A DNA stretch of 64,000 nt from Muribaculaceae bacterium (lineage in GTDB: Bacteria > Bacteroidota > Bacteroidia > Bacteroidales > Muribaculaceae): contig JAFZHD010000028.1 of NCBI GenBank assembly GCA_017555085.1, positions 1-64,000 of the forward strand. Reading direction: 5' to 3'. The position numbers were made by a program, and so were the translations under genes. Shown piece by piece: positions 1-64,000 of this stretch (the first letter of the stretch is position 1; the number at the start of each line of letters is the position of its first letter). The notes beneath the pieces were generated by a model, which saw only the letters and a list, made by a program, of their open reading frames with translations, was not told the DNA's origin and ran no database searches.

Positions 1-744
1 GTAAGCCAACTCGATGTCGCAAGTTGCACCTGCTTCTTGCATGTGATAACCTGAGATTGAGATTGAGTTGAATTTGGGCATGTTTTGAGATGTGTACTCA
101 AAGATGTCGGCGATAATGCGCATTGAGAATTCAGGGGGATAGATGTATGTGTTACGCACCATGAATTCTTTGAGAATGTCGTTTTGGATTGTACCAGCCA
201 TTTCTTCCAATTTAGCGCCTTGTTCGAGACCGGCGTTGATGTAGAATGCGAGTACGGGGAGAACGGCACCGTTCATTGTCATTGACACTGACATTTTGTT
301 CAAGGGAATACCGTCAAACAAAACTTTCATGTCGTCAAGTGAACAGATTGATACACCTGCTTTACCTACGTCACCAACTACGCGTTCGTGGTCGGCGTCA
401 TAACCGCGGTGTGTAGCCAAGTCAAATGCTACAGACAAGCCTTTTTGACCTGACGCGAGGTTACGGCGATAAAATGCGTTAGATTCGGCAGCGGTAGAGA
501 AACCTGCATACTGACGGATGGTCCAAGGACGCATTGCATACATGCCGCTATATGGGCCACGAAGGAATGGGGGGAGACCTGCAACATAGTTGAGGTGTTC
601 AAGACCTTCGAGGTCTTCTTTTGTATAAATGGGCTTAACGGGGATGAGTTCCGGTGTGAGCCAGTCTTCGCCTTGAGCAATGGGAGCGTGTTGTCCACCA
701 AAAGCATCGGCGGTAATATCGATTGATTTGAAATTTGGTCTCAT
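1..744 (-). CDS. mutB: Methylmalonyl-CoA mutase large subunit, N-terminal part
   Basis: Catalytic subunit of B12-dependent methylmalonyl-CoA mutase, which interconverts succinyl-CoA and (R)-methylmalonyl-CoA in the cytoplasm, here probably for propionate formation. The reading frame runs from the ATG at 744 to base 1 without a stop, giving 248 codons of a protein usually near 715 aa, so the cobalamin-binding C-terminus lies outside the window. The family motif [19 protein letters not shown] is at about residues 71-89, and [10 protein letters not shown], with the active-site His, is at about 231-240. It lies 9 bases downstream of mutA on the same strand, so the two subunits should be co-transcribed and translated together. 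Identification is firm; truncation is only the window edge. Confidence 0.97.
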
Positions 745-753
745 TGTCGCGAA

Positions 754-2601
754 TTATTTAAGAAGTTTGGCGTTAAATGCTTGAAGAGTTTCAAGTACAT
801 TGCTACGCACATTAATAAAGTTAGTGATACCTTCGGCTTGGAGTGCTTCGGTGCAAGCGGGAGCACCAGCAACAACAAATTCGGCACGGCCGTTGAGGGC
901 TTTGAATGCTTCGGGAGCGAGAGTTTCATACTCGTCGTCGCTTGAACAGATAACCACGATGTCGGCGTTCTTTTCAACTGCTGCATTAACACCTTCTTCA
1001 ACTGTGTTGAAACCGAGGTTGTCGATGATTTCGTAACCGGCACAACCAAAGAAGTTGGCAGAGAATTGTGAACGGGCAAGACGCATAGCGAGGTTACCGA
1101 TAGTGAGCATAAACACTTTGGGACGGTTAGTAGCGGCTTCGGTAGCAAGACGCAAGTCTTCAAAGTCGCTAGCGGCGCGTTTCATAGTCAATGCTACGCC
1201 TTCGCCTTCTTCTTTGTTAGCGCATGCACAAGCACATTCTTTTTTCACAATCTTTTCGGCAGCCATTTCGCCAAAGTTGGGATATTGGTTAGTACCGAGA
1301 AGAATTTCTTTGCGACGAGCCATGTCACCGTGGCGTTTTTCAGAAGAAGCGTTAACTGCTTTTTGAACATCGCCATTGTTTACACAAGCCAAGAAACCGC
1401 CTTTTTCTTCAACTTCGAGGAAGAGTTTCCATGCTTCTTGTGCGATTGAAACGGTGAGAGTTTCTACATAGTAAGAACCACCAGCGGGGTCAACAATCTT
1501 GTCGAGGTGACTTTCTTCTTTGAGAAGGAATTGTTGGTTGCGGGCGATGCGTTCAGAGAATGCATCGGGAGTTTTGTATGTAGCGTCAAAGGGAGTGACT
1601 GTGATTGAGTCAACGCCTGCGAGTGCTGCTGACATTGCTTCGGTTTGAGTACGCAACAAGTTGACATGAGCGTCAAATATTGTCAAGTTAAATGTAGAAG
1701 TTGTTGCGTGAGTCATCATCTTGCAAGAGCATTTGCATTCGGGCTTGAATTGTTCAACGATTTGAGCCCAGAGCATGCGTGCTGCACGGAATTTAGCCAA
1801 TTCCATGAAGTAGTTAGAAGAGATACCCATGTTGAATTTGATGCGTTTAGCCGCTTGGTCAACAGTGAGACCTGCTTCTGTGAGAAGGTTGAGCCATTCG
1901 GCACCCCATGCGAGAGCATAACCAAGTTCTTGGAAGATATATGCGCCAGAGTTGTTGAGCATAGCAGAGTCAACAGAGATAACTCGCAATGCGGGAACAT
2001 CTTTAACGATAGCGATGAGTTGTGCTGCTTTTTGTGCTACTTCTGCGGGAACAGAAGCGCCATGTTTGAATGCGCGGCGGAAGGGGTTGAACTCGATTGA
2101 ACCACGGAATGATTCGCAAGCATTGTTTGCTTTGATGTAGTCAACGAGAGCCTGTGCCAATTCGGCTGCGTGGCAAGGACAGCAGTTAAAGTTGATTTCA
2201 ACTTTTGTGATGTCGATGTCTTTGAGAAGAGTTGCAACAGTTTCGGCTGTTGTTTCTTCAACTTTGAAACCGAGCGATGTTACGCCTTTGCCGAGAACTT
2301 CAACGGCTTTGGCATTTGCTTCAACAGCATTTTCGGCTACGATTTCTTGGCGAGTGAGCCAGTCGTTGTCAGTGCGTGTACCACGGATGTAGGGATATTC
2401 TCCGGGGAGAGAATCGGTTGTTTTAAGGTTTTCAATGTCTTCGGCACGATACATAGGCTGAACATTGAAGCCTTCGTTTGTTCGCCACACCAATTTTTTG
2501 TCAAAAGGAGCGCCTTTAAGGTCGGCTTCTACCTTTGCTTTCCACTCTTCGGTAGAGACAGCAGGAAATTGGTCGAACAATTTTTCTTTCATTTCTGCCA
2601 T
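754..2601 (-). CDS. mutA: Methylmalonyl-CoA mutase small subunit
   Basis: Small (beta) subunit of the heterodimeric methylmalonyl-CoA mutase, 615 aa, a normal length. It forms a TIM barrel plus a B12-fold domain but does not itself bind cobalamin in characterised heterodimers (family knowledge). The start MAEMKEKLFDQFPAVSTEEW is typical of the family. Two cysteine clusters stand out: KPECKCSCKMM near residue 287, and KKECACACA near residue 455 at the junction between the barrel and the C-terminal domain. It is the first gene of the mutAB pair. The 145 bases upstream separate it from the sulfatase gene, whose stop is at 2746 on the same strand. I see no strong Shine-Dalgarno, as is usual in Bacteroidetes. 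Confidence 0.96.
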   Translation of the reverse strand: MAEMKEKLFDQFPAVSTEEWKAKVEADLKGAPFDKKLVWRTNEGFNVQPMYRAEDIENLKTTDSLPGEYPYIRGTRTDNDWLTRQEIVAENAVEANAKAVEVLGKGVTSLGFKVEETTAETVATLLKDIDITKVEINFNCCPCHAAELAQALVDYIKANNACESFRGSIEFNPFRRAFKHGASVPAEVAQKAAQLIAIVKDVPALRVISVDSAMLNNSGAYIFQELGYALAWGAEWLNLLTEAGLTVDQAAKRIKFNMGISSNYFMELAKFRAARMLWAQIVEQFKPECKCSCKMMTHATTSTFNLTIFDAHVNLLRTQTEAMSAALAGVDSITVTPFDATYKTPDAFSERIARNQQFLLKEESHLDKIVDPAGGSYYVETLTVSIAQEAWKLFLEVEEKGGFLACVNNGDVQKAVNASSEKRHGDMARRKEILLGTNQYPNFGEMAAEKIVKKECACACANKEEGEGVALTMKRAASDFEDLRLATEAATNRPKVFMLTIGNLAMRLARSQFSANFFGCAGYEIIDNLGFNTVEEGVNAAVEKNADIVVICSSDDEYETLAPEAFKALNGRAEFVVAGAPACTEALQAEGITNFINVRSNVLETLQAFNAKLLK

Positions 2602-2745
2602 TTTGGTTAAAATTATAGTTTAGTGAATTATGTTTTTTATGATAGATTTTTTATCTTCTCATGGTTGTTGTAAAACTTGCCAAAGATACGAATAATTTAA
2701 TATATAGCAAGCAAAGAAGCCCAATTAATTGAGTTTTATTCGGTT

Positions 2746-4698
2746 TTATTTGGCCTTGTCGGTTGTTTTCTGCTTTTGAGCCATAAATTGCGCGCTTTGG
2801 AGCATTGAAAAACAGTGATTTTTGAGCGAAAGATGGGTTGAGTCGGCATCAGTCACGCTAAGGCCGTTATCGCCCACGGCATAGAAGTATTCAAGGTTGC
2901 TGCCGGGCTCAAAAATGTAGAGGTGAGAAGAGTTGCGGCAAGCGATGTGCTTATCTGATGTGTAGTGTATGCAATCGCGTTGCTCGCGGTTGAGGTCTTT
3001 GCCAAAATTGTTTTGAGTGTATGAGATATTGAGCATGCCAAGCACGGTCGGGCCGATGTCAATCTGTCCGGCAATGTCGGTGACTATTTCGGGCTTGATG
3101 CCGTGGCCGTGTATCATCAGCGGCACATGGTTGTAAGATTGTGGCATTTCACACATGGGAGTGCCAACGAGTTTGCCGTGGTCGCCCACCAATACAAAAA
3201 TAGTGTTTTCCCACCATGGCTGTTTGCGCGCTTCGGCCATGAATTGACCTATAGCCCAATCGGCATATTCCACAATTTGGTCAGCGGTCTGCTCGCTTCG
3301 TGGAGTGAAGTGTTGTGGCACTATGTAGGGAGGGTGATTGCTGATGGTGAGTATCACCGAGAAGAACGGCGCATTGTCTTTTGCGGCGCTGTTCAATCGG
3401 TTGAGAGCATATCCGAAAAGAAAGTCGTCTTGCACGCCAAAACTGTTGACGATTTTGTCGGCGGGATAGTTTTCTTCGGCATGTATTTCGTGAAATCCGT
3501 TCGTGCGAAGATATGCGTTCATGTTGTCATATTGCGACTCATGGGTCATGAAAAACATGTTGTTGTAGCCGTTGTCGGCAAGCACGGTGGGCAAGCCCGA
3601 GTATTCGGGTATAGTCGTGCCTTTCATTGCGTTACGGAATAGGATGGTCGGGAAGGAGTAGAGAGTGGCAAAAATGCCGTGGTTGGTGTGCAAGCCCGAT
3701 GAGTAGAAGTTGCAATAACTGCGAGAGCTGTTGTAAAGACTGTCAAGGTTTGGCGTGAGGTTTTTCTCTTGGCCAAATGCACTCATCAGCCGTGCCGACA
3801 TTGATTCCATGAGAATGATAACCACATTTTTCTTTGTCGCGCTGTCGGTGGCAACGACCTGTCGTGCGATGGGCGAGATGCCTTCGATGCCTTCTCGGCC
3901 GAGAAGGGTTTGTGCGTTGGCAATGGCTTTGTCGTCGGGAAGGAGTTCGATTGGTCGGTTTTCCTTGCGTCGGTCATCGAGTGTGCTTGTAAGCAGGTTG
4001 AAAGTCGGACTGATTCCGGCTTGATTCAGAAACGGGTCTTGGCAATAATAGGCTTGGCTCACTTTGATGGGGTTGTAACCCGTGCGGCCGCGAATGCCAA
4101 ATATGCACAATCCGGCCAAAATGCCGCCGCAAACGGTCAGTCCCGCTATTGTGGCAAGCGAATAACGCAACGGAGAGTGTGCCACCGCTTTCTTGTGGAA
4201 GAATTTTGCAAGGCGAAAAGCCGCTATCCAATAGCCGATGATGGCTGTGAGGCTAAATGCGATTGCGATTAGATAATCGGTTTCGCCAAATATCATGCCG
4301 CCTGTTGTGCTGCCATATTCGGCCCAATTAAAAATCGACGAGTTTATGTTGTTGAAAAAGTATTTGAAATATGGAACATTAGCAGCGGAAATGAAAAACA
4401 CGACCGAAAATAATGTTGCCGCAAATGCCGAACATGCATAGAAAACAGCCTTACCAATGCGTTTGAAATAGGATGCGACCCACATAATCACCACGGGCAA
4501 TATCATGATGTAGCATGCTATCACATTGTCAAACCAAACGCCTTTGACAAATGCAATGGCTTTGGTGGCAAGTGATACCGGCTCGGGATATTGGTAGTCA
4601 ATATCAATAAAAAGATACAAGCGAAAGAGCAGGGTTATGATTAGGGCTAACAAGTGTAGTGACAGTATGTACAAAAGTGAAAATCCTGCTCGTTTCAT
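2746..4698 (-). CDS. LTA synthase-type sulfatase-fold membrane protein
   Basis: A 650-aa inner-membrane protein with the architecture of the LtaS/phosphoglycerol-transferase family: about five hydrophobic segments within residues 1-205, then an extracytoplasmic alkaline-phosphatase-superfamily domain. Metal and nucleophile motifs are visible: ILMESMSARLM at about 295-305 (metal-binding Glu298), SGLHTNHG at about 334-341 (candidate nucleophile Thr338) and LVGDHG near residue 500. Gram-negative members usually transfer phosphoglycerol or phosphoethanolamine to surface glycans or lipids; the substrate here is unknown. It begins 7 bases after the dnaG stop on the same strand, so it is probably transcribed with dnaG. 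That pairing says nothing clear about function. Confidence 0.9.
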   Translation of the reverse strand: MKRAGFSLLYILSLHLLALIITLLFRLYLFIDIDYQYPEPVSLATKAIAFVKGVWFDNVIACYIMILPVVIMWVASYFKRIGKAVFYACSAFAATLFSVVFFISAANVPYFKYFFNNINSSIFNWAEYGSTTGGMIFGETDYLIAIAFSLTAIIGYWIAAFRLAKFFHKKAVAHSPLRYSLATIAGLTVCGGILAGLCIFGIRGRTGYNPIKVSQAYYCQDPFLNQAGISPTFNLLTSTLDDRRKENRPIELLPDDKAIANAQTLLGREGIEGISPIARQVVATDSATKKNVVIILMESMSARLMSAFGQEKNLTPNLDSLYNSSRSYCNFYSSGLHTNHGIFATLYSFPTILFRNAMKGTTIPEYSGLPTVLADNGYNNMFFMTHESQYDNMNAYLRTNGFHEIHAEENYPADKIVNSFGVQDDFLFGYALNRLNSAAKDNAPFFSVILTISNHPPYIVPQHFTPRSEQTADQIVEYADWAIGQFMAEARKQPWWENTIFVLVGDHGKLVGTPMCEMPQSYNHVPLMIHGHGIKPEIVTDIAGQIDIGPTVLGMLNISYTQNNFGKDLNREQRDCIHYTSDKHIACRNSSHLYIFEPGSNLEYFYAVGDNGLSVTDADSTHLSLKNHCFSMLQSAQFMAQKQKTTDKAK

Positions 4699-4705
4699 GT
4701 TCTGA

Positions 4706-6961
4706 TTATTTGCGCGGGGTTATTATTCGGTCGCCAATAGCCTTGGCGAGTTGTTTTCTGATTTCGTTAAGTTGAGTTTGACGGGCCATAAGGTCCATAA
4801 TGTGCTGGATGTCGGCATTGGGTTGCATGGATAAGTCGCTGATTTCTTGCTGAATGCCCTTGATTTCGCATCCTATGATAGCATCTTTCAACTCGGTGAT
4901 GGCGCGAGGAACGAGTTCGGTCAATCGGTCGAGTTCGGTTTCGATTTTTGCATACTTGGTGTGCACTCTGCTCAATTCGTGCTTTTCGATGCACATATCG
5001 GTGGCGAGATTACGCACTTGGTCGTCGGGTGAGTACATCATGAATTTGGCGATATACTGACAGTTAAACTCGGTGATGCTTTCATAATACTCCTTGTCAA
5101 CGCGTTCAATCAAGGCTTGTTCCTTTGCTGTGATGCTGCTCAGGTCATGTGCCGTGCGGCGAATTTCTTCAATGCCGTCGGCAATTGCTTTTTGGCGTTG
5201 TTGAATGAGTATTTCGTTGTGCTTGTCGATGTCGTCGGCCCAATTCTTTTGGCGCAATGCATACGCCTCTTTGAGTATGCGCTGATACACGGGATTGACA
5301 AATGATATGTTGTCGATGTTCAACTCTCGCAACACATAGTCAATGACCTTGATGGGGTGTTGCTGACCGTTCTCGTCAATCTCATCGCAAAAGTCCATGA
5401 CGCCATATTTCACCACATATCTCACCACTTCGCATTCGTATGTCTTCATAAATGCGGCGTATGCGGCGAGTTGCTTGTCGCTTTCCGAGGTTGTAGCGAC
5501 TTGCTCAGGTTGTTTGGCTTGTGTGGCCGATTGGTCGAGCTCGCTGGTTGCGGGCTCGTTTTCAATATCTCTAATACTTTCGCGTGCTCTCTCTTTACGG
5601 CGCTCGTTGGCCTTTTCTTCGTTATATTTTGTGCGCGCTGCCTCCATGTGCGACATGAGTTTTTGCTCTGTCACATTGAGCAGGGTGCTGCACTCTTGCA
5701 CATAGACATGGCGGGTAATTTCGTCGGGGATTTTTGCTACCGACTGCATGATGTCTTTTATCGCTTCGGCGCGTTTTTGAGGGTCGTTTTCGGCCCCATT
5801 GAGCAAAATTTTGGTCTTGAAGCGAATAAAGTCGGTCTCGTTTTGCTTGATGTATTCGGCCAACTCTTCGGCGGTGTGGCTTCGTGCAAATGAGTCTGGG
5901 TCTTCGCCGTCGGGCAAGAGCAACACTTTGATGTTCATGCCTTCGGCCAAGAGCATATCGATACCGCGCAACGATGCTTTGATGCCGGCTTCGTCACCGT
6001 CATAAATCACAGTGATGTTGGATGTGAAACGGTGAATAAGGCGAATTTGTCCTTCGGTCAAAGATGTTCCCGAAGAGGCAACGACATTCTCGATGCCCGA
6101 TTGGAACATCGAAATAACATCCATATATCCTTCAACGAGAATACATTTATCCTGTTGGCCTATCGCATGTTTTGCCTGATAAAGACCATAAAGAACATTA
6201 CTTTTGTGATATATTATCGACTCGGGCGAGTTGACATATTTGGCAATATCTTTGCGCGAACTCAATGTGCGGCCACCGAATGCGATGGGACGACCCGATG
6301 TGCCGAAAATGGGGAATATCACGCGGCCTTTGTAACGGTCATAAATTCTGCCGTTTTCTGATTTTCCGCAAAGGCCTGTGCCAAAAAGATATTTGTCGTT
6401 ATATCCTTGACCTGTTGCTGCTTTGTGGAGGGCGTCAGATTGGTCAAGGCTATAACCGAGGCGAAATTTCTTGATGATTGCGTCGCTCAAACCGCGTTCG
6501 CGAAAATAGGAGAGGCCTATGTCGCGGCCGTCTTGCGTTTCGGTGAGGTTTTGCTCAAAATGAGTCAAGGCAAAATCGTTGATGGCCAACATGCTTTCAC
6601 GCTCCGATTCTTCTTCGCGTTCTTTGTCGGTCATTTCTCGCTCGACTATCTCGATGTTGTATTTTTTAGCGAGATAGCGCAATGCCTCATTATAACTCAT
6701 TTGCTCATGTTCCATGATAAAGGTGACGGGAGAACCGCCTTTGCCGCAACTGAAACATTTGCATAAATTTTTTGATTTAGATACGCTAAATGATGGTGTG
6801 CGGTCGTTGTGAAAGGGGCATAATCCTTTGTAATTGTTACCTCCGGTTTTGCGAAGGTGCACAAAGTCGCTGACCACATCTACGATGTCGGCGGCTTCTA
6901 AGATGCGCTGAACGGTTGCGTGGTCAATGTGACGAGATGAATGTCTGCTGTTGTGTTTCAT
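4706..6961 (-). CDS. dnaG: DNA primase
   Basis: Primase that makes RNA primers for chromosome replication, recruited by the DnaB helicase. At 751 aa it is somewhat longer than E. coli DnaG (581). Domains in order: CHC2 zinc-binding domain (C48-x2-H51 ... C69-x2-C72), catalytic core, then TOPRIM with ILVEGYMDV near residue 270 and the acidic YDGDEAG motif. A long low-similarity C-terminal region rich in Lys, Glu and Gln follows, probably the DnaB-interaction part. The start at 6961 leaves only 92 bases to the divergent gene at 7054. On the minus strand a TAATTTTG element (6973-6980) fits a Bacteroidetes -7 box for dnaG. Confidence 0.97.
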   Translation of the reverse strand: MKHNSRHSSRHIDHATVQRILEAADIVDVVSDFVHLRKTGGNNYKGLCPFHNDRTPSFSVSKSKNLCKCFSCGKGGSPVTFIMEHEQMSYNEALRYLAKKYNIEIVEREMTDKEREEESERESMLAINDFALTHFEQNLTETQDGRDIGLSYFRERGLSDAIIKKFRLGYSLDQSDALHKAATGQGYNDKYLFGTGLCGKSENGRIYDRYKGRVIFPIFGTSGRPIAFGGRTLSSRKDIAKYVNSPESIIYHKSNVLYGLYQAKHAIGQQDKCILVEGYMDVISMFQSGIENVVASSGTSLTEGQIRLIHRFTSNITVIYDGDEAGIKASLRGIDMLLAEGMNIKVLLLPDGEDPDSFARSHTAEELAEYIKQNETDFIRFKTKILLNGAENDPQKRAEAIKDIMQSVAKIPDEITRHVYVQECSTLLNVTEQKLMSHMEAARTKYNEEKANERRKERARESIRDIENEPATSELDQSATQAKQPEQVATTSESDKQLAAYAAFMKTYECEVVRYVVKYGVMDFCDEIDENGQQHPIKVIDYVLRELNIDNISFVNPVYQRILKEAYALRQKNWADDIDKHNEILIQQRQKAIADGIEEIRRTAHDLSSITAKEQALIERVDKEYYESITEFNCQYIAKFMMYSPDDQVRNLATDMCIEKHELSRVHTKYAKIETELDRLTELVPRAITELKDAIIGCEIKGIQQEISDLSMQPNADIQHIMDLMARQTQLNEIRKQLAKAIGDRIITPRK

Positions 6962-7053
6962 AATTTCATATACAAAATTAGTAAATTATAATCATAATTC
7001 CTATCTTTACAAGCAAAATAAATAAACATAATAATTCAAAAACAGATACACCC

Positions 7054-8844
7054 ATGAAAATTAAAAATTTACTTGTTGGTGCAATGATGCTTATTGCGCC
7101 GATGGCAGTGCATGCCGCACGCATTATCGTGCTTGCCGATGTGCATGTCGTGCCCGGTAATGAGTGTGAGAAAAAACTCAAAGAGGCTGTTGCCGAGATA
7201 AATGCGCTCGAAGCCGATTTGGTGGTGATGAACGGTGACTTGTGTAACGAAGGCTCTGATGTTGAGTTATATAATGTTAAGTCAATTCTTGACGGCATCA
7301 ACCATCCGTTGTGTGTCTTGCCTGGTAATCACGAAACAACTTGGTCGCAAAGTGCAACTAAAACCATATTTGACTTGTGGGGTAACGACCGCTTTGTTAC
7401 CGAGGTCGAAGATTTGGTGATTGTGGGCATTGCCTGCGGTCCTTATATGAAGATGGGCGACGGTCACATCAAGCAAGAAGATATTTATTGGTTGCGCGAA
7501 ACTCTCGATGCCAAATCAAAAGGCAAACGCGTGATTTCGTTTAACCACTATCCGTTGCTCAAAGACCTTGACAATTATGTCGACTATTGCGAGGCATTGA
7601 AGCCCTATCCCGTAATCGCTCATGTCAACGGCCACTATCACAAATATGAAAAGTATTTGAGCGCCGCAGGAGATATTAACTGTATGATGGTGCGCTCGCT
7701 CGACCGCAAGAATGGCGATTATGGCTACACTATCATGGATGTTACAGCCGACTCGGTTTTGTTTTACAATAAACGCCTCGGCATGGATGCCGTGAAGGTT
7801 GACGGCTTTACTGCTGTGCCTCAACCAAAGCGCGATTTTGTGGCTACAAAACTTTTTGCAAGCGACGCTTCTATTTTCACTCGTTTGGCATTTGATGAAA
7901 AGGCCATCTATTTCGGCACATCGCTTGGCGATGTCAAAGCTGTGGCAAACGACGGCTCGGGCCGTGAGTTGTGGTCGGTGGCAACAGGCGCATCGCTTTT
8001 TGCTCGCCCCGTTATCGTTGGCGATTACATCGTAGTGCCATCGGCTGCCAAAGAGTTGCTTTGGATTAAAAAGTCAAACGGTAAGGTTGTTCAGCGCGAT
8101 TCGTCGGTTGGCGCTTATGTTGCCGACGGCGTGTGTGTTGACCGTCAACTTTATTTGGGCGGTTACAAGAAATTTGAAAAATGGGATGTTGCCAAGCGTC
8201 GTTTGATTTGGCGATATGACTCTATCAACAACTATTGTCAGGCTGCACCCGTGATTGACGGCGGCGAAGTGTTCTTTGGCGCATGGGATACAAATCTTTT
8301 CTGCCTAGATGCCAAAACAGGCGAATTGAAGTGGAAATGGAACAATGGCAAACGCAATAACCAACTCGGTCCGGGCAATGTTGTTCCAGTGGTGCTTGAC
8401 GATAAAGTGATTGTGGTTGCTCCCGACCGCTTTATGACTGCGATTGACCGCAAAACAGGCCAAACAATTTGGCGCAACAAAGACCACAAATATCGCGAAA
8501 GTCTCGGTGTAAGTAATGACCGCACGCGCGTGTATGCAAAGACTATGGATGGCGAACTTGTTGCCGTGTCAACTGCCGGCCGCGAGTTTGAAGAGTTGTG
8601 GATGGTTGATATGAAACTCGGCTATGAGCATGCACCTTGCATTGTTGCCGAAAATGGTAACGGTCTTGTTATTGCCGGCTCTCGTCAAGGTAAGGTTGTG
8701 GTTGTTGACCCCGTGGCAAAAGAATATCTCCACACATTTGAGCTCGGCGTGTCAGAAATCAACGGCATTGATGTTGATGCTGCAACAGGCGATGTTTATG
8801 TGTCGCTCATCGAAGGTTCTATCTATCGCCTCAAAGCGAAGTAA
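7054..8844 (+). CDS. Secreted metallophosphoesterase with PQQ-like beta-propeller
   Basis: A 596-aa exported protein. Residues 1-21 form a signal peptide (MKIKNLLVGAMMLIAPMAVHA). Residues about 23-250 are a calcineurin-like metallophosphoesterase domain with the metal motifs LADVHV, MNGDLCNE, PGNHET, SFNHYP and HVNGHYHKYE. Residues about 265-595 hold repeated W/G-rich blades (GELKWKWNNG, GQTIWRN) typical of PQQ-type eight-bladed propellers. The phosphatase substrate is unknown; the fusion suggests the propeller positions a ligand or partner protein in the periplasm. It stands alone, divergent from dnaG, and is followed by a clear terminator at 8879-8904. Confidence 0.88.
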   Translation: MKIKNLLVGAMMLIAPMAVHAARIIVLADVHVVPGNECEKKLKEAVAEINALEADLVVMNGDLCNEGSDVELYNVKSILDGINHPLCVLPGNHETTWSQSATKTIFDLWGNDRFVTEVEDLVIVGIACGPYMKMGDGHIKQEDIYWLRETLDAKSKGKRVISFNHYPLLKDLDNYVDYCEALKPYPVIAHVNGHYHKYEKYLSAAGDINCMMVRSLDRKNGDYGYTIMDVTADSVLFYNKRLGMDAVKVDGFTAVPQPKRDFVATKLFASDASIFTRLAFDEKAIYFGTSLGDVKAVANDGSGRELWSVATGASLFARPVIVGDYIVVPSAAKELLWIKKSNGKVVQRDSSVGAYVADGVCVDRQLYLGGYKKFEKWDVAKRRLIWRYDSINNYCQAAPVIDGGEVFFGAWDTNLFCLDAKTGELKWKWNNGKRNNQLGPGNVVPVVLDDKVIVVAPDRFMTAIDRKTGQTIWRNKDHKYRESLGVSNDRTRVYAKTMDGELVAVSTAGREFEELWMVDMKLGYEHAPCIVAENGNGLVIAGSRQGKVVVVDPVAKEYLHTFELGVSEINGIDVDAATGDVYVSLIEGSIYRLKAK

Positions 8845-8878
8845 TCGTAGAATAAATACCGAATGACATAAAAACAAC

Positions 8879-8904
8879 AAAGGGCTCCTCACGGGGCCCT
8901 TTTG
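8879..8904 (+). terminator. Terminator of the phosphoesterase/propeller gene
   Basis: Stem AAGGGCTCC / GGGGCCCTT with one G-T pair, loop TCAC, followed by a short T-run. It begins 35 bases after the stop at 8844. Confidence 0.85.
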
Positions 8905-9198
8905 CTGTATTTTACACATAGCACTTAATGTTAGAATTTTTGCCTAATATTTTATCTTGTCATGAAACTTTGTTAGTTTTATCTGATGCAAATATAATAT
9001 GCAAAATGTTTTATTTGCAACTCATGTTTTATAACATATTTTGGCAATTTGAAAGCATTAAGTGAGTTTTGTTATGAAATTTGTCGCGTTGTTAACCTTG
9101 TTTTGTGGGTTTTGGTTGGTTTATGGCGAAGTTGCACTGTTAAGTGTAAAACATTTAATAAAAGTTAAATATGAAACTGGTGTTGGCTATATGTTATA

Positions 9199-9232
9199 AA
9201 ACATGCTCGCAAGACATTTTGCGAGCATGTTT
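9199..9232 (-). terminator. Terminator of the alpha-amylase gene
   Basis: A perfect 14-bp inverted repeat, AAACATGCTCGCAA (9199-9212) against 9219-9232, with a 6-base loop. On the minus strand it is followed by TTTTAT, so it fits termination of the gene that ends at 9276. Confidence 0.88.
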
Positions 9233-9275
9233 ATTGGAAAAATGATATTTTCGGGCGTTTGTCCCGAATTGATTT

Positions 9276-10703
9276 TTAGTAGATGATGTAAGATGTGAGG
9301 GGAGCAGCAGTGCCCGAAATTTTGCCGTTTGCAACTGTGAAAGTGGCATTGTGAACTTTGTCGGTGTAAGTTCCGTCGGCGAGATTTGAAGTCAATTCAA
9401 AGTCTTGTGCATCGTTGCTGATGTTGATGATAGCTACACCCTTGTTGCCGCGAGCAACTGCGATTACTGCGCCATTGTCGGTAACAGCAACGGTTTCGGC
9501 TTCGCCACTCATAGCGTGACGGTAGTTGTTTGCTGCTACAACTTCGGGGTGTTTAAACTCGTCGTTGCCTCGTTCGCCAACGCGGTTGTTACCCCAATAG
9601 TTTTCGCGAGTGCTGCCTGCGGGACGGCTGTAAAAGAGGGGAGTGCCATGTTGGCGTGCAGCCAAGAATACCCAACCCATTCTCACCAACGAGTCGCTCA
9701 TAGCGGCCGATTCGTGAGCGTTGCAATAAGTATCGTGCGATTCTACCCAAGTAACGAGTTTGTCGGCGCTGACTTTGTGGTGCCAGTGACCGAGCGAGTC
9801 GGCATAATAGTTGTGGGCGTTGAGCGCGTTGCGAAGAGCGTGACCGTATGCACTTGCAGTTTGGTCAATATATTCGGCATATTCTTCTTCTTTCACATTC
9901 TTGTCTTGGAGCACCTCGCCATAGATAAAGAGGCTGTCAGGCATAGAGAGTGTGATATCGCCGATGGCTTCGCGACCGGTTGCGATGTCCCAAAAGTTGT
10001 TTTTCTCAGCCTTTGCATCAAGAGGGTCGCTGGGCAAACCGATGTGCTTGGCTGTGTCGTAGCGGAAGCCGCGAGCGCCGCAAGCAATCAAGTCGTTGAC
10101 ATATTGCATGTAGTAGTATTGGAATGCGGGATTTTCGGTGTTGACGTCGGGGAGTCCGCCCATCATGCCGGTGGTGCATTCATAACGGTCGTTCCATTGA
10201 GTGATGTCTTTGAAACCGTTGGCGTGGTATAGGTTTTCGTGACCGCCAACAACGCTGTCAAGAGCTGCCGTAACGGCAGTGTGGTCGATAGCAGTGTGGT
10301 TGGGAAGCACATCGACAATCACTTTCACATTATATTTATGGGCGCTGTCACACATAGCCTTGAACTCATCGCGCGAACCGAGCATGTAGTTGCCGATTTT
10401 CCAGTCGATGGGCTGATAGTAGTAATACCATTTGCCGGTAACCTCGTCGCCCTCCTTGCTGAAAAGGGCCAAGCCGCCGTTCTCGCCCACATAGCAAGTG
10501 TTGGCAGGCGAAGTCTGCACCATGTCATAGCCCGCTTCGGCAATATCCTTCATATTGTCGGCGATAGTGTTAAACGACCACGACCACGCGTGAAGAATCA
10601 CATTATCGTTGGTCGCAACTGCATTCTCATTGGCGTTATTGCCACCGCAACTGCACATCATTGCCGCTGCACACACCACAGGAACATAAAATAAACGTTT
10701 CAT
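9276..10703 (-). CDS. Lipoprotein alpha-amylase, GH13 family
   Basis: A 475-aa glycoside hydrolase that should cut alpha-1,4-glucans. The N-terminus MKRLFYVPVVCAAAMMCSCGG is a lipoprotein signal; Cys19 is the likely lipidation site (Cys17 is possible), so the enzyme is membrane-anchored, perhaps on the surface. GH13 motifs are visible: VDVLPNHT (region I), GFRYDTAKH (region II, nucleophile Asp), IYGEVLQ (region III, acid/base Glu) and WVESHDTY (region IV, stabiliser Asp). The C-terminal 80 residues resemble the beta-sandwich domain C. The short size is typical of small single-domain secreted amylases. Together with malQ at 14235-16910 it points to starch or glycogen use. Its promoter is interleaved with one that reads toward the CRISPR array. 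Confidence 0.93.
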   Translation of the reverse strand: MKRLFYVPVVCAAAMMCSCGGNNANENAVATNDNVILHAWSWSFNTIADNMKDIAEAGYDMVQTSPANTCYVGENGGLALFSKEGDEVTGKWYYYYQPIDWKIGNYMLGSRDEFKAMCDSAHKYNVKVIVDVLPNHTAIDHTAVTAALDSVVGGHENLYHANGFKDITQWNDRYECTTGMMGGLPDVNTENPAFQYYYMQYVNDLIACGARGFRYDTAKHIGLPSDPLDAKAEKNNFWDIATGREAIGDITLSMPDSLFIYGEVLQDKNVKEEEYAEYIDQTASAYGHALRNALNAHNYYADSLGHWHHKVSADKLVTWVESHDTYCNAHESAAMSDSLVRMGWVFLAARQHGTPLFYSRPAGSTRENYWGNNRVGERGNDEFKHPEVVAANNYRHAMSGEAETVAVTDNGAVIAVARGNKGVAIINISNDAQDFELTSNLADGTYTDKVHNATFTVANGKISGTAAPLTSYIIY

Positions 10704-10746
10704 AATGTCAAGTATGATATTGAAAATTTGATTTAGTGATTATATC

Positions 10747-10777
10747 TTGCAAAGATAACTCAATTTTATTAACTTTG
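10747..10777 (+). promoter_or_regulatory. Promoter reading toward the CRISPR array
   Basis: TTG (10747-10749), 20 bases, TAACTTTG (10770-10777): a Bacteroidetes-type promoter on the plus strand, about 155 bases before the first CRISPR repeat. It is the mirror image of the amylase promoter and overlaps it completely; the outer sequences TTGCAAAG and CTTTGCAA are inverted copies. Confidence 0.65.
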
Positions 10778-10780
10778 CAA
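10750..10780 (-). promoter_or_regulatory. Promoter of the alpha-amylase gene
   Basis: On the minus strand, TTG (complement of 10778-10780), then 20 bases, then TATCTTTG (complement of 10750-10757). This matches the Bacteroidetes -33/-7 consensus and lies 47 bases upstream of the start codon. Confidence 0.7.
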
Positions 10781-10932
10781 AGAAGAGTGTTATTCGCCGA
10801 AAAAGGGTTGAAAACATAACGATTAGGATTGAAAAAATGACCTAAAATGACTCGCTATGACACGAAAAAGCTCAGTTTTTTTGAAGTCAAATCTCTCAAA
10901 ACTGCGATTGGAAGCGGGTTTTCAGAAAGTCT

Positions 10933-11164
10933 GTTGTCAAAGCTCCTATTTTGAGGAGTAGTAACAACGATTGACCCGCAAGGGCGCATTGTGGCAAAGT
11001 TGTCAAAGCTCCTATTTTGAGGAGTAGTAACAACTATAAGCTTTGTAGTATAAGGCTTTATGTTGTTGTTGAAACCTCTGTTTTGAGAGGTAATTACAAC
11101 TACCCATAAACTGGCGGTCTTCATAACCGTTGTGGAAGGTTTCGTTTTGGAAACTATTGACAAC
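10933..11164 (+). CRISPR. Orphan CRISPR array with type VI-B-like repeats
   Basis: Four 36-bp repeats at 10933-10968, 10999-11034, 11065-11100 and 11129-11164. The three spacers are 30, 30 and 28 bp. Every repeat starts GTTGT and ends ACAAC, with a TTTTG loop at positions 17-21. Repeats 1 and 2 are identical; repeat 3 matches them at 25 of 36 positions and repeat 4 at 23 of 36. The changes in the stem (11-15 with 22-26) are compensatory, so all four fold alike. From memory, these end and loop features and 30-bp spacers mark type VI-B (Cas13b) arrays, and the first 12 bases of repeat 4 equal those of the Prevotella sp. P5-125 Cas13b repeat. No cas13b, csx27, csx28, cas1 or cas2 is in the window. 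Spacer 1 (10969-10998) is identical to 26289-26318. The T-rich loop, the upstream promoter and the T-run downstream all suggest rightward transcription. A very weak extra repeat-like stretch may start at 10861. Confidence 0.85.
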
Positions 11165-11176
11165 TGCTTTTTTTTT
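11129..11176 (+). terminator. Probable array terminator: last repeat plus T-run
   Basis: The last repeat contains the hairpin GTTTC-GTTTTG-GAAAC and paired GTTG/CAAC ends, and three bases later comes a run of nine T (11168-11176). This looks like intrinsic termination of a rightward array transcript. Confidence 0.5.
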
Positions 11177-11180
11177 GAAT

Positions 11181-11244
11181 TAACCCCCTCCGGCGCAAAA
11201 GCGCCTCGTCCCCCTATTTTGCAAGCAAAACAAGGGGACACTTA
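11181..11244. repeat. GC-rich nested hairpin element
   Basis: Downstream of the array lie GGCGC-AAAA-GCGCC and then a longer stem, GTCCCC...GGGGAC, enclosing TTTTGC-AA-GCAAAA. The block is much more GC-rich than its surroundings and could be one copy of a dispersed intergenic repeat or a transcription barrier in front of glnN. No second copy is in this window. Confidence 0.4.
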
Positions 11245-11316
11245 AATTAGTCAAGTAGGCTTTGGCGATTAGACGCGAAGATACTTTTGCTCGCTGTGAA
11301 AAATAATCAAGTAAAC

Positions 11317-11349
11317 TTGATATTTCTCGCTCGCTTATTCGTATCTTTG
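11317..11349 (+). promoter_or_regulatory. Promoter of glnN
   Basis: TTG at 11317-11319, then 22 bases, then TATCTTTG at 11342-11349. The -7 element is a perfect match to TAnnTTTG and lies 19 bases before the ATG, implying a short leader. Confidence 0.6.
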
Positions 11350-11368
11350 CAGTCAAAATAAAATTAAT

Positions 11369-13558
11369 ATGTCAAAGTTAAGATTCAAGGTTGTAGAGGA
11401 GGCTTCAAATCGCAAAGCCATTTCGGTAAATATACCGGTTGAACGTCCAAGTGAATACTATGGTAAATATGTGTTCAACCGACAAAAAATGCAGGAGTAT
11501 CTTCCTCGTGAAACTTATGAGGCGCTTGTAAATGCCATTGATAACAAACAGTCGTTGTCGCGCCGCATTGCTAACAGTGTGGCCGAGGGCATGAAGCGTT
11601 GGGCTATCGATAATGGTGCGCGCCACTATACTCACTGGTTTCATCCGTTGACCGACGGCACGGCCGAAAAGCATGACGCATTTATCGACCTTGACGGCCG
11701 TGAAGGTGTTGTTGAGGAGTTTGCCGGCAAATTGCTCGTGCAGCAGGAACCCGATGCTTCAAGTTTCCCCAATGGCGGTATTCGCAACACATTTGAGGCT
11801 CGCGGATACTCGGCTTGGGATATCTCGTCGCCTGCGTTTATCTTGGACAAAACTTTGTGTATCCCCACAATTTTCATTTCATATACCGGCGAATCGCTCG
11901 ACTATAAGACTCCGTTGCTTCGTGCAATTAATAGCGTTGACCGTGCCGGTACGGCTGTTGCCCAATACTTTGATTCCAAGGTGCAACATGTTATCTCTTA
12001 TCTCGGTTGGGAACAGGAGTATTTCTTGATTGATGAGTCGCTCTATGAGGCTCGCCCCGACTTGGTGATGACCGGTCGCACTCTTATAGGTCACGAAAGT
12101 GCCAAAAACCAACAGCTTGAAGACCACTATTTCGGTGCTATTCCTTCGCGCGTTGAGGCGTTTATGCTCGAACTCGAAATTGAGTGTCACAAGTTGGGTA
12201 TTCCCGCCAAAACCCGTCACAATGAGGTTGCACCCAACCAATTTGAGTTGGCTCCGATATATGAAGAAACCAATTTGGCCAACGACCACAACTTGTTGCT
12301 GATGTCGATTATGGCCGAGGTTGCCCGCCGTCACCATTTCCGCGTGTTGTTGCACGAAAAGCCTTTTGCCGGTATCAATGGTTCGGGTAAACACAACAAT
12401 TGGAGCCTTGGCACTGACACTGGTGTGCCCTTGTTTGCTCCTGGCAAAACTCCTAAAGACAATCTTCAATTCATCACTTTTGTGGTGAATGTTATGGCTG
12501 CTGTGCACCGTCACAATGGTTTGCTTAAAGCGTCGATTATGTCGGCCACTAATGCTCACCGTCTTGGCGCCAACGAGGCTCCTCCCGCAATCATCTCTAT
12601 CTTTACTGGTAAGCAGTTGGGCGAAATTTTGGCGCAACTCGAAAAGAGCGACCAAGACCAATTTATCGACTTTGCGGGTAAAGAGGGTTTGCAGTTGGGC
12701 GTGTCGCAGATTCCCGAAATCATGGTTGACAACACCGACCGCAACCGCACATCGCCATTTGCATTTACCGGTAATCGTTTTGAGTTCCGTGCAGTAGGTT
12801 CATCGGCCAACTGTGCTTCGGCTATGATTGCGTTGAATGCGGCTGTTGCCGAGCAACTTATGGATTTTAAAACAAAGGTTGATGCTCGCATTGCCAATGG
12901 CGAATTGCTCGAACATGCGTTGCTCGAAGAAATCAAAGTGCTGATTGCACAATCAAAGGCTATTCACTTTGACGGCAACGGCTATAGCGAAGAATGGAAG
13001 CAAGAGGCTGCCCGTCGCGGTCTTGACTGCGAGACTTGTGTGCCCAAAATCTTTGATTCATATCTCGCGCAATCGTCGATTGATATGTTTAAGAAATCGG
13101 GCGTGTTCTCGGAAGTCGAACTTGAAGCACGCAACGAGGTTAAATGGGAAATGTATACCAAGAAAATACAGATTGAAGCGCGTGTGTTGGGCGATTTGGC
13201 TCTTAATCATGTTGTGCCCGTTGCAACTCGCTATCAATCGGTATTGGTAGATAATATCCTGAAACTCAAACAACTTTTCCCCGGTGAAAAGGGCGAGAAG
13301 ATGGTTGCGCTTGACCTTGATGCTGTTGAATCAATAGCCGAAAACATGGTTGTTATCAAGCACGAGGTTGCCAAGATGATTGAGGCTCGAAAGGTGGCAA
13401 ATCGCATTGAGAGCGAGCGTGAAAAGGCTATCGCTTATCACGATACCGTGGTACCTTGCATGGATAAGATTCGCGACTATATCGATGACCTCGAATTGAT
13501 GGTCGACAACGAAATGTGGCCATTGCCCAAGTATCGCGAATTGTTGTTCATTCGCTAA
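11369..13558 (+). CDS. glnN: Glutamine synthetase type III
   Basis: ATP-dependent ligation of ammonia to glutamate in the cytoplasm, the main ammonia-assimilation step in Bacteroidales. At 729 aa it has the length of the GSIII family (about 700-730, far longer than GSI at about 470). Family and catalytic motifs are visible: the SAWDISSPAFI region near residue 150, NEVAPNQFELAP near 287, HEKPFAGINGSGKHNNWSLG near 330 (glutamate/ATP site) and NRTSPFAFTGNRFEFRAVG near 455. A helical C-terminal extension follows. It is monocistronic, with its own -7 box, and its stop lies 5 bases from the stop of the convergent oxidoreductase gene, so the two genes may share 3' ends or form overlapping transcripts. 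Confidence 0.96.
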   Translation: MSKLRFKVVEEASNRKAISVNIPVERPSEYYGKYVFNRQKMQEYLPRETYEALVNAIDNKQSLSRRIANSVAEGMKRWAIDNGARHYTHWFHPLTDGTAEKHDAFIDLDGREGVVEEFAGKLLVQQEPDASSFPNGGIRNTFEARGYSAWDISSPAFILDKTLCIPTIFISYTGESLDYKTPLLRAINSVDRAGTAVAQYFDSKVQHVISYLGWEQEYFLIDESLYEARPDLVMTGRTLIGHESAKNQQLEDHYFGAIPSRVEAFMLELEIECHKLGIPAKTRHNEVAPNQFELAPIYEETNLANDHNLLLMSIMAEVARRHHFRVLLHEKPFAGINGSGKHNNWSLGTDTGVPLFAPGKTPKDNLQFITFVVNVMAAVHRHNGLLKASIMSATNAHRLGANEAPPAIISIFTGKQLGEILAQLEKSDQDQFIDFAGKEGLQLGVSQIPEIMVDNTDRNRTSPFAFTGNRFEFRAVGSSANCASAMIALNAAVAEQLMDFKTKVDARIANGELLEHALLEEIKVLIAQSKAIHFDGNGYSEEWKQEAARRGLDCETCVPKIFDSYLAQSSIDMFKKSGVFSEVELEARNEVKWEMYTKKIQIEARVLGDLALNHVVPVATRYQSVLVDNILKLKQLFPGEKGEKMVALDLDAVESIAENMVVIKHEVAKMIEARKVANRIESEREKAIAYHDTVVPCMDKIRDYIDDLELMVDNEMWPLPKYRELLFIR

Positions 13559-13563
13559 TCGCG

Positions 13564-14121
13564 CTATATAACCATCGCTATATATTTCAGAAAATTTTTG
13601 CGATTTTCTTCTGGTCCGTGCGACACGCGGTCGCAGTTATACCATTGTGTGCCTGTCATTCCCACAGCGTTCAGCACATTTGGAATCAGATAGTCTTCGA
13701 TAAACGGCTTATACATGGCAGTTTCGCCTTGTGAGGTGGTTATTAACACGGTGCGTTTGATGTGCAGTGCAGGCACGAGTCGGCCTTTGTTGTCATGGTT
13801 GAATGCGCCTCCGCGTAGAAGCGTCTTGTCAAAGAAGCCTTTGAGATTTGCCGGAATCATACCCCACCAAATTGGGAAAATGAAAATTATTTCAGTCGTA
13901 TTGCTCAAAATGTGACGGTATCGGTCGGCATTTTTGTCGGCGGTCTTGCCTTTGCTGTAAAGGCGCAGGTCGTCGGTTGTCATGGTAGGGTTAAAGCCGT
14001 CGGCATACAGGTCTATCACATTATAGTTTTCTTCGTCAAAATCAAGTTGTTGGGTGACGGTTTCAAGAATTGCATGGTTGAAACTGCCGGTCCAAGGATG
14101 AGCATAAACAATGGTAATCAT
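13564..14121 (-). CDS. NAD(P)H-dependent flavodoxin-fold oxidoreductase
   Basis: A 185-aa cytoplasmic flavoprotein of the NQO/MdaB/KefF-like family, expected to reduce quinones or similar acceptors by two electrons using FAD or FMN. The N-terminus MITIVYAHPWTGSFNHAIL is the flavin-phosphate-binding loop. IFIFPIWWGMIPANLKGFFD, near residue 80, is the hallmark active-site segment. No transmembrane part. Downstream of malQ on the same strand but separated from it by a strong terminator (14176-14216), so it is probably expressed independently. The physiological substrate cannot be read from sequence. Confidence 0.88.
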   Translation of the reverse strand: MITIVYAHPWTGSFNHAILETVTQQLDFDEENYNVIDLYADGFNPTMTTDDLRLYSKGKTADKNADRYRHILSNTTEIIFIFPIWWGMIPANLKGFFDKTLLRGGAFNHDNKGRLVPALHIKRTVLITTSQGETAMYKPFIEDYLIPNVLNAVGMTGTQWYNCDRVSHGPEENRKNFLKYIAMVI

Positions 14122-14175
14122 GGCACTGAATGTTAGTTTTGGGTATATAACAATCAGTCGAAAACAAAGGTTTTA

Positions 14176-14216
14176 ATAAAAAAAACAACCGGCTCTGCGA
14201 TGCAGGGCCGGTTGTT
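14176..14216 (-). terminator. Terminator of malQ
   Basis: Stem AACAACCGGCTCTGC (14184-14198) with 14202-14216 (one mismatched pair), 3-base loop, followed on the minus strand by a run of eight T. Confidence 0.9.
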
Positions 14217-14234
14217 GTATAAGTGGAGTGGTAA

Positions 14235-16910
14235 TTATCGACCACTGTTGGCGATTTTGTTGCGCAACAATGTGTTGTACTCGTCGCTTGCCATGAGTTG
14301 TTCCATTGTCAAGTGCATGCGATAACGCCAATAGTGGCGCGGGTTGGCAGGCACATTGATTTGCTCTTCAAGCGGATTTTCGCGGCGAATGTTGCCGTCA
14401 ATTGAGAGGAAATCTTGCAAAGGAATGATTGCCAACATTGCAGGAGAGTTGAGGTGCAATGTGATAATCTTGTCACATATCCAAGGTTCGGCATAGAATG
14501 GTGCTTCGCCGCCTTCGTGAAGCATGTTGTTGAAGAAGTGTTGAGTCTTTTCGCGGTCTTCTTCCCACCATTGGCGAATGCCGCCCATATCGTGGGTTGA
14601 TGTAGTACATACCGAGAGATAGGGGTAGGTGTATGTGTTGCCAAATTCGGCTTTGGGATCTTTGGGCATGCGCTGAATTTCGAGCGAACTGATTTGGAGT
14701 GCGCTCATAACGGCAGGTACGCAATCGGGAATCATACCCAAATCTTCGGCACAAACGAGCATGTCGGTCGCTTCGATGAGAGGGGGAAGTTTCCACATGG
14801 CTTTGCCATACCAGAAGTCGTTGTGGCGGTGGTAGAAGAAGTCGTTGTAGAGACGGTCGTAGCACCAACGCTCATACTCGTTGAGCGAACGGTAGATGTA
14901 GGTGAATTGAGCCGAGATGCGGGGATGGTATTTGCCTTTTTCGATGGGGTCTTCAACAAACAATACATCGTCGATGAGGCCGAGCAATCCGTCGCAAATG
15001 CGTTGGTTCTTTTCGCTCTTTTCAAGGGTTGCGAAATAGTCAACAACTTTGCGTTGAGTGTCAAACTCGGGTTTGAGTTTGTAGCGGCCATAACTTACGC
15101 TGTAAAGGAATGTGTTGCGCACTTCTTCGGTGTATTCGCCAAAGAAATCCATCAAGAAATAGTCCATGATGTAGGGAGTTGTCTGCAAATCGACATCAAT
15201 CCAGAAATCATAGTTGTAACGGAGTTCGTCGGGGGTGTAGGGGAGTGCGGGGTTGAATAAGCCCAAGAGGCCGTGAACGGCGTCCATGGGGATTTGCCAA
15301 ATGCGGAAGAAACCGAGCACATGGTCGATGCGATATGCGTCGAAATATTCCGACATTTTGCGGAAACGGGCTTTCCACCATGCAAAGCCGTCTTTGTTCA
15401 TCTCTTCCCAGTTATATGTGGGGAAGCCCCAGTTTTGGCCGAGGACAGAGAAGTCATCGGGTGGCGCACCGGCTTGGCAATCCATGTTGAACAAGCGGGG
15501 TGAAATCCATGCATCAACGCTTGTGCGTGAAATACCGATGGGAATATCGCCTTTGATTGCTACGCCCTTGCTGTGAGCATAATCGCGCACATGGCGCATT
15601 TGCTTGTCGAGGTGATATTGAATGTAGTAAACATAGTTGATGTCGTCTTGGTTGTCGGCAACAAATTTGTCCACTTTGGCTTTGTCATATACTGCATATT
15701 CGCCCCATTTATCAAATTCGGGTGTATTGTTGCGGTCGCGCAACACGCAGAAAGCTGCGTAGGGAGTGAGCCACTCGGCGTTTGCAGCTACGAAATCAAC
15801 AAACTCTTGTGATGCTACTGTCTCAGCACCGTCTTGTGCAAAAAGTTCGCGTGTGAACTGAATTTTGCCTTGGTTGACGCGTTCGTAGTCGATTTCTTTG
15901 AGAGTGTTGAGCTCTTTGCCCAAATTGTTATAGTATTCTTGGCGTTCGGCATCTTTGAGTGTACCCATTGCCGACAAACGCAAGTACATGGGGTGAAGTG
16001 CGAATGTAGAGTTGGCGTTGTAGGGATAAGAGTCGGTCCAAGTGTGAGTCATTGTTGTGTCGTTGATGGGCAGTATTTGCAAGAATTTCTGACCTGTCAT
16101 TTCGGCCCAATCAATCATGAGTTTGAGGTCCATGAAGTCACCAACACCAAAGTCTTCTTCGGTGCGAACCGAGAATACGGGTATTGCAACACCGGCACCG
16201 CGCCAAGGCGACATGGGATTGTTGAAACGGAGACCTGAAATGGTCATAACCTCGTTGCGTTGTGCAGGGCTGTAATTGTAGAAACGGTTGTTGCCGCCTT
16301 CCCATGCCACTAATTCGAGAGTGTCTTTTTTGAGAATCAAGAATTTGTATTCAAAAGGAGTAGTCATGCCTTTCATTTCAAGGAATGCGCTCCATTCGGG
16401 GAAATTGGCATCGTTCATTACCACTGCTTTTGAAATGTCCCATTTACCGAGGGGTTCGCAACCGCCGCAGATAGCAAGCACTTCGTCGGTTTGCACGGTG
16501 GGAGCCATTACGCGGATGCTGATGCCGTTTTTGATGGTGAGGGCAGCATCTTTGTTTTCGCGGTGGCAGATACAGTCGGTGAATGCCGATGAGTAATATG
16601 GGCGGTCCATGGGTTGGTCTTGCCAGCAGTCAAAGAATTCGTAGTTCTTTGCACTGCGGCCACGACGGAACAGGTGTCCGTTGCCCCATTCACGTCTTTC
16701 GCCGCCGTTTTCGTGGCGAATGATATAGCGATAGTTAAAGTCGGAAGTAGAATCCTCAACTTCGACAGTCAAATGCCAATGTTCAGCACCATCAAGGTCG
16801 AGACGAACGGCTTCTGCTTCATTGCCGTTGCCAAGTTGGGGGATGTTTCCACAAATGTAAACCGATTCGCCCCAATTACAACGATAATTGATATTGAAGA
16901 TAATTTTCAT
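14235..16910 (-). CDS. malQ: 4-alpha-glucanotransferase with two starch-binding domains
   Basis: Amylomaltase (GH77), which moves alpha-1,4-glucan segments between chains and releases glucose, in cytoplasmic maltodextrin or glycogen metabolism. It is 891 aa, longer than E. coli MalQ (694), because the first 270 residues hold two CBM20-like starch-binding modules (motifs CNWGESVYICGNIPQLG and VLAICGGCEPLGKWD). The GH77 core carries YRIDHVLGFFRIW (nucleophile Asp), CAEDLGMIPDCV (acid/base Glu) and TTSTHDMGGIRQWW. This two-CBM20 form is common in Bacteroidetes and resembles plant DPE2. No signal peptide. It pairs functionally with the lipoprotein amylase at 9276-10703, though they are not in one operon. 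Confidence 0.94.
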   Translation of the reverse strand: MKIIFNINYRCNWGESVYICGNIPQLGNGNEAEAVRLDLDGAEHWHLTVEVEDSTSDFNYRYIIRHENGGERREWGNGHLFRRGRSAKNYEFFDCWQDQPMDRPYYSSAFTDCICHRENKDAALTIKNGISIRVMAPTVQTDEVLAICGGCEPLGKWDISKAVVMNDANFPEWSAFLEMKGMTTPFEYKFLILKKDTLELVAWEGGNNRFYNYSPAQRNEVMTISGLRFNNPMSPWRGAGVAIPVFSVRTEEDFGVGDFMDLKLMIDWAEMTGQKFLQILPINDTTMTHTWTDSYPYNANSTFALHPMYLRLSAMGTLKDAERQEYYNNLGKELNTLKEIDYERVNQGKIQFTRELFAQDGAETVASQEFVDFVAANAEWLTPYAAFCVLRDRNNTPEFDKWGEYAVYDKAKVDKFVADNQDDINYVYYIQYHLDKQMRHVRDYAHSKGVAIKGDIPIGISRTSVDAWISPRLFNMDCQAGAPPDDFSVLGQNWGFPTYNWEEMNKDGFAWWKARFRKMSEYFDAYRIDHVLGFFRIWQIPMDAVHGLLGLFNPALPYTPDELRYNYDFWIDVDLQTTPYIMDYFLMDFFGEYTEEVRNTFLYSVSYGRYKLKPEFDTQRKVVDYFATLEKSEKNQRICDGLLGLIDDVLFVEDPIEKGKYHPRISAQFTYIYRSLNEYERWCYDRLYNDFFYHRHNDFWYGKAMWKLPPLIEATDMLVCAEDLGMIPDCVPAVMSALQISSLEIQRMPKDPKAEFGNTYTYPYLSVCTTSTHDMGGIRQWWEEDREKTQHFFNNMLHEGGEAPFYAEPWICDKIITLHLNSPAMLAIIPLQDFLSIDGNIRRENPLEEQINVPANPRHYWRYRMHLTMEQLMASDEYNTLLRNKIANSGR

Positions 16911-16988
16911 GATTTGTATATTTGGTTTTATTTATGTTTCTGCATTTTTAGAAATCGGTCATAAAAATACTCATAAATATTCAAATAG

Positions 16989-17026
16989 AAAAGGCTAAAT
17001 CTTGAAAAAATCAAGTTTAGCCTTTT
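16989..17026 (-). terminator. Terminator of the ribonucleotide reductase gene
   Basis: Stem AAAAGGCTAAA / TTTAGCCTTTT extended by CTTG/CAAG around a 7-base loop, with a one-base bulge. It starts 34 bases past the nrdJ stop and carries a T-run in both directions. Confidence 0.85.
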
Positions 17027-17059
17027 ATCTATCGTAGGACTATGTTGTAGAGCTACTTT

Positions 17060-19588
17060 TTAACCACATTTAGAGGTTCCGCAAGCAGTACAGATGAGAC
17101 AACCTTCTTGGTAGATGAGGGTTTCTTGACCACAGTTGGGGCAAGTTTGTCCGTTGAGTTTTGTGCCGTTGGGCATGTATTTTTTGAGTGCGCGTTCAAC
17201 ACCCATTTTCCATGTGTTGATTGATTGGCTGTCGAGTTCGAGACTACCGATGAGTTTCAAAACTTGGTCGATGGGCATACCATAGCGCAATACGCCTGAA
17301 ATGAGTTTAGCATAGTTCCAATACTCGGGGTTGAACTTGTCAGACAAACCTTCGATTGTTGTCTTGTAACCGCGCTTGTTGATGAATTGGAAGTCATAGC
17401 GTTTGTTGCCGTTTTCGTCAATCGCTTTGATGATTTTACCGCGAGTAACCGATTTGGGGCAGAAGATACCGTCATCGTCGTCAGCAAGACCGGTGAAGAT
17501 TTCATAAGGAGTGCCGTCGATGAGACCGACAAATGCAATCCATTTTTCTTTGTTGTTTTGGAAACGAACAACGTCGGCGTCCAATTCGATGGGGCGTTTA
17601 GCCACATGAGGCTTGATTTCTTCGGGCGCGGCTTGTTTCTTTTCGAGCGAAACGAGAACGCCGGCACGAGAACCTTCGCGGTAAACTGTACATCCTTTGC
17701 AGCCTGATTTCCACGCTTCAACATAGAGTTTATTAACGAGTTCTTCACTAACATCGGCGGGGAGGTTGATGGTTACAGAAATTGAGTGGTCAACCCATTT
17801 TTGAACGCGACCTTGCATTTTCACTTTTTCAAGCCAGTCAACATCGTTAGAAGTTGCTTTGTTGTAGGGTGATTGAGCGATGAGGTCTTCAAGTTCTTCT
17901 TGTGTATAGTTTGCTTTAACCTGAATGTTATTAATCTTCATCCAAGTGAGGAACTTGGGATGGTAAACGATGTATTCTTCAAATGCGTCGCCCGATTCGT
18001 CAACGAAGTCAACACGGCAGTCGGTGTCGTTGGGGTTAACTTTGCGGCGGCGTTTGTAGATGGGAAGGAATACTGGCTCGATACCAGAAGTTGTTTGAGT
18101 CATAAGACTTGTTGTGCCGGTAGGAGCAATGGTGAGACAAGCGATGTTGCGACGGCCATATTTCACCATGTTTTCATACAACTCGGGAGATGCTTCGCGC
18201 AAACGGTTGATGAAAGGATTGTTCTTTTCGCGTTCGGCGTCAAAGATTTCAAATGCACCGCGTTCTTTTGCGAGTTCTACTGAAGAGCCGTAAGCGGCAA
18301 CAGCGAGGGTTTTGTGCACGAGTTCAGAGAAATCGGTTGCTTCGGCTGTGCCATATCGGAGACCGAGAGCAGCAAGCATATCGCCTTCGGCAGTTGTGCC
18401 TACACCTGTACGGCGGCCTTTGAGAGTTTTAGTTTTGATTTTGTTCCAAAGGTTGCGCTCAGTGTTCTTAACCTCTTCGGTTTCGGGGTCGCTATTAACT
18501 TTTGAAAGAATCTTGTCGATTTTTTCCATTTCAAGGTCGATGATGTCGTCCATGATGCGTTGTGCTTTGCCGACATGGGTCTTGAAAAGTTCAAAGTCAA
18601 ATGACGCCTTGGGGGTGAAGGGGTCTTTTACATAAGAGTAGAGGTTGATAGCCAAGAGGCGGCAACTGTCATAGGGACACAAGGGGATTTCACCGCAGGG
18701 ATTTGTAGAAATAGTGCGGAAGCCGAGGTCGGCATAGCAGTCAGGCACTGATTCGCGAGTGATAGTGTCCCAGAACAATACGCCAGGTTCGGCCGATTTC
18801 CATGCATTGTGAATGATTTTAGCCCACAATTCCGATGCGTTGATGCTTTTAGTGACATAGGGATTGTCAGAAACAACGGGATATTGTTGTGTGTATTCAG
18901 TGCCTTCGATAGCGGCTTTCATGAAGTCGTCGTCAATTCTCACCGATACATTTGCGCCGGTAACTTTGCCTTCGGCCATTTTTGCGTCGATGAACGATTC
19001 TGAATCGGGGTGTTTAATGCTTACAGAAAGCATCAACGCACCACGACGGCCGTCTTGTGCCACTTCGCGTGTAGAATTAGAGAAGCGTTCCATGAAGGGG
19101 ACAAGGCCGGTAGATGTAAGGGCCGAGTTCTTAACGGGAGAACCTTTGGGGCGGATGTGTGAAAGGTCGTGGCCAACACCGCCGCGGCGTTTCATGAGTT
19201 GTACCTGTTCTTCGTCAATCTTGATGATACCGCCATAAGAGTCGGGGTTGCCGTCAAGACCGATAACGAAGCAGTTTGACAAAGAGCCCACTTGGTGGTC
19301 GTTGCCGATACCTGACATGGGGCTACCTTGGGGTACGATGTATTTGAAGTTGCGCAAAAGATCGAAAACTTCTTCTTTGCTCATAGGAGCCGCATATTTT
19401 TGTTCAATGCGAGAGATTTCCGATGCTATGCGGTTGTGCATATCGTCGGGGGTCTGTTCATAGATGTTGCCGAACGAGTCTTTGAGGGCATATTTGCTCA
19501 CCCATACGCGAGCAGCCAACTCGTCGCCGCCAAAATAATTCAAAGAGGCGTTAAAAGCCTCCTCGTAAGAATAAGTTTTATTTTCCAC
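17060..19588 (-). CDS. nrdJ: Adenosylcobalamin-dependent (class II) ribonucleotide reductase
   Basis: Reduces ribonucleotides to deoxyribonucleotides using coenzyme B12 and no oxygen, a good fit for an anaerobe. At 842 aa it is in the family range. Visible motifs: PQGSPMSGIGNDHQVGSLSNCF near residue 88 (redox Cys), LMKRRGGVGHDLSHIRPKG near 130, the central NPCGEIPL loop near residue 290 (radical Cys), and APTGTTSLMTQTTSG near 490. The C-terminus has CPNCG...CLICTACG, the zinc or redox-active Cys region. The dependence on B12 links it with mutAB at the left edge. I looked for a cobalamin riboswitch in the 286 bases upstream and saw none; instead there are two copies of AAGTTTTCCAAAAC. Confidence 0.94.
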   Translation of the reverse strand: MENKTYSYEEAFNASLNYFGGDELAARVWVSKYALKDSFGNIYEQTPDDMHNRIASEISRIEQKYAAPMSKEEVFDLLRNFKYIVPQGSPMSGIGNDHQVGSLSNCFVIGLDGNPDSYGGIIKIDEEQVQLMKRRGGVGHDLSHIRPKGSPVKNSALTSTGLVPFMERFSNSTREVAQDGRRGALMLSVSIKHPDSESFIDAKMAEGKVTGANVSVRIDDDFMKAAIEGTEYTQQYPVVSDNPYVTKSINASELWAKIIHNAWKSAEPGVLFWDTITRESVPDCYADLGFRTISTNPCGEIPLCPYDSCRLLAINLYSYVKDPFTPKASFDFELFKTHVGKAQRIMDDIIDLEMEKIDKILSKVNSDPETEEVKNTERNLWNKIKTKTLKGRRTGVGTTAEGDMLAALGLRYGTAEATDFSELVHKTLAVAAYGSSVELAKERGAFEIFDAEREKNNPFINRLREASPELYENMVKYGRRNIACLTIAPTGTTSLMTQTTSGIEPVFLPIYKRRRKVNPNDTDCRVDFVDESGDAFEEYIVYHPKFLTWMKINNIQVKANYTQEELEDLIAQSPYNKATSNDVDWLEKVKMQGRVQKWVDHSISVTINLPADVSEELVNKLYVEAWKSGCKGCTVYREGSRAGVLVSLEKKQAAPEEIKPHVAKRPIELDADVVRFQNNKEKWIAFVGLIDGTPYEIFTGLADDDDGIFCPKSVTRGKIIKAIDENGNKRYDFQFINKRGYKTTIEGLSDKFNPEYWNYAKLISGVLRYGMPIDQVLKLIGSLELDSQSINTWKMGVERALKKYMPNGTKLNGQTCPNCGQETLIYQEGCLICTACGTSKCG

Positions 19589-19719
19589 GATAGGTTATGT
19601 TTAATGTTTTTAGTGTGCTGAAAAGAAAAGTTTTAGTCAAAAGAATTTTTGACGATGCAAAGTTTGTGAAAATATTTGATGTACACAAATTATTTGCTCA
19701 AAAAAATTGAAATGTTTAT

Positions 19720-19798
19720 AAGTTTTCCAAAACTAAAAGTCAAAACATTGAAAGATAGATGATTAAGATTTTTGAAAAATCAAAAAGTTTTCCAAAAC
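19720..19798. promoter_or_regulatory. Paired palindromic sites, possible operators
   Basis: AAGTTTTCCAAAAC occurs at 19720-19733 and again at 19785-19798, 65 bases apart, or about six helical turns. Each has GTTTT/AAAAC arms around CC. They lie between the divergent nrdJ and nitroreductase genes and could bind one regulator at both. No known operator is matched. Confidence 0.35.
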
Positions 19799-19818
19799 GA
19801 AAAATTTGCGAAAATTAG

Positions 19819-19850
19819 ATTGCTTGTTTGCTTTTTGTTTTGTAATTTTG
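19819..19850 (+). promoter_or_regulatory. Promoter of the nitroreductase gene
   Basis: ATTG at 19819-19822, 20 bases, TAATTTTG at 19843-19850, with the ATG at 19875. An AAGGAA just before the start codon is one of the few Shine-Dalgarno-like sequences in the window. Confidence 0.55.
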
Positions 19851-19874
19851 TGTGAGTAAAATTTAATAAGGAAA

Positions 19875-20633
19875 ATGGAACAAATGGGATATTTTAAAAA
19901 TCGTCGCACTGTGAGAAAATATACATCGCAAGCGGTGTCTGACGAGTTGTTGGCAGAGTTGATTGAAGCGGCTTCGCAAGCGCCCACAACAGGCAATATG
20001 CAGTTGTATAGTGTGGTTGTCACACGCTCGGAAGAGGGTAAGGCAGCTCTCGCGCCATCGCATTTCAACCAACCGACTGTGAAGGGTTGTAGTGTGGTGC
20101 TTACTTTTTGTGCCGATTTCAATCGATTTGTCAAATGGTGTGAGGCGAGCAATGCGCAACCTGGATATGATAACTTCCAATCGTTCATGACTGCGGTGCT
20201 TGATGTGTCTTTGTTTGCGCAACAGTTCTGTACAATTGCCGAAATGCACGGTCTTGGCTGTTGCTATCTTGGCACGACTACCTATAACGCGCCACAAATT
20301 GCCGAGGCTTTGGGTTTGCCTGAAAGGGTTGTCCCTGTTACGACTCTCACGGTCGGATATCCCGACGGCGAATCTCCGTTGAGCGACCGCATCCCGGTTG
20401 AGGGTATTATTCACTTTGAAAAATATGCCGATTATACGGCGGAAAGTGTGAAGTCATTGTATGCCGAAAAAGAGGCTCGCGAAGATAGTCGGCGCTTTGT
20501 CGCCGAAAATGGCAAGGAGTCGTTGGCTCAAGTGTTTACCGATGTGCGTTACACCCGTCAGGCAAACGAGCATTTCTCAAAAGTATATCGCGATTTTATT
20601 GAGTCAAAAGGCTTTGCCTTTCCCGAAAAGTAA
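19875..20633 (+). CDS. Nitroreductase-family flavoprotein
   Basis: A 252-aa FMN-dependent NAD(P)H oxidoreductase of the NfsA/nitroreductase fold. The N-terminal NRRTVRKYTSQ motif binds the FMN phosphate, AASQAPTTGNMQ at about 34-45 is the second flavin contact, and GLGCCYLG near residue 126 is the conserved glycine-rich segment. Members reduce nitro compounds, quinones or flavins; the substrate here is unknown. The C-terminal 50 residues are charged and helical. It is a single gene, divergent from nrdJ, closed by a strong terminator shared with the convergent dnaA. Confidence 0.88.
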   Translation: MEQMGYFKNRRTVRKYTSQAVSDELLAELIEAASQAPTTGNMQLYSVVVTRSEEGKAALAPSHFNQPTVKGCSVVLTFCADFNRFVKWCEASNAQPGYDNFQSFMTAVLDVSLFAQQFCTIAEMHGLGCCYLGTTTYNAPQIAEALGLPERVVPVTTLTVGYPDGESPLSDRIPVEGIIHFEKYADYTAESVKSLYAEKEAREDSRRFVAENGKESLAQVFTDVRYTRQANEHFSKVYRDFIESKGFAFPEK

Positions 20634-20657
20634 AAGATATTAATGGTCTGATAAATG

Positions 20658-20693
20658 AAAACAGCCTGAAACCAATCGGTTTCAGGCTGTTTT
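20658..20693. terminator. Bidirectional terminator between nitroreductase and dnaA
   Basis: A perfect 16-bp stem, AAAACAGCCTGAAACC (20658-20673) with 20678-20693, and a 4-base loop. A/T runs at both ends allow use in both directions, between the stops at 20633 and 20710. Confidence 0.92.
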
Positions 20694-20709
20694 GCATGAT
20701 AATTGTGAA

Positions 20710-22098
20710 TTATGAGAGTAATGAACTTTCGATTGCTGCAACATCTTCTTGGAGCTGTTTTTCAAGCGGCAAGCGTTCTTCAATGTTTTTGCAAGCATAT
20801 AAAACGGTCGCGTGTGTGCGCGAAAGGCGAGTGCCGATGGCAGTGAGGAGCATTTTTGCATGCTTTTTGGCCATGTACATCACCATTTGTCGCGCATCGG
20901 AGATTTCGCGTTTGCGCGATTTTGTGAAGATTTGGTCGGGCTCGATTTTGTAATATGCGCAAACCTCGTTGAGAACCATCTCAAAGTTGATTTGTTTGCG
21001 TGTTGATTTCACCGCATTTGCAAGGACGGTGCGCGCGAGGTCGATAGTAACGCTTTGGTTGAGTATTGTTGCGTGGGCCATGAGTGACACAACGATGCCT
21101 TCGAGTACACGGATGTTGTCAGTGACATTTTGTGCAATGTATTCAAGCACATCTTCGGGGATGCTGAGACCGTCTTGTTCGGCCTTTTGCATGAGAACCT
21201 CTTTGCGGAGTTCGTAGTCGGGGCGGCAAAGTTCGGCTGTCATGCCCCATTTGAAGCGTGAGAGCAAGCGGGCTTCCATGCCTTCCATTTCCGCTGGGCA
21301 ACAATCGCTTGTGAGGATGAGCTGCTTTTGGTTTTGGTGCAAGTGGTTGAAGATGTGGAAGAATGTATTTTGTGTCTGCGTTTTGCCGATAAGGTCTTGG
21401 ATGTCATCAATGATGAGTGCATCGATGCTTTGGTAGAAGTTGATGAATTCGTTGACTTGTTTGCGGCATACAGCAGCAGTGTATTGGCTTTCAAATAAGC
21501 GGGCAGTAACATAGAGCACGCGGCTTTGGGGCATTGATTCCTTGATGCCGATACCGATTGCTTGTATAAGGTGGGTTTTGCCCACACCGGTGTTACCGTG
21601 TATGAATAAGGGGTTGAATGTTTTTTGCTTGGGGTCATCAGCAATGGACTTGCCGATGGCGTAGGCAATGCGGTTGCTCATGCTCTCGCAGTAATTCTCG
21701 AAGTTATAGCGCGGATTAAGTTGAGAATCAATGTCTTCATTAGGAACTGACTGGAATGGGTTAGCCGATGCTCCTGTGCGTGGAGCGGCCGCTTGGCTTG
21801 TGTGTGTGCTGCGGATTTTTACCGAAGTGTCAGGTTGGTCGCCGATTTGGTTGAATTTGTAGAGCAATTTAGTGAGATTGCCGCCATACACGCGATTAAT
21901 CGCCTTGCAGAGAAGTTCTCCAAAGCGTGTTTCGATGTGCTCCTTGAAATATTGAGAGGGTATTTCAAGGATAAGCACACCTTCGTCGAAGCTGACAGAG
22001 GTGATTGGCTTAAACCAGGCGTCGTATTGTTCGGGCGAAATGTTGTCTTTGATGATTGAAAGACACTTTTCCCAAAGTTGCGAGTGAGTTAATTCCAT
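20710..22098 (-). CDS. dnaA: Chromosomal replication initiator DnaA
   Basis: AAA+ ATPase that binds DnaA boxes and opens the replication origin. 462 aa, usual length. The N-terminal domain I carries WFKPITSVSFDEGVLILEIP. Walker A HGNTGVGKTH is near residue 167 and the Walker B segment ALIIDDIQDL near 230. The C-terminal domain IV has the DNA-binding helix-turn-helix signature ISDARQMVMYMAKKHAKMLL, with RLSRTHATVLYACKNIE after it. It is not next to dnaN or recF, and I see no cluster of TTATCCACA-type boxes in the flanking gaps, so the origin is probably elsewhere. Confidence 0.97.
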   Translation of the reverse strand: MELTHSQLWEKCLSIIKDNISPEQYDAWFKPITSVSFDEGVLILEIPSQYFKEHIETRFGELLCKAINRVYGGNLTKLLYKFNQIGDQPDTSVKIRSTHTSQAAAPRTGASANPFQSVPNEDIDSQLNPRYNFENYCESMSNRIAYAIGKSIADDPKQKTFNPLFIHGNTGVGKTHLIQAIGIGIKESMPQSRVLYVTARLFESQYTAAVCRKQVNEFINFYQSIDALIIDDIQDLIGKTQTQNTFFHIFNHLHQNQKQLILTSDCCPAEMEGMEARLLSRFKWGMTAELCRPDYELRKEVLMQKAEQDGLSIPEDVLEYIAQNVTDNIRVLEGIVVSLMAHATILNQSVTIDLARTVLANAVKSTRKQINFEMVLNEVCAYYKIEPDQIFTKSRKREISDARQMVMYMAKKHAKMLLTAIGTRLSRTHATVLYACKNIEERLPLEKQLQEDVAAIESSLLS

Positions 22099-22438
22099 TT
22101 ATTTATTGATTCTTAAGGCTAAAACTTTTCAGTACAAAATTAACACTAAAAATGTTGAAAAACAAAGTGGAAAATATTTGCAAAATTAGATTAAGTCGCA
22201 ACTATACTGAAAAACAGCTATTTAGGTGATGTGTGTTTTGTTTGTTAAATTAATGCTTTACAAAACAATCGTAATTAGCATATATATAGTTGGTTATGTG
22301 TGATATTGTTGCATCTATTGAATGCTTGAATAATTATTGTCTGGAATAAAAGAGGCTGATAAATATGGGGTTTGGAGCATTCCCGGCTATTTATCAGCCC
22401 TATGTAGTTATTTGGAATGATTCTAAATAACTCCTATT
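22099..22438. other. 340-bp intergenic region upstream of dnaA
   Basis: AT-rich and without an ORF. The part next to dnaA should hold its promoter, but I could not pick a convincing -33/-7 pair. The part next to 22439 holds two hairpins, 22354-22399 and 22406-22432, that probably terminate the mlaD-like transcript. No DnaA-box cluster seen. Confidence 0.55.
22354..22399 (-). terminator. Hairpin downstream of the MCE gene
   Basis: Perfect 12-bp stem GGCTGATAAATA / TATTTATCAGCC with a 22-base loop. On the minus strand it is followed by CTCTTTTATT. A second 13-bp hairpin (22406-22418 with 22420-22432, one G-T pair) lies between it and the stop codon. Confidence 0.55.
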
Positions 22439-23338
22439 TTAGAGTAATTTTACATTAATGTAGCGTTTAGGGTTCTTCTTGATGTCGATGAATAGCGAGT
22501 CAAGGCTCTTAACTGTTCCGTTGATGTTGTCGTGGAGCTTTGTGTCGTTGAGGAGCAAGCCGAGTGAAGAGTCGCTACCGTTGAGCTTGTCGGTGAGATC
22601 TTTGGCGTTTGCTACGACGGAATTGAGGTTGTTGAGCGTTGAATCAAGAGGAGCGTTGTTGAGTTCCTGTGTGATGTCGTTAAGGTTGTTTGAGATGCCT
22701 TTGAGGTTGTCGGCGATAACTGCAACATTGCCCATGGCGGGAGAGAGTGTCTTTGACATTTGTGTCAACTGTTGGCTTGTGGCTTCGAGGTTAGCGGTGA
22801 TGTTGTCGAGACGGCGTACCGAGTTTTTCAATGCGGGGTCGCTGACAATAGAGTTGATTGAAGTGAGCAATGAGTCTATTTTGGGCATGATGCTGCCGAC
22901 TGCGGGCATGATGTCGTTAGCAACGGCGTCCATGAGTCCGCTTGGTGTGCTGCCTTTGATTTTTTCGCCTATCTCAATGAAATTTTGGTTGTCGGCGAGA
23001 ACGAGGTCGATAGATGCAGCGCCAAGCAAATCAACGCAAAGGAGGGCTTCGCTACCTTCGGGGATACGCATCTTTTTGTCAAGACTGAGTTCAACTAGCA
23101 CATGGCCGGGGTTGTCATATTCATATTCCATGTCGCGCACGATGCCGACTGTGAAGCCGTTAAGTTTCACGGGCGATGCGATTGTCAATCCGGCAACATT
23201 GGTATAAGACGCATAGTAGTAGTTAGCGGGCTTGAAAAGGTTGATGCCTTTAAGGAAGTTGATGCCGAAAAACAAGATGAGTAGGGCTGCTAATACGGTG
23301 ACACCAATAATCACCTCTTTTGAGAATTTCTTTTTCAT
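22439..23338 (-). CDS. MCE-family (MlaD-like) lipid-transport substrate-binding protein
   Basis: A 299-aa protein with one N-terminal membrane helix (residues about 10-30), then an MCE domain (about 38-115, with the conserved VKLNGFTVGIV stretch) and a long helical C-terminal part rich in Asn, Leu and Asp. MlaD-type proteins sit in the inner membrane, form hexameric rings and carry phospholipids between membranes with an MlaFE ABC transporter. No mlaE or mlaF is next to it here, so the transporter partner must be elsewhere. It lies just downstream of the amidase on the same strand, with a 42-base gap, so both may be one envelope-maintenance operon. Confidence 0.9.
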   Translation of the reverse strand: MKKKFSKEVIIGVTVLAALLILFFGINFLKGINLFKPANYYYASYTNVAGLTIASPVKLNGFTVGIVRDMEYEYDNPGHVLVELSLDKKMRIPEGSEALLCVDLLGAASIDLVLADNQNFIEIGEKIKGSTPSGLMDAVANDIMPAVGSIMPKIDSLLTSINSIVSDPALKNSVRRLDNITANLEATSQQLTQMSKTLSPAMGNVAVIADNLKGISNNLNDITQELNNAPLDSTLNNLNSVVANAKDLTDKLNGSDSSLGLLLNDTKLHDNINGTVKSLDSLFIDIKKNPKRYINVKLL

Positions 23339-23380
23339 TTTATTGTTAATGTTATTTGTTTCTATATAATAATGTGTAAT

Positions 23381-24463
23381 TTATTTTATTCGTTTGCCGT
23401 TGACGGTGGTGATGATAAATGCCTCGGGATATTGCTTTTTTGCTACTTTGAGCATCTGTAATGCTTTGTCCCATGACGATGTATTGCCGTAGGTATACTT
23501 GTATGTGCCGTTGTCAACATAATAGTCGATGCCGTCAAGTCGTTTCAAGCGTTTGTCTGATGCTTTGAGCGGAGTTGCTGATGACAATATCTGTATCTTG
23601 TATATTTTTATGTCGCTGACTGCTTGGTCTGGTTGGTCGGCAGCGGTAGAGTCAACGGCTGCAACAACCGAGTCAAGACGGTCGTGTTTCTTTTTGTATT
23701 GCACAAAGGCGTTGTAGATAGCCTTGGCGAGTTGCTTTTGTCCCTTTGCTGAGTTGAGATATGTCTCTTGCGTGGGGTTGCATATAAAGTCGAGTTCAAC
23801 CAAAACGCTTGGCATGCTTGTGGCGGCAAGGACAAGAAATCCGGCTTGTCTCACTCCGCGGTCTTTGCGGCCAGCGGTTTTGATAAACTCGTCTTGAATG
23901 TGGCTTGCAAAGTCGATGCTTTGTTGCAAGTGGGTGTCCTGGTTGAGTTCGAAAATGATGTACGACTCCGAAGAGTTAGGGTCAAAGCCGCTGTATGTGG
24001 TAGAATAGTCCTCTTCGAGTTCTATAACCGAGTTTTCGCGCTTGGCGACTTCAAGGTTTTCGTCAGTGCGGTGCAATCCGAGTGTGTAAACCGATGCGCC
24101 TGCTATTGTCGTGCGATTTTTCGCCTTTTTGTCGATAGAGTTGACATGGATAGAGATGAACAGATTGCCGGCTGCTTTGTTGGCAATGTCGGCGCGTTCC
24201 TGCAATGTGAGATATTTGTCGGTCGAGCGGGTGTAGATCACTTTCACACCGTCAATGTTTTCGTCTATCATTTGTCCGAGCAGTTTTGCAACCGATAGGT
24301 TGATGTCTTTTTCCTTGGCGATTTCGCCGCTCGCACCTTGGTCGCGGCCGCCATGTCCGGCATCGATTACGACAACAAAGTCCTTGGCAAAAGCCTGTGT
24401 GGGCATTGCCAAAACGACCGAAATCGCGCAAAGAAGCATTATATGTAGGACAGATAACCGCAT
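23381..24463 (-). CDS. N-acetylmuramoyl-L-alanine amidase
   Basis: Periplasmic zinc amidase (Amidase_3) that cleaves the lactyl-amide bond between MurNAc and the stem peptide, usually during cell separation. 360 aa with a signal peptide (about residues 1-26, ending QAFA). Catalytic features: VVIDAGHGGRDQGASG (zinc His), the KEKDINLSVAK segment (zinc Glu), LFISIHVNSI (zinc His) and VLVELDFICN (catalytic Glu). The C-terminal 80 residues (IYKIQILSSATPL...) look like a SPOR-type peptidoglycan-binding domain, frequent in Bacteroidetes amidases. Likely co-transcribed with the MCE gene. Confidence 0.92.
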   Translation of the reverse strand: MRLSVLHIMLLCAISVVLAMPTQAFAKDFVVVIDAGHGGRDQGASGEIAKEKDINLSVAKLLGQMIDENIDGVKVIYTRSTDKYLTLQERADIANKAAGNLFISIHVNSIDKKAKNRTTIAGASVYTLGLHRTDENLEVAKRENSVIELEEDYSTTYSGFDPNSSESYIIFELNQDTHLQQSIDFASHIQDEFIKTAGRKDRGVRQAGFLVLAATSMPSVLVELDFICNPTQETYLNSAKGQKQLAKAIYNAFVQYKKKHDRLDSVVAAVDSTAADQPDQAVSDIKIYKIQILSSATPLKASDKRLKRLDGIDYYVDNGTYKYTYGNTSSWDKALQMLKVAKKQYPEAFIITTVNGKRIK

Positions 24464-24660
24464 AGATATTGATAATTTACTGCAAATTTACGAATTTATG
24501 GATGAATTATGACTACCCAAAACGATTTTTATAATTAATAATGTGTAGAATGTGGCATTTTAGACAATAAATAAGGCGAAATGTAGAATGAAAAGGGCAT
24601 ATAAAGCAATTTTTGACGGTTGTTTTATATTAAAACAATGAGATTTTGCGTTTGATTAGT

Positions 24661-25647
24661 ATGAAGAAAAAAGTTTTTGGATTTAGCGTAATGATGTCGC
24701 TCGTTTTTGCGGTGGCGTTTTTGTCTTGTGGCGATAAAAGTTGTGGCAAGATGCCGATTGCGCGTCTTGACAAGGTGGTATGTGGCTATGTCGATGCTGA
24801 GACTGTCGAGCGAGAAAATATAAAAGCGGAATATGGCGATGCGATTGATGTATGGTGTCGTTTGATGGGTTATGAGTCAGCCGATGACTCGGTGTTGATG
24901 CAGATGTCGCAGTCACGGGCAATGGAGGTTTTTGCGCCTGATGTGCGTGAGCGGTTCACTGCTATTGATTCGATTTCGGAGGTTCTATTTTCGCTTGAAG
25001 AAAATGTTGGCAAAATTTTGAAAGATAGTGTTGAACGAAAATACTATTCCGTAATATCGCCATACACTCAGTCGGTGTATTTGGCCGATTTGATGGTGTT
25101 TGTTGCATTGAACCATTATCTTGGTAGTGACTATAAAGGTTATGGCTATTTTGAGCAATATCAGCGAGTGACAAAGACACCGCAACACTTGCCCTATGAT
25201 GTTGCCGAGGCGATTATATCAACCCGATTTCCGTTTGAGGCGAGTGAGTCAAGCACAGTGCTGAATGCTTTGCTTTATAATGGTGCTGTGCTTGCTACTA
25301 TTGAAGCAATTGTGCCTGATGCCCATATCGCAGAGGCTATGGGTTATAGTGCCGAGCAAATGGAGTGGCTTGACCAAAACGAGCCTATGGCATGGGATGC
25401 AATTATAACCAAGCGATTGCTTTATTCAAGTTCGTTGGGTGATGTCGACCGCTTGACACGGCCTGCTCCGTCAACGACTATTGTGCATCAGCAGTCGCCC
25501 GGTAGATTGGGCCGATATATCGGTTATAAGATAGTGAAGAGTTTTATAAAAAATAACGGTGAGTGTGACTATGTGAAGCTGCTGCAACCATCGTTTTATA
25601 ATGATAATCAATCGCTCATTTTATCGGGGTATAATGGCGGAAAATAG
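24661..25647 (+). CDS. GldB-like lipoprotein
   Basis: A 328-aa lipoprotein whose central segments (LNHYLGSDYKGYGYFEQYQ, then AIISTRFPFE and ALLYNGAVLATIEAIVPD) match the GldB family as I know it. GldB was found as a gliding-motility lipoprotein in Flavobacterium, but non-gliding Bacteroidales keep homologues of unclear role. The signal peptide ends FAVAFLSC, with Cys as the lipidation site. I chose the ATG at 24661 because an upstream in-frame start at 24646 would add residues before a well-formed signal. It is followed after 219 bases by the thioredoxin-fold gene. No gldC or other gld genes nearby. Confidence 0.75.
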   Translation: MKKKVFGFSVMMSLVFAVAFLSCGDKSCGKMPIARLDKVVCGYVDAETVERENIKAEYGDAIDVWCRLMGYESADDSVLMQMSQSRAMEVFAPDVRERFTAIDSISEVLFSLEENVGKILKDSVERKYYSVISPYTQSVYLADLMVFVALNHYLGSDYKGYGYFEQYQRVTKTPQHLPYDVAEAIISTRFPFEASESSTVLNALLYNGAVLATIEAIVPDAHIAEAMGYSAEQMEWLDQNEPMAWDAIITKRLLYSSSLGDVDRLTRPAPSTTIVHQQSPGRLGRYIGYKIVKSFIKNNGECDYVKLLQPSFYNDNQSLILSGYNGGK

Positions 25648-25866
25648 TCGGGAAAACGTCTAAAATGTGTTGTAAAACATATTCTTTGCAATTTTTAACA
25701 AATATCCTTAAGTCCGCATTATAAGGGCGTTTAGGAGGGGTGTGAATGTCTAAAATGGTGACTGTGAGCGCTGTTGATTTTGACACATGGGAAAATATGC
25801 GTAACTTTGCAGCGATATTTAAGACCGACCACCATATCGGTCGTAGTATTAACCAAACATCACAGA

Positions 25867-26358
25867 ATGAAGAAAACAATGACAATCATTGCCATCTTCG
25901 CTGTTTTCTTGGTTTCGGTAGCGGCCTATACTGATAAGGCAGTTGATGCATCACAAGGCTATACCGCGCCGATTTTCTCGATTGGTCAAGGCGAAAATAA
26001 AATGTCGCTCGACCAGATGAAAGGCAAATATGTGTTGCTCACTTTTTGGGCATCAAGCGATGCAAAATCGCGCATAGCATGTCAGCAGTATTCATCATTT
26101 ACTCGCGAAAATCAACAGGAAAACGAGTTCTGTCACATTTCGGTCAATTTTGACCGTAGCGAAACACTCTTCAAAGAGATTGTTAGGCGCGACAAACTGC
26201 AAGCGGAGACGCAATATTTTGCGCAAGGCGATAAGGCAAGCCGATTGAAGGCTGATTATCAACTTGAAAACGGATTCAACACTTACTTGATTGACCCGCA
26301 AGGGCGCATTGTGGCAAAGAATCCATCAACACAGCACTTGAACGAGATTTTTAAGTAA
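25867..26358 (+). CDS. Thioredoxin-fold protein without CxxC; contains the sequence of CRISPR spacer 1
   Basis: A 163-aa exported protein with an AhpC/TSA-thioredoxin-like fold. The start at 25867 gives a signal or anchor segment (MKKTMTIIAIFAVFLVSVAA). YVLLTFWASSDAKSR corresponds to the strand and active-site loop where redox-active members have WCxxC; here the Cys pair is replaced by SSDAK, leaving only a later Cys. GFNTYLIDPQGRIVAKNP is the conserved cis-Pro-side segment found in TlpA-like proteins. It should therefore be a non-redox binding or chaperone-like member. Bases 26289-26318, encoding part of IDPQGRIVAK, are identical to CRISPR spacer 1 at 10969-10998. It is convergent with priA. 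Confidence 0.8.
   Translation: MKKTMTIIAIFAVFLVSVAAYTDKAVDASQGYTAPIFSIGQGENKMSLDQMKGKYVLLTFWASSDAKSRIACQQYSSFTRENQQENEFCHISVNFDRSETLFKEIVRRDKLQAETQYFAQGDKASRLKADYQLENGFNTYLIDPQGRIVAKNPSTQHLNEIFK
26289..26318 (+). other. Exact protospacer of CRISPR spacer 1
   Basis: All 30 bases of spacer 1 occur here in the same orientation as the host gene. The identity extends to base 26319 if the first G of the following repeat is counted. The flanks are ACTTACTT on the left and GAATCCATC on the right. Confidence 0.97.
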
Positions 26359-26368
26359 CTGATTTTAT

Positions 26369-26400
26369 GACCTTCCCCATTTTGGGCGAAGGTCTTTTTT
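26369..26400 (+). terminator. Terminator between the thioredoxin-fold gene and priA
   Basis: Stem GACCTTC / GAAGGTC with an inner CCCA/TGGG pairing and one bulged C, then a run of six T. It serves the rightward gene ending at 26358. On the opposite strand it lacks a strong T-run, so priA transcripts may read through. Confidence 0.8.
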
Positions 26401-26437
26401 GTTTGTAAAGTAGGTGTGGAATTAAGCGAACCGGCTG

Positions 26438-28906
26438 TTACATCGGGTCGACATCATAATATATCATCATGCCTTTCATGCGCGGGTCTTGGTGCATTTG
26501 CTCATAGGTGGCACGCAAAATTTCTTTGACCTTTTTCATTGATGCGTTAGTCTCGACTTTGAGCATGATTTTGCGAATAAATAGAGACTGAATGCGAGAA
26601 ATATATGGCTCTTCGGGCCCGAAAACACGATTGCCAAACAGTTCGCGCAAGCGATTGCTGTATATCACCGAGATTTCCGATAATATCGCGCTGTCGCGGT
26701 GTTTCAGATAGATGTCGATGATGCGAGTAAAAGGCGGGTAGTGATATTGTTGTCGCTCCTGTATCTCCATATTGTAATGGCTCATATAGTCGTGGTTGAC
26801 CAGGTGGGTGATTACGGGGTGCTGCGGTTGAGTCGTTTGCACGGCCACAGTACCTTGTGTATTGCGGCGTCCTGCGCGTCCTGCCACTTGTTCAAGCATA
26901 TTGAAAGCGCGCTCGGTTGCTCTGAAATCGGGGAAGTTGATGATTGAGTCGGCGTTGACGATGCCTACAAGACTCACGCCGTCAAAGTCAAGACCTTTTG
27001 TTACCATTTGTGTGCCGACAAGTATCTGTGACTTTCGTTTTGAAAAATCATCGATGATATTGGCATATCCGTCTTTATTGCGAGTGGTGTCAAGGTCCAT
27101 TCGCGCGATTTTATAGTCGGGGAACATTGTTTCCACTTCATCTTCAACGCGTTCGGTGCCATAGCCGAGGGTGTCAACTCCAGGCTCTTTACAGGCAGGG
27201 CAGATGGTGGGTTGTGGATAGGTTGAGCCGCAATAGTGGCAAACGAGTTGGTTCCAACGACGGTGGTAGGTGAGTGATACATCGCAGTGCTCACATTTAG
27301 GCACCCAACCGCATTGCTTGCATCGTGCCATTGGGGCATATCCTCGACGATTGAGGAAGAAAATAACCTGCTCGCCACGGTTGAGTGCTTCGTGGGCGAG
27401 TGTTGTGGTAGTTGAGTCAAATGTGCCTATGGCTGTTTTCTTGCGGCGCGAGAGGGCCATGTCAATTACTTTGATTTCGGGTAATTGCACTCCTTCATAT
27501 CGTTCGCTAAGTGTAACAAGCCCATATTTGCCAGAGGTGGCCTTGTAATATGTTTCGATTGATGGTGTTGCGCTGCCGAGCAATGTTTTGGCTCCGTGCA
27601 TTGAAGCGAGGACGATGGCAAGGTCGCGGCCGTTGTAACGAGGTGCGGGGTCTTGCTGCTTGTAACTCGACTCATGCTCTTCGTCAACAATGACAAGCGA
27701 GAGATTGCTGAATGGCAAAAATAGCGATGAGCGCGCGCCTATAACCACACAAGGCTCATTGTTTTCTAGCAATTTTTTCCATATATCAACACGCTCGTTG
27801 TCTGAGAATTTTGAGTGGTAGATTATGACCTTGTCGCCAAACACGCGTTGCAATCGTCGTGTGAGTTGGGTTGTAAGTGCGATTTCCGGCACAAGATATA
27901 GCGCTTGGCCTTTGCGACGCATTATAAAATCGATGAGATGGATATATATCTCGGTTTTGCCGCTTGAAGTTACGCCATGAAGTAATGTCACACTTTTGTC
28001 GTTAAAGCACTCGTGAATTTGGTTGAGTGCAACCGTTTGAGCTGGGCTGAGCGAGGGAACGCTGCCGGCAACCGCTCCCGAGTATTTGAAACGGTTGATT
28101 TCTTTGCGGTATATTTCTACAATACCTTTGTCGGCCATGGCTTTGATGATGGAGTTGGTTACGCCTGAGCGTTGTGTTACCTCATCGCGCGTAACCTCTT
28201 TGATAGGCTCGCTGTGGCGGGCAAAAGCGCTTAACTCAATCAATGCCAATAGGGCGGTTTCTTGTTTCTTTGCCCCTTTGACAGCGGTAAACAGTTTCTC
28301 AATCTCGATGCTGTTGTTGCGGTCGGCAAGAATCTTTACATAAGTTTCCTTGCGAGATGTATATCGTTCAACAAGTTTTTCCGAGATTATGATAGCCTCT
28401 TTTTCAAGCAGTCGGTTGGCAAGCGCAACAATGTTTTTGAATCCCGTTTTCTTTTCGATTTCGGTGGGTGTCATGCGTCCGGAGTGGTCGAGCAGTTGGC
28501 ACACCATTGTTTCGCGTTCGTTTAATCTGTTTTCGGGGTCTTCTTCAAAGTCGCGGTTTAATTCGAGGAATGTCTCGCTCTCCACTTTAAGACTGGCTGG
28601 CAGAGCTGCTTTGAATACATCGCCCATTGTGCATAGATAATACTCGGCCGCCCATTCCCATAGTTTTAGTTGCGGGTGCTTGATGATAGGGTGGTTGTCA
28701 AGTATTTTTGCAATGTCTTTAACCTCATAACCTGTGGGGGCAATGGGAGTTAATGCCGCTACGATGCCGGTGTAAAATTTCTTATTGCCAAATGGTACGA
28801 TTACGCGATAGCCCACATTGACCAATCCTATCATATCCTCCGGGATATGGTAGGTGAATGTGCCATAAAGCGGCAAGGGGAGTATTATTTCGGCATATTG
28901 CTGCAT
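26438..28906 (-). CDS. priA: Primosomal replication restart helicase PriA
   Basis: 3'-to-5' DNA helicase that reloads the replisome at stalled forks. 822 aa, a little longer than E. coli PriA (732). Features in order: N-terminal 3'-DNA-binding domain (residues 1-110), Walker A LHGVTSSGKTEIY near 312, DEEH box VIVDEEHESSYKQ near 408, the zinc-binding cluster CKQCGWVPKCEHC...CHYCG...CPACK at about 530-580, and helicase motifs VGTQMVTKGLDFDGVSLVG and EQVAGRAGR. The gene is followed upstream, 11 bases away on the same strand, by a small membrane-protein gene with which it may be transcribed. Confidence 0.96.
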   Translation of the reverse strand: MQQYAEIILPLPLYGTFTYHIPEDMIGLVNVGYRVIVPFGNKKFYTGIVAALTPIAPTGYEVKDIAKILDNHPIIKHPQLKLWEWAAEYYLCTMGDVFKAALPASLKVESETFLELNRDFEEDPENRLNERETMVCQLLDHSGRMTPTEIEKKTGFKNIVALANRLLEKEAIIISEKLVERYTSRKETYVKILADRNNSIEIEKLFTAVKGAKKQETALLALIELSAFARHSEPIKEVTRDEVTQRSGVTNSIIKAMADKGIVEIYRKEINRFKYSGAVAGSVPSLSPAQTVALNQIHECFNDKSVTLLHGVTSSGKTEIYIHLIDFIMRRKGQALYLVPEIALTTQLTRRLQRVFGDKVIIYHSKFSDNERVDIWKKLLENNEPCVVIGARSSLFLPFSNLSLVIVDEEHESSYKQQDPAPRYNGRDLAIVLASMHGAKTLLGSATPSIETYYKATSGKYGLVTLSERYEGVQLPEIKVIDMALSRRKKTAIGTFDSTTTTLAHEALNRGEQVIFFLNRRGYAPMARCKQCGWVPKCEHCDVSLTYHRRWNQLVCHYCGSTYPQPTICPACKEPGVDTLGYGTERVEDEVETMFPDYKIARMDLDTTRNKDGYANIIDDFSKRKSQILVGTQMVTKGLDFDGVSLVGIVNADSIINFPDFRATERAFNMLEQVAGRAGRRNTQGTVAVQTTQPQHPVITHLVNHDYMSHYNMEIQERQQYHYPPFTRIIDIYLKHRDSAILSEISVIYSNRLRELFGNRVFGPEEPYISRIQSLFIRKIMLKVETNASMKKVKEILRATYEQMHQDPRMKGMMIYYDVDPM

Positions 28907-28917
28907 AGGGTAGAGAT

Positions 28918-29319
28918 CTATTGAGTCTGAATGTTAATGATATTTGATGCTCGTTCCAAGTCTTTGCGGTAAACTTGCACTTGCACTGTTGTTGAATCAT
29001 TGCCTGTTTTTGCATATAATGGGCAATCACTTTCAACTACTATTGCGTCAATGAAGTTTTCTTTAAGTTTGTTGCATATAGTTTCGGCACTTTCTTTGTC
29101 GGGGTATTGTGCAACCACTTCAAGGTAATGAACGCGAGTTTTGGCGAGTTCCGACTCTTGGCGCGACCGAGAATATAATTCGTAGCAAAACCAACCAATG
29201 GTTAAAAATAATGTTGTTTCGTCTAATATGAGTTTGTCATAAACAATATAATTAAGTGTCACCATACATGCGAAAAATATAGTGGCACTAATCAGGGATC
29301 GTAAAATGAATTTAGTCAT
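28918..29319 (-). CDS. Small two-helix membrane protein with DUF2007-like tail
   Basis: A 133-aa protein with two hydrophobic segments at about residues 7-27 and 35-48, then a soluble region. That region (VVAQYPDKESAETICNKLKE ... VQVQVYRKDLERASNII) has the layout of DUF2007, a small ferredoxin-like domain proposed to act in signal transduction. I do not recognise a specific function. It precedes priA by 11 bases on the same strand. The 262 bases between its start and the gene at 29582 are AT-rich and include the divergent promoters. Confidence 0.55.
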   Translation of the reverse strand: MTKFILRSLISATIFFACMVTLNYIVYDKLILDETTLFLTIGWFCYELYSRSRQESELAKTRVHYLEVVAQYPDKESAETICNKLKENFIDAIVVESDCPLYAKTGNDSTTVQVQVYRKDLERASNIINIQTQ

Positions 29320-29581
29320 AATCTGCTTGTAATTGCTTGTTGTTTAGACTGTTTGCTGGATTAGGCGTTTGAAATGTTTTGTCTAATGCAAAGTTAATGA
29401 ATTAAAGTTTAAAAGTCAATTCAAATGTGGTAATAAAATTGATGGTGTAGAAAAAATCAAGAGTTAAATAGTGTTGAATTTGTGCTGCTGATTAAACCCG
29501 ACGCCATTATGTGAGTCATAACTACAAAATCCAATGATTTGCAAATCAAGAAATAACTTACAAACTAAATCTACAATAAAG

Positions 29582-30109
29582 ATGAAAAAGACTATTTTGA
29601 CAATGATTGTAGCAGTTGCAACAATGTTCTCGTTCAGCTCAATGGCTCAATCACCCAAATGTGAAGGTAAGAAATGCGACAAAGCAATGTGTGATAAAGC
29701 TCCCAAGTGTGAAATGGGAAGAGGCCAGCACAAACCCTGTCCCAATCCCTTTGAAGGTTTGAATCTCACTCCCGCGCAACAAGATAAGCTCAAAGCGATG
29801 GCTCCATGTGCTGGTAAGGAACAAAGTCAGGCTTGCAAACAAGAACAACGCCGTCATCGTCAAGCATGCGACTCAATCGCTCGTGCAGGACAAGAAAAAT
29901 TCCTCGCTGATGTTAAGTCGGTTTTGACTCCCGAACAATATGTTCAGTTCCTTGAAAACATGGCAAAACAACCTCGTCCCGATATGATGAAAGGTCCCGG
30001 CCACGGGATGAAAAAAGGTTGTAAAGCCCACAAAGGTGATGCTTGTCCCCAAAAAGGTGGCTGCCCGAAGGCTCCCGACTGCAAAAAAGATTGCCCCAAA
30101 AAGAAATAA
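29582..30109 (+). CDS. Cys/His/Lys-rich periplasmic Spy/CpxP-like protein
   Basis: A 175-aa exported protein. The start at 29582 gives a signal peptide ending in MAQ (MKKTILTMIVAVATMFSFSS...). The middle (GLNLTPAQQDKLKAM ... VLTPEQYVQFLEN) has the LTxxQ repeats of the Spy/CpxP family of small helical periplasmic chaperones. Unusually, both flanks are rich in Cys, Lys and His: KCEGKKCDKAMCDKAPKCEM near residues 23-42, and a C-terminal tail with five more Cys in CxxxxC-type spacings mixed with Lys and Gly. The tail looks like a metal-binding or redox extension; that is inference. A strong terminator follows. Confidence 0.72.
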   Translation: MKKTILTMIVAVATMFSFSSMAQSPKCEGKKCDKAMCDKAPKCEMGRGQHKPCPNPFEGLNLTPAQQDKLKAMAPCAGKEQSQACKQEQRRHRQACDSIARAGQEKFLADVKSVLTPEQYVQFLENMAKQPRPDMMKGPGHGMKKGCKAHKGDACPQKGGCPKAPDCKKDCPKKK

Positions 30110-30130
30110 AATCAACGATTAGTAAAGAAA

Positions 30131-30165
30131 AACCGGAGTTGCAATTAAGCGACTCCGGTTTTTTA
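30131..30165 (+). terminator. Terminator of the Spy-like gene
   Basis: Stem AACCGGAGTTGC / GCGACTCCGGTT with one G-T pair, loop AATTAA, then TTTT. Confidence 0.88.
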
Positions 30166-30187
30166 TGTGATGTTTTGTCAGTCGGGA

Positions 30188-31711
30188 TTATTGTTGATGA
30201 GCGTCACGCAACAAGTCGTTAACTGTCTTCACGGGGTTGAAAGTTTCAATCGGAACTTCAATGAAGATAGTGTTCCAATTGCTCATCGCACCATTCCAAA
30301 GACCAGGTAATTCAAGTGCACGCAACTCTTTGCCGTGAAGTGATTTAGATGAAATGAAGCCGGTGTTGGCATCAACATATTCGGGCAAGTTGAATTTGTT
30401 GCCGTCAATATCTTTGATGTAGCAAACCAAGTCAACGGGGTTGAAGTGAGTTGCTTGTGCCACCATGGCTTTGTATTCCTCGTTTGCGGGGTCGATTTGG
30501 TGACTTTCAAGGATTTGGGGCGAAGATGAACCGTCTTGGTTGTAAGCAATGTATGGGCCCCCGCCAGGTTCGCCTTCGTTTTTCACCATGCCACACACGC
30601 GCAAGGGGCGATTGAGTTTTTCTTTGATGTAAAGCACGAGTTCAGAATCGTCGAGAGTTTTCATCTTCGCGTCACGCACATTGAGCACTTGGTGCAAGAA
30701 TGCAATCATGTCGCGCAAATCTTCCATATCGTAGTTGCCGCTCTCGATTTTGCGCATGAACTTTTCAATCATGTCGTGAGCATGAATGAGGTAGCCGGCA
30801 ATAACTTGTTTGTATTGGCAAGTTGCACCACGACGAGAATCGGGAACAACATTGTCGATGTTTTTAATGAATACGACTTCGGCGTCGATGTCGTTGAGGT
30901 TTTCGATGAGTGCACCGTGGCCGCCGGGACGGAATACGAGGCTGTCGTTTTCTTTGAACAAAGTGTTGTCGGGATTAACGGCAACAGTGTCGGTCGAAGG
31001 TTTTTGTTCCGACATTGAGATGTTGAATTTCACGCCCATGCGTTGTTCGCAGTCGGGAACAACTGCTTCAAGTTTTTTCTTGAACAATTCGCGGTGGTTG
31101 GTTGATACAGTGAAATGGAGGTTAACTTTGCCATTGAGTTGAGCGGCAGTTTGAGCACCTTCAACCAGTTGTTCTTCAACTGGAGTGCGTGTAGCATCAT
31201 CATATTTGTGGAAAGTAAGCAAGCCTTTGGGGAGGTTGCCATAGTTCATGCCTTTTTCGCTGATGATAGTGTTGATGACATCTTTATAGCGATGCTCGTC
31301 AATTAGATCGTCAACGCTTTTGTGATAAATATCGCGACATAGATCGTCAAGTTCGCCATAGAATGCGAGGTTGTGAATGTTTTCAATCAATTCGGCTACA
31401 TCTGAACCTTCGGTGGGAACATCGTCTTTGCCGTCAACAAATGAGAATAAAGCCTTGAACATGCGTGAAGCAGCACCCGAGGCGGGAACAAACTTGCACA
31501 CCTTGCCTCCATCGGCAAGGTATTGTTGCCAACGGTCAACAACTTGATTTTGTTCATCGGCAGTGAGGCGAATAATGCCCGAGCCGATAGTGGCCGAACC
31601 TGCGAGTTTGAGGTAGGGGAAGCCAGTTTTGAAACGGTCGATTTGAGCGTTAAGTTCTTCTTGAGAAATACCTTTCTCTTCGAGAGTTTTTAAGTCTTGA
31701 GGTGTTAGCAT
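30188..31711 (-). CDS. DUF4301-family protein
   Basis: A 507-aa cytoplasmic protein of the DUF4301 family, which is widespread in Bacteroidetes and of unknown function. The conserved N-terminal motif FVPASGAASRMFKALFSF (near residue 75) and the segment VFRPGGHGALIENLNDIDA (near 255) recall nucleotide-sugar or phosphotransferase-like folds: a GxxxRM-type loop plus a GGHGALxxNLN motif. This is suggestive only. No signal peptide or membrane segments. It stands alone and is separated by 301 bases from the terminator side of the helicase-nuclease gene. Confidence 0.8.
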   Translation of the reverse strand: MLTPQDLKTLEEKGISQEELNAQIDRFKTGFPYLKLAGSATIGSGIIRLTADEQNQVVDRWQQYLADGGKVCKFVPASGAASRMFKALFSFVDGKDDVPTEGSDVAELIENIHNLAFYGELDDLCRDIYHKSVDDLIDEHRYKDVINTIISEKGMNYGNLPKGLLTFHKYDDATRTPVEEQLVEGAQTAAQLNGKVNLHFTVSTNHRELFKKKLEAVVPDCEQRMGVKFNISMSEQKPSTDTVAVNPDNTLFKENDSLVFRPGGHGALIENLNDIDAEVVFIKNIDNVVPDSRRGATCQYKQVIAGYLIHAHDMIEKFMRKIESGNYDMEDLRDMIAFLHQVLNVRDAKMKTLDDSELVLYIKEKLNRPLRVCGMVKNEGEPGGGPYIAYNQDGSSSPQILESHQIDPANEEYKAMVAQATHFNPVDLVCYIKDIDGNKFNLPEYVDANTGFISSKSLHGKELRALELPGLWNGAMSNWNTIFIEVPIETFNPVKTVNDLLRDAHQQ

Positions 31712-32012
31712 AATGGTATTATGTTGTTAAATTGTTTTTCTAAACCCCAAAGATAATAAAATTATCTCTTATGGTTATAAAACCAGCCCTAAATTCTCTA
31801 AATAAATCAATGCTAATCGCTATATCACACTGAATGTGATTTTTAGTGTGGCATTTTCTTGTAAAAATAAGTAGTAACTATTCAAAAATTGGGGGATAAA
31901 ACAATTGGTGTGTTTTTATGAAAAAATCACATCATTGACAGCTGCAAGCATAGTCAATGATGTGATATGAAATAGTGATTAATCAGTGGAAAATTAATGT
32001 TTTAGACTGTGT
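31712..32012. other. 301-bp gap at the left edge of the accessory block
   Basis: AT-rich, no ORF. It contains the promoter side of the DUF4301 gene and the hairpin terminator (31921-31966) of the helicase gene. Nothing else is evident. Confidence 0.55.
31920..31966 (-). terminator. Terminator of the helicase-nuclease gene
   Basis: Perfect 14-bp stem ATCACATCATTGAC (31926-31939) with 31953-31966 and a 13-base loop. On the minus strand it is followed by TTTTTTCAT. It lies 46 bases past the stop at 32013. Confidence 0.88.
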
Positions 32013-35000
32013 CTATGACAGTTTGTGGCGTTCTCCGTCAAGTTTAATCAAATTGATGGAAAGAGCAAGGTCAATGCCTCGTTTCATTGAGGCGTGAACA
32101 TTGTCTCTCACGCACGCGTAGCCAAATAGTCGGGCCGTTTCGCTGATTAGTCCGTCTTCGTCTATGGCAAATTGCTCTTTGATCACTTGCAAAACTGCTT
32201 GTGTTACCTCTTCAGGAGCAATATCCAAGGCCTCTCTTCCCGAAGCCATGCGGTATTCCGAGTAGTTATCACGCTGTTCCTGACTCTTCCAAAAGAAGAT
32301 ATCGTCGGTTCCGCTTGTAACCAAATTCATGTCTTTGAAAACTTCTGTGAGGTACGCATTGATGCGAACGCCGTTGCGACTAATGTCATAACTGTTCAAT
32401 AGTCGTTTTATTAGGAAACGGCGACTGATAGGAGCCTCTGCTTCAATAATGGTCTGAATGTCATTCACAACCGAGTCGGTGTAGTAGCCTTGTGAGAACA
32501 TGGCCGAATCGGCATGACGAACAGATAATTCGGCCGGAGTGTATTCGGTTGCGATAACTGCCGCCTCTTCAATAGTCGTGTTGTTTATCGGAGCCGGCTC
32601 TTCAACGATAGTTTCTTCATTGTTTTCATCATCAGTTGAATTTATACGCTCGATTTCACGGATAATGCCATTGAGTACATGTTCGGGAGTGTCCCACCAT
32701 TCCAACGACCAAATATTGTATGTCCTCCAACCGAGCAAAGACAGAACGGAAGGAGTAGTCACATCACGGTCGTGAGCGGTGTTTGATGCAACATAGTTGT
32801 ATCCGTCACATAGTAAGCCCAATAGGTAGCGGTCGGGATTGGTCGGGTCAACGATGCCGATGTCAACGCGATATTCCGATGTGCCGATATTGGTGTTTAC
32901 TGTGTGTCCTTTTGCTTTGAGAGCAGTGGCAACCGATTCGATAAATGCATCTTTTGTCTTTCGTTTGGTCCCGTATTCCATGTGCATCAATGCAATGTTG
33001 CCTCGTTCGGCATAATCAAGGAATGATTTGAGACACTTCACGCCCTTGGCATTGGTGCGATAGAGGTCAATGTCATCGGCTTTAAGTGATGAGAACACTT
33101 TCATTTCATATCTTGCACGCGAAACAGCAACATTTAGTCGTCGTTCGCCACCATCACGGTTGAGCGGACCGAAGTTCATGGCTACTTTGCCAAATTGGTC
33201 GCGACCATACCCAATCGAGAATAGGATTACATCACGCTCGTCGCCTTGCACATTTTCCAAGTTTTTGATGAAGATTGGCTCATGCATTTTTGCAGCAACG
33301 GCTTCCAAATCAGAATTTTTACGCAACATATCGTTGAGCATATCTTCGATAAGTGTTTGCTGATTAACATTAAATGTTACAACGCCAATGCTTTGTGATG
33401 CAGTTTGCGGGTCTGATAGTCGATTTTGTATCTCTTTCACAACTGATTTTGCTTCCTCTTTGTTGTTGCGGCCTGTGCCACGATTGTATGTGCCTTTTAC
33501 ATACTCAAACGACACCTTTGTCGCCATATCGTCGTTAGATGGGAAAGTCATCAGCGAGTTTTTGTAAAAGATACGGTTGCTGAATGTTATAAGGCTTTCA
33601 TGCTTGCTGCGGTAGTGCCACAATAGGTGTTTCTGTGACATGGAAAGAGCCAAGCAATCTTCAAGAATGCTCTCCAAATCTTCGCTTTCGGAGTGTTGTT
33701 CGCAGAAATTGTCAGCCATGAAGAAGTTGGTGGGCGGAAGTTGGTGCTCGTCGCCAACTATGATGGCGCTTTTACCGCGAGATATAGCGGCAATAGCCTC
33801 GCAAGTAGGCATTTGCGAAGCCTCGTCAAAGACGATGAGGTCAAATTGCGGCCAATTAGCCCCAAGGTATTGCGAAACTGAAAGCGGACTCATGAGCATA
33901 GTCGGACACATTCTCGAAATAAGGTCGGGGATAGACTCAAATAGTTTGCGGATTGATACCCCTCGACAACCATTGCGAATGCACTTTTGTAAGTATCCCA
34001 CATCAGAACTTTGTGATGCTTCTTTGCGGAGTGCCGGTAGCATTTCGGTCATTCTCATTACGAGCTCTCGGTGGGTTATATTTTCAAACTCCTTGCACAG
34101 TTTGCGGAATCGTTTAATCTTATCCTCAAATAGTATTGATTGGAAGTATCCTAGCTCGTTGTTTTGTTCAATGTGATGGTTTGCACAATGTTTATATACG
34201 CTCTTCAAGTATGCTTTTGCAATATCGCATGGCTTTGCATCGCCACTCTCAAACCATTCGACAATTATATTTATATTATTGTCGCTCATCTGTTTGCGTA
34301 TGACATTATATCCTACTTTGCTGCGCAAGTTTATTATGTTGCTTTGCCAGCGTGTAAGAGCGTTTGAAAGCCATGCAAGCCAGTCGATGCCAGTTTGCGA
34401 TAGTGTAGCCACCGCCATTTGTTCCAATGCCGAAACTTTTTCCAAGAGGTTGTTGTAGGTGCTGTTATAGTCTTTAAGCACCTTGTCGTTGATGCTTATG
34501 TCATTGGTGAGGGCAAGCACTATTTGAGGCCATATATCAGCGAGCAGAGATGCTGCCGATTTGAGTATGCTCAATCGGTTGTGATAAAAATGAATTTGTT
34601 GAGCATCGGCATTTTTCAATTCGCGCTTGATGTTATATGATTTGTCAATGTATTCAATCAACTCGTCACACTCTTTTTGCAAACGATGTACGGTGTCAAG
34701 TTTTGTCAGTATGTCGGGCACTGTGGCGACATCAATGCGCTTACCGTTATGTGTGTGTGATGAGATAGTGTTAACTATGCTCCTTCGGTCAAGATATTTT
34801 GCAAGAAACCACTTGTGCTCGGCAGCCATCCAACGCTGACGCAATGCTCTGTAATCAACATTGAGGAAATATTCATTAAAGCGGGTTAGTAGTTGGTGTT
34901 TTTCGTTGTCAAGTTGTTTCTTAAATTCAGTAAGTTCATGCAATGCTTTAAGCAAATCTTCTTTGATGTTTGCGATAAGATTGCTAGGGATTTCTTGGCC

Positions 35001-37748
35001 GTCAAGCAAAATTTCAGTGATAGTATTTAGTGCCGCATATTGCTCTCTTGAAAGGTTGTCAATAGAGGTTCCCAAAACAGTAGATAATTCGCCTCTCAGA
35101 TTTATGAGAATCTTGATTTCAGATAAAATTGCCTCAATCTGATTTTGAATTGTCTCTCTCGTTTTGGGTGAGTATTCCATTAGATTGACTTCTCGCAGAG
35201 CGTTGTTATACTCAGCGACAGATCTTGCGGCCGACTCATAATTTTCGACAAGTTCGGTGTGTTCACGAAGGCGTTCTGCACTTAAATTTTCAATATAATC
35301 GTCTGAGAATATAATCGTGGGTGCATCGTGAATGTCTATTTCGGAGTAGCGGACAAAGCAATCATATATAGACAGGCCGCAACCATGCACTTTGTGCAAT
35401 CCATCGACATGGGCATTCAATTCGCGTTTCAACTCGTCAATGTGCGCAGCCTCTTTTGCAAAAGAATCATCGTTCATTTGCTGAATGACCTCTGTGGTTT
35501 TGCGTAGTTGGTCCATCACAAGGCTTTTCTTGGTCTTATTTGAGTGCAATTCCAAGCAGAATGGGTCGAGACCAATAGCGGCAAGGCGTTTTTGCACAAC
35601 CTCCAATGCTGCCATTTTCTCGGCTACAAACAAAACTCGTTTGCCTTGAAATAGCGCATTTGAGATTATGTTGGTAATAGTCTGCGATTTACCTGTCCCC
35701 GGAGGACCGTGCAAAACAAAACTTTTGCCTGATGCAGCCTCGCAAATAGCCGCCAACTGTGATGAGTCGGCGCTAATTGGCAATGCGATGTCAGTTGAGG
35801 CAACCTCATTGACGGCCACTGCATTATCATCATACACCATATCTTCATGTAGTTGTCCATTAATAAGGCTTTGAATGAGAGGATGCTTTGACATAGCTTC
35901 TCGGTTGGTGCGCAAATCGTTCCAAATAACAAAGCGGTTGAAATCAAATATGCTAATTATTGATTCCTCAATAACGTCCCATTTGTCTTGCACCATAATG
36001 GCCTTGCGAACAGCCGCAAGTATGTACTTAATATCAAGGCCATTCTCATTTTGAATGGCTTCTGTGACATCGGGTATGTCTATGTCGTAATTTTGCTTTA
36101 AGAGTTCAAATAGTGTTTCGTTGAGAATAGGGTCTTCGCCGCGGCTAACCATATAGTAGCCTTTGTTGGCCGATTTGCGTTCCAATTTAATGGGAAAAAG
36201 AACGATAGGGGCGAAGTGAGGAAACGCTTTGCCCGGTTCATACCATTTCAAAAAGCCGAATGTAATGAAGAGCGTGTTGGCTCCACTTTCTTCGATTGAA
36301 AGACGAGCCGAACGGTATAGGCTTGTCAGATTCTTTGTGAGTGTAGATGAGTCTTGATATGACCTTAATGTGTTTTTGTCTAACTCTTTACGCAATAGTT
36401 CTCTGATCGAGTCTTTGAGGTTGATGCGTTCGCCCAAATCTTTGCATTTGGCATCGGTGTCCCAATCATCAGGTCGCTCTACGATATATGTTTCCTTATT
36501 CTTAGACAACATCTTAACCATGTCGTCAAGCGATGGGACCATAATGCGGAGCATGTTATTGGACAAATGTATATTTAGAAGGTTGTTTCGTGTGCTCAAA
36601 TCGAGCAATCGGCGTTCCCATAAGTCAAAACGGCTAAATTCGTTCTCGTCTTTTTTGAAAGTGAAAGTTTCACTAATTTTCTCGGGTGACGAATGATGCT
36701 GTTTGTCGGGCTCGGGATTAATAACCTCATATTCATTGCCATTATATATGCGCTGAGGTATCGGTTGCACACCCACTAATCGGGCACGAGCCACATCAAG
36801 AACAAACGAAAACTTTTCAAGGTCATTGATTTTGTCATTGGCTGCTGTTACTGCTTGGTTGAACGACATTTTGTTGCCCTCATTGGCACATGTTGTTTCA
36901 ACCAAAATAATTTCATTTATGCCCTCTGCAATGCGTTTGGTGATTACTGACGGGTCATCATTTACGCTGTCGACAAACATGTCGTTCACAAGCCAGCAAC
37001 CGGCAAAAGCATGGCTGTCTTGAACAATAAGCAACGGATTCATGCCAACGGCTTCAAGACAGGAGCACATTAGTAGCGCCATATCCAAACAACATCCTCG
37101 CTTGCCTCGCTCTTCGCTTAATAGTTCCTCACATGTGCGAATCTTTTGACCGTGTTGGGCGAGAGTTCTTGTTGAACAGCAATAGGTTATGTTTTGCTCT
37201 GCAATGGCCTCATAGATTGCACCGATAATCATTTTAGGTCGATTGGGCACATCATGTAAGTAGGCTGTAAGTGCGCTGTCTCCGGTCCACTTTGCAAGTA
37301 GATCTGATGCGCGCTTGATAATCGGGTCAAGGGCAATGTGGCGAGGTGTGACAAATGCTGCAAGATATTGTGACATTAAGGTGTTGCCCCAATACTGACA
37401 GTAATCTAAAACTTCTAATTCTTTTTTTGTTTCGGCCAAAACTTCATCATCTTTTGACAATACTTGAACTGTGGTTGTTGCCAAAGTTTTTTCGGTGAGG
37501 TTGCAAAGATAAGAGGTGTTTATCGATGGCTGAATATCTTGTTGCTGCCAACTTTCATTAGCCGGCAGATTGATAATGTGTTCTGCGACCGTGTTAGCAA
37601 ATTCGGGGTCAAAGGTTATTTTGACTTTCAGCTCTTCGTAACTCTCGGAAGAGTCGTTGCAAACGGTGATGCTGCGAATAATCGCAACATTATTTACTGC
37701 CATGGCATAACTTGTCATGGGGATTTGTTCGATATTGACGGTTAGCAT
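32013..37748 (-). CDS. Giant helicase-nuclease (DUF4011 / SF1 helicase / Vsr-like), defence candidate
   Basis: A 1911-aa multidomain protein. In order: an N-terminal beta-rich region; a transglutaminase-like fold with RGCCLDMALL near residue 214 and DSHAFAGCW near 245; a DUF4011 segment (FDLWERRLLDLSTRNNLLNI, about 372); an SF1 helicase with Walker A GPPGTGKSQ near 681, Walker B LIVFDEASQMP near 1311, VGDEHQLPPTNFF, and NVAVSRARYEMKVF as motif VI. A restriction-like Vsr/MTES_1575 nuclease fold (EYRVDIGIVDP...LGLLCDGYNY) spans about 1610-1700, and a DUF3320-type segment about 1780-1840. Between Walker A and B lies about 600 residues of helical insertion. From memory, the DUF4011-helicase-Vsr order is that of single-gene anti-phage proteins named Hhe. 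The surrounding IS remnant supports an accessory island. Target and trigger are unknown. Confidence 0.85.
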   Translation of the reverse strand: MLTVNIEQIPMTSYAMAVNNVAIIRSITVCNDSSESYEELKVKITFDPEFANTVAEHIINLPANESWQQQDIQPSINTSYLCNLTEKTLATTTVQVLSKDDEVLAETKKELEVLDYCQYWGNTLMSQYLAAFVTPRHIALDPIIKRASDLLAKWTGDSALTAYLHDVPNRPKMIIGAIYEAIAEQNITYCCSTRTLAQHGQKIRTCEELLSEERGKRGCCLDMALLMCSCLEAVGMNPLLIVQDSHAFAGCWLVNDMFVDSVNDDPSVITKRIAEGINEIILVETTCANEGNKMSFNQAVTAANDKINDLEKFSFVLDVARARLVGVQPIPQRIYNGNEYEVINPEPDKQHHSSPEKISETFTFKKDENEFSRFDLWERRLLDLSTRNNLLNIHLSNNMLRIMVPSLDDMVKMLSKNKETYIVERPDDWDTDAKCKDLGERINLKDSIRELLRKELDKNTLRSYQDSSTLTKNLTSLYRSARLSIEESGANTLFITFGFLKWYEPGKAFPHFAPIVLFPIKLERKSANKGYYMVSRGEDPILNETLFELLKQNYDIDIPDVTEAIQNENGLDIKYILAAVRKAIMVQDKWDVIEESIISIFDFNRFVIWNDLRTNREAMSKHPLIQSLINGQLHEDMVYDDNAVAVNEVASTDIALPISADSSQLAAICEAASGKSFVLHGPPGTGKSQTITNIISNALFQGKRVLFVAEKMAALEVVQKRLAAIGLDPFCLELHSNKTKKSLVMDQLRKTTEVIQQMNDDSFAKEAAHIDELKRELNAHVDGLHKVHGCGLSIYDCFVRYSEIDIHDAPTIIFSDDYIENLSAERLREHTELVENYESAARSVAEYNNALREVNLMEYSPKTRETIQNQIEAILSEIKILINLRGELSTVLGTSIDNLSREQYAALNTITEILLDGQEIPSNLIANIKEDLLKALHELTEFKKQLDNEKHQLLTRFNEYFLNVDYRALRQRWMAAEHKWFLAKYLDRRSIVNTISSHTHNGKRIDVATVPDILTKLDTVHRLQKECDELIEYIDKSYNIKRELKNADAQQIHFYHNRLSILKSAASLLADIWPQIVLALTNDISINDKVLKDYNSTYNNLLEKVSALEQMAVATLSQTGIDWLAWLSNALTRWQSNIINLRSKVGYNVIRKQMSDNNINIIVEWFESGDAKPCDIAKAYLKSVYKHCANHHIEQNNELGYFQSILFEDKIKRFRKLCKEFENITHRELVMRMTEMLPALRKEASQSSDVGYLQKCIRNGCRGVSIRKLFESIPDLISRMCPTMLMSPLSVSQYLGANWPQFDLIVFDEASQMPTCEAIAAISRGKSAIIVGDEHQLPPTNFFMADNFCEQHSESEDLESILEDCLALSMSQKHLLWHYRSKHESLITFSNRIFYKNSLMTFPSNDDMATKVSFEYVKGTYNRGTGRNNKEEAKSVVKEIQNRLSDPQTASQSIGVVTFNVNQQTLIEDMLNDMLRKNSDLEAVAAKMHEPIFIKNLENVQGDERDVILFSIGYGRDQFGKVAMNFGPLNRDGGERRLNVAVSRARYEMKVFSSLKADDIDLYRTNAKGVKCLKSFLDYAERGNIALMHMEYGTKRKTKDAFIESVATALKAKGHTVNTNIGTSEYRVDIGIVDPTNPDRYLLGLLCDGYNYVASNTAHDRDVTTPSVLSLLGWRTYNIWSLEWWDTPEHVLNGIIREIERINSTDDENNEETIVEEPAPINNTTIEEAAVIATEYTPAELSVRHADSAMFSQGYYTDSVVNDIQTIIEAEAPISRRFLIKRLLNSYDISRNGVRINAYLTEVFKDMNLVTSGTDDIFFWKSQEQRDNYSEYRMASGREALDIAPEEVTQAVLQVIKEQFAIDEDGLISETARLFGYACVRDNVHASMKRGIDLALSINLIKLDGERHKLS

Positions 37749-37915
37749 AAAGCGAGTCAGATTGTTTTATTATTTGTGTCTTAATGGTTATTGCCGTTGT
37801 TTTCAACGGATAGTGGTGTGTGGTATAAACTGTGTTGAACGATGAGTTCTGCTCCTGTATGTGGCAATAAAATTGATGTATTCATAATATTATTTGTACT
37901 GTGTTGTTTTGATAT

Positions 37916-38382
37916 TCGTGAATTCAACTTTTAAATGCAATTGAATACATCTTGTTTAAAATTAAAATTCTTGTTAGGAGTTAAATACCCCAGTCTTTTT
38001 TAGGCCTGTTGTTTAATTTGTTTTCTATCCAGGCTACAAACTCATCGGTTATACTCCTTAAATCCGTTCCTTTAGGAATGTATTGTCTAATGAGACCATT
38101 AGTGTTTTCATTAGCACCTCGCTCCCAAGAATGATAAGGTTTACAAAAATAGAAAGAAATTTCCAAATTCTTTGCTATTTCCTGATGTTTTGCAAATTCT
38201 TTTTCCATTGTCTGCCGTAATAGTATGTATATAATCTGTTATTGGTTGCAACGCTTCGATGGCCTTCAATGCTAATGGGGCGGCTTCTTTCCCCGAAAGC
38301 TTTCTAATCCACACTTTTGAAGTGAGTCTGTCGTTTATAGTGACAAGTGCACCCTTGTGGCTGCTAAAAGTTGAATTCACGA
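37916..38382 (-). mobile_element. IS30-type deletion derivative with intact terminal repeats
   Basis: A 467-bp element bounded by perfect 18-bp inverted repeats TCGTGAATTCAACTTTTA (37916-37933 and the complement at 38365-38382). It keeps the C-terminal third of an IS30-family transposase, but the 5' two thirds are gone: the upstream terminal repeat abuts the codons for HKGALVTINDRL directly. No clear target duplication is visible in the flanks. The result is a MITE-like relic that could only move with a transposase supplied in trans. Confidence 0.75.
37981..38378 (-). pseudogene. IS30-family transposase, 5'-deleted and frameshifted
   Basis: Two overlapping minus-strand frames together read as the IS30 DDE core: HKGALVTINDRLTSKVWIRK and then HTITADNGK in one frame, and KEFAKHQEIAKNLEISFYF followed by KPYHSWERGANENTNGLIRQ in the other. 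The join is at a run of five T on the plus strand (38200-38204); one base fewer would restore the frame, so this is an indel in a homopolymer. The N-terminal helix-turn-helix and the first catalytic Asp region are deleted, and the protein ends early at NNRPKKDWGI. It is non-functional. Confidence 0.85.
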
Positions 38383-38431
38383 TAATACTGTTTTTGTCCA
38401 TAACGCAATAAGTGTTAAGATTCGGGTGTAG

Positions 38432-39790
38432 TTAAGGCTCTAACTCCTTGATTTTGCTATGACTGCTTGTTGAAAGGCGCTTTCGGTAATGGCTGGCTTT
38501 CTTGGTTGGTACAATGATTGTTTTACAATCTCTAAACTCATCCTTGTCGATTATTTTTACAAATTCGGGTAATATCACTTCATTGAGATTATTGCAGCCA
38601 GCAAAAGCAAGGCCCATTATTACATTTTGGGGAATCACTACGCGAGTCAAACTTGAACAATTTTGGAATGCTCTATTTCTAATGTGGGTTACACTTGGGG
38701 GGATTGAGATATTTGTCAGATTTGTACAACCCTCAAATGCACTCTCGTTGATAATGGTCACACTCTCGGGAATTACAACGTTTGTCAAACTTGTGCAACC
38801 TTCAAATGCGCTTTTCTCGATGGTGGTTACTCCCTCGGGAATTACAATGCTTGTCAGGCTTGTGCAACCTTCAAATGCTCTTGGCCCAATGGAAGTTACA
38901 CCTGAAGGAATTTCAATATTGGACAACAATGAACAGCCTTTGAATGCACCCATCGAAATCTCGGTTACACTATTGGGAATTGCAATGCTTTTCAGATTTG
39001 TACAACCCTCAAATGCTTCAATCCAAATGGCACTAACGCCCTCGGGTATTATTGTTGAAGCGCATCCTGCAATTAATTTGTTAGTTTGTGTTTCAATAAT
39101 CGCGTTACAATTATTTCGTGAGTCATACACGGGATTATCATTAGCCACAATTATGCTTGCCAAGTTATGACATCCTACAAATATCGATGTTCCTATTTTT
39201 ACAACATTTTTAGGTGTTATAAAACTTTTCAAGTTAATACATCCAGAGAAAGCAAAATAATCAATCTCGGTAACGCTGTCAGGAATGTTTATGCTTTCCA
39301 AATCAATACAGTTACAAAATGTGGCCCCTCCAATTTTGGTAACAGTATTGGGGATTTTCGTTGAACAACACCCCAAAATCAGAGTGTTATTTTTTGTCTC
39401 GATAATTGCGTCGCATTTATCTCGCGAATCAAATACGGGATTACCCTCTGCTATTGTTATGCCTATCAAGCCCGAGCATTGTCGAAAAACTGCGACTCCA
39501 ATATCTTTTAAACCTTTGCCAATGTTTATGCTTGCCAAATTAGAGCAGTACATGAAAGCAAAATCATCAATTTCCTCTACGCAATCGGGAATGTTGATGT
39601 GTGATAATGAGTGGCAATACATAAAGATGTTTCTGTTAATCTCTTTAAGTGCTGGGACTATTTCACACAAATCACAATGCCATTGTTTGTTGTTGGTGTT
39701 GCGCTCTGAGATAATGCTTTTTAGTTCACTGATAGATTGTGGTCGAAAGATTGGAATGAGTTTGGTGTTTGGACCGATATTAAGAGCCAT
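38432..39790 (-). CDS. BspA-like leucine-rich repeat protein (LRR_5)
   Basis: A 452-aa protein made of about 14 LRR_5 repeats of 23 residues, with the consensus IPxxVTxIxxxAFxGCxxLTSI. Two repeats are interrupted by a YDSRxxCNAIIET-type insert, which is typical of this family in Bacteroidales. The start MALNIGPNTKLIP has no signal peptide, unlike classical surface BspA proteins. The N-terminal 50 residues (SISELKSIISERNTNNKQW) form a small non-repeat cap. Adjacent repeats around 38700-38900 are close to each other at DNA level, consistent with recent repeat duplication. It lies between the IS30 relic and a small acidic ORF on the same strand; role unknown. Confidence 0.82.
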   Translation of the reverse strand: MALNIGPNTKLIPIFRPQSISELKSIISERNTNNKQWHCDLCEIVPALKEINRNIFMYCHSLSHINIPDCVEEIDDFAFMYCSNLASINIGKGLKDIGVAVFRQCSGLIGITIAEGNPVFDSRDKCDAIIETKNNTLILGCCSTKIPNTVTKIGGATFCNCIDLESINIPDSVTEIDYFAFSGCINLKSFITPKNVVKIGTSIFVGCHNLASIIVANDNPVYDSRNNCNAIIETQTNKLIAGCASTIIPEGVSAIWIEAFEGCTNLKSIAIPNSVTEISMGAFKGCSLLSNIEIPSGVTSIGPRAFEGCTSLTSIVIPEGVTTIEKSAFEGCTSLTNVVIPESVTIINESAFEGCTNLTNISIPPSVTHIRNRAFQNCSSLTRVVIPQNVIMGLAFAGCNNLNEVILPEFVKIIDKDEFRDCKTIIVPTKKASHYRKRLSTSSHSKIKELEP

Positions 39791-39844
39791 GATTTTGGGG
39801 GTTTAGAAGATACTTTATTTTTGCGTTTTGCAGTAAATGCCAAT

Positions 39845-40072
39845 TTATTCTATGGGGATAAAAGTAAGTGACTCCAAAATTTCGGTGTCATGACCGAACA
39901 TGTTGGCATCGACAAAATGATAACCTTTTGCCTCATATTCAATAATGGTAGGGTTGTTTTCATATTCACCGGCTTCGCCTTCGTTGATGACAACAATAGC
40001 CTTTTCGCCATATTCTTCAATAGCACATAAGCGATGAATGCTCATAAAGAATTCAATTGCTTCTTTTTCCAT
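39845..40072 (-). CDS. Small acidic hypothetical protein
   Basis: A 75-aa acidic protein (MEKEAIEFFMSIHRLCAIEE...), with no signal peptide or membrane helix. I do not recognise a family. It ends 54 bases before the LRR gene start on the same strand, and the two may be transcribed together. A small acidic partner of a larger repeat protein is plausible, but that is only a guess. Confidence 0.5.
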   Translation of the reverse strand: MEKEAIEFFMSIHRLCAIEEYGEKAIVVINEGEAGEYENNPTIIEYEAKGYHFVDANMFGHDTEILESLTFIPIE

Positions 40073-40621
40073 AATAGGTTGTTTTTAAGTGAGGGTTGTT
40101 GTGTCGCATTATTTTGATATCCAATTTTGTGTGAGATGTATTGCTAATATAGAAAATGTTTCAAAAAAAATCAAAAATTAAGGTGACTTTTTTTGAATTT
40201 GAAGAGAAATTGCTGCCAGAGGTGGAGATAAGAATGCGTAGGTCAAAATGATGCGCTTTATATTGTGGTGCTGATTGAAGTTGATAAGGACGACTAGCTG
40301 TGGATAATGGCTCTTGCTGATTAAGGTGTTGTTTGTCTAATTATATAGTTGTAGGTATAATCACTTTAATGACCATATTAAAATTAGTGAATTTGGTCGC
40401 CTAACCGTGCCTAAAAAAACTCCTCGTCGTCATCTGTCGGTTTATCCCATTCTTTTTTGGCCATAAAATAAATTTCGTCATATAGCGGTTGTTGCCGGCT
40501 ATTGTAAAAGTCATCGTTATTGTTTCAATACCAACCCCATTTCCCGTTTTATTCATTACACAAATATACCAAAAATATCTGTAAAAACCTAGTCCTAGGT
40601 TCAACTGTTTACGATGGGCGG
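40073..40621. other. Gap with doubtful small ORFs
   Basis: An AT-rich region. A 67-codon minus-strand ORF covers 40401-40604, but a different minus frame over about 40412-40525 reads as a more protein-like acidic peptide ending KKEWDKPTDDDEEFF and lacks a good start. This may be a decayed small gene. At 40586-40601 there is a palindrome, AACCTAGTCCTAGGTT. Nothing else supported. Confidence 0.35.
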
Positions 40622-42637
40622 TTATCTTGTCATGCGTTTGAGTAGGTTGTATGACGGGATGATGCCCAATTCGCCGGCTTTGCTGAGGTCAGCGATGCCT
40701 GCATCTTTGTTTCCGAGTTTGAGATATACAAATCCGCGGTTGTAATAGGCTTCGCCCATATCGGGTTTGAGGTTGATGGCGTTTGTAAATGCGCTGATGG
40801 CCGAGGTGTAGTCTTGCATGGCAATGAGTATACAGCCTTTGTTGTAGTGGGCAACGGCCATTTGCGGCGATAGTGTTATGACGCGGTCGATGTCGGCAAT
40901 GATGTCGGTATATACTATCTTGGCTTTTTGCATGTTAAGTTGTGCGGTCATGGCTGTTGTGTTGCCGTTTTCATCGCCTTGCAACTGCTCGATTTCAAAG
41001 TTTTTGAGGCGTGTTATCGCTCTCAAAAAATAGGCTAAAGTAAAGTCGGGCATCAGTTCGATTGCACGGTTGAGGTCGGCCATTGCCGAACGGTAGTTGT
41101 GGATGGTGAAGAAGTCCATAGCACGGCCAAAATAGTCAATGGCTCGCGGTTGATGTGTTGCGATGTATGAGTTGTAGTATTCGATTGACTCGAAGTGTCG
41201 CTTGATGGCGTCTTCATCGTTGAGGTGCAATTCTTTGTTGGTGAGCATAATGAGGAAACGAAGCATGCGGGTGTTGTTTACCTCGTCAATTTCTTTGAGA
41301 TAGTAGGTGTTTTCTTTCAACTCGGTGGGTGATGAGTAAAAAGATAGGGCAAACATCGGTTCGGCTTCGATGTTTATGTTGCGGTCTTGCACTTTGCCGC
41401 GAATGCTTTTATTTTGGAATTCTTTGTGTATGTTGGTTTCGTTGTCAATAGTCAGCAATGATGTGAAACGATTGGCAACAACCTCTTGCGGTTCACTTTC
41501 GCTTGCTATGTTTTCTGTGGAGTTGTCTTCGCTTGAAGCCTTTGCGCTTTTGGCAAGAGCCATTGACTTGTTATAGTCTTTTTCGGCCCGAGATATGTTG
41601 CCGCTTTCACGGTTGATTTCAAAGCGTAAGAAGTAGGCTCCGGCAAAAGTGGGGTAGGCTTCTATCACTTTGTTGATGTCGGCTAGCGCTTTGTTATAAT
41701 CGTGAATATCGCGATAAAGCATCGCGCGGTTATATAGTGCGCGGTGGTCGTTACAGTTGAGTGACAGCACTTTGCTGAAATCGTCAATCGCTTTGTTGTT
41801 GTCATGTACCTCGGCGCGCAGCAATCCTCGGTTAAAGAGGGCTACTTCGTTGAATGGGTCGAGTTGAATGGCATAATCATAGTCGGCCATTGCGCCGAAA
41901 TAATCGTCGAGTCGGTAACGCAAAAATGCACGGTTGATGAAAAATCCGGCATAGTGAGGTTGTAGTTTTATGGCCTCGTTCATGTCATCGAGCGCCTGCT
42001 GATAGTTCTTTTCGGTTTTGATAGCGATGTCGGCGCGCAAAACATAGGCATTTGTCGCGTTTTTGTTTAGTTCAATCGCTTTGTTTATGTCGGCTATGGC
42101 GTTGATGGTGTCGCCTGTCGTGAGTCGCAGTTGTGCGCGGCCGATATATCCGTTGTCAAATCCAGGGTGGGCTCGCAACAACTCGTCAAAACTTTTTTCG
42201 GCATTGTCATAGTCCTTGATTTCTTCTTGTGCAAGTGCTTTGTTAAACATAATGCCGCGATTCTCGGGGAGCATTGACAGGGCTTTATCGTAGTCGGAAA
42301 TGGCCTCGCGGAATCGGCCGAGGTTTTGTCGGGCAACACCGCGCACTTCATAGGCATCGGTGATGAATGGGTTATGTTCGATTGCTATTGATGCATCTTC
42401 TTCGGCTCCGATGTAGTCTTCGAGGCTTAGTTTTGCGATTGCACGATAAAAATAGGGTTGTGCAAGATAGGGCTTGGCTTGTATAACTTGGTTGAAATAC
42501 TGTATCGAAAGCATGTAATCCTCAAAGTAGAGAGCGTTACGGCCGATGCGCATTACTTGGTCGGTGTTGATTTGTGCCGAGGTGTTGAGGGAGCACAAAA
42601 ATGCTATCGAGACAATGATATATCTGATAAATTTCAT
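40622..42637 (-). CDS. Exported tetratricopeptide-repeat protein
   Basis: A 671-aa protein. I place the start at 42637 because MKFIRYIIVSIAFLCSLNTSAQ is a clean signal peptide; the in-frame extension to 42757 has no such character. The mature part carries roughly twelve TPRs in two blocks (about residues 25-390 and 530-665), for example AYFLRAITRLKNFE and AYYNRGFVYLKLGNKDAGIA. Between them lies a less regular region with a Ser/Glu-rich segment. Such proteins act as periplasmic or surface scaffolds; no catalytic domain is visible. It diverges from the NADH dehydrogenase gene. Confidence 0.85.
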   Translation of the reverse strand: MKFIRYIIVSIAFLCSLNTSAQINTDQVMRIGRNALYFEDYMLSIQYFNQVIQAKPYLAQPYFYRAIAKLSLEDYIGAEEDASIAIEHNPFITDAYEVRGVARQNLGRFREAISDYDKALSMLPENRGIMFNKALAQEEIKDYDNAEKSFDELLRAHPGFDNGYIGRAQLRLTTGDTINAIADINKAIELNKNATNAYVLRADIAIKTEKNYQQALDDMNEAIKLQPHYAGFFINRAFLRYRLDDYFGAMADYDYAIQLDPFNEVALFNRGLLRAEVHDNNKAIDDFSKVLSLNCNDHRALYNRAMLYRDIHDYNKALADINKVIEAYPTFAGAYFLRFEINRESGNISRAEKDYNKSMALAKSAKASSEDNSTENIASESEPQEVVANRFTSLLTIDNETNIHKEFQNKSIRGKVQDRNINIEAEPMFALSFYSSPTELKENTYYLKEIDEVNNTRMLRFLIMLTNKELHLNDEDAIKRHFESIEYYNSYIATHQPRAIDYFGRAMDFFTIHNYRSAMADLNRAIELMPDFTLAYFLRAITRLKNFEIEQLQGDENGNTTAMTAQLNMQKAKIVYTDIIADIDRVITLSPQMAVAHYNKGCILIAMQDYTSAISAFTNAINLKPDMGEAYYNRGFVYLKLGNKDAGIADLSKAGELGIIPSYNLLKRMTR

Positions 42638-42706
42638 GTGTATGCTTATTTTTTTGCAAAAATAAGGCAATAAAGCCAAATGGCAAGTAAAAAAGTTGAT
42701 ATAAAA

Positions 42707-42738
42707 TTTCAAAAGATGTATCATTGTGTGTAAATTTG
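42707..42738 (+). promoter_or_regulatory. Promoter of the NADH dehydrogenase gene
   Basis: TTTC (42707-42710), 20 bases, TAAATTTG (42731-42738). This is one mismatch from the TTTG/TAnnTTTG consensus and supports the downstream start at 42800. Confidence 0.5.
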
Positions 42739-42799
42739 CAGTATGAAAGCAGAACACATTAATGTTTGGTGTGTTCTATATGTTAAAAGATTGTTTAGA

Positions 42800-44089
42800 A
42801 TGAAAGGTAAAGAAAAGATTGTAATTGTCGGCGGTGGTTTTGCCGGATTGAATCTTGTTAAAAAACTTGACAAGTCAAAGTTTGAGGTTGTATTAGTTGA
42901 CCGTAACAACTATCATAGTTTCCCTCCGTTGTTTTATCAGATTGCATCGTCGGGTCTCGACCCGGGTAGTATCTCATTTCCATATCGTCGCGAAATGCGC
43001 AAATTGAGTTCAAAGGGCGCACGCTATCAAATGGGAAATGTTGAGCAGATTGATGTCGTAAACAAGACTGTGAAAACAAGTCTTGACACAATCAAGTATG
43101 ATAAATTAGTAATTGCAGCCGGCACAACCAATAATTTCTTTGGTATGGACGATTTGCATAAAAAGGTATATACGCTCAAAAGTACTCCCGAGGCAATTCG
43201 TTGCCGCAACGAGGTGCTTGACCGCTTGGAACGCGCAAGTGTGTGTCACGACCCCGAGGAGCGTCGTCGTTTGTTGAGTTTTGTCGTTATCGGTGGCGGT
43301 CCCACAGGTGTGGAAGTTGCCGGTGCGATTGGCGAAATGAAACGATATATCCTTCATCGCGAGTATCCGGATATTTCGGTTGACGAATTGTCAATCACAT
43401 TGGTTGAAGGTACTGACCGATTGTTGCGCACTATGAGCGAAACTGCTTCGCGTGAAGCATTGGAGTATTTGGGTCACCTCATGGTTGATGTCAAGTTGGG
43501 CAAAATCATGAAATCTTATGAAAACGATGTAGTGGCATTTGCCGACGGCGAAGAAATCTATTCAGAAATGGTGATTTGGACTGCCGGTGTTACAGGTGAG
43601 CCTATGGAAATTGTCGGTACAGAGTTTCAGCGTGGTCCCGGTAACCGATTTGTTGTTGACGAATATAACCGCATAAAAGGCCTCGAAGATGTGTTCGCTC
43701 TTGGCGACATCGCGTTGATGATGGGTGGCGATTACCCCAAAGGTCATCCCCAAATGGCGCAAGTGGCTATTCAACAAGCGGCTCTTCTTGCAAAACACTT
43801 GAACAAAGGCGAATTCAAACAAGCATTCAAATATAACGATAAGGGTTCGATGGCAACTGTTGGTCGCAACCGTGCCGTAGCCGACCTCAATCACATGCAC
43901 CTCTATGGCCGTCCGGCATGGTTGGCATGGATGTTCGTACACTTGATTTCAATCTTGGGCATGCGTAACAAGATTTCGGTGCTTATGAATTGGATTTGGG
44001 CTTATTGCACATATAGCACATCGTTGCGATTGCTTATCCACACAAGCAAGTATCCATTGCGCCGCCGTTGGAACGAGGACTTGAATTAA
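42800..44089 (+). CDS. ndh: Type II NADH dehydrogenase (NDH-2)
   Basis: A 429-aa single-subunit FAD enzyme that passes electrons from NADH to quinone without proton pumping, peripheral on the inner membrane. The start at 42800 (MKGKEKIVIVGGGFAGLNLV) places the FAD-binding GxGxxG motif right at the N-terminus; the longer in-frame start at 42743 overlaps the promoter. The second dinucleotide motif, VIGGGPTGVEVAGAIGEM, is near residue 165, and the conserved ALGDIALM, contacting FAD, is near 300. The C-terminal hydrophobic and basic helix (about 370-415) is the membrane anchor. It is the first gene of a probable cluster with the Sua5-type, WcaJ-type and ClC genes, joined by short gaps. Confidence 0.92.
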   Translation: MKGKEKIVIVGGGFAGLNLVKKLDKSKFEVVLVDRNNYHSFPPLFYQIASSGLDPGSISFPYRREMRKLSSKGARYQMGNVEQIDVVNKTVKTSLDTIKYDKLVIAAGTTNNFFGMDDLHKKVYTLKSTPEAIRCRNEVLDRLERASVCHDPEERRRLLSFVVIGGGPTGVEVAGAIGEMKRYILHREYPDISVDELSITLVEGTDRLLRTMSETASREALEYLGHLMVDVKLGKIMKSYENDVVAFADGEEIYSEMVIWTAGVTGEPMEIVGTEFQRGPGNRFVVDEYNRIKGLEDVFALGDIALMMGGDYPKGHPQMAQVAIQQAALLAKHLNKGEFKQAFKYNDKGSMATVGRNRAVADLNHMHLYGRPAWLAWMFVHLISILGMRNKISVLMNWIWAYCTYSTSLRLLIHTSKYPLRRRWNEDLN

Positions 44090-44110
44090 GATAGACAATT
44101 TCAACCAATC

Positions 44111-44683
44111 ATGTCACAAATAGACGAAGATATCAAACTAGCTTGCGAAACGCTCAAAAAGGGTGGGGTGATACTTTATCCGACCGACACGGTGTGGGGC
44201 ATCGGCTGTGATGCTACACGCAGTGATGCTGTGCGACGAGTTTATGAAATAAAGCGTCGTGCCGATAACAAAGCGCTCATTGTGATGCTTGGCGATGTCA
44301 ATGTTCTTGACCGATATGTGGACGAGGTGCCCGAGGTTGCCTATGACTTGATAGAGTTGTCAGACAAGCCGATTACTATCGTTTATGACCAAGGCATAAA
44401 TCTTGCGCCCGAATTGTTGGGCGAAGATGGCAGTGTCGGTATAAGAGTAACGAGCGAGGAGTTTTCACAACGATTGTGTCGCGCATATCGTCGTCCCATT
44501 GTCTCAACATCGGCCAATGTGAGTGGTGAGCCGACAGCGGCGACATTTACACAAATCAGCGCAGAAATCAAATCGCAAGTCGATTATATCGTGAAAAGTA
44601 AGCAACGCGACAATGACGAACATCAGCCTTCGAGTGTCATAAAACTCGGTGCTGACGGCTCGGTGAAGATAATCAGAAAATAA
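44111..44683 (+). CDS. tsaC: L-threonylcarbamoyladenylate synthase (Sua5/YrdC family)
   Basis: Makes threonylcarbamoyl-AMP from threonine, bicarbonate and ATP, the first step of the t6A37 tRNA modification. 190 aa, the short YrdC/TsaC form without the Sua5 C-terminal domain. Conserved motifs: GGVILYPTDTVWGIGCDA (residues about 18-35), the KRRADNKAL basic patch near residue 55, and RPIVSTSANVSGEPTAATF near residue 128. It begins 21 bases after ndh and ends 5 bases before the glycosyltransferase start, so it looks embedded in an operon, although the functions are not obviously related. Confidence 0.92.
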   Translation: MSQIDEDIKLACETLKKGGVILYPTDTVWGIGCDATRSDAVRRVYEIKRRADNKALIVMLGDVNVLDRYVDEVPEVAYDLIELSDKPITIVYDQGINLAPELLGEDGSVGIRVTSEEFSQRLCRAYRRPIVSTSANVSGEPTAATFTQISAEIKSQVDYIVKSKQRDNDEHQPSSVIKLGADGSVKIIRK

Positions 44684-44688
44684 CAAAA

Positions 44689-46107
44689 ATGATAGGCACA
44701 AAGAGACAAAGAGCAAAATATGTGGTCGGGGACTTTTTCTCGACCAACTTGGCTTGCTTATTGTTTAATGTTGTGCGCTATTATTTTGACAACCAAATCG
44801 TAGCCGACTACGGGTCGCTGACTCGCTTCTTGTCGTCGCCCATGGTTGTGGTCGGACAAGCGGTCTTCCCGTTAGTGTTGTTGGGCGTTTATTATTTGTC
44901 GGGATATTACAACGGCGTATTTCTCAAATCGCGTCTTAAAGAATTTGTCACTACTGCAACCACAGCGTTGGTGGGTATGATAATCATCTTTTTTGTGGCG
45001 ATTGTCAATGACCACATTGCAGGTAGAGCATTTGCCTATGAGTTGATGCTCTTGCTGTTCGGCATATTGTTTGTGCCGGTGTATTTGGTCAGATATAGCA
45101 TTACCCGTGTAGCCACACGCAAAATTCATAATCGTGAGTGGTCGTTCAACACTCTCATTGTCGGTACTTCGGTTACGGCAACGAAACTTGAACAGCGTTT
45201 GCGCGAAATGAAAAAGTCGATGGGCTTTAATGTGGTGGGTTATGTGCAGATTCTTGACGGCGAACTTGACCGCGAATTGAATTTGCCTGTTTATAAAATC
45301 TCTGAAATAGAAGAGGTGTGTGCCCGACTGAATATTAAAAATCTCATTGTGATACCCCACAGGCATGGGATTAAAGCGACAATGTCGTTGGTAAACAGTC
45401 TGTTGCCACTTGATTGTCCTATTTATATATCGCCCGACTTGTATCAATTGCTTACCTCAAAGGTGCGCATCTCAAATGTCGTTGGCGAGCCGCTTGTCGA
45501 TATATCACGCACCCAGATGAGTCCGAGCACTCGCAATCTCAAACGAGTGAGCGATGTTGTGATATCATTTTTCACATTGTTGCTGATTTCTCCGTTGTTG
45601 CTTGTGATTGCTATTTTGGTGAAATGCGACTCTCGCGGTCCGGTGTTTTACCGTCAGCAGCGCATCGGTTATCACAAGAAGCCTTTTTATATCTACAAAT
45701 TCCGTTCGATGAGGGTTGATGCTGAGGTCAGTGGCCCGGCACTATCGACACTAAATGACCCGCGTATCACTCGATTGGGTCGCGTGTTGCGTAAATATCG
45801 CCTTGATGAGTTGCCCAACTTTTGGAATGTGCTTCGCGGTGATATGTCAATCGTCGGCCCTCGTCCCGAGCGAGAGTATTACATTAAGCAGATATTGGCC
45901 AAAGCGCCTTATTATACATTGATTCATCAGGTCAGACCCGGTATCACATCATGGGGTATGGTTAAGTATGGCTATGCTTCTGATGTTGATGGCATGATTG
46001 AGCGATTGAAATATGACCTATTATATATAGAAAATGTGTCAATGCTCGTTGACTTGAAGATTTTATTTTACACAGTACAGATAGTTGTTACCGGAAAGGG
46101 AATATAA
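44689..46107 (+). CDS. Polyprenyl-phosphate glycosyl-1-phosphate transferase (WcaJ/WbaP type)
   Basis: A 472-aa inner-membrane enzyme that starts repeat-unit synthesis of a surface polysaccharide by placing a sugar-1-phosphate on undecaprenyl phosphate. Four N-terminal transmembrane helices (about 13-130), a CoA-binding-like Rossmann region (about 140-250), a re-entrant helix (SDVVISFFTLLLISPLLLVI, near 288) and the catalytic bacterial sugar transferase domain with VFYRQQRIGYHKKPFYIYKF, LRKYRLDELPNFWNVLRGDM and SIVGPRPERE. The sugar is probably glucose or galactose; it cannot be told from sequence. The stop and the next start overlap as TAATG. Confidence 0.93.
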   Translation: MIGTKRQRAKYVVGDFFSTNLACLLFNVVRYYFDNQIVADYGSLTRFLSSPMVVVGQAVFPLVLLGVYYLSGYYNGVFLKSRLKEFVTTATTALVGMIIIFFVAIVNDHIAGRAFAYELMLLLFGILFVPVYLVRYSITRVATRKIHNREWSFNTLIVGTSVTATKLEQRLREMKKSMGFNVVGYVQILDGELDRELNLPVYKISEIEEVCARLNIKNLIVIPHRHGIKATMSLVNSLLPLDCPIYISPDLYQLLTSKVRISNVVGEPLVDISRTQMSPSTRNLKRVSDVVISFFTLLLISPLLLVIAILVKCDSRGPVFYRQQRIGYHKKPFYIYKFRSMRVDAEVSGPALSTLNDPRITRLGRVLRKYRLDELPNFWNVLRGDMSIVGPRPEREYYIKQILAKAPYYTLIHQVRPGITSWGMVKYGYASDVDGMIERLKYDLLYIENVSMLVDLKILFYTVQIVVTGKGI

Positions 46108-47912
46108 TGAAACTAAAAATACAAGAATTAAAACAAAAGGTATCTGACCTGTTCATGCGATTTGTGCTATGGCGTCAGCAGCACATCAAGGAAAAGACCT
46201 TTGTGATGATAATGGCGTTGTTTGTGGGCTTGTTTGCCGGTTTTGCGGCATTATTGCTCAAAACGCTCATTCATGTCATTTCCGATATGCTCACATCGCA
46301 CGTGCACATCACGGGCGGTAACTACCTTTATCTCATTTATCCGGCGTTGGGTATTCTCATTACCGGCATTTATGTGAGATATGTGGTAAAAGACAACATC
46401 TCTCATGGGGTTACTCGTGTGTTGCATTCCATATCGCAAAACAAGAGCCGATTGAAACCTCATAATATCTATACATCTGTTACGGCAAGTTCTATTACCA
46501 TCGGTTTCGGTGGTTCGGTAGGGGCCGAAGGTCCTATCGTTTACACGGGTGCGGCTATTGGGTCAAATCTTGGTTCGATGTTCCGTTTGTCGCCGCGAGT
46601 GTTGATGATTATGGTGGGGTGTGGTGCTGCTGCCGGTATTGCGGGCATATTCAAAGCCCCTATTGCAGGTATGCTTTTTGCCATTGAGGTGCTTATGCTT
46701 GACTTGACAACGGTGTCGATTATGCCGTTGCTCATTGCTTCTATCACAAGTGCGACAGTAGCTTATATATTTACCGGTTATGATGTAGAGTTCTTCTTTG
46801 TTCAGAGCGAGCCGTTTGTGACTCAGCGTATTCCTTATGTTATATTGCTCGGTATTTTCTGCGGGCTTGTGTCGCTTTATTTTACTCGCGCCATGAACAT
46901 GATGGAAAATTTCTTCCGTCGTTTTAAGAATCCGTGGACTAAAACAGCCGTGGGTGGAGCCATATTGGCCGTGCTTATTTATCTCTTCCCTCCGTTATAT
47001 GGCGAAGGTTATACATCAATCACATCGTTGCTTAATGGCAACACATCGTCAATCGTTGACGGTAGTATTTTTTATGGTGATGCCGATAGTGTGTGGTTTG
47101 TGCTGTTGTTTGTCGGCGCAATCATTTTGATGAAAGTATTTGCTACCTCTGCCACTAATGGCGGTGGCGGCGTGGGCGGTACATTTGCACCCTCGCTTTA
47201 TGTGGGTTGTATGTCGGGTTTCTTCTTTGCCTATTTGTTCAATCATCTTGGTTTTGGACTTGAATTGTCGGTCAAAAACTTTGCATTGATGGGTATGGCG
47301 GGCGTTATGTCGGCGGTTATGCATGCGCCGCTGATGGCAATCTTCTTGACGGCCGAGTTGACCGGCGGCTTTGACTTGTTCTTGTCATTGCTCATTGTAT
47401 CGACTATTTCTTATGGCACAATTAAGGTGTTTGAAAAATATAGTATCTACACCATGCGTTTGGCGCAGCGTGGCGAGTTGATTACTCACCACAAAGATAA
47501 AGCGGTGTTGACATTGCTCAAAATGGACAGCGTTATCGAAAAAGACTTTATGGCCGTGCGTCCCGAAATGTCGCTGAAAGAAATGGTTGATGTTATTTCG
47601 CAGTCAAACCGCAATCTCTTCCCTGTTGTTAACAACGATAATGTATTGCTCGGCGTTGTGTTGCTTGATGATATTCGCAACATTATGTTCCGTCCCGACT
47701 TATATCGCAAGATGAAGGTGAACAGGTTTATGAGTATGCCGCCGGCAAAGATTGAGGTGGGAGAGAGCATGGAGCGCGTGATGAAGACATTTGATGACAC
47801 TGGCGCGTGGAACTTGCCCGTAGTTGAAAACGGCAAATATGTGGGCTTTGTGTCAAAGTCAAAGATATTCAACTCTTATCGCCGTGTGCTTCGCCACTAT
47901 TCCGAAGACTAA
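46107..47912 (+). CDS. ClC-type chloride channel or antiporter with CBS pair
   Basis: A 601-aa membrane protein. Residues about 30-440 form the ClC fold with the three anion-filter motifs: GSVGAEGPIVYTG (near 136), GIFKAPIAG (near 182) and GVGGTFAPSLYVG (near 355). Residues about 470-600 hold two CBS domains (LFPVVNNDNVLLGVVLLDDI, then NLPVVENGKYVGFVSKSKIF) that may sense adenine nucleotides. The gating glutamate of exchangers (GxEGP) is present, which favours H+/Cl- exchange over channel activity. It overlaps the preceding gene by one base and is followed by a terminator. Confidence 0.93.
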   Translation: MKLKIQELKQKVSDLFMRFVLWRQQHIKEKTFVMIMALFVGLFAGFAALLLKTLIHVISDMLTSHVHITGGNYLYLIYPALGILITGIYVRYVVKDNISHGVTRVLHSISQNKSRLKPHNIYTSVTASSITIGFGGSVGAEGPIVYTGAAIGSNLGSMFRLSPRVLMIMVGCGAAAGIAGIFKAPIAGMLFAIEVLMLDLTTVSIMPLLIASITSATVAYIFTGYDVEFFFVQSEPFVTQRIPYVILLGIFCGLVSLYFTRAMNMMENFFRRFKNPWTKTAVGGAILAVLIYLFPPLYGEGYTSITSLLNGNTSSIVDGSIFYGDADSVWFVLLFVGAIILMKVFATSATNGGGGVGGTFAPSLYVGCMSGFFFAYLFNHLGFGLELSVKNFALMGMAGVMSAVMHAPLMAIFLTAELTGGFDLFLSLLIVSTISYGTIKVFEKYSIYTMRLAQRGELITHHKDKAVLTLLKMDSVIEKDFMAVRPEMSLKEMVDVISQSNRNLFPVVNNDNVLLGVVLLDDIRNIMFRPDLYRKMKVNRFMSMPPAKIEVGESMERVMKTFDDTGAWNLPVVENGKYVGFVSKSKIFNSYRRVLRHYSED

Positions 47913-47934
47913 TTACACGTTATTAGATATATGT

Positions 47935-47965
47935 AATCCCCGACGCTCGCGCCGGGGATTTTTTG
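47935..47965 (+). terminator. Terminator of the ClC gene
   Basis: Stem AATCCCCG / CGGGGATT, loop of ten bases, then a run of T. Confidence 0.88.
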
Positions 47966-47970
47966 TTGCC

Positions 47971-48119
47971 GGTTATAGTGGCTATGGGATTATAGAGACT
48001 ATGGTAGTAATAAAGGCTATGGTGTTATTAGCGGTTGTAGAAGTTATTGGGGTTATAGTGGCTATGGGGGCTATGGTGGCAATAGAGATTAATAGATACT
48101 ATGGGTTTTGGTTGCCTCT
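47971..48119 (+). repeat. Degenerate Gly-Tyr-coding repeat
   Basis: GGTTATAGTGGCTATGGG occurs at 47971-47988 and 48051-48068, with many diverged GGYTAT units between and after. One plus frame reads as fragments of Gly-Tyr-Ser-Gly-Tyr-Gly, but it is broken by frame changes and has no start. It could be the remains of a Gly/Tyr-rich protein tail or simple tandem DNA. Confidence 0.45.
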
Positions 48120-48160
48120 ATAATTGCAATGGGAGTGTGGCCTGGTTGTGCCCAAGACAC

Positions 48161-48196
48161 AAAAAAAAGAGGCTGTTTCTTTGAAACGGCCTCTTT
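48161..48196 (-). terminator. Terminator of rpsO
   Basis: Stem AAAGAGGCTGTTTC (48166-48179) with 48183-48196 (one mismatched/wobble pair) and a 3-base loop, followed on the minus strand by a run of T. Confidence 0.9.
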
Positions 48197-48222
48197 GTAA
48201 TCGTCGAGTAGAGCAACAGTGC

Positions 48223-48498
48223 TTACTTTCTGATACCAAGCTCTTTTTGAGCGATAATCGCACGGTAGCGGTTGATGTCTTTTTTCTTGAGGTAGTCAAG
48301 AAGGCTACGACGCTTACCTACGAGCGCTTTAAGAGCACGCGCTGTTGTATAATCTTTGTGATTTGACTTGAGGTGTTCAGTCAAATGAGCGATACGAACC
48401 GAGAATAATGCAATCTGCGCTTCAGGTGAGCCAGTGTCAGTCTTGCCCTTACCGTATTTCTCAAAGATTTCTACTTTTTGTTCAGAATTCAAGTGCAT
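48223..48498 (-). CDS. rpsO: 30S ribosomal protein S15
   Basis: A 91-aa primary 16S rRNA-binding protein (helix 20-22 region) of the small subunit. Characteristic segments: GSPEAQIALFSVRIAHLTEH and KDYTTARALKALVGKRRSLL, ending LDYLKKKDINRYRAIIAQ. Usual length (89-91). It is followed by a strong terminator. The 106 bases upstream separate it from rpoZ, whose stop is at 48605 on the same strand; a promoter here is likely, as the segment is AT-rich. In many bacteria S15 represses its own translation by binding its leader; I see no obvious pseudoknot but cannot exclude one. Confidence 0.98.
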   Translation of the reverse strand: MHLNSEQKVEIFEKYGKGKTDTGSPEAQIALFSVRIAHLTEHLKSNHKDYTTARALKALVGKRRSLLDYLKKKDINRYRAIIAQKELGIRK

Positions 48499-48604
48499 TC
48501 CTAAAAAGTTTTGATGGTTAATAAATATGATTTTAATTTTGCGAGTGCAAAGTTAGTCAAAAAAAATGAAATGACCAACAGTTAACTCGTTATTTTTGTA
48601 TCAA

Positions 48605-48940
48605 TTAGTCGAGATTGATTTTGTCCTTAGAGGGGTTGCGGTAGTGAATTTTGCCTTCGGCATATTCTTGCGCAGCAATAAGGGTGGGTTTGGGGAGTTT
48701 TTCGTAGTAACGAGAAATGTCGATTTGCTCGCGGTTTTCAGTTACTTCTTCGAGTTGGTCGGCGCTTGTTGAGAACTCTGTGAGTTTTTTGTCAAGGTCG
48801 CTTTTCATCTGTTCTGCGATTTGGTTGGCACGACGAGCGATGATGCTTACTGTTTCGTAAACATTGCCTGTGTCTTTTGACAACTCAATCATGTCGCGAG
48901 TGACTGTGTTGTGAGGAGCGTTTGATTTCTTGTAATCCAT
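48605..48940 (-). CDS. rpoZ: RNA polymerase omega subunit (Rpb6 family)
   Basis: A 111-aa Bacteroidetes-type omega subunit that helps fold and hold beta' in RNA polymerase. The segment TGNVYETVSIIARRANQIAEQM, near residue 25, is the conserved Rpb6 helix-turn region contacting beta'. The C-terminal half, ending AAQEYAEGKIHYRNPSKDKI, is typical of the Bacteroidetes form. It lies 26 bases downstream of bamD on the same strand, an order commonly seen in this phylum as I recall. Confidence 0.88.
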   Translation of the reverse strand: MDYKKSNAPHNTVTRDMIELSKDTGNVYETVSIIARRANQIAEQMKSDLDKKLTEFSTSADQLEEVTENREQIDISRYYEKLPKPTLIAAQEYAEGKIHYRNPSKDKINLD

Positions 48941-48966
48941 AATTAAATGTATAGTTGTTAATTGTT

Positions 48967-49767
48967 TTAGTCGTTGATGTATTTGGTTGCAATGTGGTAG
49001 ATGTTATCTGCCTCTTTGCGGTTGTGGCTGTCTGGGTAGTTGTTGATAAACGAATAGTATTCGTCAAGCACTACGCGAAAGCGGTCGGCCTTTTTCTCGT
49101 CAACACTTTGGCTCGCTTCTTGATAGCGGGCTTTCAATATCAACAATTCAAGTTCTTCTTTGTATTTTGAATAGGGGTAGTCTTTGATTGCATTTTTAGC
49201 TACAATGACTGCCGATTCATAGTTGTTGCCCATGTAGTTGCCCAAGTTATAGTAGAGTTGGGCGTTTTGAAGTTCTTTGAGCGTGAGTTTGTCTTGAAGC
49301 TCAAAGATTGCGTTTTGAGCGATTGTTACTTTGTCGCTTTTGGGGTAGTGGTCAAGGAAAGCTTGGAGTTCTTCAATTGCTTTGAGGGTGCCGCTTTGGT
49401 CAAGTTGTGATTCGGGTGAATCGAGATAGTAGCCATATCCGCAATAGTAGCGGGCCAACTCGGTGTACTTGCCTTTGGGGTAGCGAGTGTAGTAGGTATT
49501 GAAATATGCGCCTGAACTAACATAGTCTTTGTTCTCATAGTGGCTCAATGCCAACAGGTAGAGTGATTCTTCGGCTTTGGGTGTGCCTTTAAACACTGTG
49601 ACGATGTCGGTGAGGATAGTCGAAGCCTGCACATACTTGCCGCTCTCGAATGCGCGCTTGGCGTAGTCGAGTTTGTAGTCATAGTCGGTGCTCTTTTGAA
49701 CTTGGTAATACTCGCCGCATGATGTCAGCAAGGTGAGCAAAAGTGAGAATATGATGAGTTTGCGCAT
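48967..49767 (-). CDS. bamD: Outer membrane assembly lipoprotein BamD
   Basis: Lipoprotein of the BAM complex, which inserts beta-barrel proteins in the outer membrane. The start at 49767 gives a short lipoprotein signal, MRKLIIFSLLLTLLTSCG, with Cys17 as lipid site; the in-frame start at 49785 would only add six residues. 266 aa, the usual length. The mature part has five TPR-like helix pairs, e.g. YAKRAFESGKYVQASTILTD and YNLGNYMGNNYESAVIVAKN. It is the first gene of bamD-rpoZ. Confidence 0.93.
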   Translation of the reverse strand: MRKLIIFSLLLTLLTSCGEYYQVQKSTDYDYKLDYAKRAFESGKYVQASTILTDIVTVFKGTPKAEESLYLLALSHYENKDYVSSGAYFNTYYTRYPKGKYTELARYYCGYGYYLDSPESQLDQSGTLKAIEELQAFLDHYPKSDKVTIAQNAIFELQDKLTLKELQNAQLYYNLGNYMGNNYESAVIVAKNAIKDYPYSKYKEELELLILKARYQEASQSVDEKKADRFRVVLDEYYSFINNYPDSHNRKEADNIYHIATKYIND

Positions 49768-49938
49768 AATATCAGTTTTTATCAAGATGCAAAGTTACAA
49801 ATATTTGCCGATAATATAAATTTTTCAACCCACTTTTTGGGTTAAAAGAGGTTTATATTTGTTTAGAAAAGGCCCTTTGCTCACAAAAATAGGCAAAAAT
49901 CAAGCGAAAGCCGGGTCGAGAGTGCGTTTGGGGCGCTT

Positions 49939-50298
49939 GTGATTCGCTTTTGGGGTTCAAACTGCCGTTGTTATGTCATCGCCATCATCAAGAGCGAGGA
50001 AAGGTTTTGGGAAGATGAGGACAAGCGAGGCAATGACAACGAAATCATTACCGAACTGCCCGACAACTTTAACAAATGGGCATCGCAGAACAAAGACCGC
50101 ATCGCTCGTGCCGAACAACGAGGAACTCTGCCTTATTTCGTGCGTGACAACCGAGAACGAGTGAAACAGGCCGTCAAACAGGGCGATGTGATGATGGAGA
50201 AGGAAGGTGGTTTGAAAGGTGGTGCAAAAGGTAGTCATTTAGGTCGCAAGGAAGAACATGAGGCATATGTTGCTTTAGCAAGAAAGGCAATAGTGTGA
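49939..50298 (+). pseudogene. Fragment of a MuF-type phage head protein
   Basis: A 119-codon reading frame with no credible start (the first possible codon is a GTG). The segment KSEERFWEDEDKRGNDNE, followed by ITELPDNFNKWASQNKDRIA and GTLPYFVRDNRERV, matches the C-terminal part of phage minor head (MuF-like) proteins from Bacteroidales prophages as I know them. The N-terminal head-morphogenesis domain is missing. Its stop (TGA, 50296-50298) overlaps the GTG start of the toxin-domain ORF. In intact prophages such proteins often carry a C-terminal toxin, so these two ORFs were probably once one gene, split here by a frame change near 50295. Confidence 0.65.
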
Positions 50299-50882
50299 CA
50301 TCCTTGACTGAAGCACAAAAGCAGAATAGAAATCAGTTAGCTGAAATGTTGGGCATAAGAAACGATGAAATACAAGACTTTATGACACATGAACAGGCTG
50401 ATGGTCAAGAACCAAATACAGATTATCGAAAAGGTGGTGTTTATAGATTGAATTGTCAATCATGTGTAGTTGCCTATGAAGCACGAAGAAGAGGCCTTAA
50501 TGTAACTGCTTTGGGTTATGATTCAACTAAAGGCAGTCCATCGGAGTTGTTGAGCAATGATTGTTCTCTCGCATTCCAAAATGCGAATGTGAGAATAGTT
50601 AATCCCAAAGGGAAGCAATTAAGTCAAAAGATGATTGATGATGCTACCAAAAATCAAGGCCGATATTTCTTTGGATGGGATAAGAAAGGTGGAGATGGAC
50701 ATATAATTATTGCCGAGCGAATGAAAGATAACACTTTAGTGTTTTATGACCCACAAATAGGGGAATATTTGGGTAATAATTTAATAATGCAATATTCTAA
50801 AGGCATGAGTGTAAGCATCCTTAAAGTTGACACCTTATTGATGGATGCACAATTTGTTTCACAAATATTAAGAGTTATTTGA
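50295..50882 (+). CDS. Papain-fold toxin domain (glutamine deamidase-like)
   Basis: A 195-aa ORF. RLNCQSCVVAYEARRRG (about residues 50-67) has the catalytic Cys region of papain-fold toxin 1. GGDGHIIIAERM, near 132, supplies the His and VFYDPQIGEYLG, near 149, the Asp/Asn, giving a complete Cys-His-Asp triad. Known members of this fold act as glutamine deamidases or proteases on host proteins in polymorphic toxin systems. The upstream MuF-like fragment suggests a phage-delivered toxin. Start is a GTG overlapping the upstream stop; independent translation is uncertain, so the domain may now be silent. Its 3' end overlaps by 15 bases a convergent ORF. Confidence 0.75.
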   Translation: MTSLTEAQKQNRNQLAEMLGIRNDEIQDFMTHEQADGQEPNTDYRKGGVYRLNCQSCVVAYEARRRGLNVTALGYDSTKGSPSELLSNDCSLAFQNANVRIVNPKGKQLSQKMIDDATKNQGRYFFGWDKKGGDGHIIIAERMKDNTLVFYDPQIGEYLGNNLIMQYSKGMSVSILKVDTLLMDAQFVSQILRVI

Positions 50883-51110
50883 TTTATCAAGCAATATAGG
50901 AACTAATGATGTGAATTCCATAACTAAATAAGGTTTATTGTTTTTGGTGTATGCTAATTGTGGCCATCCTGTATGACCACCTTGGGCAGAAGAACAAAAA
51001 TAACGATAATATTTAATTCCTTTATAGGTGTGAAAATACTCAATACCATCAAACAATGATGTATCAATTACCTGCTTGATAAGGTTGATGTCTAATTCTT
51101 CTCGTGTCAT
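50868..51110 (-). CDS. Small hypothetical protein, possible immunity factor
   Basis: An 80-aa ORF (MTREELDINLIKQVIDTSLF...) convergent with the toxin-domain ORF and overlapping its last 15 bases. The segment GIKYYRYFCSSAQGGHTGWP, followed by YTKNNKPYLVM, looks like a real beta-rich protein. I do not recognise a family. Immunity genes normally lie next to toxin genes, but usually in the same direction, so immunity is only a guess from position. Codon content is AT-rich, like the rest of this block. Confidence 0.5.
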   Translation of the reverse strand: MTREELDINLIKQVIDTSLFDGIEYFHTYKGIKYYRYFCSSAQGGHTGWPQLAYTKNNKPYLVMEFTSLVPILLDKSNNS

Positions 51111-51119
51111 AGTTGTATT

Positions 51120-51437
51120 TTAATTCATATTACAAGCAATAAATAATGCAAGTGTGGTAGTGGTGATGGCTGAAAGGACAATGCTCGTTATCCATCGCCA
51201 ATCTATCGGATTGGGAAGTCGGGGATATGTATCCAAGTAAGCCAATCCTTTGATAGTGGGTTTGATGTCAATTATCTTGTCATATTCGGTTTTGTATATG
51301 ATAAGTCCCTTCTCTTGGAGAGTGGACAGGGAATAATGGAATTGATTCAACGAAAGATTGCGAGGTTGCGATATATCTCCCTTGCAAACATTCCGAAAGA
51401 GTTCCTTTTCAAAGTCATCCAAATAAATCTTTTCCAT
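51120..51437 (-). CDS. Winged-helix-like protein with C-terminal membrane helix
   Basis: A 105-aa protein. Residues about 1-65 (DDFEKELFRNVCKGDISQPR, then FHYSLSTLQEKGLIIYKTEY) suggest a winged-helix fold, and residues about 82-103 form one hydrophobic segment. It is upstream of the 80-aa ORF on the same strand with a 9-base gap, so they form a pair. A membrane-tethered regulator or a second immunity-type protein are both possible; neither is shown. Confidence 0.5.
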   Translation of the reverse strand: MEKIYLDDFEKELFRNVCKGDISQPRNLSLNQFHYSLSTLQEKGLIIYKTEYDKIIDIKPTIKGLAYLDTYPRLPNPIDWRWITSIVLSAITTTTLALFIACNMN

Positions 51438-51507
51438 AATCTCGTAATTTTATGTGCAAAAATAATAAAAAACCGACATATACACAACATTTTTGCCCAC
51501 TTAATTG

Positions 51508-51538
51508 TTTGATAATTAAAGAATTTTGAGTATTTTTG
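51508..51538 (+). promoter_or_regulatory. Consensus promoter before the phage-gene stubs
   Basis: TTTG (51508-51511), 19 bases, TATTTTTG (51531-51538): a full match to the Bacteroidetes -33/-7 consensus, the best in the window. Transcription should start near 51545, just ahead of the small ORF at 51562. Confidence 0.7.
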
Positions 51539-51561
51539 TAGATAAAGTTATACAGGAACAT

Positions 51562-51672
51562 ATGGACATAAAACTAATGCCGAGCATTATGCTCAAACTT
51601 TCGGACATTGAGCCGAACAAAGGGCGCAAATGCTATGCCCATTGCCCTATGGTTATGACAAAAGTAAGTTAA
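51562..51672 (+). pseudogene. N-terminal stub of a ParB-like phage protein
   Basis: A 36-codon ORF. MLKLSDIEPNKG resembles the first residues of phage ParB/sulfiredoxin-like proteins in Bacteroidales (the usual continuation is GQIEGLPKNPRF), after which the reading diverges and stops. It is followed by a hairpin at 51681-51704. Assignment rests on about a dozen residues and is tentative. Confidence 0.4.
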
Positions 51673-51680
51673 ACAATTGC

Positions 51681-51704
51681 GAAGGGCAGGGTAACTTGCC
51701 CTTC
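51681..51704. other. Hairpin without T-run
   Basis: GAAGGGCA / TGCCCTTC with an 8-base loop between the two phage-gene stubs. Lacking a T-run, it may be a weak terminator, an attenuator or chance. Confidence 0.4.
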
Positions 51705-51723
51705 TGCACCTAAAAAATACGAT

Positions 51724-51855
51724 ATGGCAAATGAAAAGAACTTAAAACCACCTCAAAGCACGAGTGAAGCAAGAGAAAGAGGCAAAAAAGGCGGTATCGC
51801 AAGCGGAAAGGCTCGTTTGGTGAAGAATGGAGTGGTGTCGGTTGGGATTTGTTAA
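51724..51855 (+). pseudogene. Truncated phage protein with KGG motif
   Basis: A 43-codon ORF, MANEKNLKPPQST...ARERGKKGGIASGKAR, which is the usual N-terminus of small phage proteins, often terminase-associated, in Bacteroidetes prophages. The reading continues only 12 codons beyond the KGG motif and stops, so the rest is deleted. With the ParB-like stub and the MuF-toxin fragment it marks a decayed prophage at 49.9-51.9 kb. Confidence 0.5.
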
Positions 51856-51914
51856 AATTGTTTATTAGACTTAGTTTTGTGGGGAAATATGGGAATTGTT
51901 TGGATAAGTGGGGT

Positions 51915-51922
51915 TATCTTTG
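51915..51922 (+). promoter_or_regulatory. -7 element of the SGNH hydrolase gene
   Basis: TATCTTTG, 24 bases before the ATG at 51947. No well-spaced -33 element is evident. Confidence 0.45.
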
Positions 51923-51946
51923 CATAAAATTACATATCTAACTAAC

Positions 51947-53026
51947 ATGAAGAAATTATTTTTAGCGATGGCCTTGTGTGCGGCCTCTTTGGCTTATGCG
52001 GCAGAGCCTGTGTTTTATGATGCGCGTCAGTATGAAATTACTGGTTCGGTAGTTAAGGACGCCGAAAATCCTTGGAATCGTCTTCCGGTTGAACTTAAAG
52101 ATACTTTGCGTGGCGAGTTGTATGACCTCGGTTGCAACACTGCTGGTATGTCGGTGCGCTTTTCGTCTAACACTACATCTATTAGAGTGAAATGGAAATC
52201 GGTGTTGAAACGCCGCATGAATCACATGACCCCGACCGGTATTCGTGGCCTTGACCTGTATATGCTTCAAGATGATAATACATGGACTTTTGTGAGCAGC
52301 GTTCGCCCCAATGTGAATAGCAAAAATTCTAACTACTCGGTGGTTAACGGCATGTTGCCCAAAGAACGCGAATACATGATGTATTTGCCTTTGTATGATG
52401 GCGTTGACAGTCTTTATATCGGTGTTGACTCAGCGGCTTCAATCGCAGCGCCCAAGGTAAATCTTCCCGTTTGCGAAAAGCCTATTGTGATGTATGGTAC
52501 AAGCATTTTGCAAGGCGGCTGTGCAACTCGTGCAGGTATGGCTCACACCAACATCTTGCAACGCGAACTTAACCGCGAGGTTATTAATCTCGGCTTCAGC
52601 GGCAATGCCCGCCTAGATATGCCTATCGCCGAATTGATGGGCGCGATTGATGCTGGCTTATATGTAATTGATGTGTTGCCCAACAACACTACCGAAAACT
52701 TGAAGAAAAACATTGAGCCTTTCTATCGCACGTTGCGTGCCGCAAATCCTGCCGTACCCGTGTTGCTTATCGAAAGCCCCATGTTTCCTATCTATCGTTT
52801 CTGTCCCGATGTGGAAAAGGCTTTGCGCGAGAAAAATCAGGTACTCAAAGATTTTTATGACAAACTCATAGCCGAAGGCGTCACAGATGTTTATTATATG
52901 ACAGCCGAAGAAATTATGGGTGATGATGTTGAAGGTACTGTTGACAACTATCATTTCACAGATAAGGCTTTCCGTTATTTTGCCGACCAAATGCTCCCTC
53001 TTATTGAAAAGTATTCGTTGAAATAA
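51947..53026 (+). CDS. Secreted SGNH/GDSL hydrolase
   Basis: A 359-aa exported esterase-type enzyme. The ATG at 51947 gives a signal peptide (MKKLFLAMALCAASLAYA). Residues about 25-165 form a beta-sandwich domain found before SGNH domains in Bacteroidetes carbohydrate esterases. The SGNH part carries the four blocks: PIVMYGTSILQGG (Ser nucleophile), INLGFSGNA (Gly/Asn), VIDVLPNNT (Asn) and VDNYHFTDKAF (Asp-His). A likely job is deacylation of a glycan or of peptidoglycan. It is directly upstream of the three GHL10 genes, in the same direction, but separated from them by a strong terminator. Confidence 0.88.
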   Translation: MKKLFLAMALCAASLAYAAEPVFYDARQYEITGSVVKDAENPWNRLPVELKDTLRGELYDLGCNTAGMSVRFSSNTTSIRVKWKSVLKRRMNHMTPTGIRGLDLYMLQDDNTWTFVSSVRPNVNSKNSNYSVVNGMLPKEREYMMYLPLYDGVDSLYIGVDSAASIAAPKVNLPVCEKPIVMYGTSILQGGCATRAGMAHTNILQRELNREVINLGFSGNARLDMPIAELMGAIDAGLYVIDVLPNNTTENLKKNIEPFYRTLRAANPAVPVLLIESPMFPIYRFCPDVEKALREKNQVLKDFYDKLIAEGVTDVYYMTAEEIMGDDVEGTVDNYHFTDKAFRYFADQMLPLIEKYSLK

Positions 53027-53050
53027 GATAGCAAAACACAGCATATCGTG

Positions 53051-53097
53051 CCCGCCATTATTGCTCATAGCGAGTGATGATGGCGGGTGTGCTTTTT
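53051..53097 (+). terminator. Terminator of the SGNH gene
   Basis: A 16-bp stem between 53051-53066 and 53072-53087 with three G-T pairs and a 5-base loop, then GCTTTTT. Confidence 0.85.
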
Positions 53098-53299
53098 GTG
53101 TAGGGTGGGGCGGTTTTAACCCCTTTTGCCGATGTAATTCACCAAATTAAGTTAAGAATGCGCCTTAATACATGTGAAATGGTCGTAGTTTCCGAAATAT
53201 TTGCTATTTTTGCCGTAAATTCCCCATTGTATTGTCGTGGGGATTGGCCTGACATATTGGAAAATAACAAAAAAATAGTAATAACCTTAAATTTAAATT

Positions 53300-56200
53300 A
53301 TGCTCAAAAATTTTAAGCAATTATTGGTCGCGGTGTCTTTGCTGAGCTTTATAGCCGGAAACGCTTTTGCTGCCAATACCAAGCGTGAATTGCGTTCGGC
53401 ATGGTTCACGACAGTATGGGGTATTGACTGGCCCTCAACAACCGGAACATCATCGTCGGCACAGTCTTCACAAAAAAATCAGATGATTCAATATCTCGAC
53501 GGATTTGAAGCAACAAACATGAACGGCTCATGTTTTCAAGTTCGCTCAATGGGCGATGCCATGTATCCGTCAAAATATGCGCCTTGGTCAAGTTATTTGA
53601 CCGGGTCTCGCGGCACAGACCCCGGTTGGGACCCGTTGGCATTTTTTGTAGAGGAGTCACACAAGCGCGGTTTGGAAGCCTATGTTTGGTTAAATCCCTA
53701 CCGTTGGTCATCGGGTACAGCATGGTCAACTGCGATGGACAAGCAATGGGAATCGGCCGGTATGTTCATTGCTGGTACACAAAACACATCATACATAGTG
53801 TTTAACCCCGCATTACCCGAAACTCGTCAGCTTATCGTAAATGTGGTTGAAGAAATTTTGGATAACTACAATGTTGATGGTATTCTCTTTGACGACTATT
53901 TCTATCCTAGCGGTGGTACTGCCGAAACATCAAGTGCACCCGACTATAACGACTATAAATCAAGCGGAACAAATTTGTCATTCGGTGATTGGCGTCGTGA
54001 AAATGTCAACAAGATGGTTAAAGAAGTATATGATGCAATTCAGGCAAAACGCCCCGATGTTCGCTTTGGTATCAGCCCCGCTGGTGTGTCAAGCAAATCG
54101 GCGAGCAAACATGGACTTTCTTCGCCCTCTTCTTATGGAGTGTCGGCAAGCGACTGGCAGTATGACCAGATTTATAGCGACCCCTTGGCATGGCTTGCAG
54201 AAGGTACAATCGACTTTATTTCGCCACAATGCTATTGGCCCACAACTCACTCAACAGCACCGTATGAAAAATTGACTAAATGGTGGAGTTATGCTGCGCC
54301 CAAATTTGGCCGTCATTATTACGCGAGCCAAGAATCGTCAGACCTTGGTGGCGACTTGACAAACAACACAAACGGTTGGACCGAAATGAACAAGCAGATT
54401 TTATTCAACCGTCAGTATGACACTAACAATGCACCTGGTACAATTTTTTATAGTGCTGCATATATTAACGGTCACAAGGCCGATGGCCTTGGCGATTACT
54501 TGAAAGCCAATGCATTTGCTTACAAATCGCTTACTCCTGTTGTTACATGGAAAAACGGTAGCACTTATGGCAAGGTTGCAAATGCTGCATATAATAATGG
54601 TACACTCTCATGGACCGAAACCACAAATGGTAATGCGATTATCCGTTACACAGTGTATGCAATGCCCATGTCGGTTACAATCAATCAAGCCAAAGCAAGC
54701 GATGGCGACGGTTTTGCAGTAGAATATCTCCAAGATGTTGTATATGGCGGAACATACACAGTTGATGCTGATAAACGCAGCAATTATTGGTATGCAGTGT
54801 GTGTTTATGACGGTTATGGTCGTGAACATGAGGCTGCTATCGTGGGTTATCCCGAAGGTGATTCGCCCAAGGCCACTCTTTTGTCGCCCATTAATGGCGC
54901 AACTGCTCAATGGTCACAAGAGTTTAGTTGGAGCGCAGTGAGCAATGCCACTTATGTGCTTGAAATTGCCGATAACTCATCGTTCTCAACTATCAAAATT
55001 CAAAAGACAGGTATCAGCAACAATTCGGTAACTGTTGACCTCGGTGCGTTGGAATCGGTTAAGACTCATTATTGGCGAGTTCGCACAACCCAAAGCGGCA
55101 AACTCGAATCGGTGAGTGATGTTGCAACATTCACTACAACAACTCGCCCAAGTGCGCCCAAAACCACACTTTTGTCACCTGCAAACGGTGCCGAAATTGA
55201 TGAAAATTTTGCGTTTACATGGAGCGCAGTAACTTGCGACAACTACACATTGCAAGTGTCGGCACAACGCGACTTCTCTACACTTAAATATGAAAAGACT
55301 CTTGCCGAAACATCTCATGTGATGAAATTGTCGTTGCTCGGCAAAGGCACATTCTATTGGCGAGTAATCACATCGGGCAGCGGTCTTGAAAACACCGAGT
55401 CAGATGTTCGCTCGTTTAACATAGCCAAAGTTGATGTCGGCAATTTCGAAGCTGGTTATGAGATAATGGTTGACAAAGATAACGACTCATATTCTGATAT
55501 GGGAACAGTTACCGTTAATAGCGTATGGTTCCGCTCGGTGCTTGATGATTATCAAAATATCTCGTTTGCTCAAAACGGTTCGTTTAACCGCTCATTCTGT
55601 GCTGTTGGCGATTATGTTTATGTGGCATCGCGTTCTGAAAACTCATCTTCGGCAACTATCTATCTTCGCAAATATGACGGCAACACAGGCGAAATTGTTA
55701 GCGATATCATTCTCGGCGATGAAGGCAAGGTTGCTTACTATCCTTGTAACACAGTCGTTAAAGACTCAAAAGGTAATATCTGCATTGCAAACCTCTCGCT
55801 AAACATCAGTTCAACTCCCATCGTGTTGCATAAAGTTGACCTTGAAACAGGTAATTTGACACAGTTGGCGTCGTTGACTTATAGCGGCACGACATCTCGT
55901 TGCGACCACATTCAGTTGACAGGTGATATTGAAACAGGAAACTATAAGGTATATGCCGGATTTGCTAAGTCGAAACGCGTAGTTCGTTGGTCGTTCACTA
56001 ACGGCGTTTTGTCTAAAACCGAATACTGCTCATTGAAATCGTTCTATCCTTCAAATTTGAGCAATCCCGGTACTGCACCCCTGATTATTCCCATTGATGA
56101 TAACACATTCTTCTTCAAAGGTGGTGATACACAGTTGACAAAATACTCGTTCACAGACGGCTCGATTCTTGACTCTTTTAACAACAAGCAAGCATTGCAG

Positions 56201-56656
56201 GCACAATCGGTAGTAGCAAACGGTTGTACTTGGTTTGAGATGAACGGTTCAAAATATGTAGTATATCCTTCATCTGACTTCTTGTCGGGAGGTTATAAGT
56301 TCAATGTAGTCAAGACCGATTCATCATTGTCATATAGCGCAATGTCGCTTATGTGGACATTGCCCAAAGACGGTATGGGTTCGGTTGAAAGCACTACTTA
56401 TCAAGCCCTTGCCGACTATGTTGAGATTGACAAAGGTTATGTGAGATTGTATTTGTTTGTGCCTGGCGACGGCTTGTGTGCTTATGACATTATTGACACA
56501 TCTATTTGTGGCGTTGACAGAGTCGGCGTAAGCCAATCGGCAGTAACAGAGGTGGCTCGTTATGACTTGTTCGGCCGATTGCTTTCACAACCCTCACAAG
56601 GTGTGAACATCGTTAAGATGAGCGACGGTACAACTCGCAAGGTAATAGTGAAATAA
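53300..56656 (+). CDS. GHL10-family secreted glycoside hydrolase, long form, copy 1
   Basis: An 1118-aa exported protein. Signal peptide about 1-24 (ending NAFA). Residues about 28-330 form the GHL10 (DUF187) barrel with KRELRSAWFTTVWGIDWP, GLEAYVWLNPYRW, GILFDDYFYP (near 195, candidate acidic catalytic residues) and FGISPAGV (near 255). Two fibronectin-type repeats lie at about 530-720 (TLLSPINGA, TLLSPANGAE), then a beta-propeller-like region (about 735-1080), and a short tail YDLFGRLLSQP...GVNIVKM at the C-terminus. The tail resembles type IX secretion sorting domains. Family members are thought to act on peptidoglycan-like or other glycans; the substrate is not established. A TATTTTTG box at 53205-53212 may start transcription. 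It shares domain order with the copy at 58461. Confidence 0.85.
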   Translation: MLKNFKQLLVAVSLLSFIAGNAFAANTKRELRSAWFTTVWGIDWPSTTGTSSSAQSSQKNQMIQYLDGFEATNMNGSCFQVRSMGDAMYPSKYAPWSSYLTGSRGTDPGWDPLAFFVEESHKRGLEAYVWLNPYRWSSGTAWSTAMDKQWESAGMFIAGTQNTSYIVFNPALPETRQLIVNVVEEILDNYNVDGILFDDYFYPSGGTAETSSAPDYNDYKSSGTNLSFGDWRRENVNKMVKEVYDAIQAKRPDVRFGISPAGVSSKSASKHGLSSPSSYGVSASDWQYDQIYSDPLAWLAEGTIDFISPQCYWPTTHSTAPYEKLTKWWSYAAPKFGRHYYASQESSDLGGDLTNNTNGWTEMNKQILFNRQYDTNNAPGTIFYSAAYINGHKADGLGDYLKANAFAYKSLTPVVTWKNGSTYGKVANAAYNNGTLSWTETTNGNAIIRYTVYAMPMSVTINQAKASDGDGFAVEYLQDVVYGGTYTVDADKRSNYWYAVCVYDGYGREHEAAIVGYPEGDSPKATLLSPINGATAQWSQEFSWSAVSNATYVLEIADNSSFSTIKIQKTGISNNSVTVDLGALESVKTHYWRVRTTQSGKLESVSDVATFTTTTRPSAPKTTLLSPANGAEIDENFAFTWSAVTCDNYTLQVSAQRDFSTLKYEKTLAETSHVMKLSLLGKGTFYWRVITSGSGLENTESDVRSFNIAKVDVGNFEAGYEIMVDKDNDSYSDMGTVTVNSVWFRSVLDDYQNISFAQNGSFNRSFCAVGDYVYVASRSENSSSATIYLRKYDGNTGEIVSDIILGDEGKVAYYPCNTVVKDSKGNICIANLSLNISSTPIVLHKVDLETGNLTQLASLTYSGTTSRCDHIQLTGDIETGNYKVYAGFAKSKRVVRWSFTNGVLSKTEYCSLKSFYPSNLSNPGTAPLIIPIDDNTFFFKGGDTQLTKYSFTDGSILDSFNNKQALQAQSVVANGCTWFEMNGSKYVVYPSSDFLSGGYKFNVVKTDSSLSYSAMSLMWTLPKDGMGSVESTTYQALADYVEIDKGYVRLYLFVPGDGLCAYDIIDTSICGVDRVGVSQSAVTEVARYDLFGRLLSQPSQGVNIVKMSDGTTRKVIVK

Positions 56657-56787
56657 GATAAACCAATCATTGATAGCAAAAGCGTGGGTCGCAAAGACTC
56701 GCGCTTTTGTGCTTTTTTATGGGTAAATGAGTTTTGTTTCGGCGAAATTTATTAAGTTTGCCGTCAAATCCTTAAAACAGAAATATC

Positions 56788-58323
56788 ATGTCGATAAAAG
56801 CAATAACAGCCGCCCTGCTATTGGCGGCAACATCGATGAGTGTATTCTCAGCTAACCCCAAACGCGAAATGCGTTCTACATGGCTCACGACAGTTGAAAA
56901 CATTGATTGGCCGTCGGTTAGGGGAGTGGGCGATTCAATTCAGCAAATACAGAAAAATGAGTTGTGTGTGATACTTGACAGTCTTGAAGCTGTTAACATG
57001 ACCTCAACATGTCTGCAAGTGCGCTCTATGGCCGATGCCATGTATCCGTCAAAATATGCGCCTTGGTCTTATTATTTGACCAACGAGCGTGGCGTTGACC
57101 CTGGATGGAATCCGTTGGCATTCTTTGTTGATGAGGCTCACAAGCGAGGTCTTGAAGCCTATGTGTGGCTCAATCCCTATCGTTGGGCGCAAGAGTTGAG
57201 ATGGGACACTCCCATGGATAACAAGTGGAAAGATGCCGATATGTTTATCACGGGCGATGACGGCGAGTATGTCACATTCAATCCCGCTTTGCCCGCAACA
57301 CGCCAACTAATAGTGAATGTAGTTAAAGAAATTCTTGAAAACTACGCCATTGACGGCATCATCTTTGACGACTATTTCTATCCCGGCGGTGGCACTACCG
57401 AGGGCGAAAACGCACCCGATATTGAAGAATATAAAGCAAGTGGTACAACGATGTCAATAGGCGATTGGCGCCGTCGTAATGTGAACGATATGGTGGCCGA
57501 TGTCTATAATGCAATTCAAGCGACAAAACCACATGTGCGCTTTGGCATAAGCCCCGCAGGAGTTACCCGTCAGTCGGCCGATGATTATGGCGTAAACACC
57601 GATTTGCTCGGTGTTGCCCGCGATTGGCAGTATGACAAAATTTATTCTGATCCCTTGACTTGGTATGTTGAGGGAACGGTAGATTTTGTGTCTCCGCAGT
57701 TGTATTGGAAAACTGACCATAAGACCAACCCCTTTGGTCCGTTGTCAGATTGGTGGAGCGAGACTGCAAAGCAATATAATAGACATTTTTATGCGAGTCA
57801 TGCAGTGTATTATTTGGCTAAAGAGCCAACGCGTGCAAATATGGAAGAAATGGGGCAACAGGTGTTGCATTGTCGTCAGCACACCGATAATAATGCTGCC
57901 GGTAGCATCTATTTCAGCACTAAAAATGTGAATGGACCTGCTGCCGACAAATTGGGCCAATATCTCAAAGAGGACCTATATGCCACTCCCGTGCTTGTGC
58001 CGATAGTGGAATGGAAACATGGTAAGGACTATGGCAAGGTTGAGAACTTATCATTGTCAAAAGACGGTGAGTTGACATGGTCGGCACCTGTAAATGCTGA
58101 TGATGCGTTGATTCGCTTCACTGTTTATGCAGTGCCCGATGGTGTGATGATGGACCAAGCATTAGCCGCAGATGGCGACGGTTTCAATGCCAAATATCTG
58201 CAAAAAGTTGTGTATGGCAACGCATATCAAATTCCGGCCGATAAACAGAATGGCTATTGGTATGCAGTGTGTGCCTATGACGGCTATGGCCGTGAGCATA
58301 CACCAGTCAGTGTGGGCGAGTAG
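56788..58323 (+). CDS. GHL10-family secreted glycoside hydrolase, short form
   Basis: A 511-aa exported protein with the GHL10 barrel (KREMRSTWLTTVENIDWPS, GLEAYVWLNPYRW, GIIFDDYFYPGGG, FGISPAGVTR) and the small domain after it, ending at YDGYGREHTPVSVGE. The matching point in the two longer copies is where their fibronectin-like repeats begin, so this copy lacks the repeats, the propeller and the sorting tail. The end looks clean, with a stop and no decayed coding after it, so it is a real shorter form rather than a broken gene. Without the tail it should stay in the periplasm if the others are surface-exported. A TAAGTTTG box lies at 56753-56760. Confidence 0.85.
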   Translation: MSIKAITAALLLAATSMSVFSANPKREMRSTWLTTVENIDWPSVRGVGDSIQQIQKNELCVILDSLEAVNMTSTCLQVRSMADAMYPSKYAPWSYYLTNERGVDPGWNPLAFFVDEAHKRGLEAYVWLNPYRWAQELRWDTPMDNKWKDADMFITGDDGEYVTFNPALPATRQLIVNVVKEILENYAIDGIIFDDYFYPGGGTTEGENAPDIEEYKASGTTMSIGDWRRRNVNDMVADVYNAIQATKPHVRFGISPAGVTRQSADDYGVNTDLLGVARDWQYDKIYSDPLTWYVEGTVDFVSPQLYWKTDHKTNPFGPLSDWWSETAKQYNRHFYASHAVYYLAKEPTRANMEEMGQQVLHCRQHTDNNAAGSIYFSTKNVNGPAADKLGQYLKEDLYATPVLVPIVEWKHGKDYGKVENLSLSKDGELTWSAPVNADDALIRFTVYAVPDGVMMDQALAADGDGFNAKYLQKVVYGNAYQIPADKQNGYWYAVCAYDGYGREHTPVSVGE

Positions 58324-58460
58324 GACGCGATGTTATGTTAAAATATGGTGTAAAAGCGAGTCGGTATCGGCTCGCTTTTGCTTTTTTGCTTATAAATTAT
58401 GTAAATACAATGATTTTTAGTAAGTTTGCCAATTAAAACTAAAACCTTAAATTGAAATTG

Positions 58461-61400
58461 ATGAAAAAGAAATTTACTCGAGTATTAGTCTCAGCATTAA
58501 TGTTGAGCACAGTGGTAGGCACTTTATTTGCTGCCAATCCCAAACGAGAGATGCGTTCGACTTGGTTCACAACCGTTGAAAATATCGACTGGCCCACCAA
58601 GCGAGGTACAAGCGCATCGGTTCAAGCAACACAAAAACAAGAAATGTTGACGTTCCTCGACAAAATGGAGGAAATGAAGTTGACCTCAACATGCTTGCAG
58701 GTACGCTCAATGGGCGATGCCATATATCCGTCGCAATATGCGCCTTGGTCTTATTATTTGACTGGAACTCGTGGCGTAGACCCTGGTTGGGACCCCTTGG
58801 CATATTTTGTTGAAGAAGCACATAAACGCGGCATCGAAGCCTATGTGTGGCTTAACCCTTACCGTTGGTCAAGCGGAACACAATGGAGCACCGATATGGA
58901 TAAGGCATGGCAAGATGCTAATATGCTCATCGCAGGTACTGAAAACACGTCATATATAACATACAATCCTGCGTTGCCCGAAACACGTCAACTGATAGTG
59001 AATGTTGTCAAAGAAATATTGAACAATTATGCCATTGACGGTGTGATTTTTGACGACTATTTTTATCCAAGTGGTGGTACTACCGAAACATCAAGCGCAC
59101 CCGATTATAGCCATTATAAAGCAAGCGGCACATCAATGTCGATAGGCGATTGGCGCCGTCGCAATGTGAACGATATGGTGGCTGATGTTTATAACGCTAT
59201 CAAGGAATTGAAGCCCGATGTTCGTTTTGGTATCTCACCCGCCGGTGTGTCAAAAAACGGTGCATCTCGCTACGGAATTTCAACTTCACTCATTAGCAAA
59301 GCAAGCGACTGGCAATATGCACAAATTTACTCTGATCCCTTGGCATGGCTCGAAGAGGGTACAGTTGACTTTGTGTCACCTCAGTTGTATTGGATTACTA
59401 CTCACTCAACTAATGGTTTCGGCCCCTTGGCAGAATGGTGGAGTGATGTTGCTGCAAATTATTTTAACCGTCATTTCTATGCAAGTCATTCGGTTTCATT
59501 CTTGGCAAGTGCCGATACACAAAAGAACTGGACTGAAATGGGCCAACAAGTAAGTTACAGCCGTCAATATACTAAAAACAACGCTCCCGGTAGCATCTAT
59601 TTCAGTACAAAGAATGTTTATGGTCCTGGTGCAAAAGGCTTGGGTACATACTTGATTAACGACCAATACTCAACTCCCGCGCTCGTTCCCGTTACTGGTT
59701 GGAAATCAGGTTCGGTTTATGGCAAAGTGGCCGATTTGAAATATGAAAACGGCACATTAACATGGACTCCTACTGTTAACGGCAATGCAATTATCCGTTA
59801 TACTGTATATGCAATCCCCATGAGCGTTACTATCGATGACGCCAAGGCTGCTGACGGTGACGGTTTTGATGTAAAATACTTGCAAAAAGTAGTGTATGGC
59901 AACTCATTTAACTTGCCCGCCGATGCGCAAGCAAACTGTTGGTATGTAGTAAGTGTTTATGATGGTTATGGTCGTGAACATGAGGCAACTATCGTGAATT
60001 ATCCCGAAGGTGAATCGGAAGTGGTAACACTCGTGGCGCCTGTTAATGGTGCACTTGCCGCATGGGAACAAGAATTTTCTTGGAGCAATGTGGCAGATGC
60101 TACATACTCTCTTGAAGTTTCTGACAACGAAGCTTTCACTACAATGGTGTTGCAGGAAAAGAATCTTGAAACAAATGTGTTGAAAGTTGACCTCAGCGAT
60201 TTGAAATCGGCTACTGCATATTTCTGGCGTGTTCGCACTTCTCAAAAAGGCAAACTTGAATCAGTGAGCAAAACCGAATCGTTTGTGACTGCAACACGCG
60301 AGGCTGCACCACAAGTTCAACTCATTTATCCCGCTAACGGTGCAAAACTCGAAGAAGATGTCACATTTATGTGGTCGGCAGTAGAATGTGATGAATACAC
60401 ACTCGAAATGTCAGACACACAAGATTTCACAAAAGTGCTTTATAAAAAGACTCTAACAGATGCTGTTCATCCCTTTACATTGTCAATTCTCGGCAAAGGC
60501 ACATTCTATTGGAGAGTTAAAAGTTCAGGCAAGATATTGACCGACACTTATTCAGCAGTCAATAGTTTTGAAATCACAAAGATAACTGTCGGAAACTTTG
60601 AAGCAGGTTATACCGTTAAGATTGATAAAGACAATGACTCTTATGAACAAAAAGGCAATGTTGCTATCAACAGCATTTGGTTCCGTTCGGTATCTGAGGA
60701 TTACAACAACATTCAATTTGGCAACAGTGGCTCTTTCAACCGCACATTCTGCGTTGTAGGCAACACAGTTTATATGTCGGGCCGTTCAGAAAACTCATCT
60801 GGTGCAACTCCATATTTGCGCAAGTTTGACGGTCAAACAGGTGAAATTCTCGGAGATATCATTCTTGGCGACGAGGCTAAACTCGCATACTATCCTTGTA
60901 ACCAAGTGATGAAAGATTCAAAAGGCAATGTCTGCATCGCCAACTTGTCGCTCAATATCAGTTCAACACCCGTTGTGGTGCATAAAGTTGACCTTGAAAC
61001 AGGTGCTCTTACACAGATCGCATCGCTCACATATAGCGGCTCATCATCTCGTTGCGACCATGTGACTTTGACAGGCGATGTTGAAGCAGGTAATTTTGCC
61101 GTTTATGGCGCATTTGCAAAGGCGAAAGTCGTTGTTCGTTGGAGTTTTGAAAATGGCGTTGCCAAATCACAAGATGTTTGCACGCTTGCATCACTCTATC
61201 CTACAAGTGCAACAGTTCTCGGCACGGCACCTCGCGTAATTGTTATAGATGATAATTCATTCTTTGTGATTGGTGGTGAAACACAGTTGGCACGATATGA
61301 CTTCGCGACAGGCAAAATGACTGATTCATTCACTAACAACATGGATATGGAACCCGTTGCTGGCGAAGCAAATGGTGGTACATGGTTTACAATGAACGGT

Positions 61401-61805
61401 ACAAATTATATGGTATATGCTTATGCCGATTACACAGATGCAAATGGCCATCAATTCAACATCGTTAAAACCGATGAAAACCTCTCTTACAAGTCAATGG
61501 AATTGATGTGGACATTCCCCAAAAACGGTATGGGTGCAGTGAGCAGCACAACATTCCAAGCCGATGCTGACTATGTGAAAGTGGGCGAGGGCATGGTTCG
61601 TTTCTATGTGTTTGTTCCCGGCAATGGCTTGTGTGCCTATGAATTGGTTGACACCAGCGTTAGCGGACTTGAATCAGTTGTTGAAGGTGTTGCCACAGAA
61701 GTTGCTCGTTATGACCTTTCTGGTCGCTTGGTGGCAAAACCCGTTAAAGGTGTTAATATCGTGAAAATGAGCGACGGAACAGTTAAGAAAGTGATCGTGA
61801 AATAA
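58461..61805 (+). CDS. GHL10-family secreted glycoside hydrolase, long form, copy 2
   Basis: A 1114-aa exported protein with the same order of parts as the first copy: signal peptide (ending TLFAA), GHL10 barrel with GVIFDDYFYPSGG near residue 194 and FGISPAGVSK, two fibronectin-type repeats, propeller-like region and the tail YDLSGRLVAKPVKGVNIVKM. I start it at the ATG at 58461, since the extension to 58452 uses TTG and spoils the signal peptide. A TAAGTTTG box at 58421-58428 and the sequence CCTTAAATT just before the start are shared with the first copy. Comparing residues, copies 1 and 2 are alike along the whole length, including the tail. Confidence 0.85.
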   Translation: MKKKFTRVLVSALMLSTVVGTLFAANPKREMRSTWFTTVENIDWPTKRGTSASVQATQKQEMLTFLDKMEEMKLTSTCLQVRSMGDAIYPSQYAPWSYYLTGTRGVDPGWDPLAYFVEEAHKRGIEAYVWLNPYRWSSGTQWSTDMDKAWQDANMLIAGTENTSYITYNPALPETRQLIVNVVKEILNNYAIDGVIFDDYFYPSGGTTETSSAPDYSHYKASGTSMSIGDWRRRNVNDMVADVYNAIKELKPDVRFGISPAGVSKNGASRYGISTSLISKASDWQYAQIYSDPLAWLEEGTVDFVSPQLYWITTHSTNGFGPLAEWWSDVAANYFNRHFYASHSVSFLASADTQKNWTEMGQQVSYSRQYTKNNAPGSIYFSTKNVYGPGAKGLGTYLINDQYSTPALVPVTGWKSGSVYGKVADLKYENGTLTWTPTVNGNAIIRYTVYAIPMSVTIDDAKAADGDGFDVKYLQKVVYGNSFNLPADAQANCWYVVSVYDGYGREHEATIVNYPEGESEVVTLVAPVNGALAAWEQEFSWSNVADATYSLEVSDNEAFTTMVLQEKNLETNVLKVDLSDLKSATAYFWRVRTSQKGKLESVSKTESFVTATREAAPQVQLIYPANGAKLEEDVTFMWSAVECDEYTLEMSDTQDFTKVLYKKTLTDAVHPFTLSILGKGTFYWRVKSSGKILTDTYSAVNSFEITKITVGNFEAGYTVKIDKDNDSYEQKGNVAINSIWFRSVSEDYNNIQFGNSGSFNRTFCVVGNTVYMSGRSENSSGATPYLRKFDGQTGEILGDIILGDEAKLAYYPCNQVMKDSKGNVCIANLSLNISSTPVVVHKVDLETGALTQIASLTYSGSSSRCDHVTLTGDVEAGNFAVYGAFAKAKVVVRWSFENGVAKSQDVCTLASLYPTSATVLGTAPRVIVIDDNSFFVIGGETQLARYDFATGKMTDSFTNNMDMEPVAGEANGGTWFTMNGTNYMVYAYADYTDANGHQFNIVKTDENLSYKSMELMWTFPKNGMGAVSSTTFQADADYVKVGEGMVRFYVFVPGNGLCAYELVDTSVSGLESVVEGVATEVARYDLSGRLVAKPVKGVNIVKMSDGTVKKVIVK

Positions 61806-61902
61806 TCAGTTTTCAATCTCAATAAGTGAAAGCGTGAGCCGCTGAGGCTTGCGCTTTCTTTATTTTGTGGGGTTAAAAATCGGTTATTACGTTGTTTTTT
61901 AG

Positions 61903-61910
61903 TATTTTTG
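61903..61910 (+). promoter_or_regulatory. -7 element of the PASTA-rluD operon
   Basis: TATTTTTG, 63 bases before the ATG at 61973, with no clear -33 element. Confidence 0.4.
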
Positions 61911-61972
61911 CATTATTATTGCACAAAAGCGTGCATAAATGATGTATAGTCTAAATAATAGTAATTGATTTC

Positions 61973-62569
61973 ATGAAAAAGATATTTGAGTTTTTTAAGA
62001 ATCATCGCATTATTGCAAACTTGTTTTATATTATAGTTGCTTCACTGCTTATTATGTGGGGCGCATTGATTTGGCTTGATGTGTGGACCGGACATGGCAA
62101 AACATGTGAAGTGCCCGATGTTAAGGGTATGACATTTGACCAAGCACGAACCGCATTGGCCGAGGCTAGTTTGGAGGCGGTTTTGTCTGACTCTATTTTT
62201 ACAAAAGAGGCACAGCCAGGACAGGTTGTTGACCAAGTGCCACATGCCGGTGCGACAGTTAAGCCCGACAAGGCTGTTTATTTGACAATAAACGCATTTG
62301 CACGCAAGGCTGTGACAATGCCCAACTTTGACGGTATGCATCGCCGTCAAGTGGTTTCGGTACTTGAAAGTCTCGGTTTCTCTAATATCAGAGTTGTTGA
62401 GGTTGTGCACGAATACAAAGACGAGGTTGTCAGCGTGAAATATAACGGCTTGCCAATTAGTAAGGGTATGCGAGTACCTGTGTCGGCATCGTTGACAATA
62501 GAAGTGGGTAAAGGCTATGATGTAGATACCACTACAACAGTAAGTGACGAATTGGTTGAAGTTGAATAA
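61973..62569 (+). CDS. Membrane-anchored protein with two PASTA domains
   Basis: A 198-aa protein with one N-terminal transmembrane helix (about residues 13-33) and two PASTA domains outside: CEVPDVKGMTFDQARTALAE (about 43-108) and VTMPNFDGMHRRQVVSVLES (about 113-180). PASTA domains bind peptidoglycan fragments or beta-lactams in kinases and penicillin-binding proteins; here they stand alone without a kinase. The stop overlaps the rluD start as TAATG, so the two are translationally coupled. Confidence 0.88.
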   Translation: MKKIFEFFKNHRIIANLFYIIVASLLIMWGALIWLDVWTGHGKTCEVPDVKGMTFDQARTALAEASLEAVLSDSIFTKEAQPGQVVDQVPHAGATVKPDKAVYLTINAFARKAVTMPNFDGMHRRQVVSVLESLGFSNIRVVEVVHEYKDEVVSVKYNGLPISKGMRVPVSASLTIEVGKGYDVDTTTTVSDELVEVE

Positions 62570-63642
62570 TGGATTCAGAATTAGATAAAGATATATTTGA
62601 CGCCGACGACGAGGAAATTCGTTTGGTTGACTCGGAGGTTGACGGCACAGAAATGTATGAGCATTTTCGTTTCGTTGCCGATAAAGGTCAAACATTGTTG
62701 CGCGTTGATAAATTTTTGGTTGCGAGAATGGAAAAATCGTCTCGCAATCGCATTCAGCAAGCGGCCGAGGCCGGTTGCATTCTCGTAAACGGAAAAGCGG
62801 TAAAGTCAAACTATCGTGTTAAGCCTCTCGATGTGGTGTCAATAGTGATGGACCGTCCCCGTTATGAACTCGAAATTATTGCCGAAGATATACCTCTTGA
62901 TATCGTGTATGAAGACGCACACTTGCTTGTGGTAAACAAGCCCGCCGGTCTTGTGGTGCACCCTGGTCACGGTAATTATCACGGCACATTGGTCAATGCG
63001 TTGGCCTATCACTTTAAGGATAACCCCGATTATGATGTAAACGACCCGCGTATGGGTTTGGTGCATCGCATCGACAAAGATACATCAGGATTGTTGGTTG
63101 TGGCAAAAACTCCCAATGCCAAAACATCGTTAGGCAAACAGTTTTTTGACAAAACCACCAAGCGCGAATATGTTGCCGTTGTGTGGGGCGTTCCTTCGCC
63201 TGAGATTGGTCGCATCGAAGGTCACATTGGCCGCAGTTTGAAAGACCGTTTGCAAATGGCTGTGTTCCCTGCCGGTGATTATGGCAAACATGCTGTAACC
63301 CATTATGAGGTATTAGAGCCGTTTGGTTATGTTTCGGTGGTCAAATGTCGCCTTGAAACAGGTCGTACACATCAGATTCGCGTACACATGAAACATATCG
63401 GACATCCGCTGTTGGCCGATGCACGATATGGCGGTGATGAGATTTTGCGCGGAACAACAAGTGCAAAATATCGTCAGTTTGTAAACAACTGCTTTGCATT
63501 GTGCCCCCGTCAGGCGTTGCACGCACGCACATTGGGCTTTGTTCACCCCGAAACAGGCGAAGAAATGTTCTTCTCAGCGCCTGTGCCCGACGATATGACC
63601 GCCATGATTGAAAAATGGCGCAATTATTCGGCAAACATTTAG
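62569..63642 (+). CDS. rluD: RluD-type 23S rRNA pseudouridine synthase
   Basis: A 357-aa RluA-family enzyme that isomerises uridines in rRNA (RluD targets 1911, 1915 and 1917 of helix 69). The N-terminal S4 RNA-binding domain (about 40-95) contains RVDKFLVARM and GCILVNGKAVKSNYRV. The catalytic motif LVHRIDKDTSGLLVVAKT is near residue 165, with the essential Asp. GRTHQIRVHMKHIGHPLLAD, near 265, is the second conserved block. An acidic N-terminal 30 residues precedes the S4 domain. It is coupled to the PASTA gene by a one-base overlap. Confidence 0.93.
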   Translation: MDSELDKDIFDADDEEIRLVDSEVDGTEMYEHFRFVADKGQTLLRVDKFLVARMEKSSRNRIQQAAEAGCILVNGKAVKSNYRVKPLDVVSIVMDRPRYELEIIAEDIPLDIVYEDAHLLVVNKPAGLVVHPGHGNYHGTLVNALAYHFKDNPDYDVNDPRMGLVHRIDKDTSGLLVVAKTPNAKTSLGKQFFDKTTKREYVAVVWGVPSPEIGRIEGHIGRSLKDRLQMAVFPAGDYGKHAVTHYEVLEPFGYVSVVKCRLETGRTHQIRVHMKHIGHPLLADARYGGDEILRGTTSAKYRQFVNNCFALCPRQALHARTLGFVHPETGEEMFFSAPVPDDMTAMIEKWRNYSANI

Positions 63643-63696
63643 ACTTAAAATTAATTAACTTTAATGAGATAGGGCGATATTCTCGCAAATTTGTAT

Positions 63697-63704
63697 TATC
63701 TTTG
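63697..63704 (+). promoter_or_regulatory. -7 element of the acyltransferase gene
   Basis: TATCTTTG, a perfect match to TAnnTTTG, 46 bases before the ATG at 63751. Confidence 0.45.
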
Positions 63705-63750
63705 AAAAGTGGAAAAATTTACCATTATTAGTCATAAAAACGACACTATA

Positions 63751-64000
63751 ATGAATAAAGAAGAATTTAACGATATATGCCCGTATGACGATAGTCAGGT
63801 AAGTGAAAAATTGGCGCATTTGGTAAAAGAACCCGGTTTTGAAACGGCGGTTCGTTATGCTATGCCCGATGTCAATTTTTACAAGTTCTCAAAAGGACTT
63901 CTTGGCGTAAACAGTCAAGAGGCTTTTCAATTGAGAATTATCAAACCCTTCTTGGAAGGTCTTGAAAAGAAAACGACGAAGGGTATCACTTCAAGCGGTT
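63751..64000 (+). CDS. 1-acyl-glycerol-3-phosphate acyltransferase-like, N-terminal part
   Basis: 83 codons are in the window and the gene continues past the right edge. The opening EEFNDICPYDDSQVSEKLAH, then VRYAMPDVNFYKFSKGLLGV and FLEGLEKKTTKGITSSG, follows the pattern of the about 380-aa PlsC-related acyltransferases of Bacteroidales. The HxxxxD catalytic motif would come shortly after the edge and so cannot be seen. Product would acylate lysophosphatidic acid or a related lipid at the inner membrane. Confidence 0.6.
   Translation, partial: MNKEEFNDICPYDDSQVSEKLAHLVKEPGFETAVRYAMPDVNFYKFSKGLLGVNSQEAFQLRIIKPFLEGLEKKTTKGITSSG

Follow-up and report, generated by a model that had tools for sequence, protein, structure and literature searches.

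Why should a bacterium carry, in one of its CRISPR arrays, a spacer that matches one of its own genes base for base? The question is raised by a small array in the window (that is, the whole 64,000-nucleotide stretch of a Muribaculaceae genome analysed here), composed of four repeats and three spacers, the first of which, S1 (10969-10998), is identical at 30/30 bases to 26289-26318, both on the + strand, within the gene of a thioredoxin-like protein (Table 1). The match extends one base to the right, the first G of R2 corresponding to the G at 26319 (31 identical bases), and ends on the left, where S1 is preceded by C and the protospacer by T. With up to three mismatches, S1 is found at two places only in the window; none of 100 shuffles reached two, the largest count being 0. 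The exact 30-base self-match claimed in a sequence-only reading of this DNA is therefore borne out, with no third site in the window. In the whole genome (2,337,855 bases, or 2.34 Mb, in 53 contigs), the sole match of S1 outside the array at E≤0.001 is at C17:26289-26319 (E=5.9e-9), C17 being the contig of the window.

Table 1. Features of the window that bear on the self-matching spacer.
Feature	Positions	Strand	Remarks
Promoter-like motif (xTTG, 20 nt, TAnnTTTG)	10746..10777	+	Bacteroidota-type; found by regex; about 150 bases before R1, faces the array
Likely leader	10783..10932	+	A-rich and T-rich runs; ends ...AAAGTCT beside R1
Repeat R1	10933..10968	+	VI-B type, 36 nt; 5-bp and 6-bp stems, z -3.5
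Spacer S1	10969..10998	+	30 nt; equals 26289-26318
Repeat R2	10999..11034	+	identical to R1
Spacer S2	11035..11064	+	30 nt; 24-base core without IMG/VR match
Repeat R3	11065..11100	+	69% identity to R1; paired changes keep the stem
Spacer S3	11101..11128	+	28 nt; 24-base core without IMG/VR match
Repeat R4	11129..11164	+	most diverged, stem kept; limits set by eye
Thioredoxin-like protein gene (Pfam Thioredoxin_8)	25867..26358	+	163 aa
Protospacer	26289..26318	+	codons 141-151, LIDPQGRIVAK region, mRNA strand
priA	26438..28906	-	convergent with the thioredoxin-like gene

S1 stands apart from the other spacers of the genome. S2 and S3 have no match elsewhere in it at E≤0.001. At E≤1, no convincing match was found for the spacers of the main VI-B array (best, 30.1 bits) or for those of the type II-C array, whose best match (E 0.04) is located past the last repeat. 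A clear own-genome match is thus obtained for one complete spacer out of 10, namely three in the window array, five in the main VI-B array and two in the II-C array, the latter being broken at a contig end and so perhaps longer in spacers than seen here.

The repeats of the window array are of the VI-B kind. As in type VI-B CRISPR-Cas13b systems, they are 36 nt long, have GTTGT...ACAAC ends and contain an inner 6-bp stem, and the layout and hairpin of R1, R2 and R3 match those of arrays adjacent to Cas13b in G005, G007, G354, G205 and other genomes. The length, conserved sequence and hairpin of a VI-B repeat are all present; R4, which differs by 9 to 13 edits from each of 11 other repeats, is diverged but has the same fold. 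Indeed, R1, R3 and R4 share a 5-bp closing stem and a 6-bp inner stem (z -3.5, -3.7 and -4.7, respectively). In a set of 10 repeat sequences (R1, R3, R4 and seven from six relatives), 90% of the cells pair overall and 82% in the inner helix. Five of the six inner pairs are changed on both sides, a number reached by 12 of 500 shuffles. The covariation score of the 10 repeats was reached by 0/500 shuffles and, among the five measures, that of further pair types was not above the shuffles (449/500 reached it), all these values coming from a test that favours the stem, as the structure was derived from the same 10 sequences. A single four-repeat array (10933-11164) thus displays three different repeat stems, each maintained by paired changes. 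In the other VI-B arrays of the family, repeats of one array vary by a few bases as judged by eye, those of G376 and G205 varying more. An Rfam search returned nothing at the array. The array is followed immediately, at 11172-11243, by an intergenic element that measures about 40-70 bases, contains a CCCCTATTTTGC...GCAAAACAAGGGG hairpin and is dispersed in the genome, with 13 further places at E≤0.001.

Unlike in a complete VI-B locus, no cas13b gene, often found with csx27 or csx28, is adjacent to the window array, and none was found among the eight window proteins scanned with PADLOC. For this reason, the array is designated here as VI-B-like and detached. At E≤0.001, the genome nevertheless encodes one Cas13b (C17:74409-78221), on the contig of the window array and 63 kb away from it. 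The protein (1320 aa; profiles PDLC02153, 5.6e-157, and PDLC01468, 9.1e-139) has the two R-X4-H motifs of a VI-B effector, RNHHTH at 199 and RNAFSH at 1269, and, as in other VI-B systems, has no cas1 or cas2 beside it. The earlier proposal that an RNA-targeting system is involved agrees with the presence of these motifs and of VI-B-kind repeats on one contig. Few genomes of the family have a Cas13b (12 of the 397 drawn, at E≤1e-20).

Beside the resident Cas13b lies the main VI-B array, with six repeats, the first one degenerate, a 35-nt repeat and 34-36 nt spacers. By contrast with known VI-B arrays, the window repeats are not only detached but also differ from those of the resident array and are unusually unlike each other: R1, R3 and R4 are at 8, 11 and 13 edits, respectively, from the main repeat. 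R3 and R1 are nearer to two different repeats of G007 (3 and 6 edits). A Cas13b tree considered for assigning the window repeats to an effector lineage was left unused (three of its seven inner branches starred, several branches long).

Taken with the presence of four repeats only and the absence of the array from the same place in G004, the nearest relative, these distances are what would be seen if the array were a dead relic, processed by no Cas protein and carrying a self-spacer without effect on either strand. However, both stems are maintained in every repeat despite up to 13 edits. Moreover, the identity of R1 and R2, set against the divergence of R3 and R4, makes the left end the likely growing one and S1 likely the newest spacer. 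The R1-S1-R2 unit suggests that the array recently took up a spacer and hence that it is not dead for adaptation. On balance, a dead relic appears unlikely.

Whether S1 could harm its host depends on the strand that its guide would read. In a VI-B crRNA, the spacer is located 5' of the repeat. The orientation of the crRNA of Cas13b is opposite to that of Cas13a (PMC8209922), and VI-B arrays of Flavobacterium columnare are reported to be transcribed from the leader into the array (PMC8092290). We infer the orientation of the window repeats from their homology to Cas13b-linked arrays and from one phage-matching control. In this control, the first spacer of the VI-B array of G222 is identical at 30/30 bases to a phage contig (L095:4341-4370, IMGVR_UViG_2799112731_000002); its crRNA would be complementary to the phage ORF 4224-4547 (- strand), and the flanks, A and GAG, are as in the published rule. 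This was the one match obtained in IMG/VR from seven core patterns (S1, S2 and S3 of the window and one each from G376, G222, G354 and G005). As a side result, phage IMGVR_UViG_2799112731_000002 is thereby connected with a host in this family. When 50 other VI-B spacers were submitted to an open-frame test, neither strand was favored, the antisense being more open in 15 cases and the sense in 16, with 19 ties; the set came from eight arrays and left aside the initial spacer of the main array of this genome, some of those of G376 and G322 and all of those of G205.

In the orientation assumed, the S1 crRNA has the same sense as the thioredoxin-like mRNA, hence cannot pair with it. S1-guided silencing of this gene is not expected, and in this orientation the strand speaks against a guide that would regulate the thioredoxin-like gene itself. 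With an RNA-targeting system, a guide of this sense would stay silent, which likely accounts for the tolerance of S1. Under DNA targeting, escape from a self-spacer requires mutations or inhibitors; here, on the contrary, the strand alone would silence the guide. The case shows why a self-spacer should be examined for its strand before a lethal or regulatory role is ascribed to it.

The gene itself likely starts at ATG 25867 rather than at TTG 25774. With seven of the eight relatives found, the alignment to the longer frame begins no earlier than residue 23-30, and with the eighth (G004) a stop is crossed if the alignment is made from residue 1. The protein has no CxxC at the place where this motif usually lies (FWASSDAKSRIAC), so that it may not be a redox enzyme.

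An RNA able to pair with the S1 guide would have to be antisense to the gene. The stop codon of the convergent priA gene is 120 bases from the protospacer. A simple scan of 25600-26600 found no terminator-like site on either strand, and a T-run accompanies the hairpin between the two genes on its + side alone; antisense RNA could therefore come from priA. Transcription of priA that runs beyond the stop codon would be the one evident source of antisense RNA over the protospacer. This raises the possibility of a regulatory use, an idea put forward in general terms by the sequence-only reading. The guide would here act on antisense RNA that covers the 3' part of the thioredoxin-like gene and would tune priA or the gene. 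In its favor, in addition to the arrangement of priA, with no terminator-like site facing it in the simple scan, such a transcript would offer full complementarity to the crRNA, and survival of Cas13 self-targeting is described as possible if the target RNA is scarce (PMC6990116). It should, however, be noted that the flanks of the antisense target are C on the 5' side, a base complementary to the first G of the repeat, and AAG on the 3' side. The published rule asks for a 5' base other than C and for 3' NAN or NNA (PMC8209922; for BzCas13b, PMC7036953). BzCas13b is reported to reject a 5' C (PMC7036953), whereas PspCas13b is reported to be unrestricted by the flank, so that the C rule is not universal among Cas13b proteins (PMC8209922). 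In the assumed orientation, S1 thus lacks the combination of a complementary own RNA and permissive flanks that active self-targeting would take. In addition, an active self-spacer comes at a cost, as Cas13 also cleaves RNA collaterally (PMC6990116), and the spacer and the gene are not conserved together, the array being present in G000, the genome studied here, alone among the 41 genomes searched. Altogether, a regulatory use seems very improbable.

Comparison with relatives gives indications on the source and the age of S1. The array is located between an amylase gene and a glutamine synthetase gene, an adjacency common to relatives. In G004 (synthetase 98% identical at the protein level; assembly 72% complete), both flanks of the orthologous place align at 93%, and 10730-11265 is replaced by 166 unalignable bases, with no array. 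The thioredoxin-like gene is present in G004 (449/492 positions identical to G000); the covariation of spacer and gene among related strains proposed earlier as a check has so far not been seen, the closest relative having the gene and no array at the orthologous place. Among the 41 genomes, the own one included, S1 is matched by G000 and G004 alone, with the thioredoxin-like gene as the single site apart from the array; none but G000 matches the full array, G005 and G007 matching only repeats (R3) and G004 only the gene. S1 is identical to the G000 allele at 30/30 bases and to that of G004 at 28/30, which makes the own lineage its most likely source and points to a recent capture. This suggests that S1 was taken from the chromosome of its own lineage after the split from G004, or shortly before, a dating that rests on two differences in 30 bases whichever lineage changed. 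Self-matching spacers offer both the source and a rough date of an acquisition event, and in the present case they suggest a recent chromosomal uptake by a detached VI-B array.

The same searches bear on the idea that S1 came from a phage or another mobile element carrying the same 30 bases, the match to the host gene being secondary. A LIDPQGRIVAK-type motif is shared at the protein level by other thioredoxin-like genes, and it is this stretch of the fold that S1 encodes. On the other hand, the 26-base core of S1 has no match in IMG/VR, the array region has none among 50,697 phage records, and the restriction of S1 matches to two genomes and to a single gene argues in the same direction. A mobile element with these 30 bases, which the sequence-only reading had designated as a finding that would overturn its claim, was therefore not encountered in these collections, and we hold such an origin to be extremely improbable. 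As the genome is metagenome-assembled and in 53 contigs, an assembly artefact was also considered. Against it, the match has exactly the length of one spacer and is bounded exactly by repeats, G004 can be aligned to the sequence on either side of the array, and the spacer is inside an 80 kb contig; the probability of an artefact appears very low.

How, then, could a fragment of the chromosome have entered an array of this kind? The closest precedent is F. columnare, where new VI-B spacers derive about evenly from phage and self (Hoikkala et al., 2021, PMC8092290), where VI-B acquisition requires the II-C cas1, and where self spacers directed against mRNA are rarer than chance (0.359, P<10^-9; PMC8092290). 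The likeness is close in several respects. In both cases, a VI-B array without its own cas1 and cas2 is found in a genome with a II-C Cas9-Cas1-Cas2 system, self spacers are 30 bases long and mostly not mRNA-directed, and transcription proceeds from the leader into the array, which was shown there and is assumed here. In the present genome, one Cas1 is found at E≤0.001, beside Cas2 and Cas9 in a type II-C cas9-cas1-cas2 locus, and the VI-B locus has no Cas1-Cas2, as acquisition in trans presupposes. Cas1 is present in the assemblies of five of the 12 family genomes with Cas13b, the majority of these assemblies showing none.

Several differences should, however, be pointed out. The dependence on Cas1 was shown by deletion in F. 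columnare, whereas the evidence is comparative here; the array is 63 kb from cas13b here; and both repeat kinds are 36 nt long there, whereas the II-C repeats of the present genome, whose array ends at a contig end, have 47 nt for 36 nt in the VI-B repeats. According to Hoikkala et al., this kind of cooperation may be absent where the II-C repeats are longer, and VI-B acquisition in such species was left open (PMC8092290); the pair of repeats found here is of the kind for which cooperation was doubted (PMC8092290). Finally, a TTTA-N5 acquisition motif precedes about 50% of the VI-B protospacers in F. columnare (PMC8092290) and is absent upstream of the protospacer of the window (CACTTACTT). 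A Cas1-Cas2 other than that of F. columnare may, however, use another motif.

From these comparisons, it can be proposed that a piece of the own chromosome was caught by accident, likely by the II-C Cas1-Cas2 acting in trans, and inserted as the first, and likely newest, spacer of the small VI-B-like array. S1 would then have been kept because its guide is silent, having the sense of the mRNA and no pairing with it; the only RNA able to pair would be antisense, such as priA read-through, with the 5' C that BzCas13b is reported to reject. We consider this account, accidental self-capture in trans followed by tolerance of a same-sense guide, to be probable. It resembles what is described for self-targeting spacers in general, in which identity with the host chromosome is most likely the result of an acquisition accident (PMC6990116). 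As regards the sequence-only reading, the self-match, the RNA targeting and the accidental capture, which fits well, can be retained, whereas regulatory use is not expected of a crRNA predicted to have the sense of the mRNA; that reading did not mention the strand relation, the resident Cas13b with its other array, the Cas1-Cas2 of type II-C or the compensation in the stems of the repeats.

The leader gives a lead on how the array could have been recognized. The type II adaptation machinery is described as locating its site by a leader-anchoring sequence (PMC8616872). The last five bases of the leader, AGTCT, are common to the window array, the own II-C array and the II-C array of G002, but occur neither at the II-C array of G006 nor at the main array of the resident Cas13b; in G005, G007 and G205, the leaders of the VI-B and II-C arrays differ in their last five bases. 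By eye, the window leader is unlike those of the VI-B arrays of G005 and G007. The sharing of AGTCT, a single post-hoc match, is no more than a lead. That the II-C Cas1-Cas2, with its 47-nt repeats, writes into the detached 36-nt VI-B array by recognizing this shared leader end, S1 being the visible trace of it, is thus a tentative idea, possible but doubtful. Upstream of the leader, the promoter-like motif corresponds to the Bacteroidota consensus, a match that by itself does not prove activity; the motif has 24 matches in the window, both strands included, for a mean of 3.55 in 20 mononucleotide shuffles.

Most likely, the new element brought by this locus is a natural case of such a capture in a genome with 47-nt II-C repeats, where cross-talk was doubted. 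The window locus would in this respect be a natural candidate for the question that Hoikkala et al. left open. If the II-C Cas1-Cas2 does write into the VI-B array by way of the shared leader end, cross-talk between the memories of DNA- and RNA-targeting systems would be a general trait of Bacteroidota and not a peculiarity of F. columnare.

A few other observations were made around the Cas loci. The gene just upstream of cas13b in G000 and G007 (L018:10871-12292 and L019:4117-5502, respectively; in G205, L093:9065-10336) encodes a protein of about 460-470 aa, the C-terminal part of which is weakly matched as CorA-like by PADLOC. Relatives of this protein lie beside three of the 12 Cas13b genes, some of which have short flanks only. 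Pfam gave no CorA match on it, and in the sections of the 2025 classification considered here CorA is mentioned only with type III; the protein is possibly a new VI-B accessory. Between cas13b and its array, past the window on the same contig (L018:16262-16700), are broken fragments that resemble a reverse transcriptase and include a YADD motif. In G007, the Cas13b locus and array are located between radC and priA (L019:5453-11919, 16269-16763), about 7 kb away from the gene orthologous to that matched by S1, and the Cas13b locus of G000 likewise adjoins radC. Lastly, in the window itself, 32013-37748 encodes a 1911-aa protein matched by PADLOC to the candidate defence family PDC-S37 (E reported as 0, 1185.7 bits) and to Hhe (2.6e-146).
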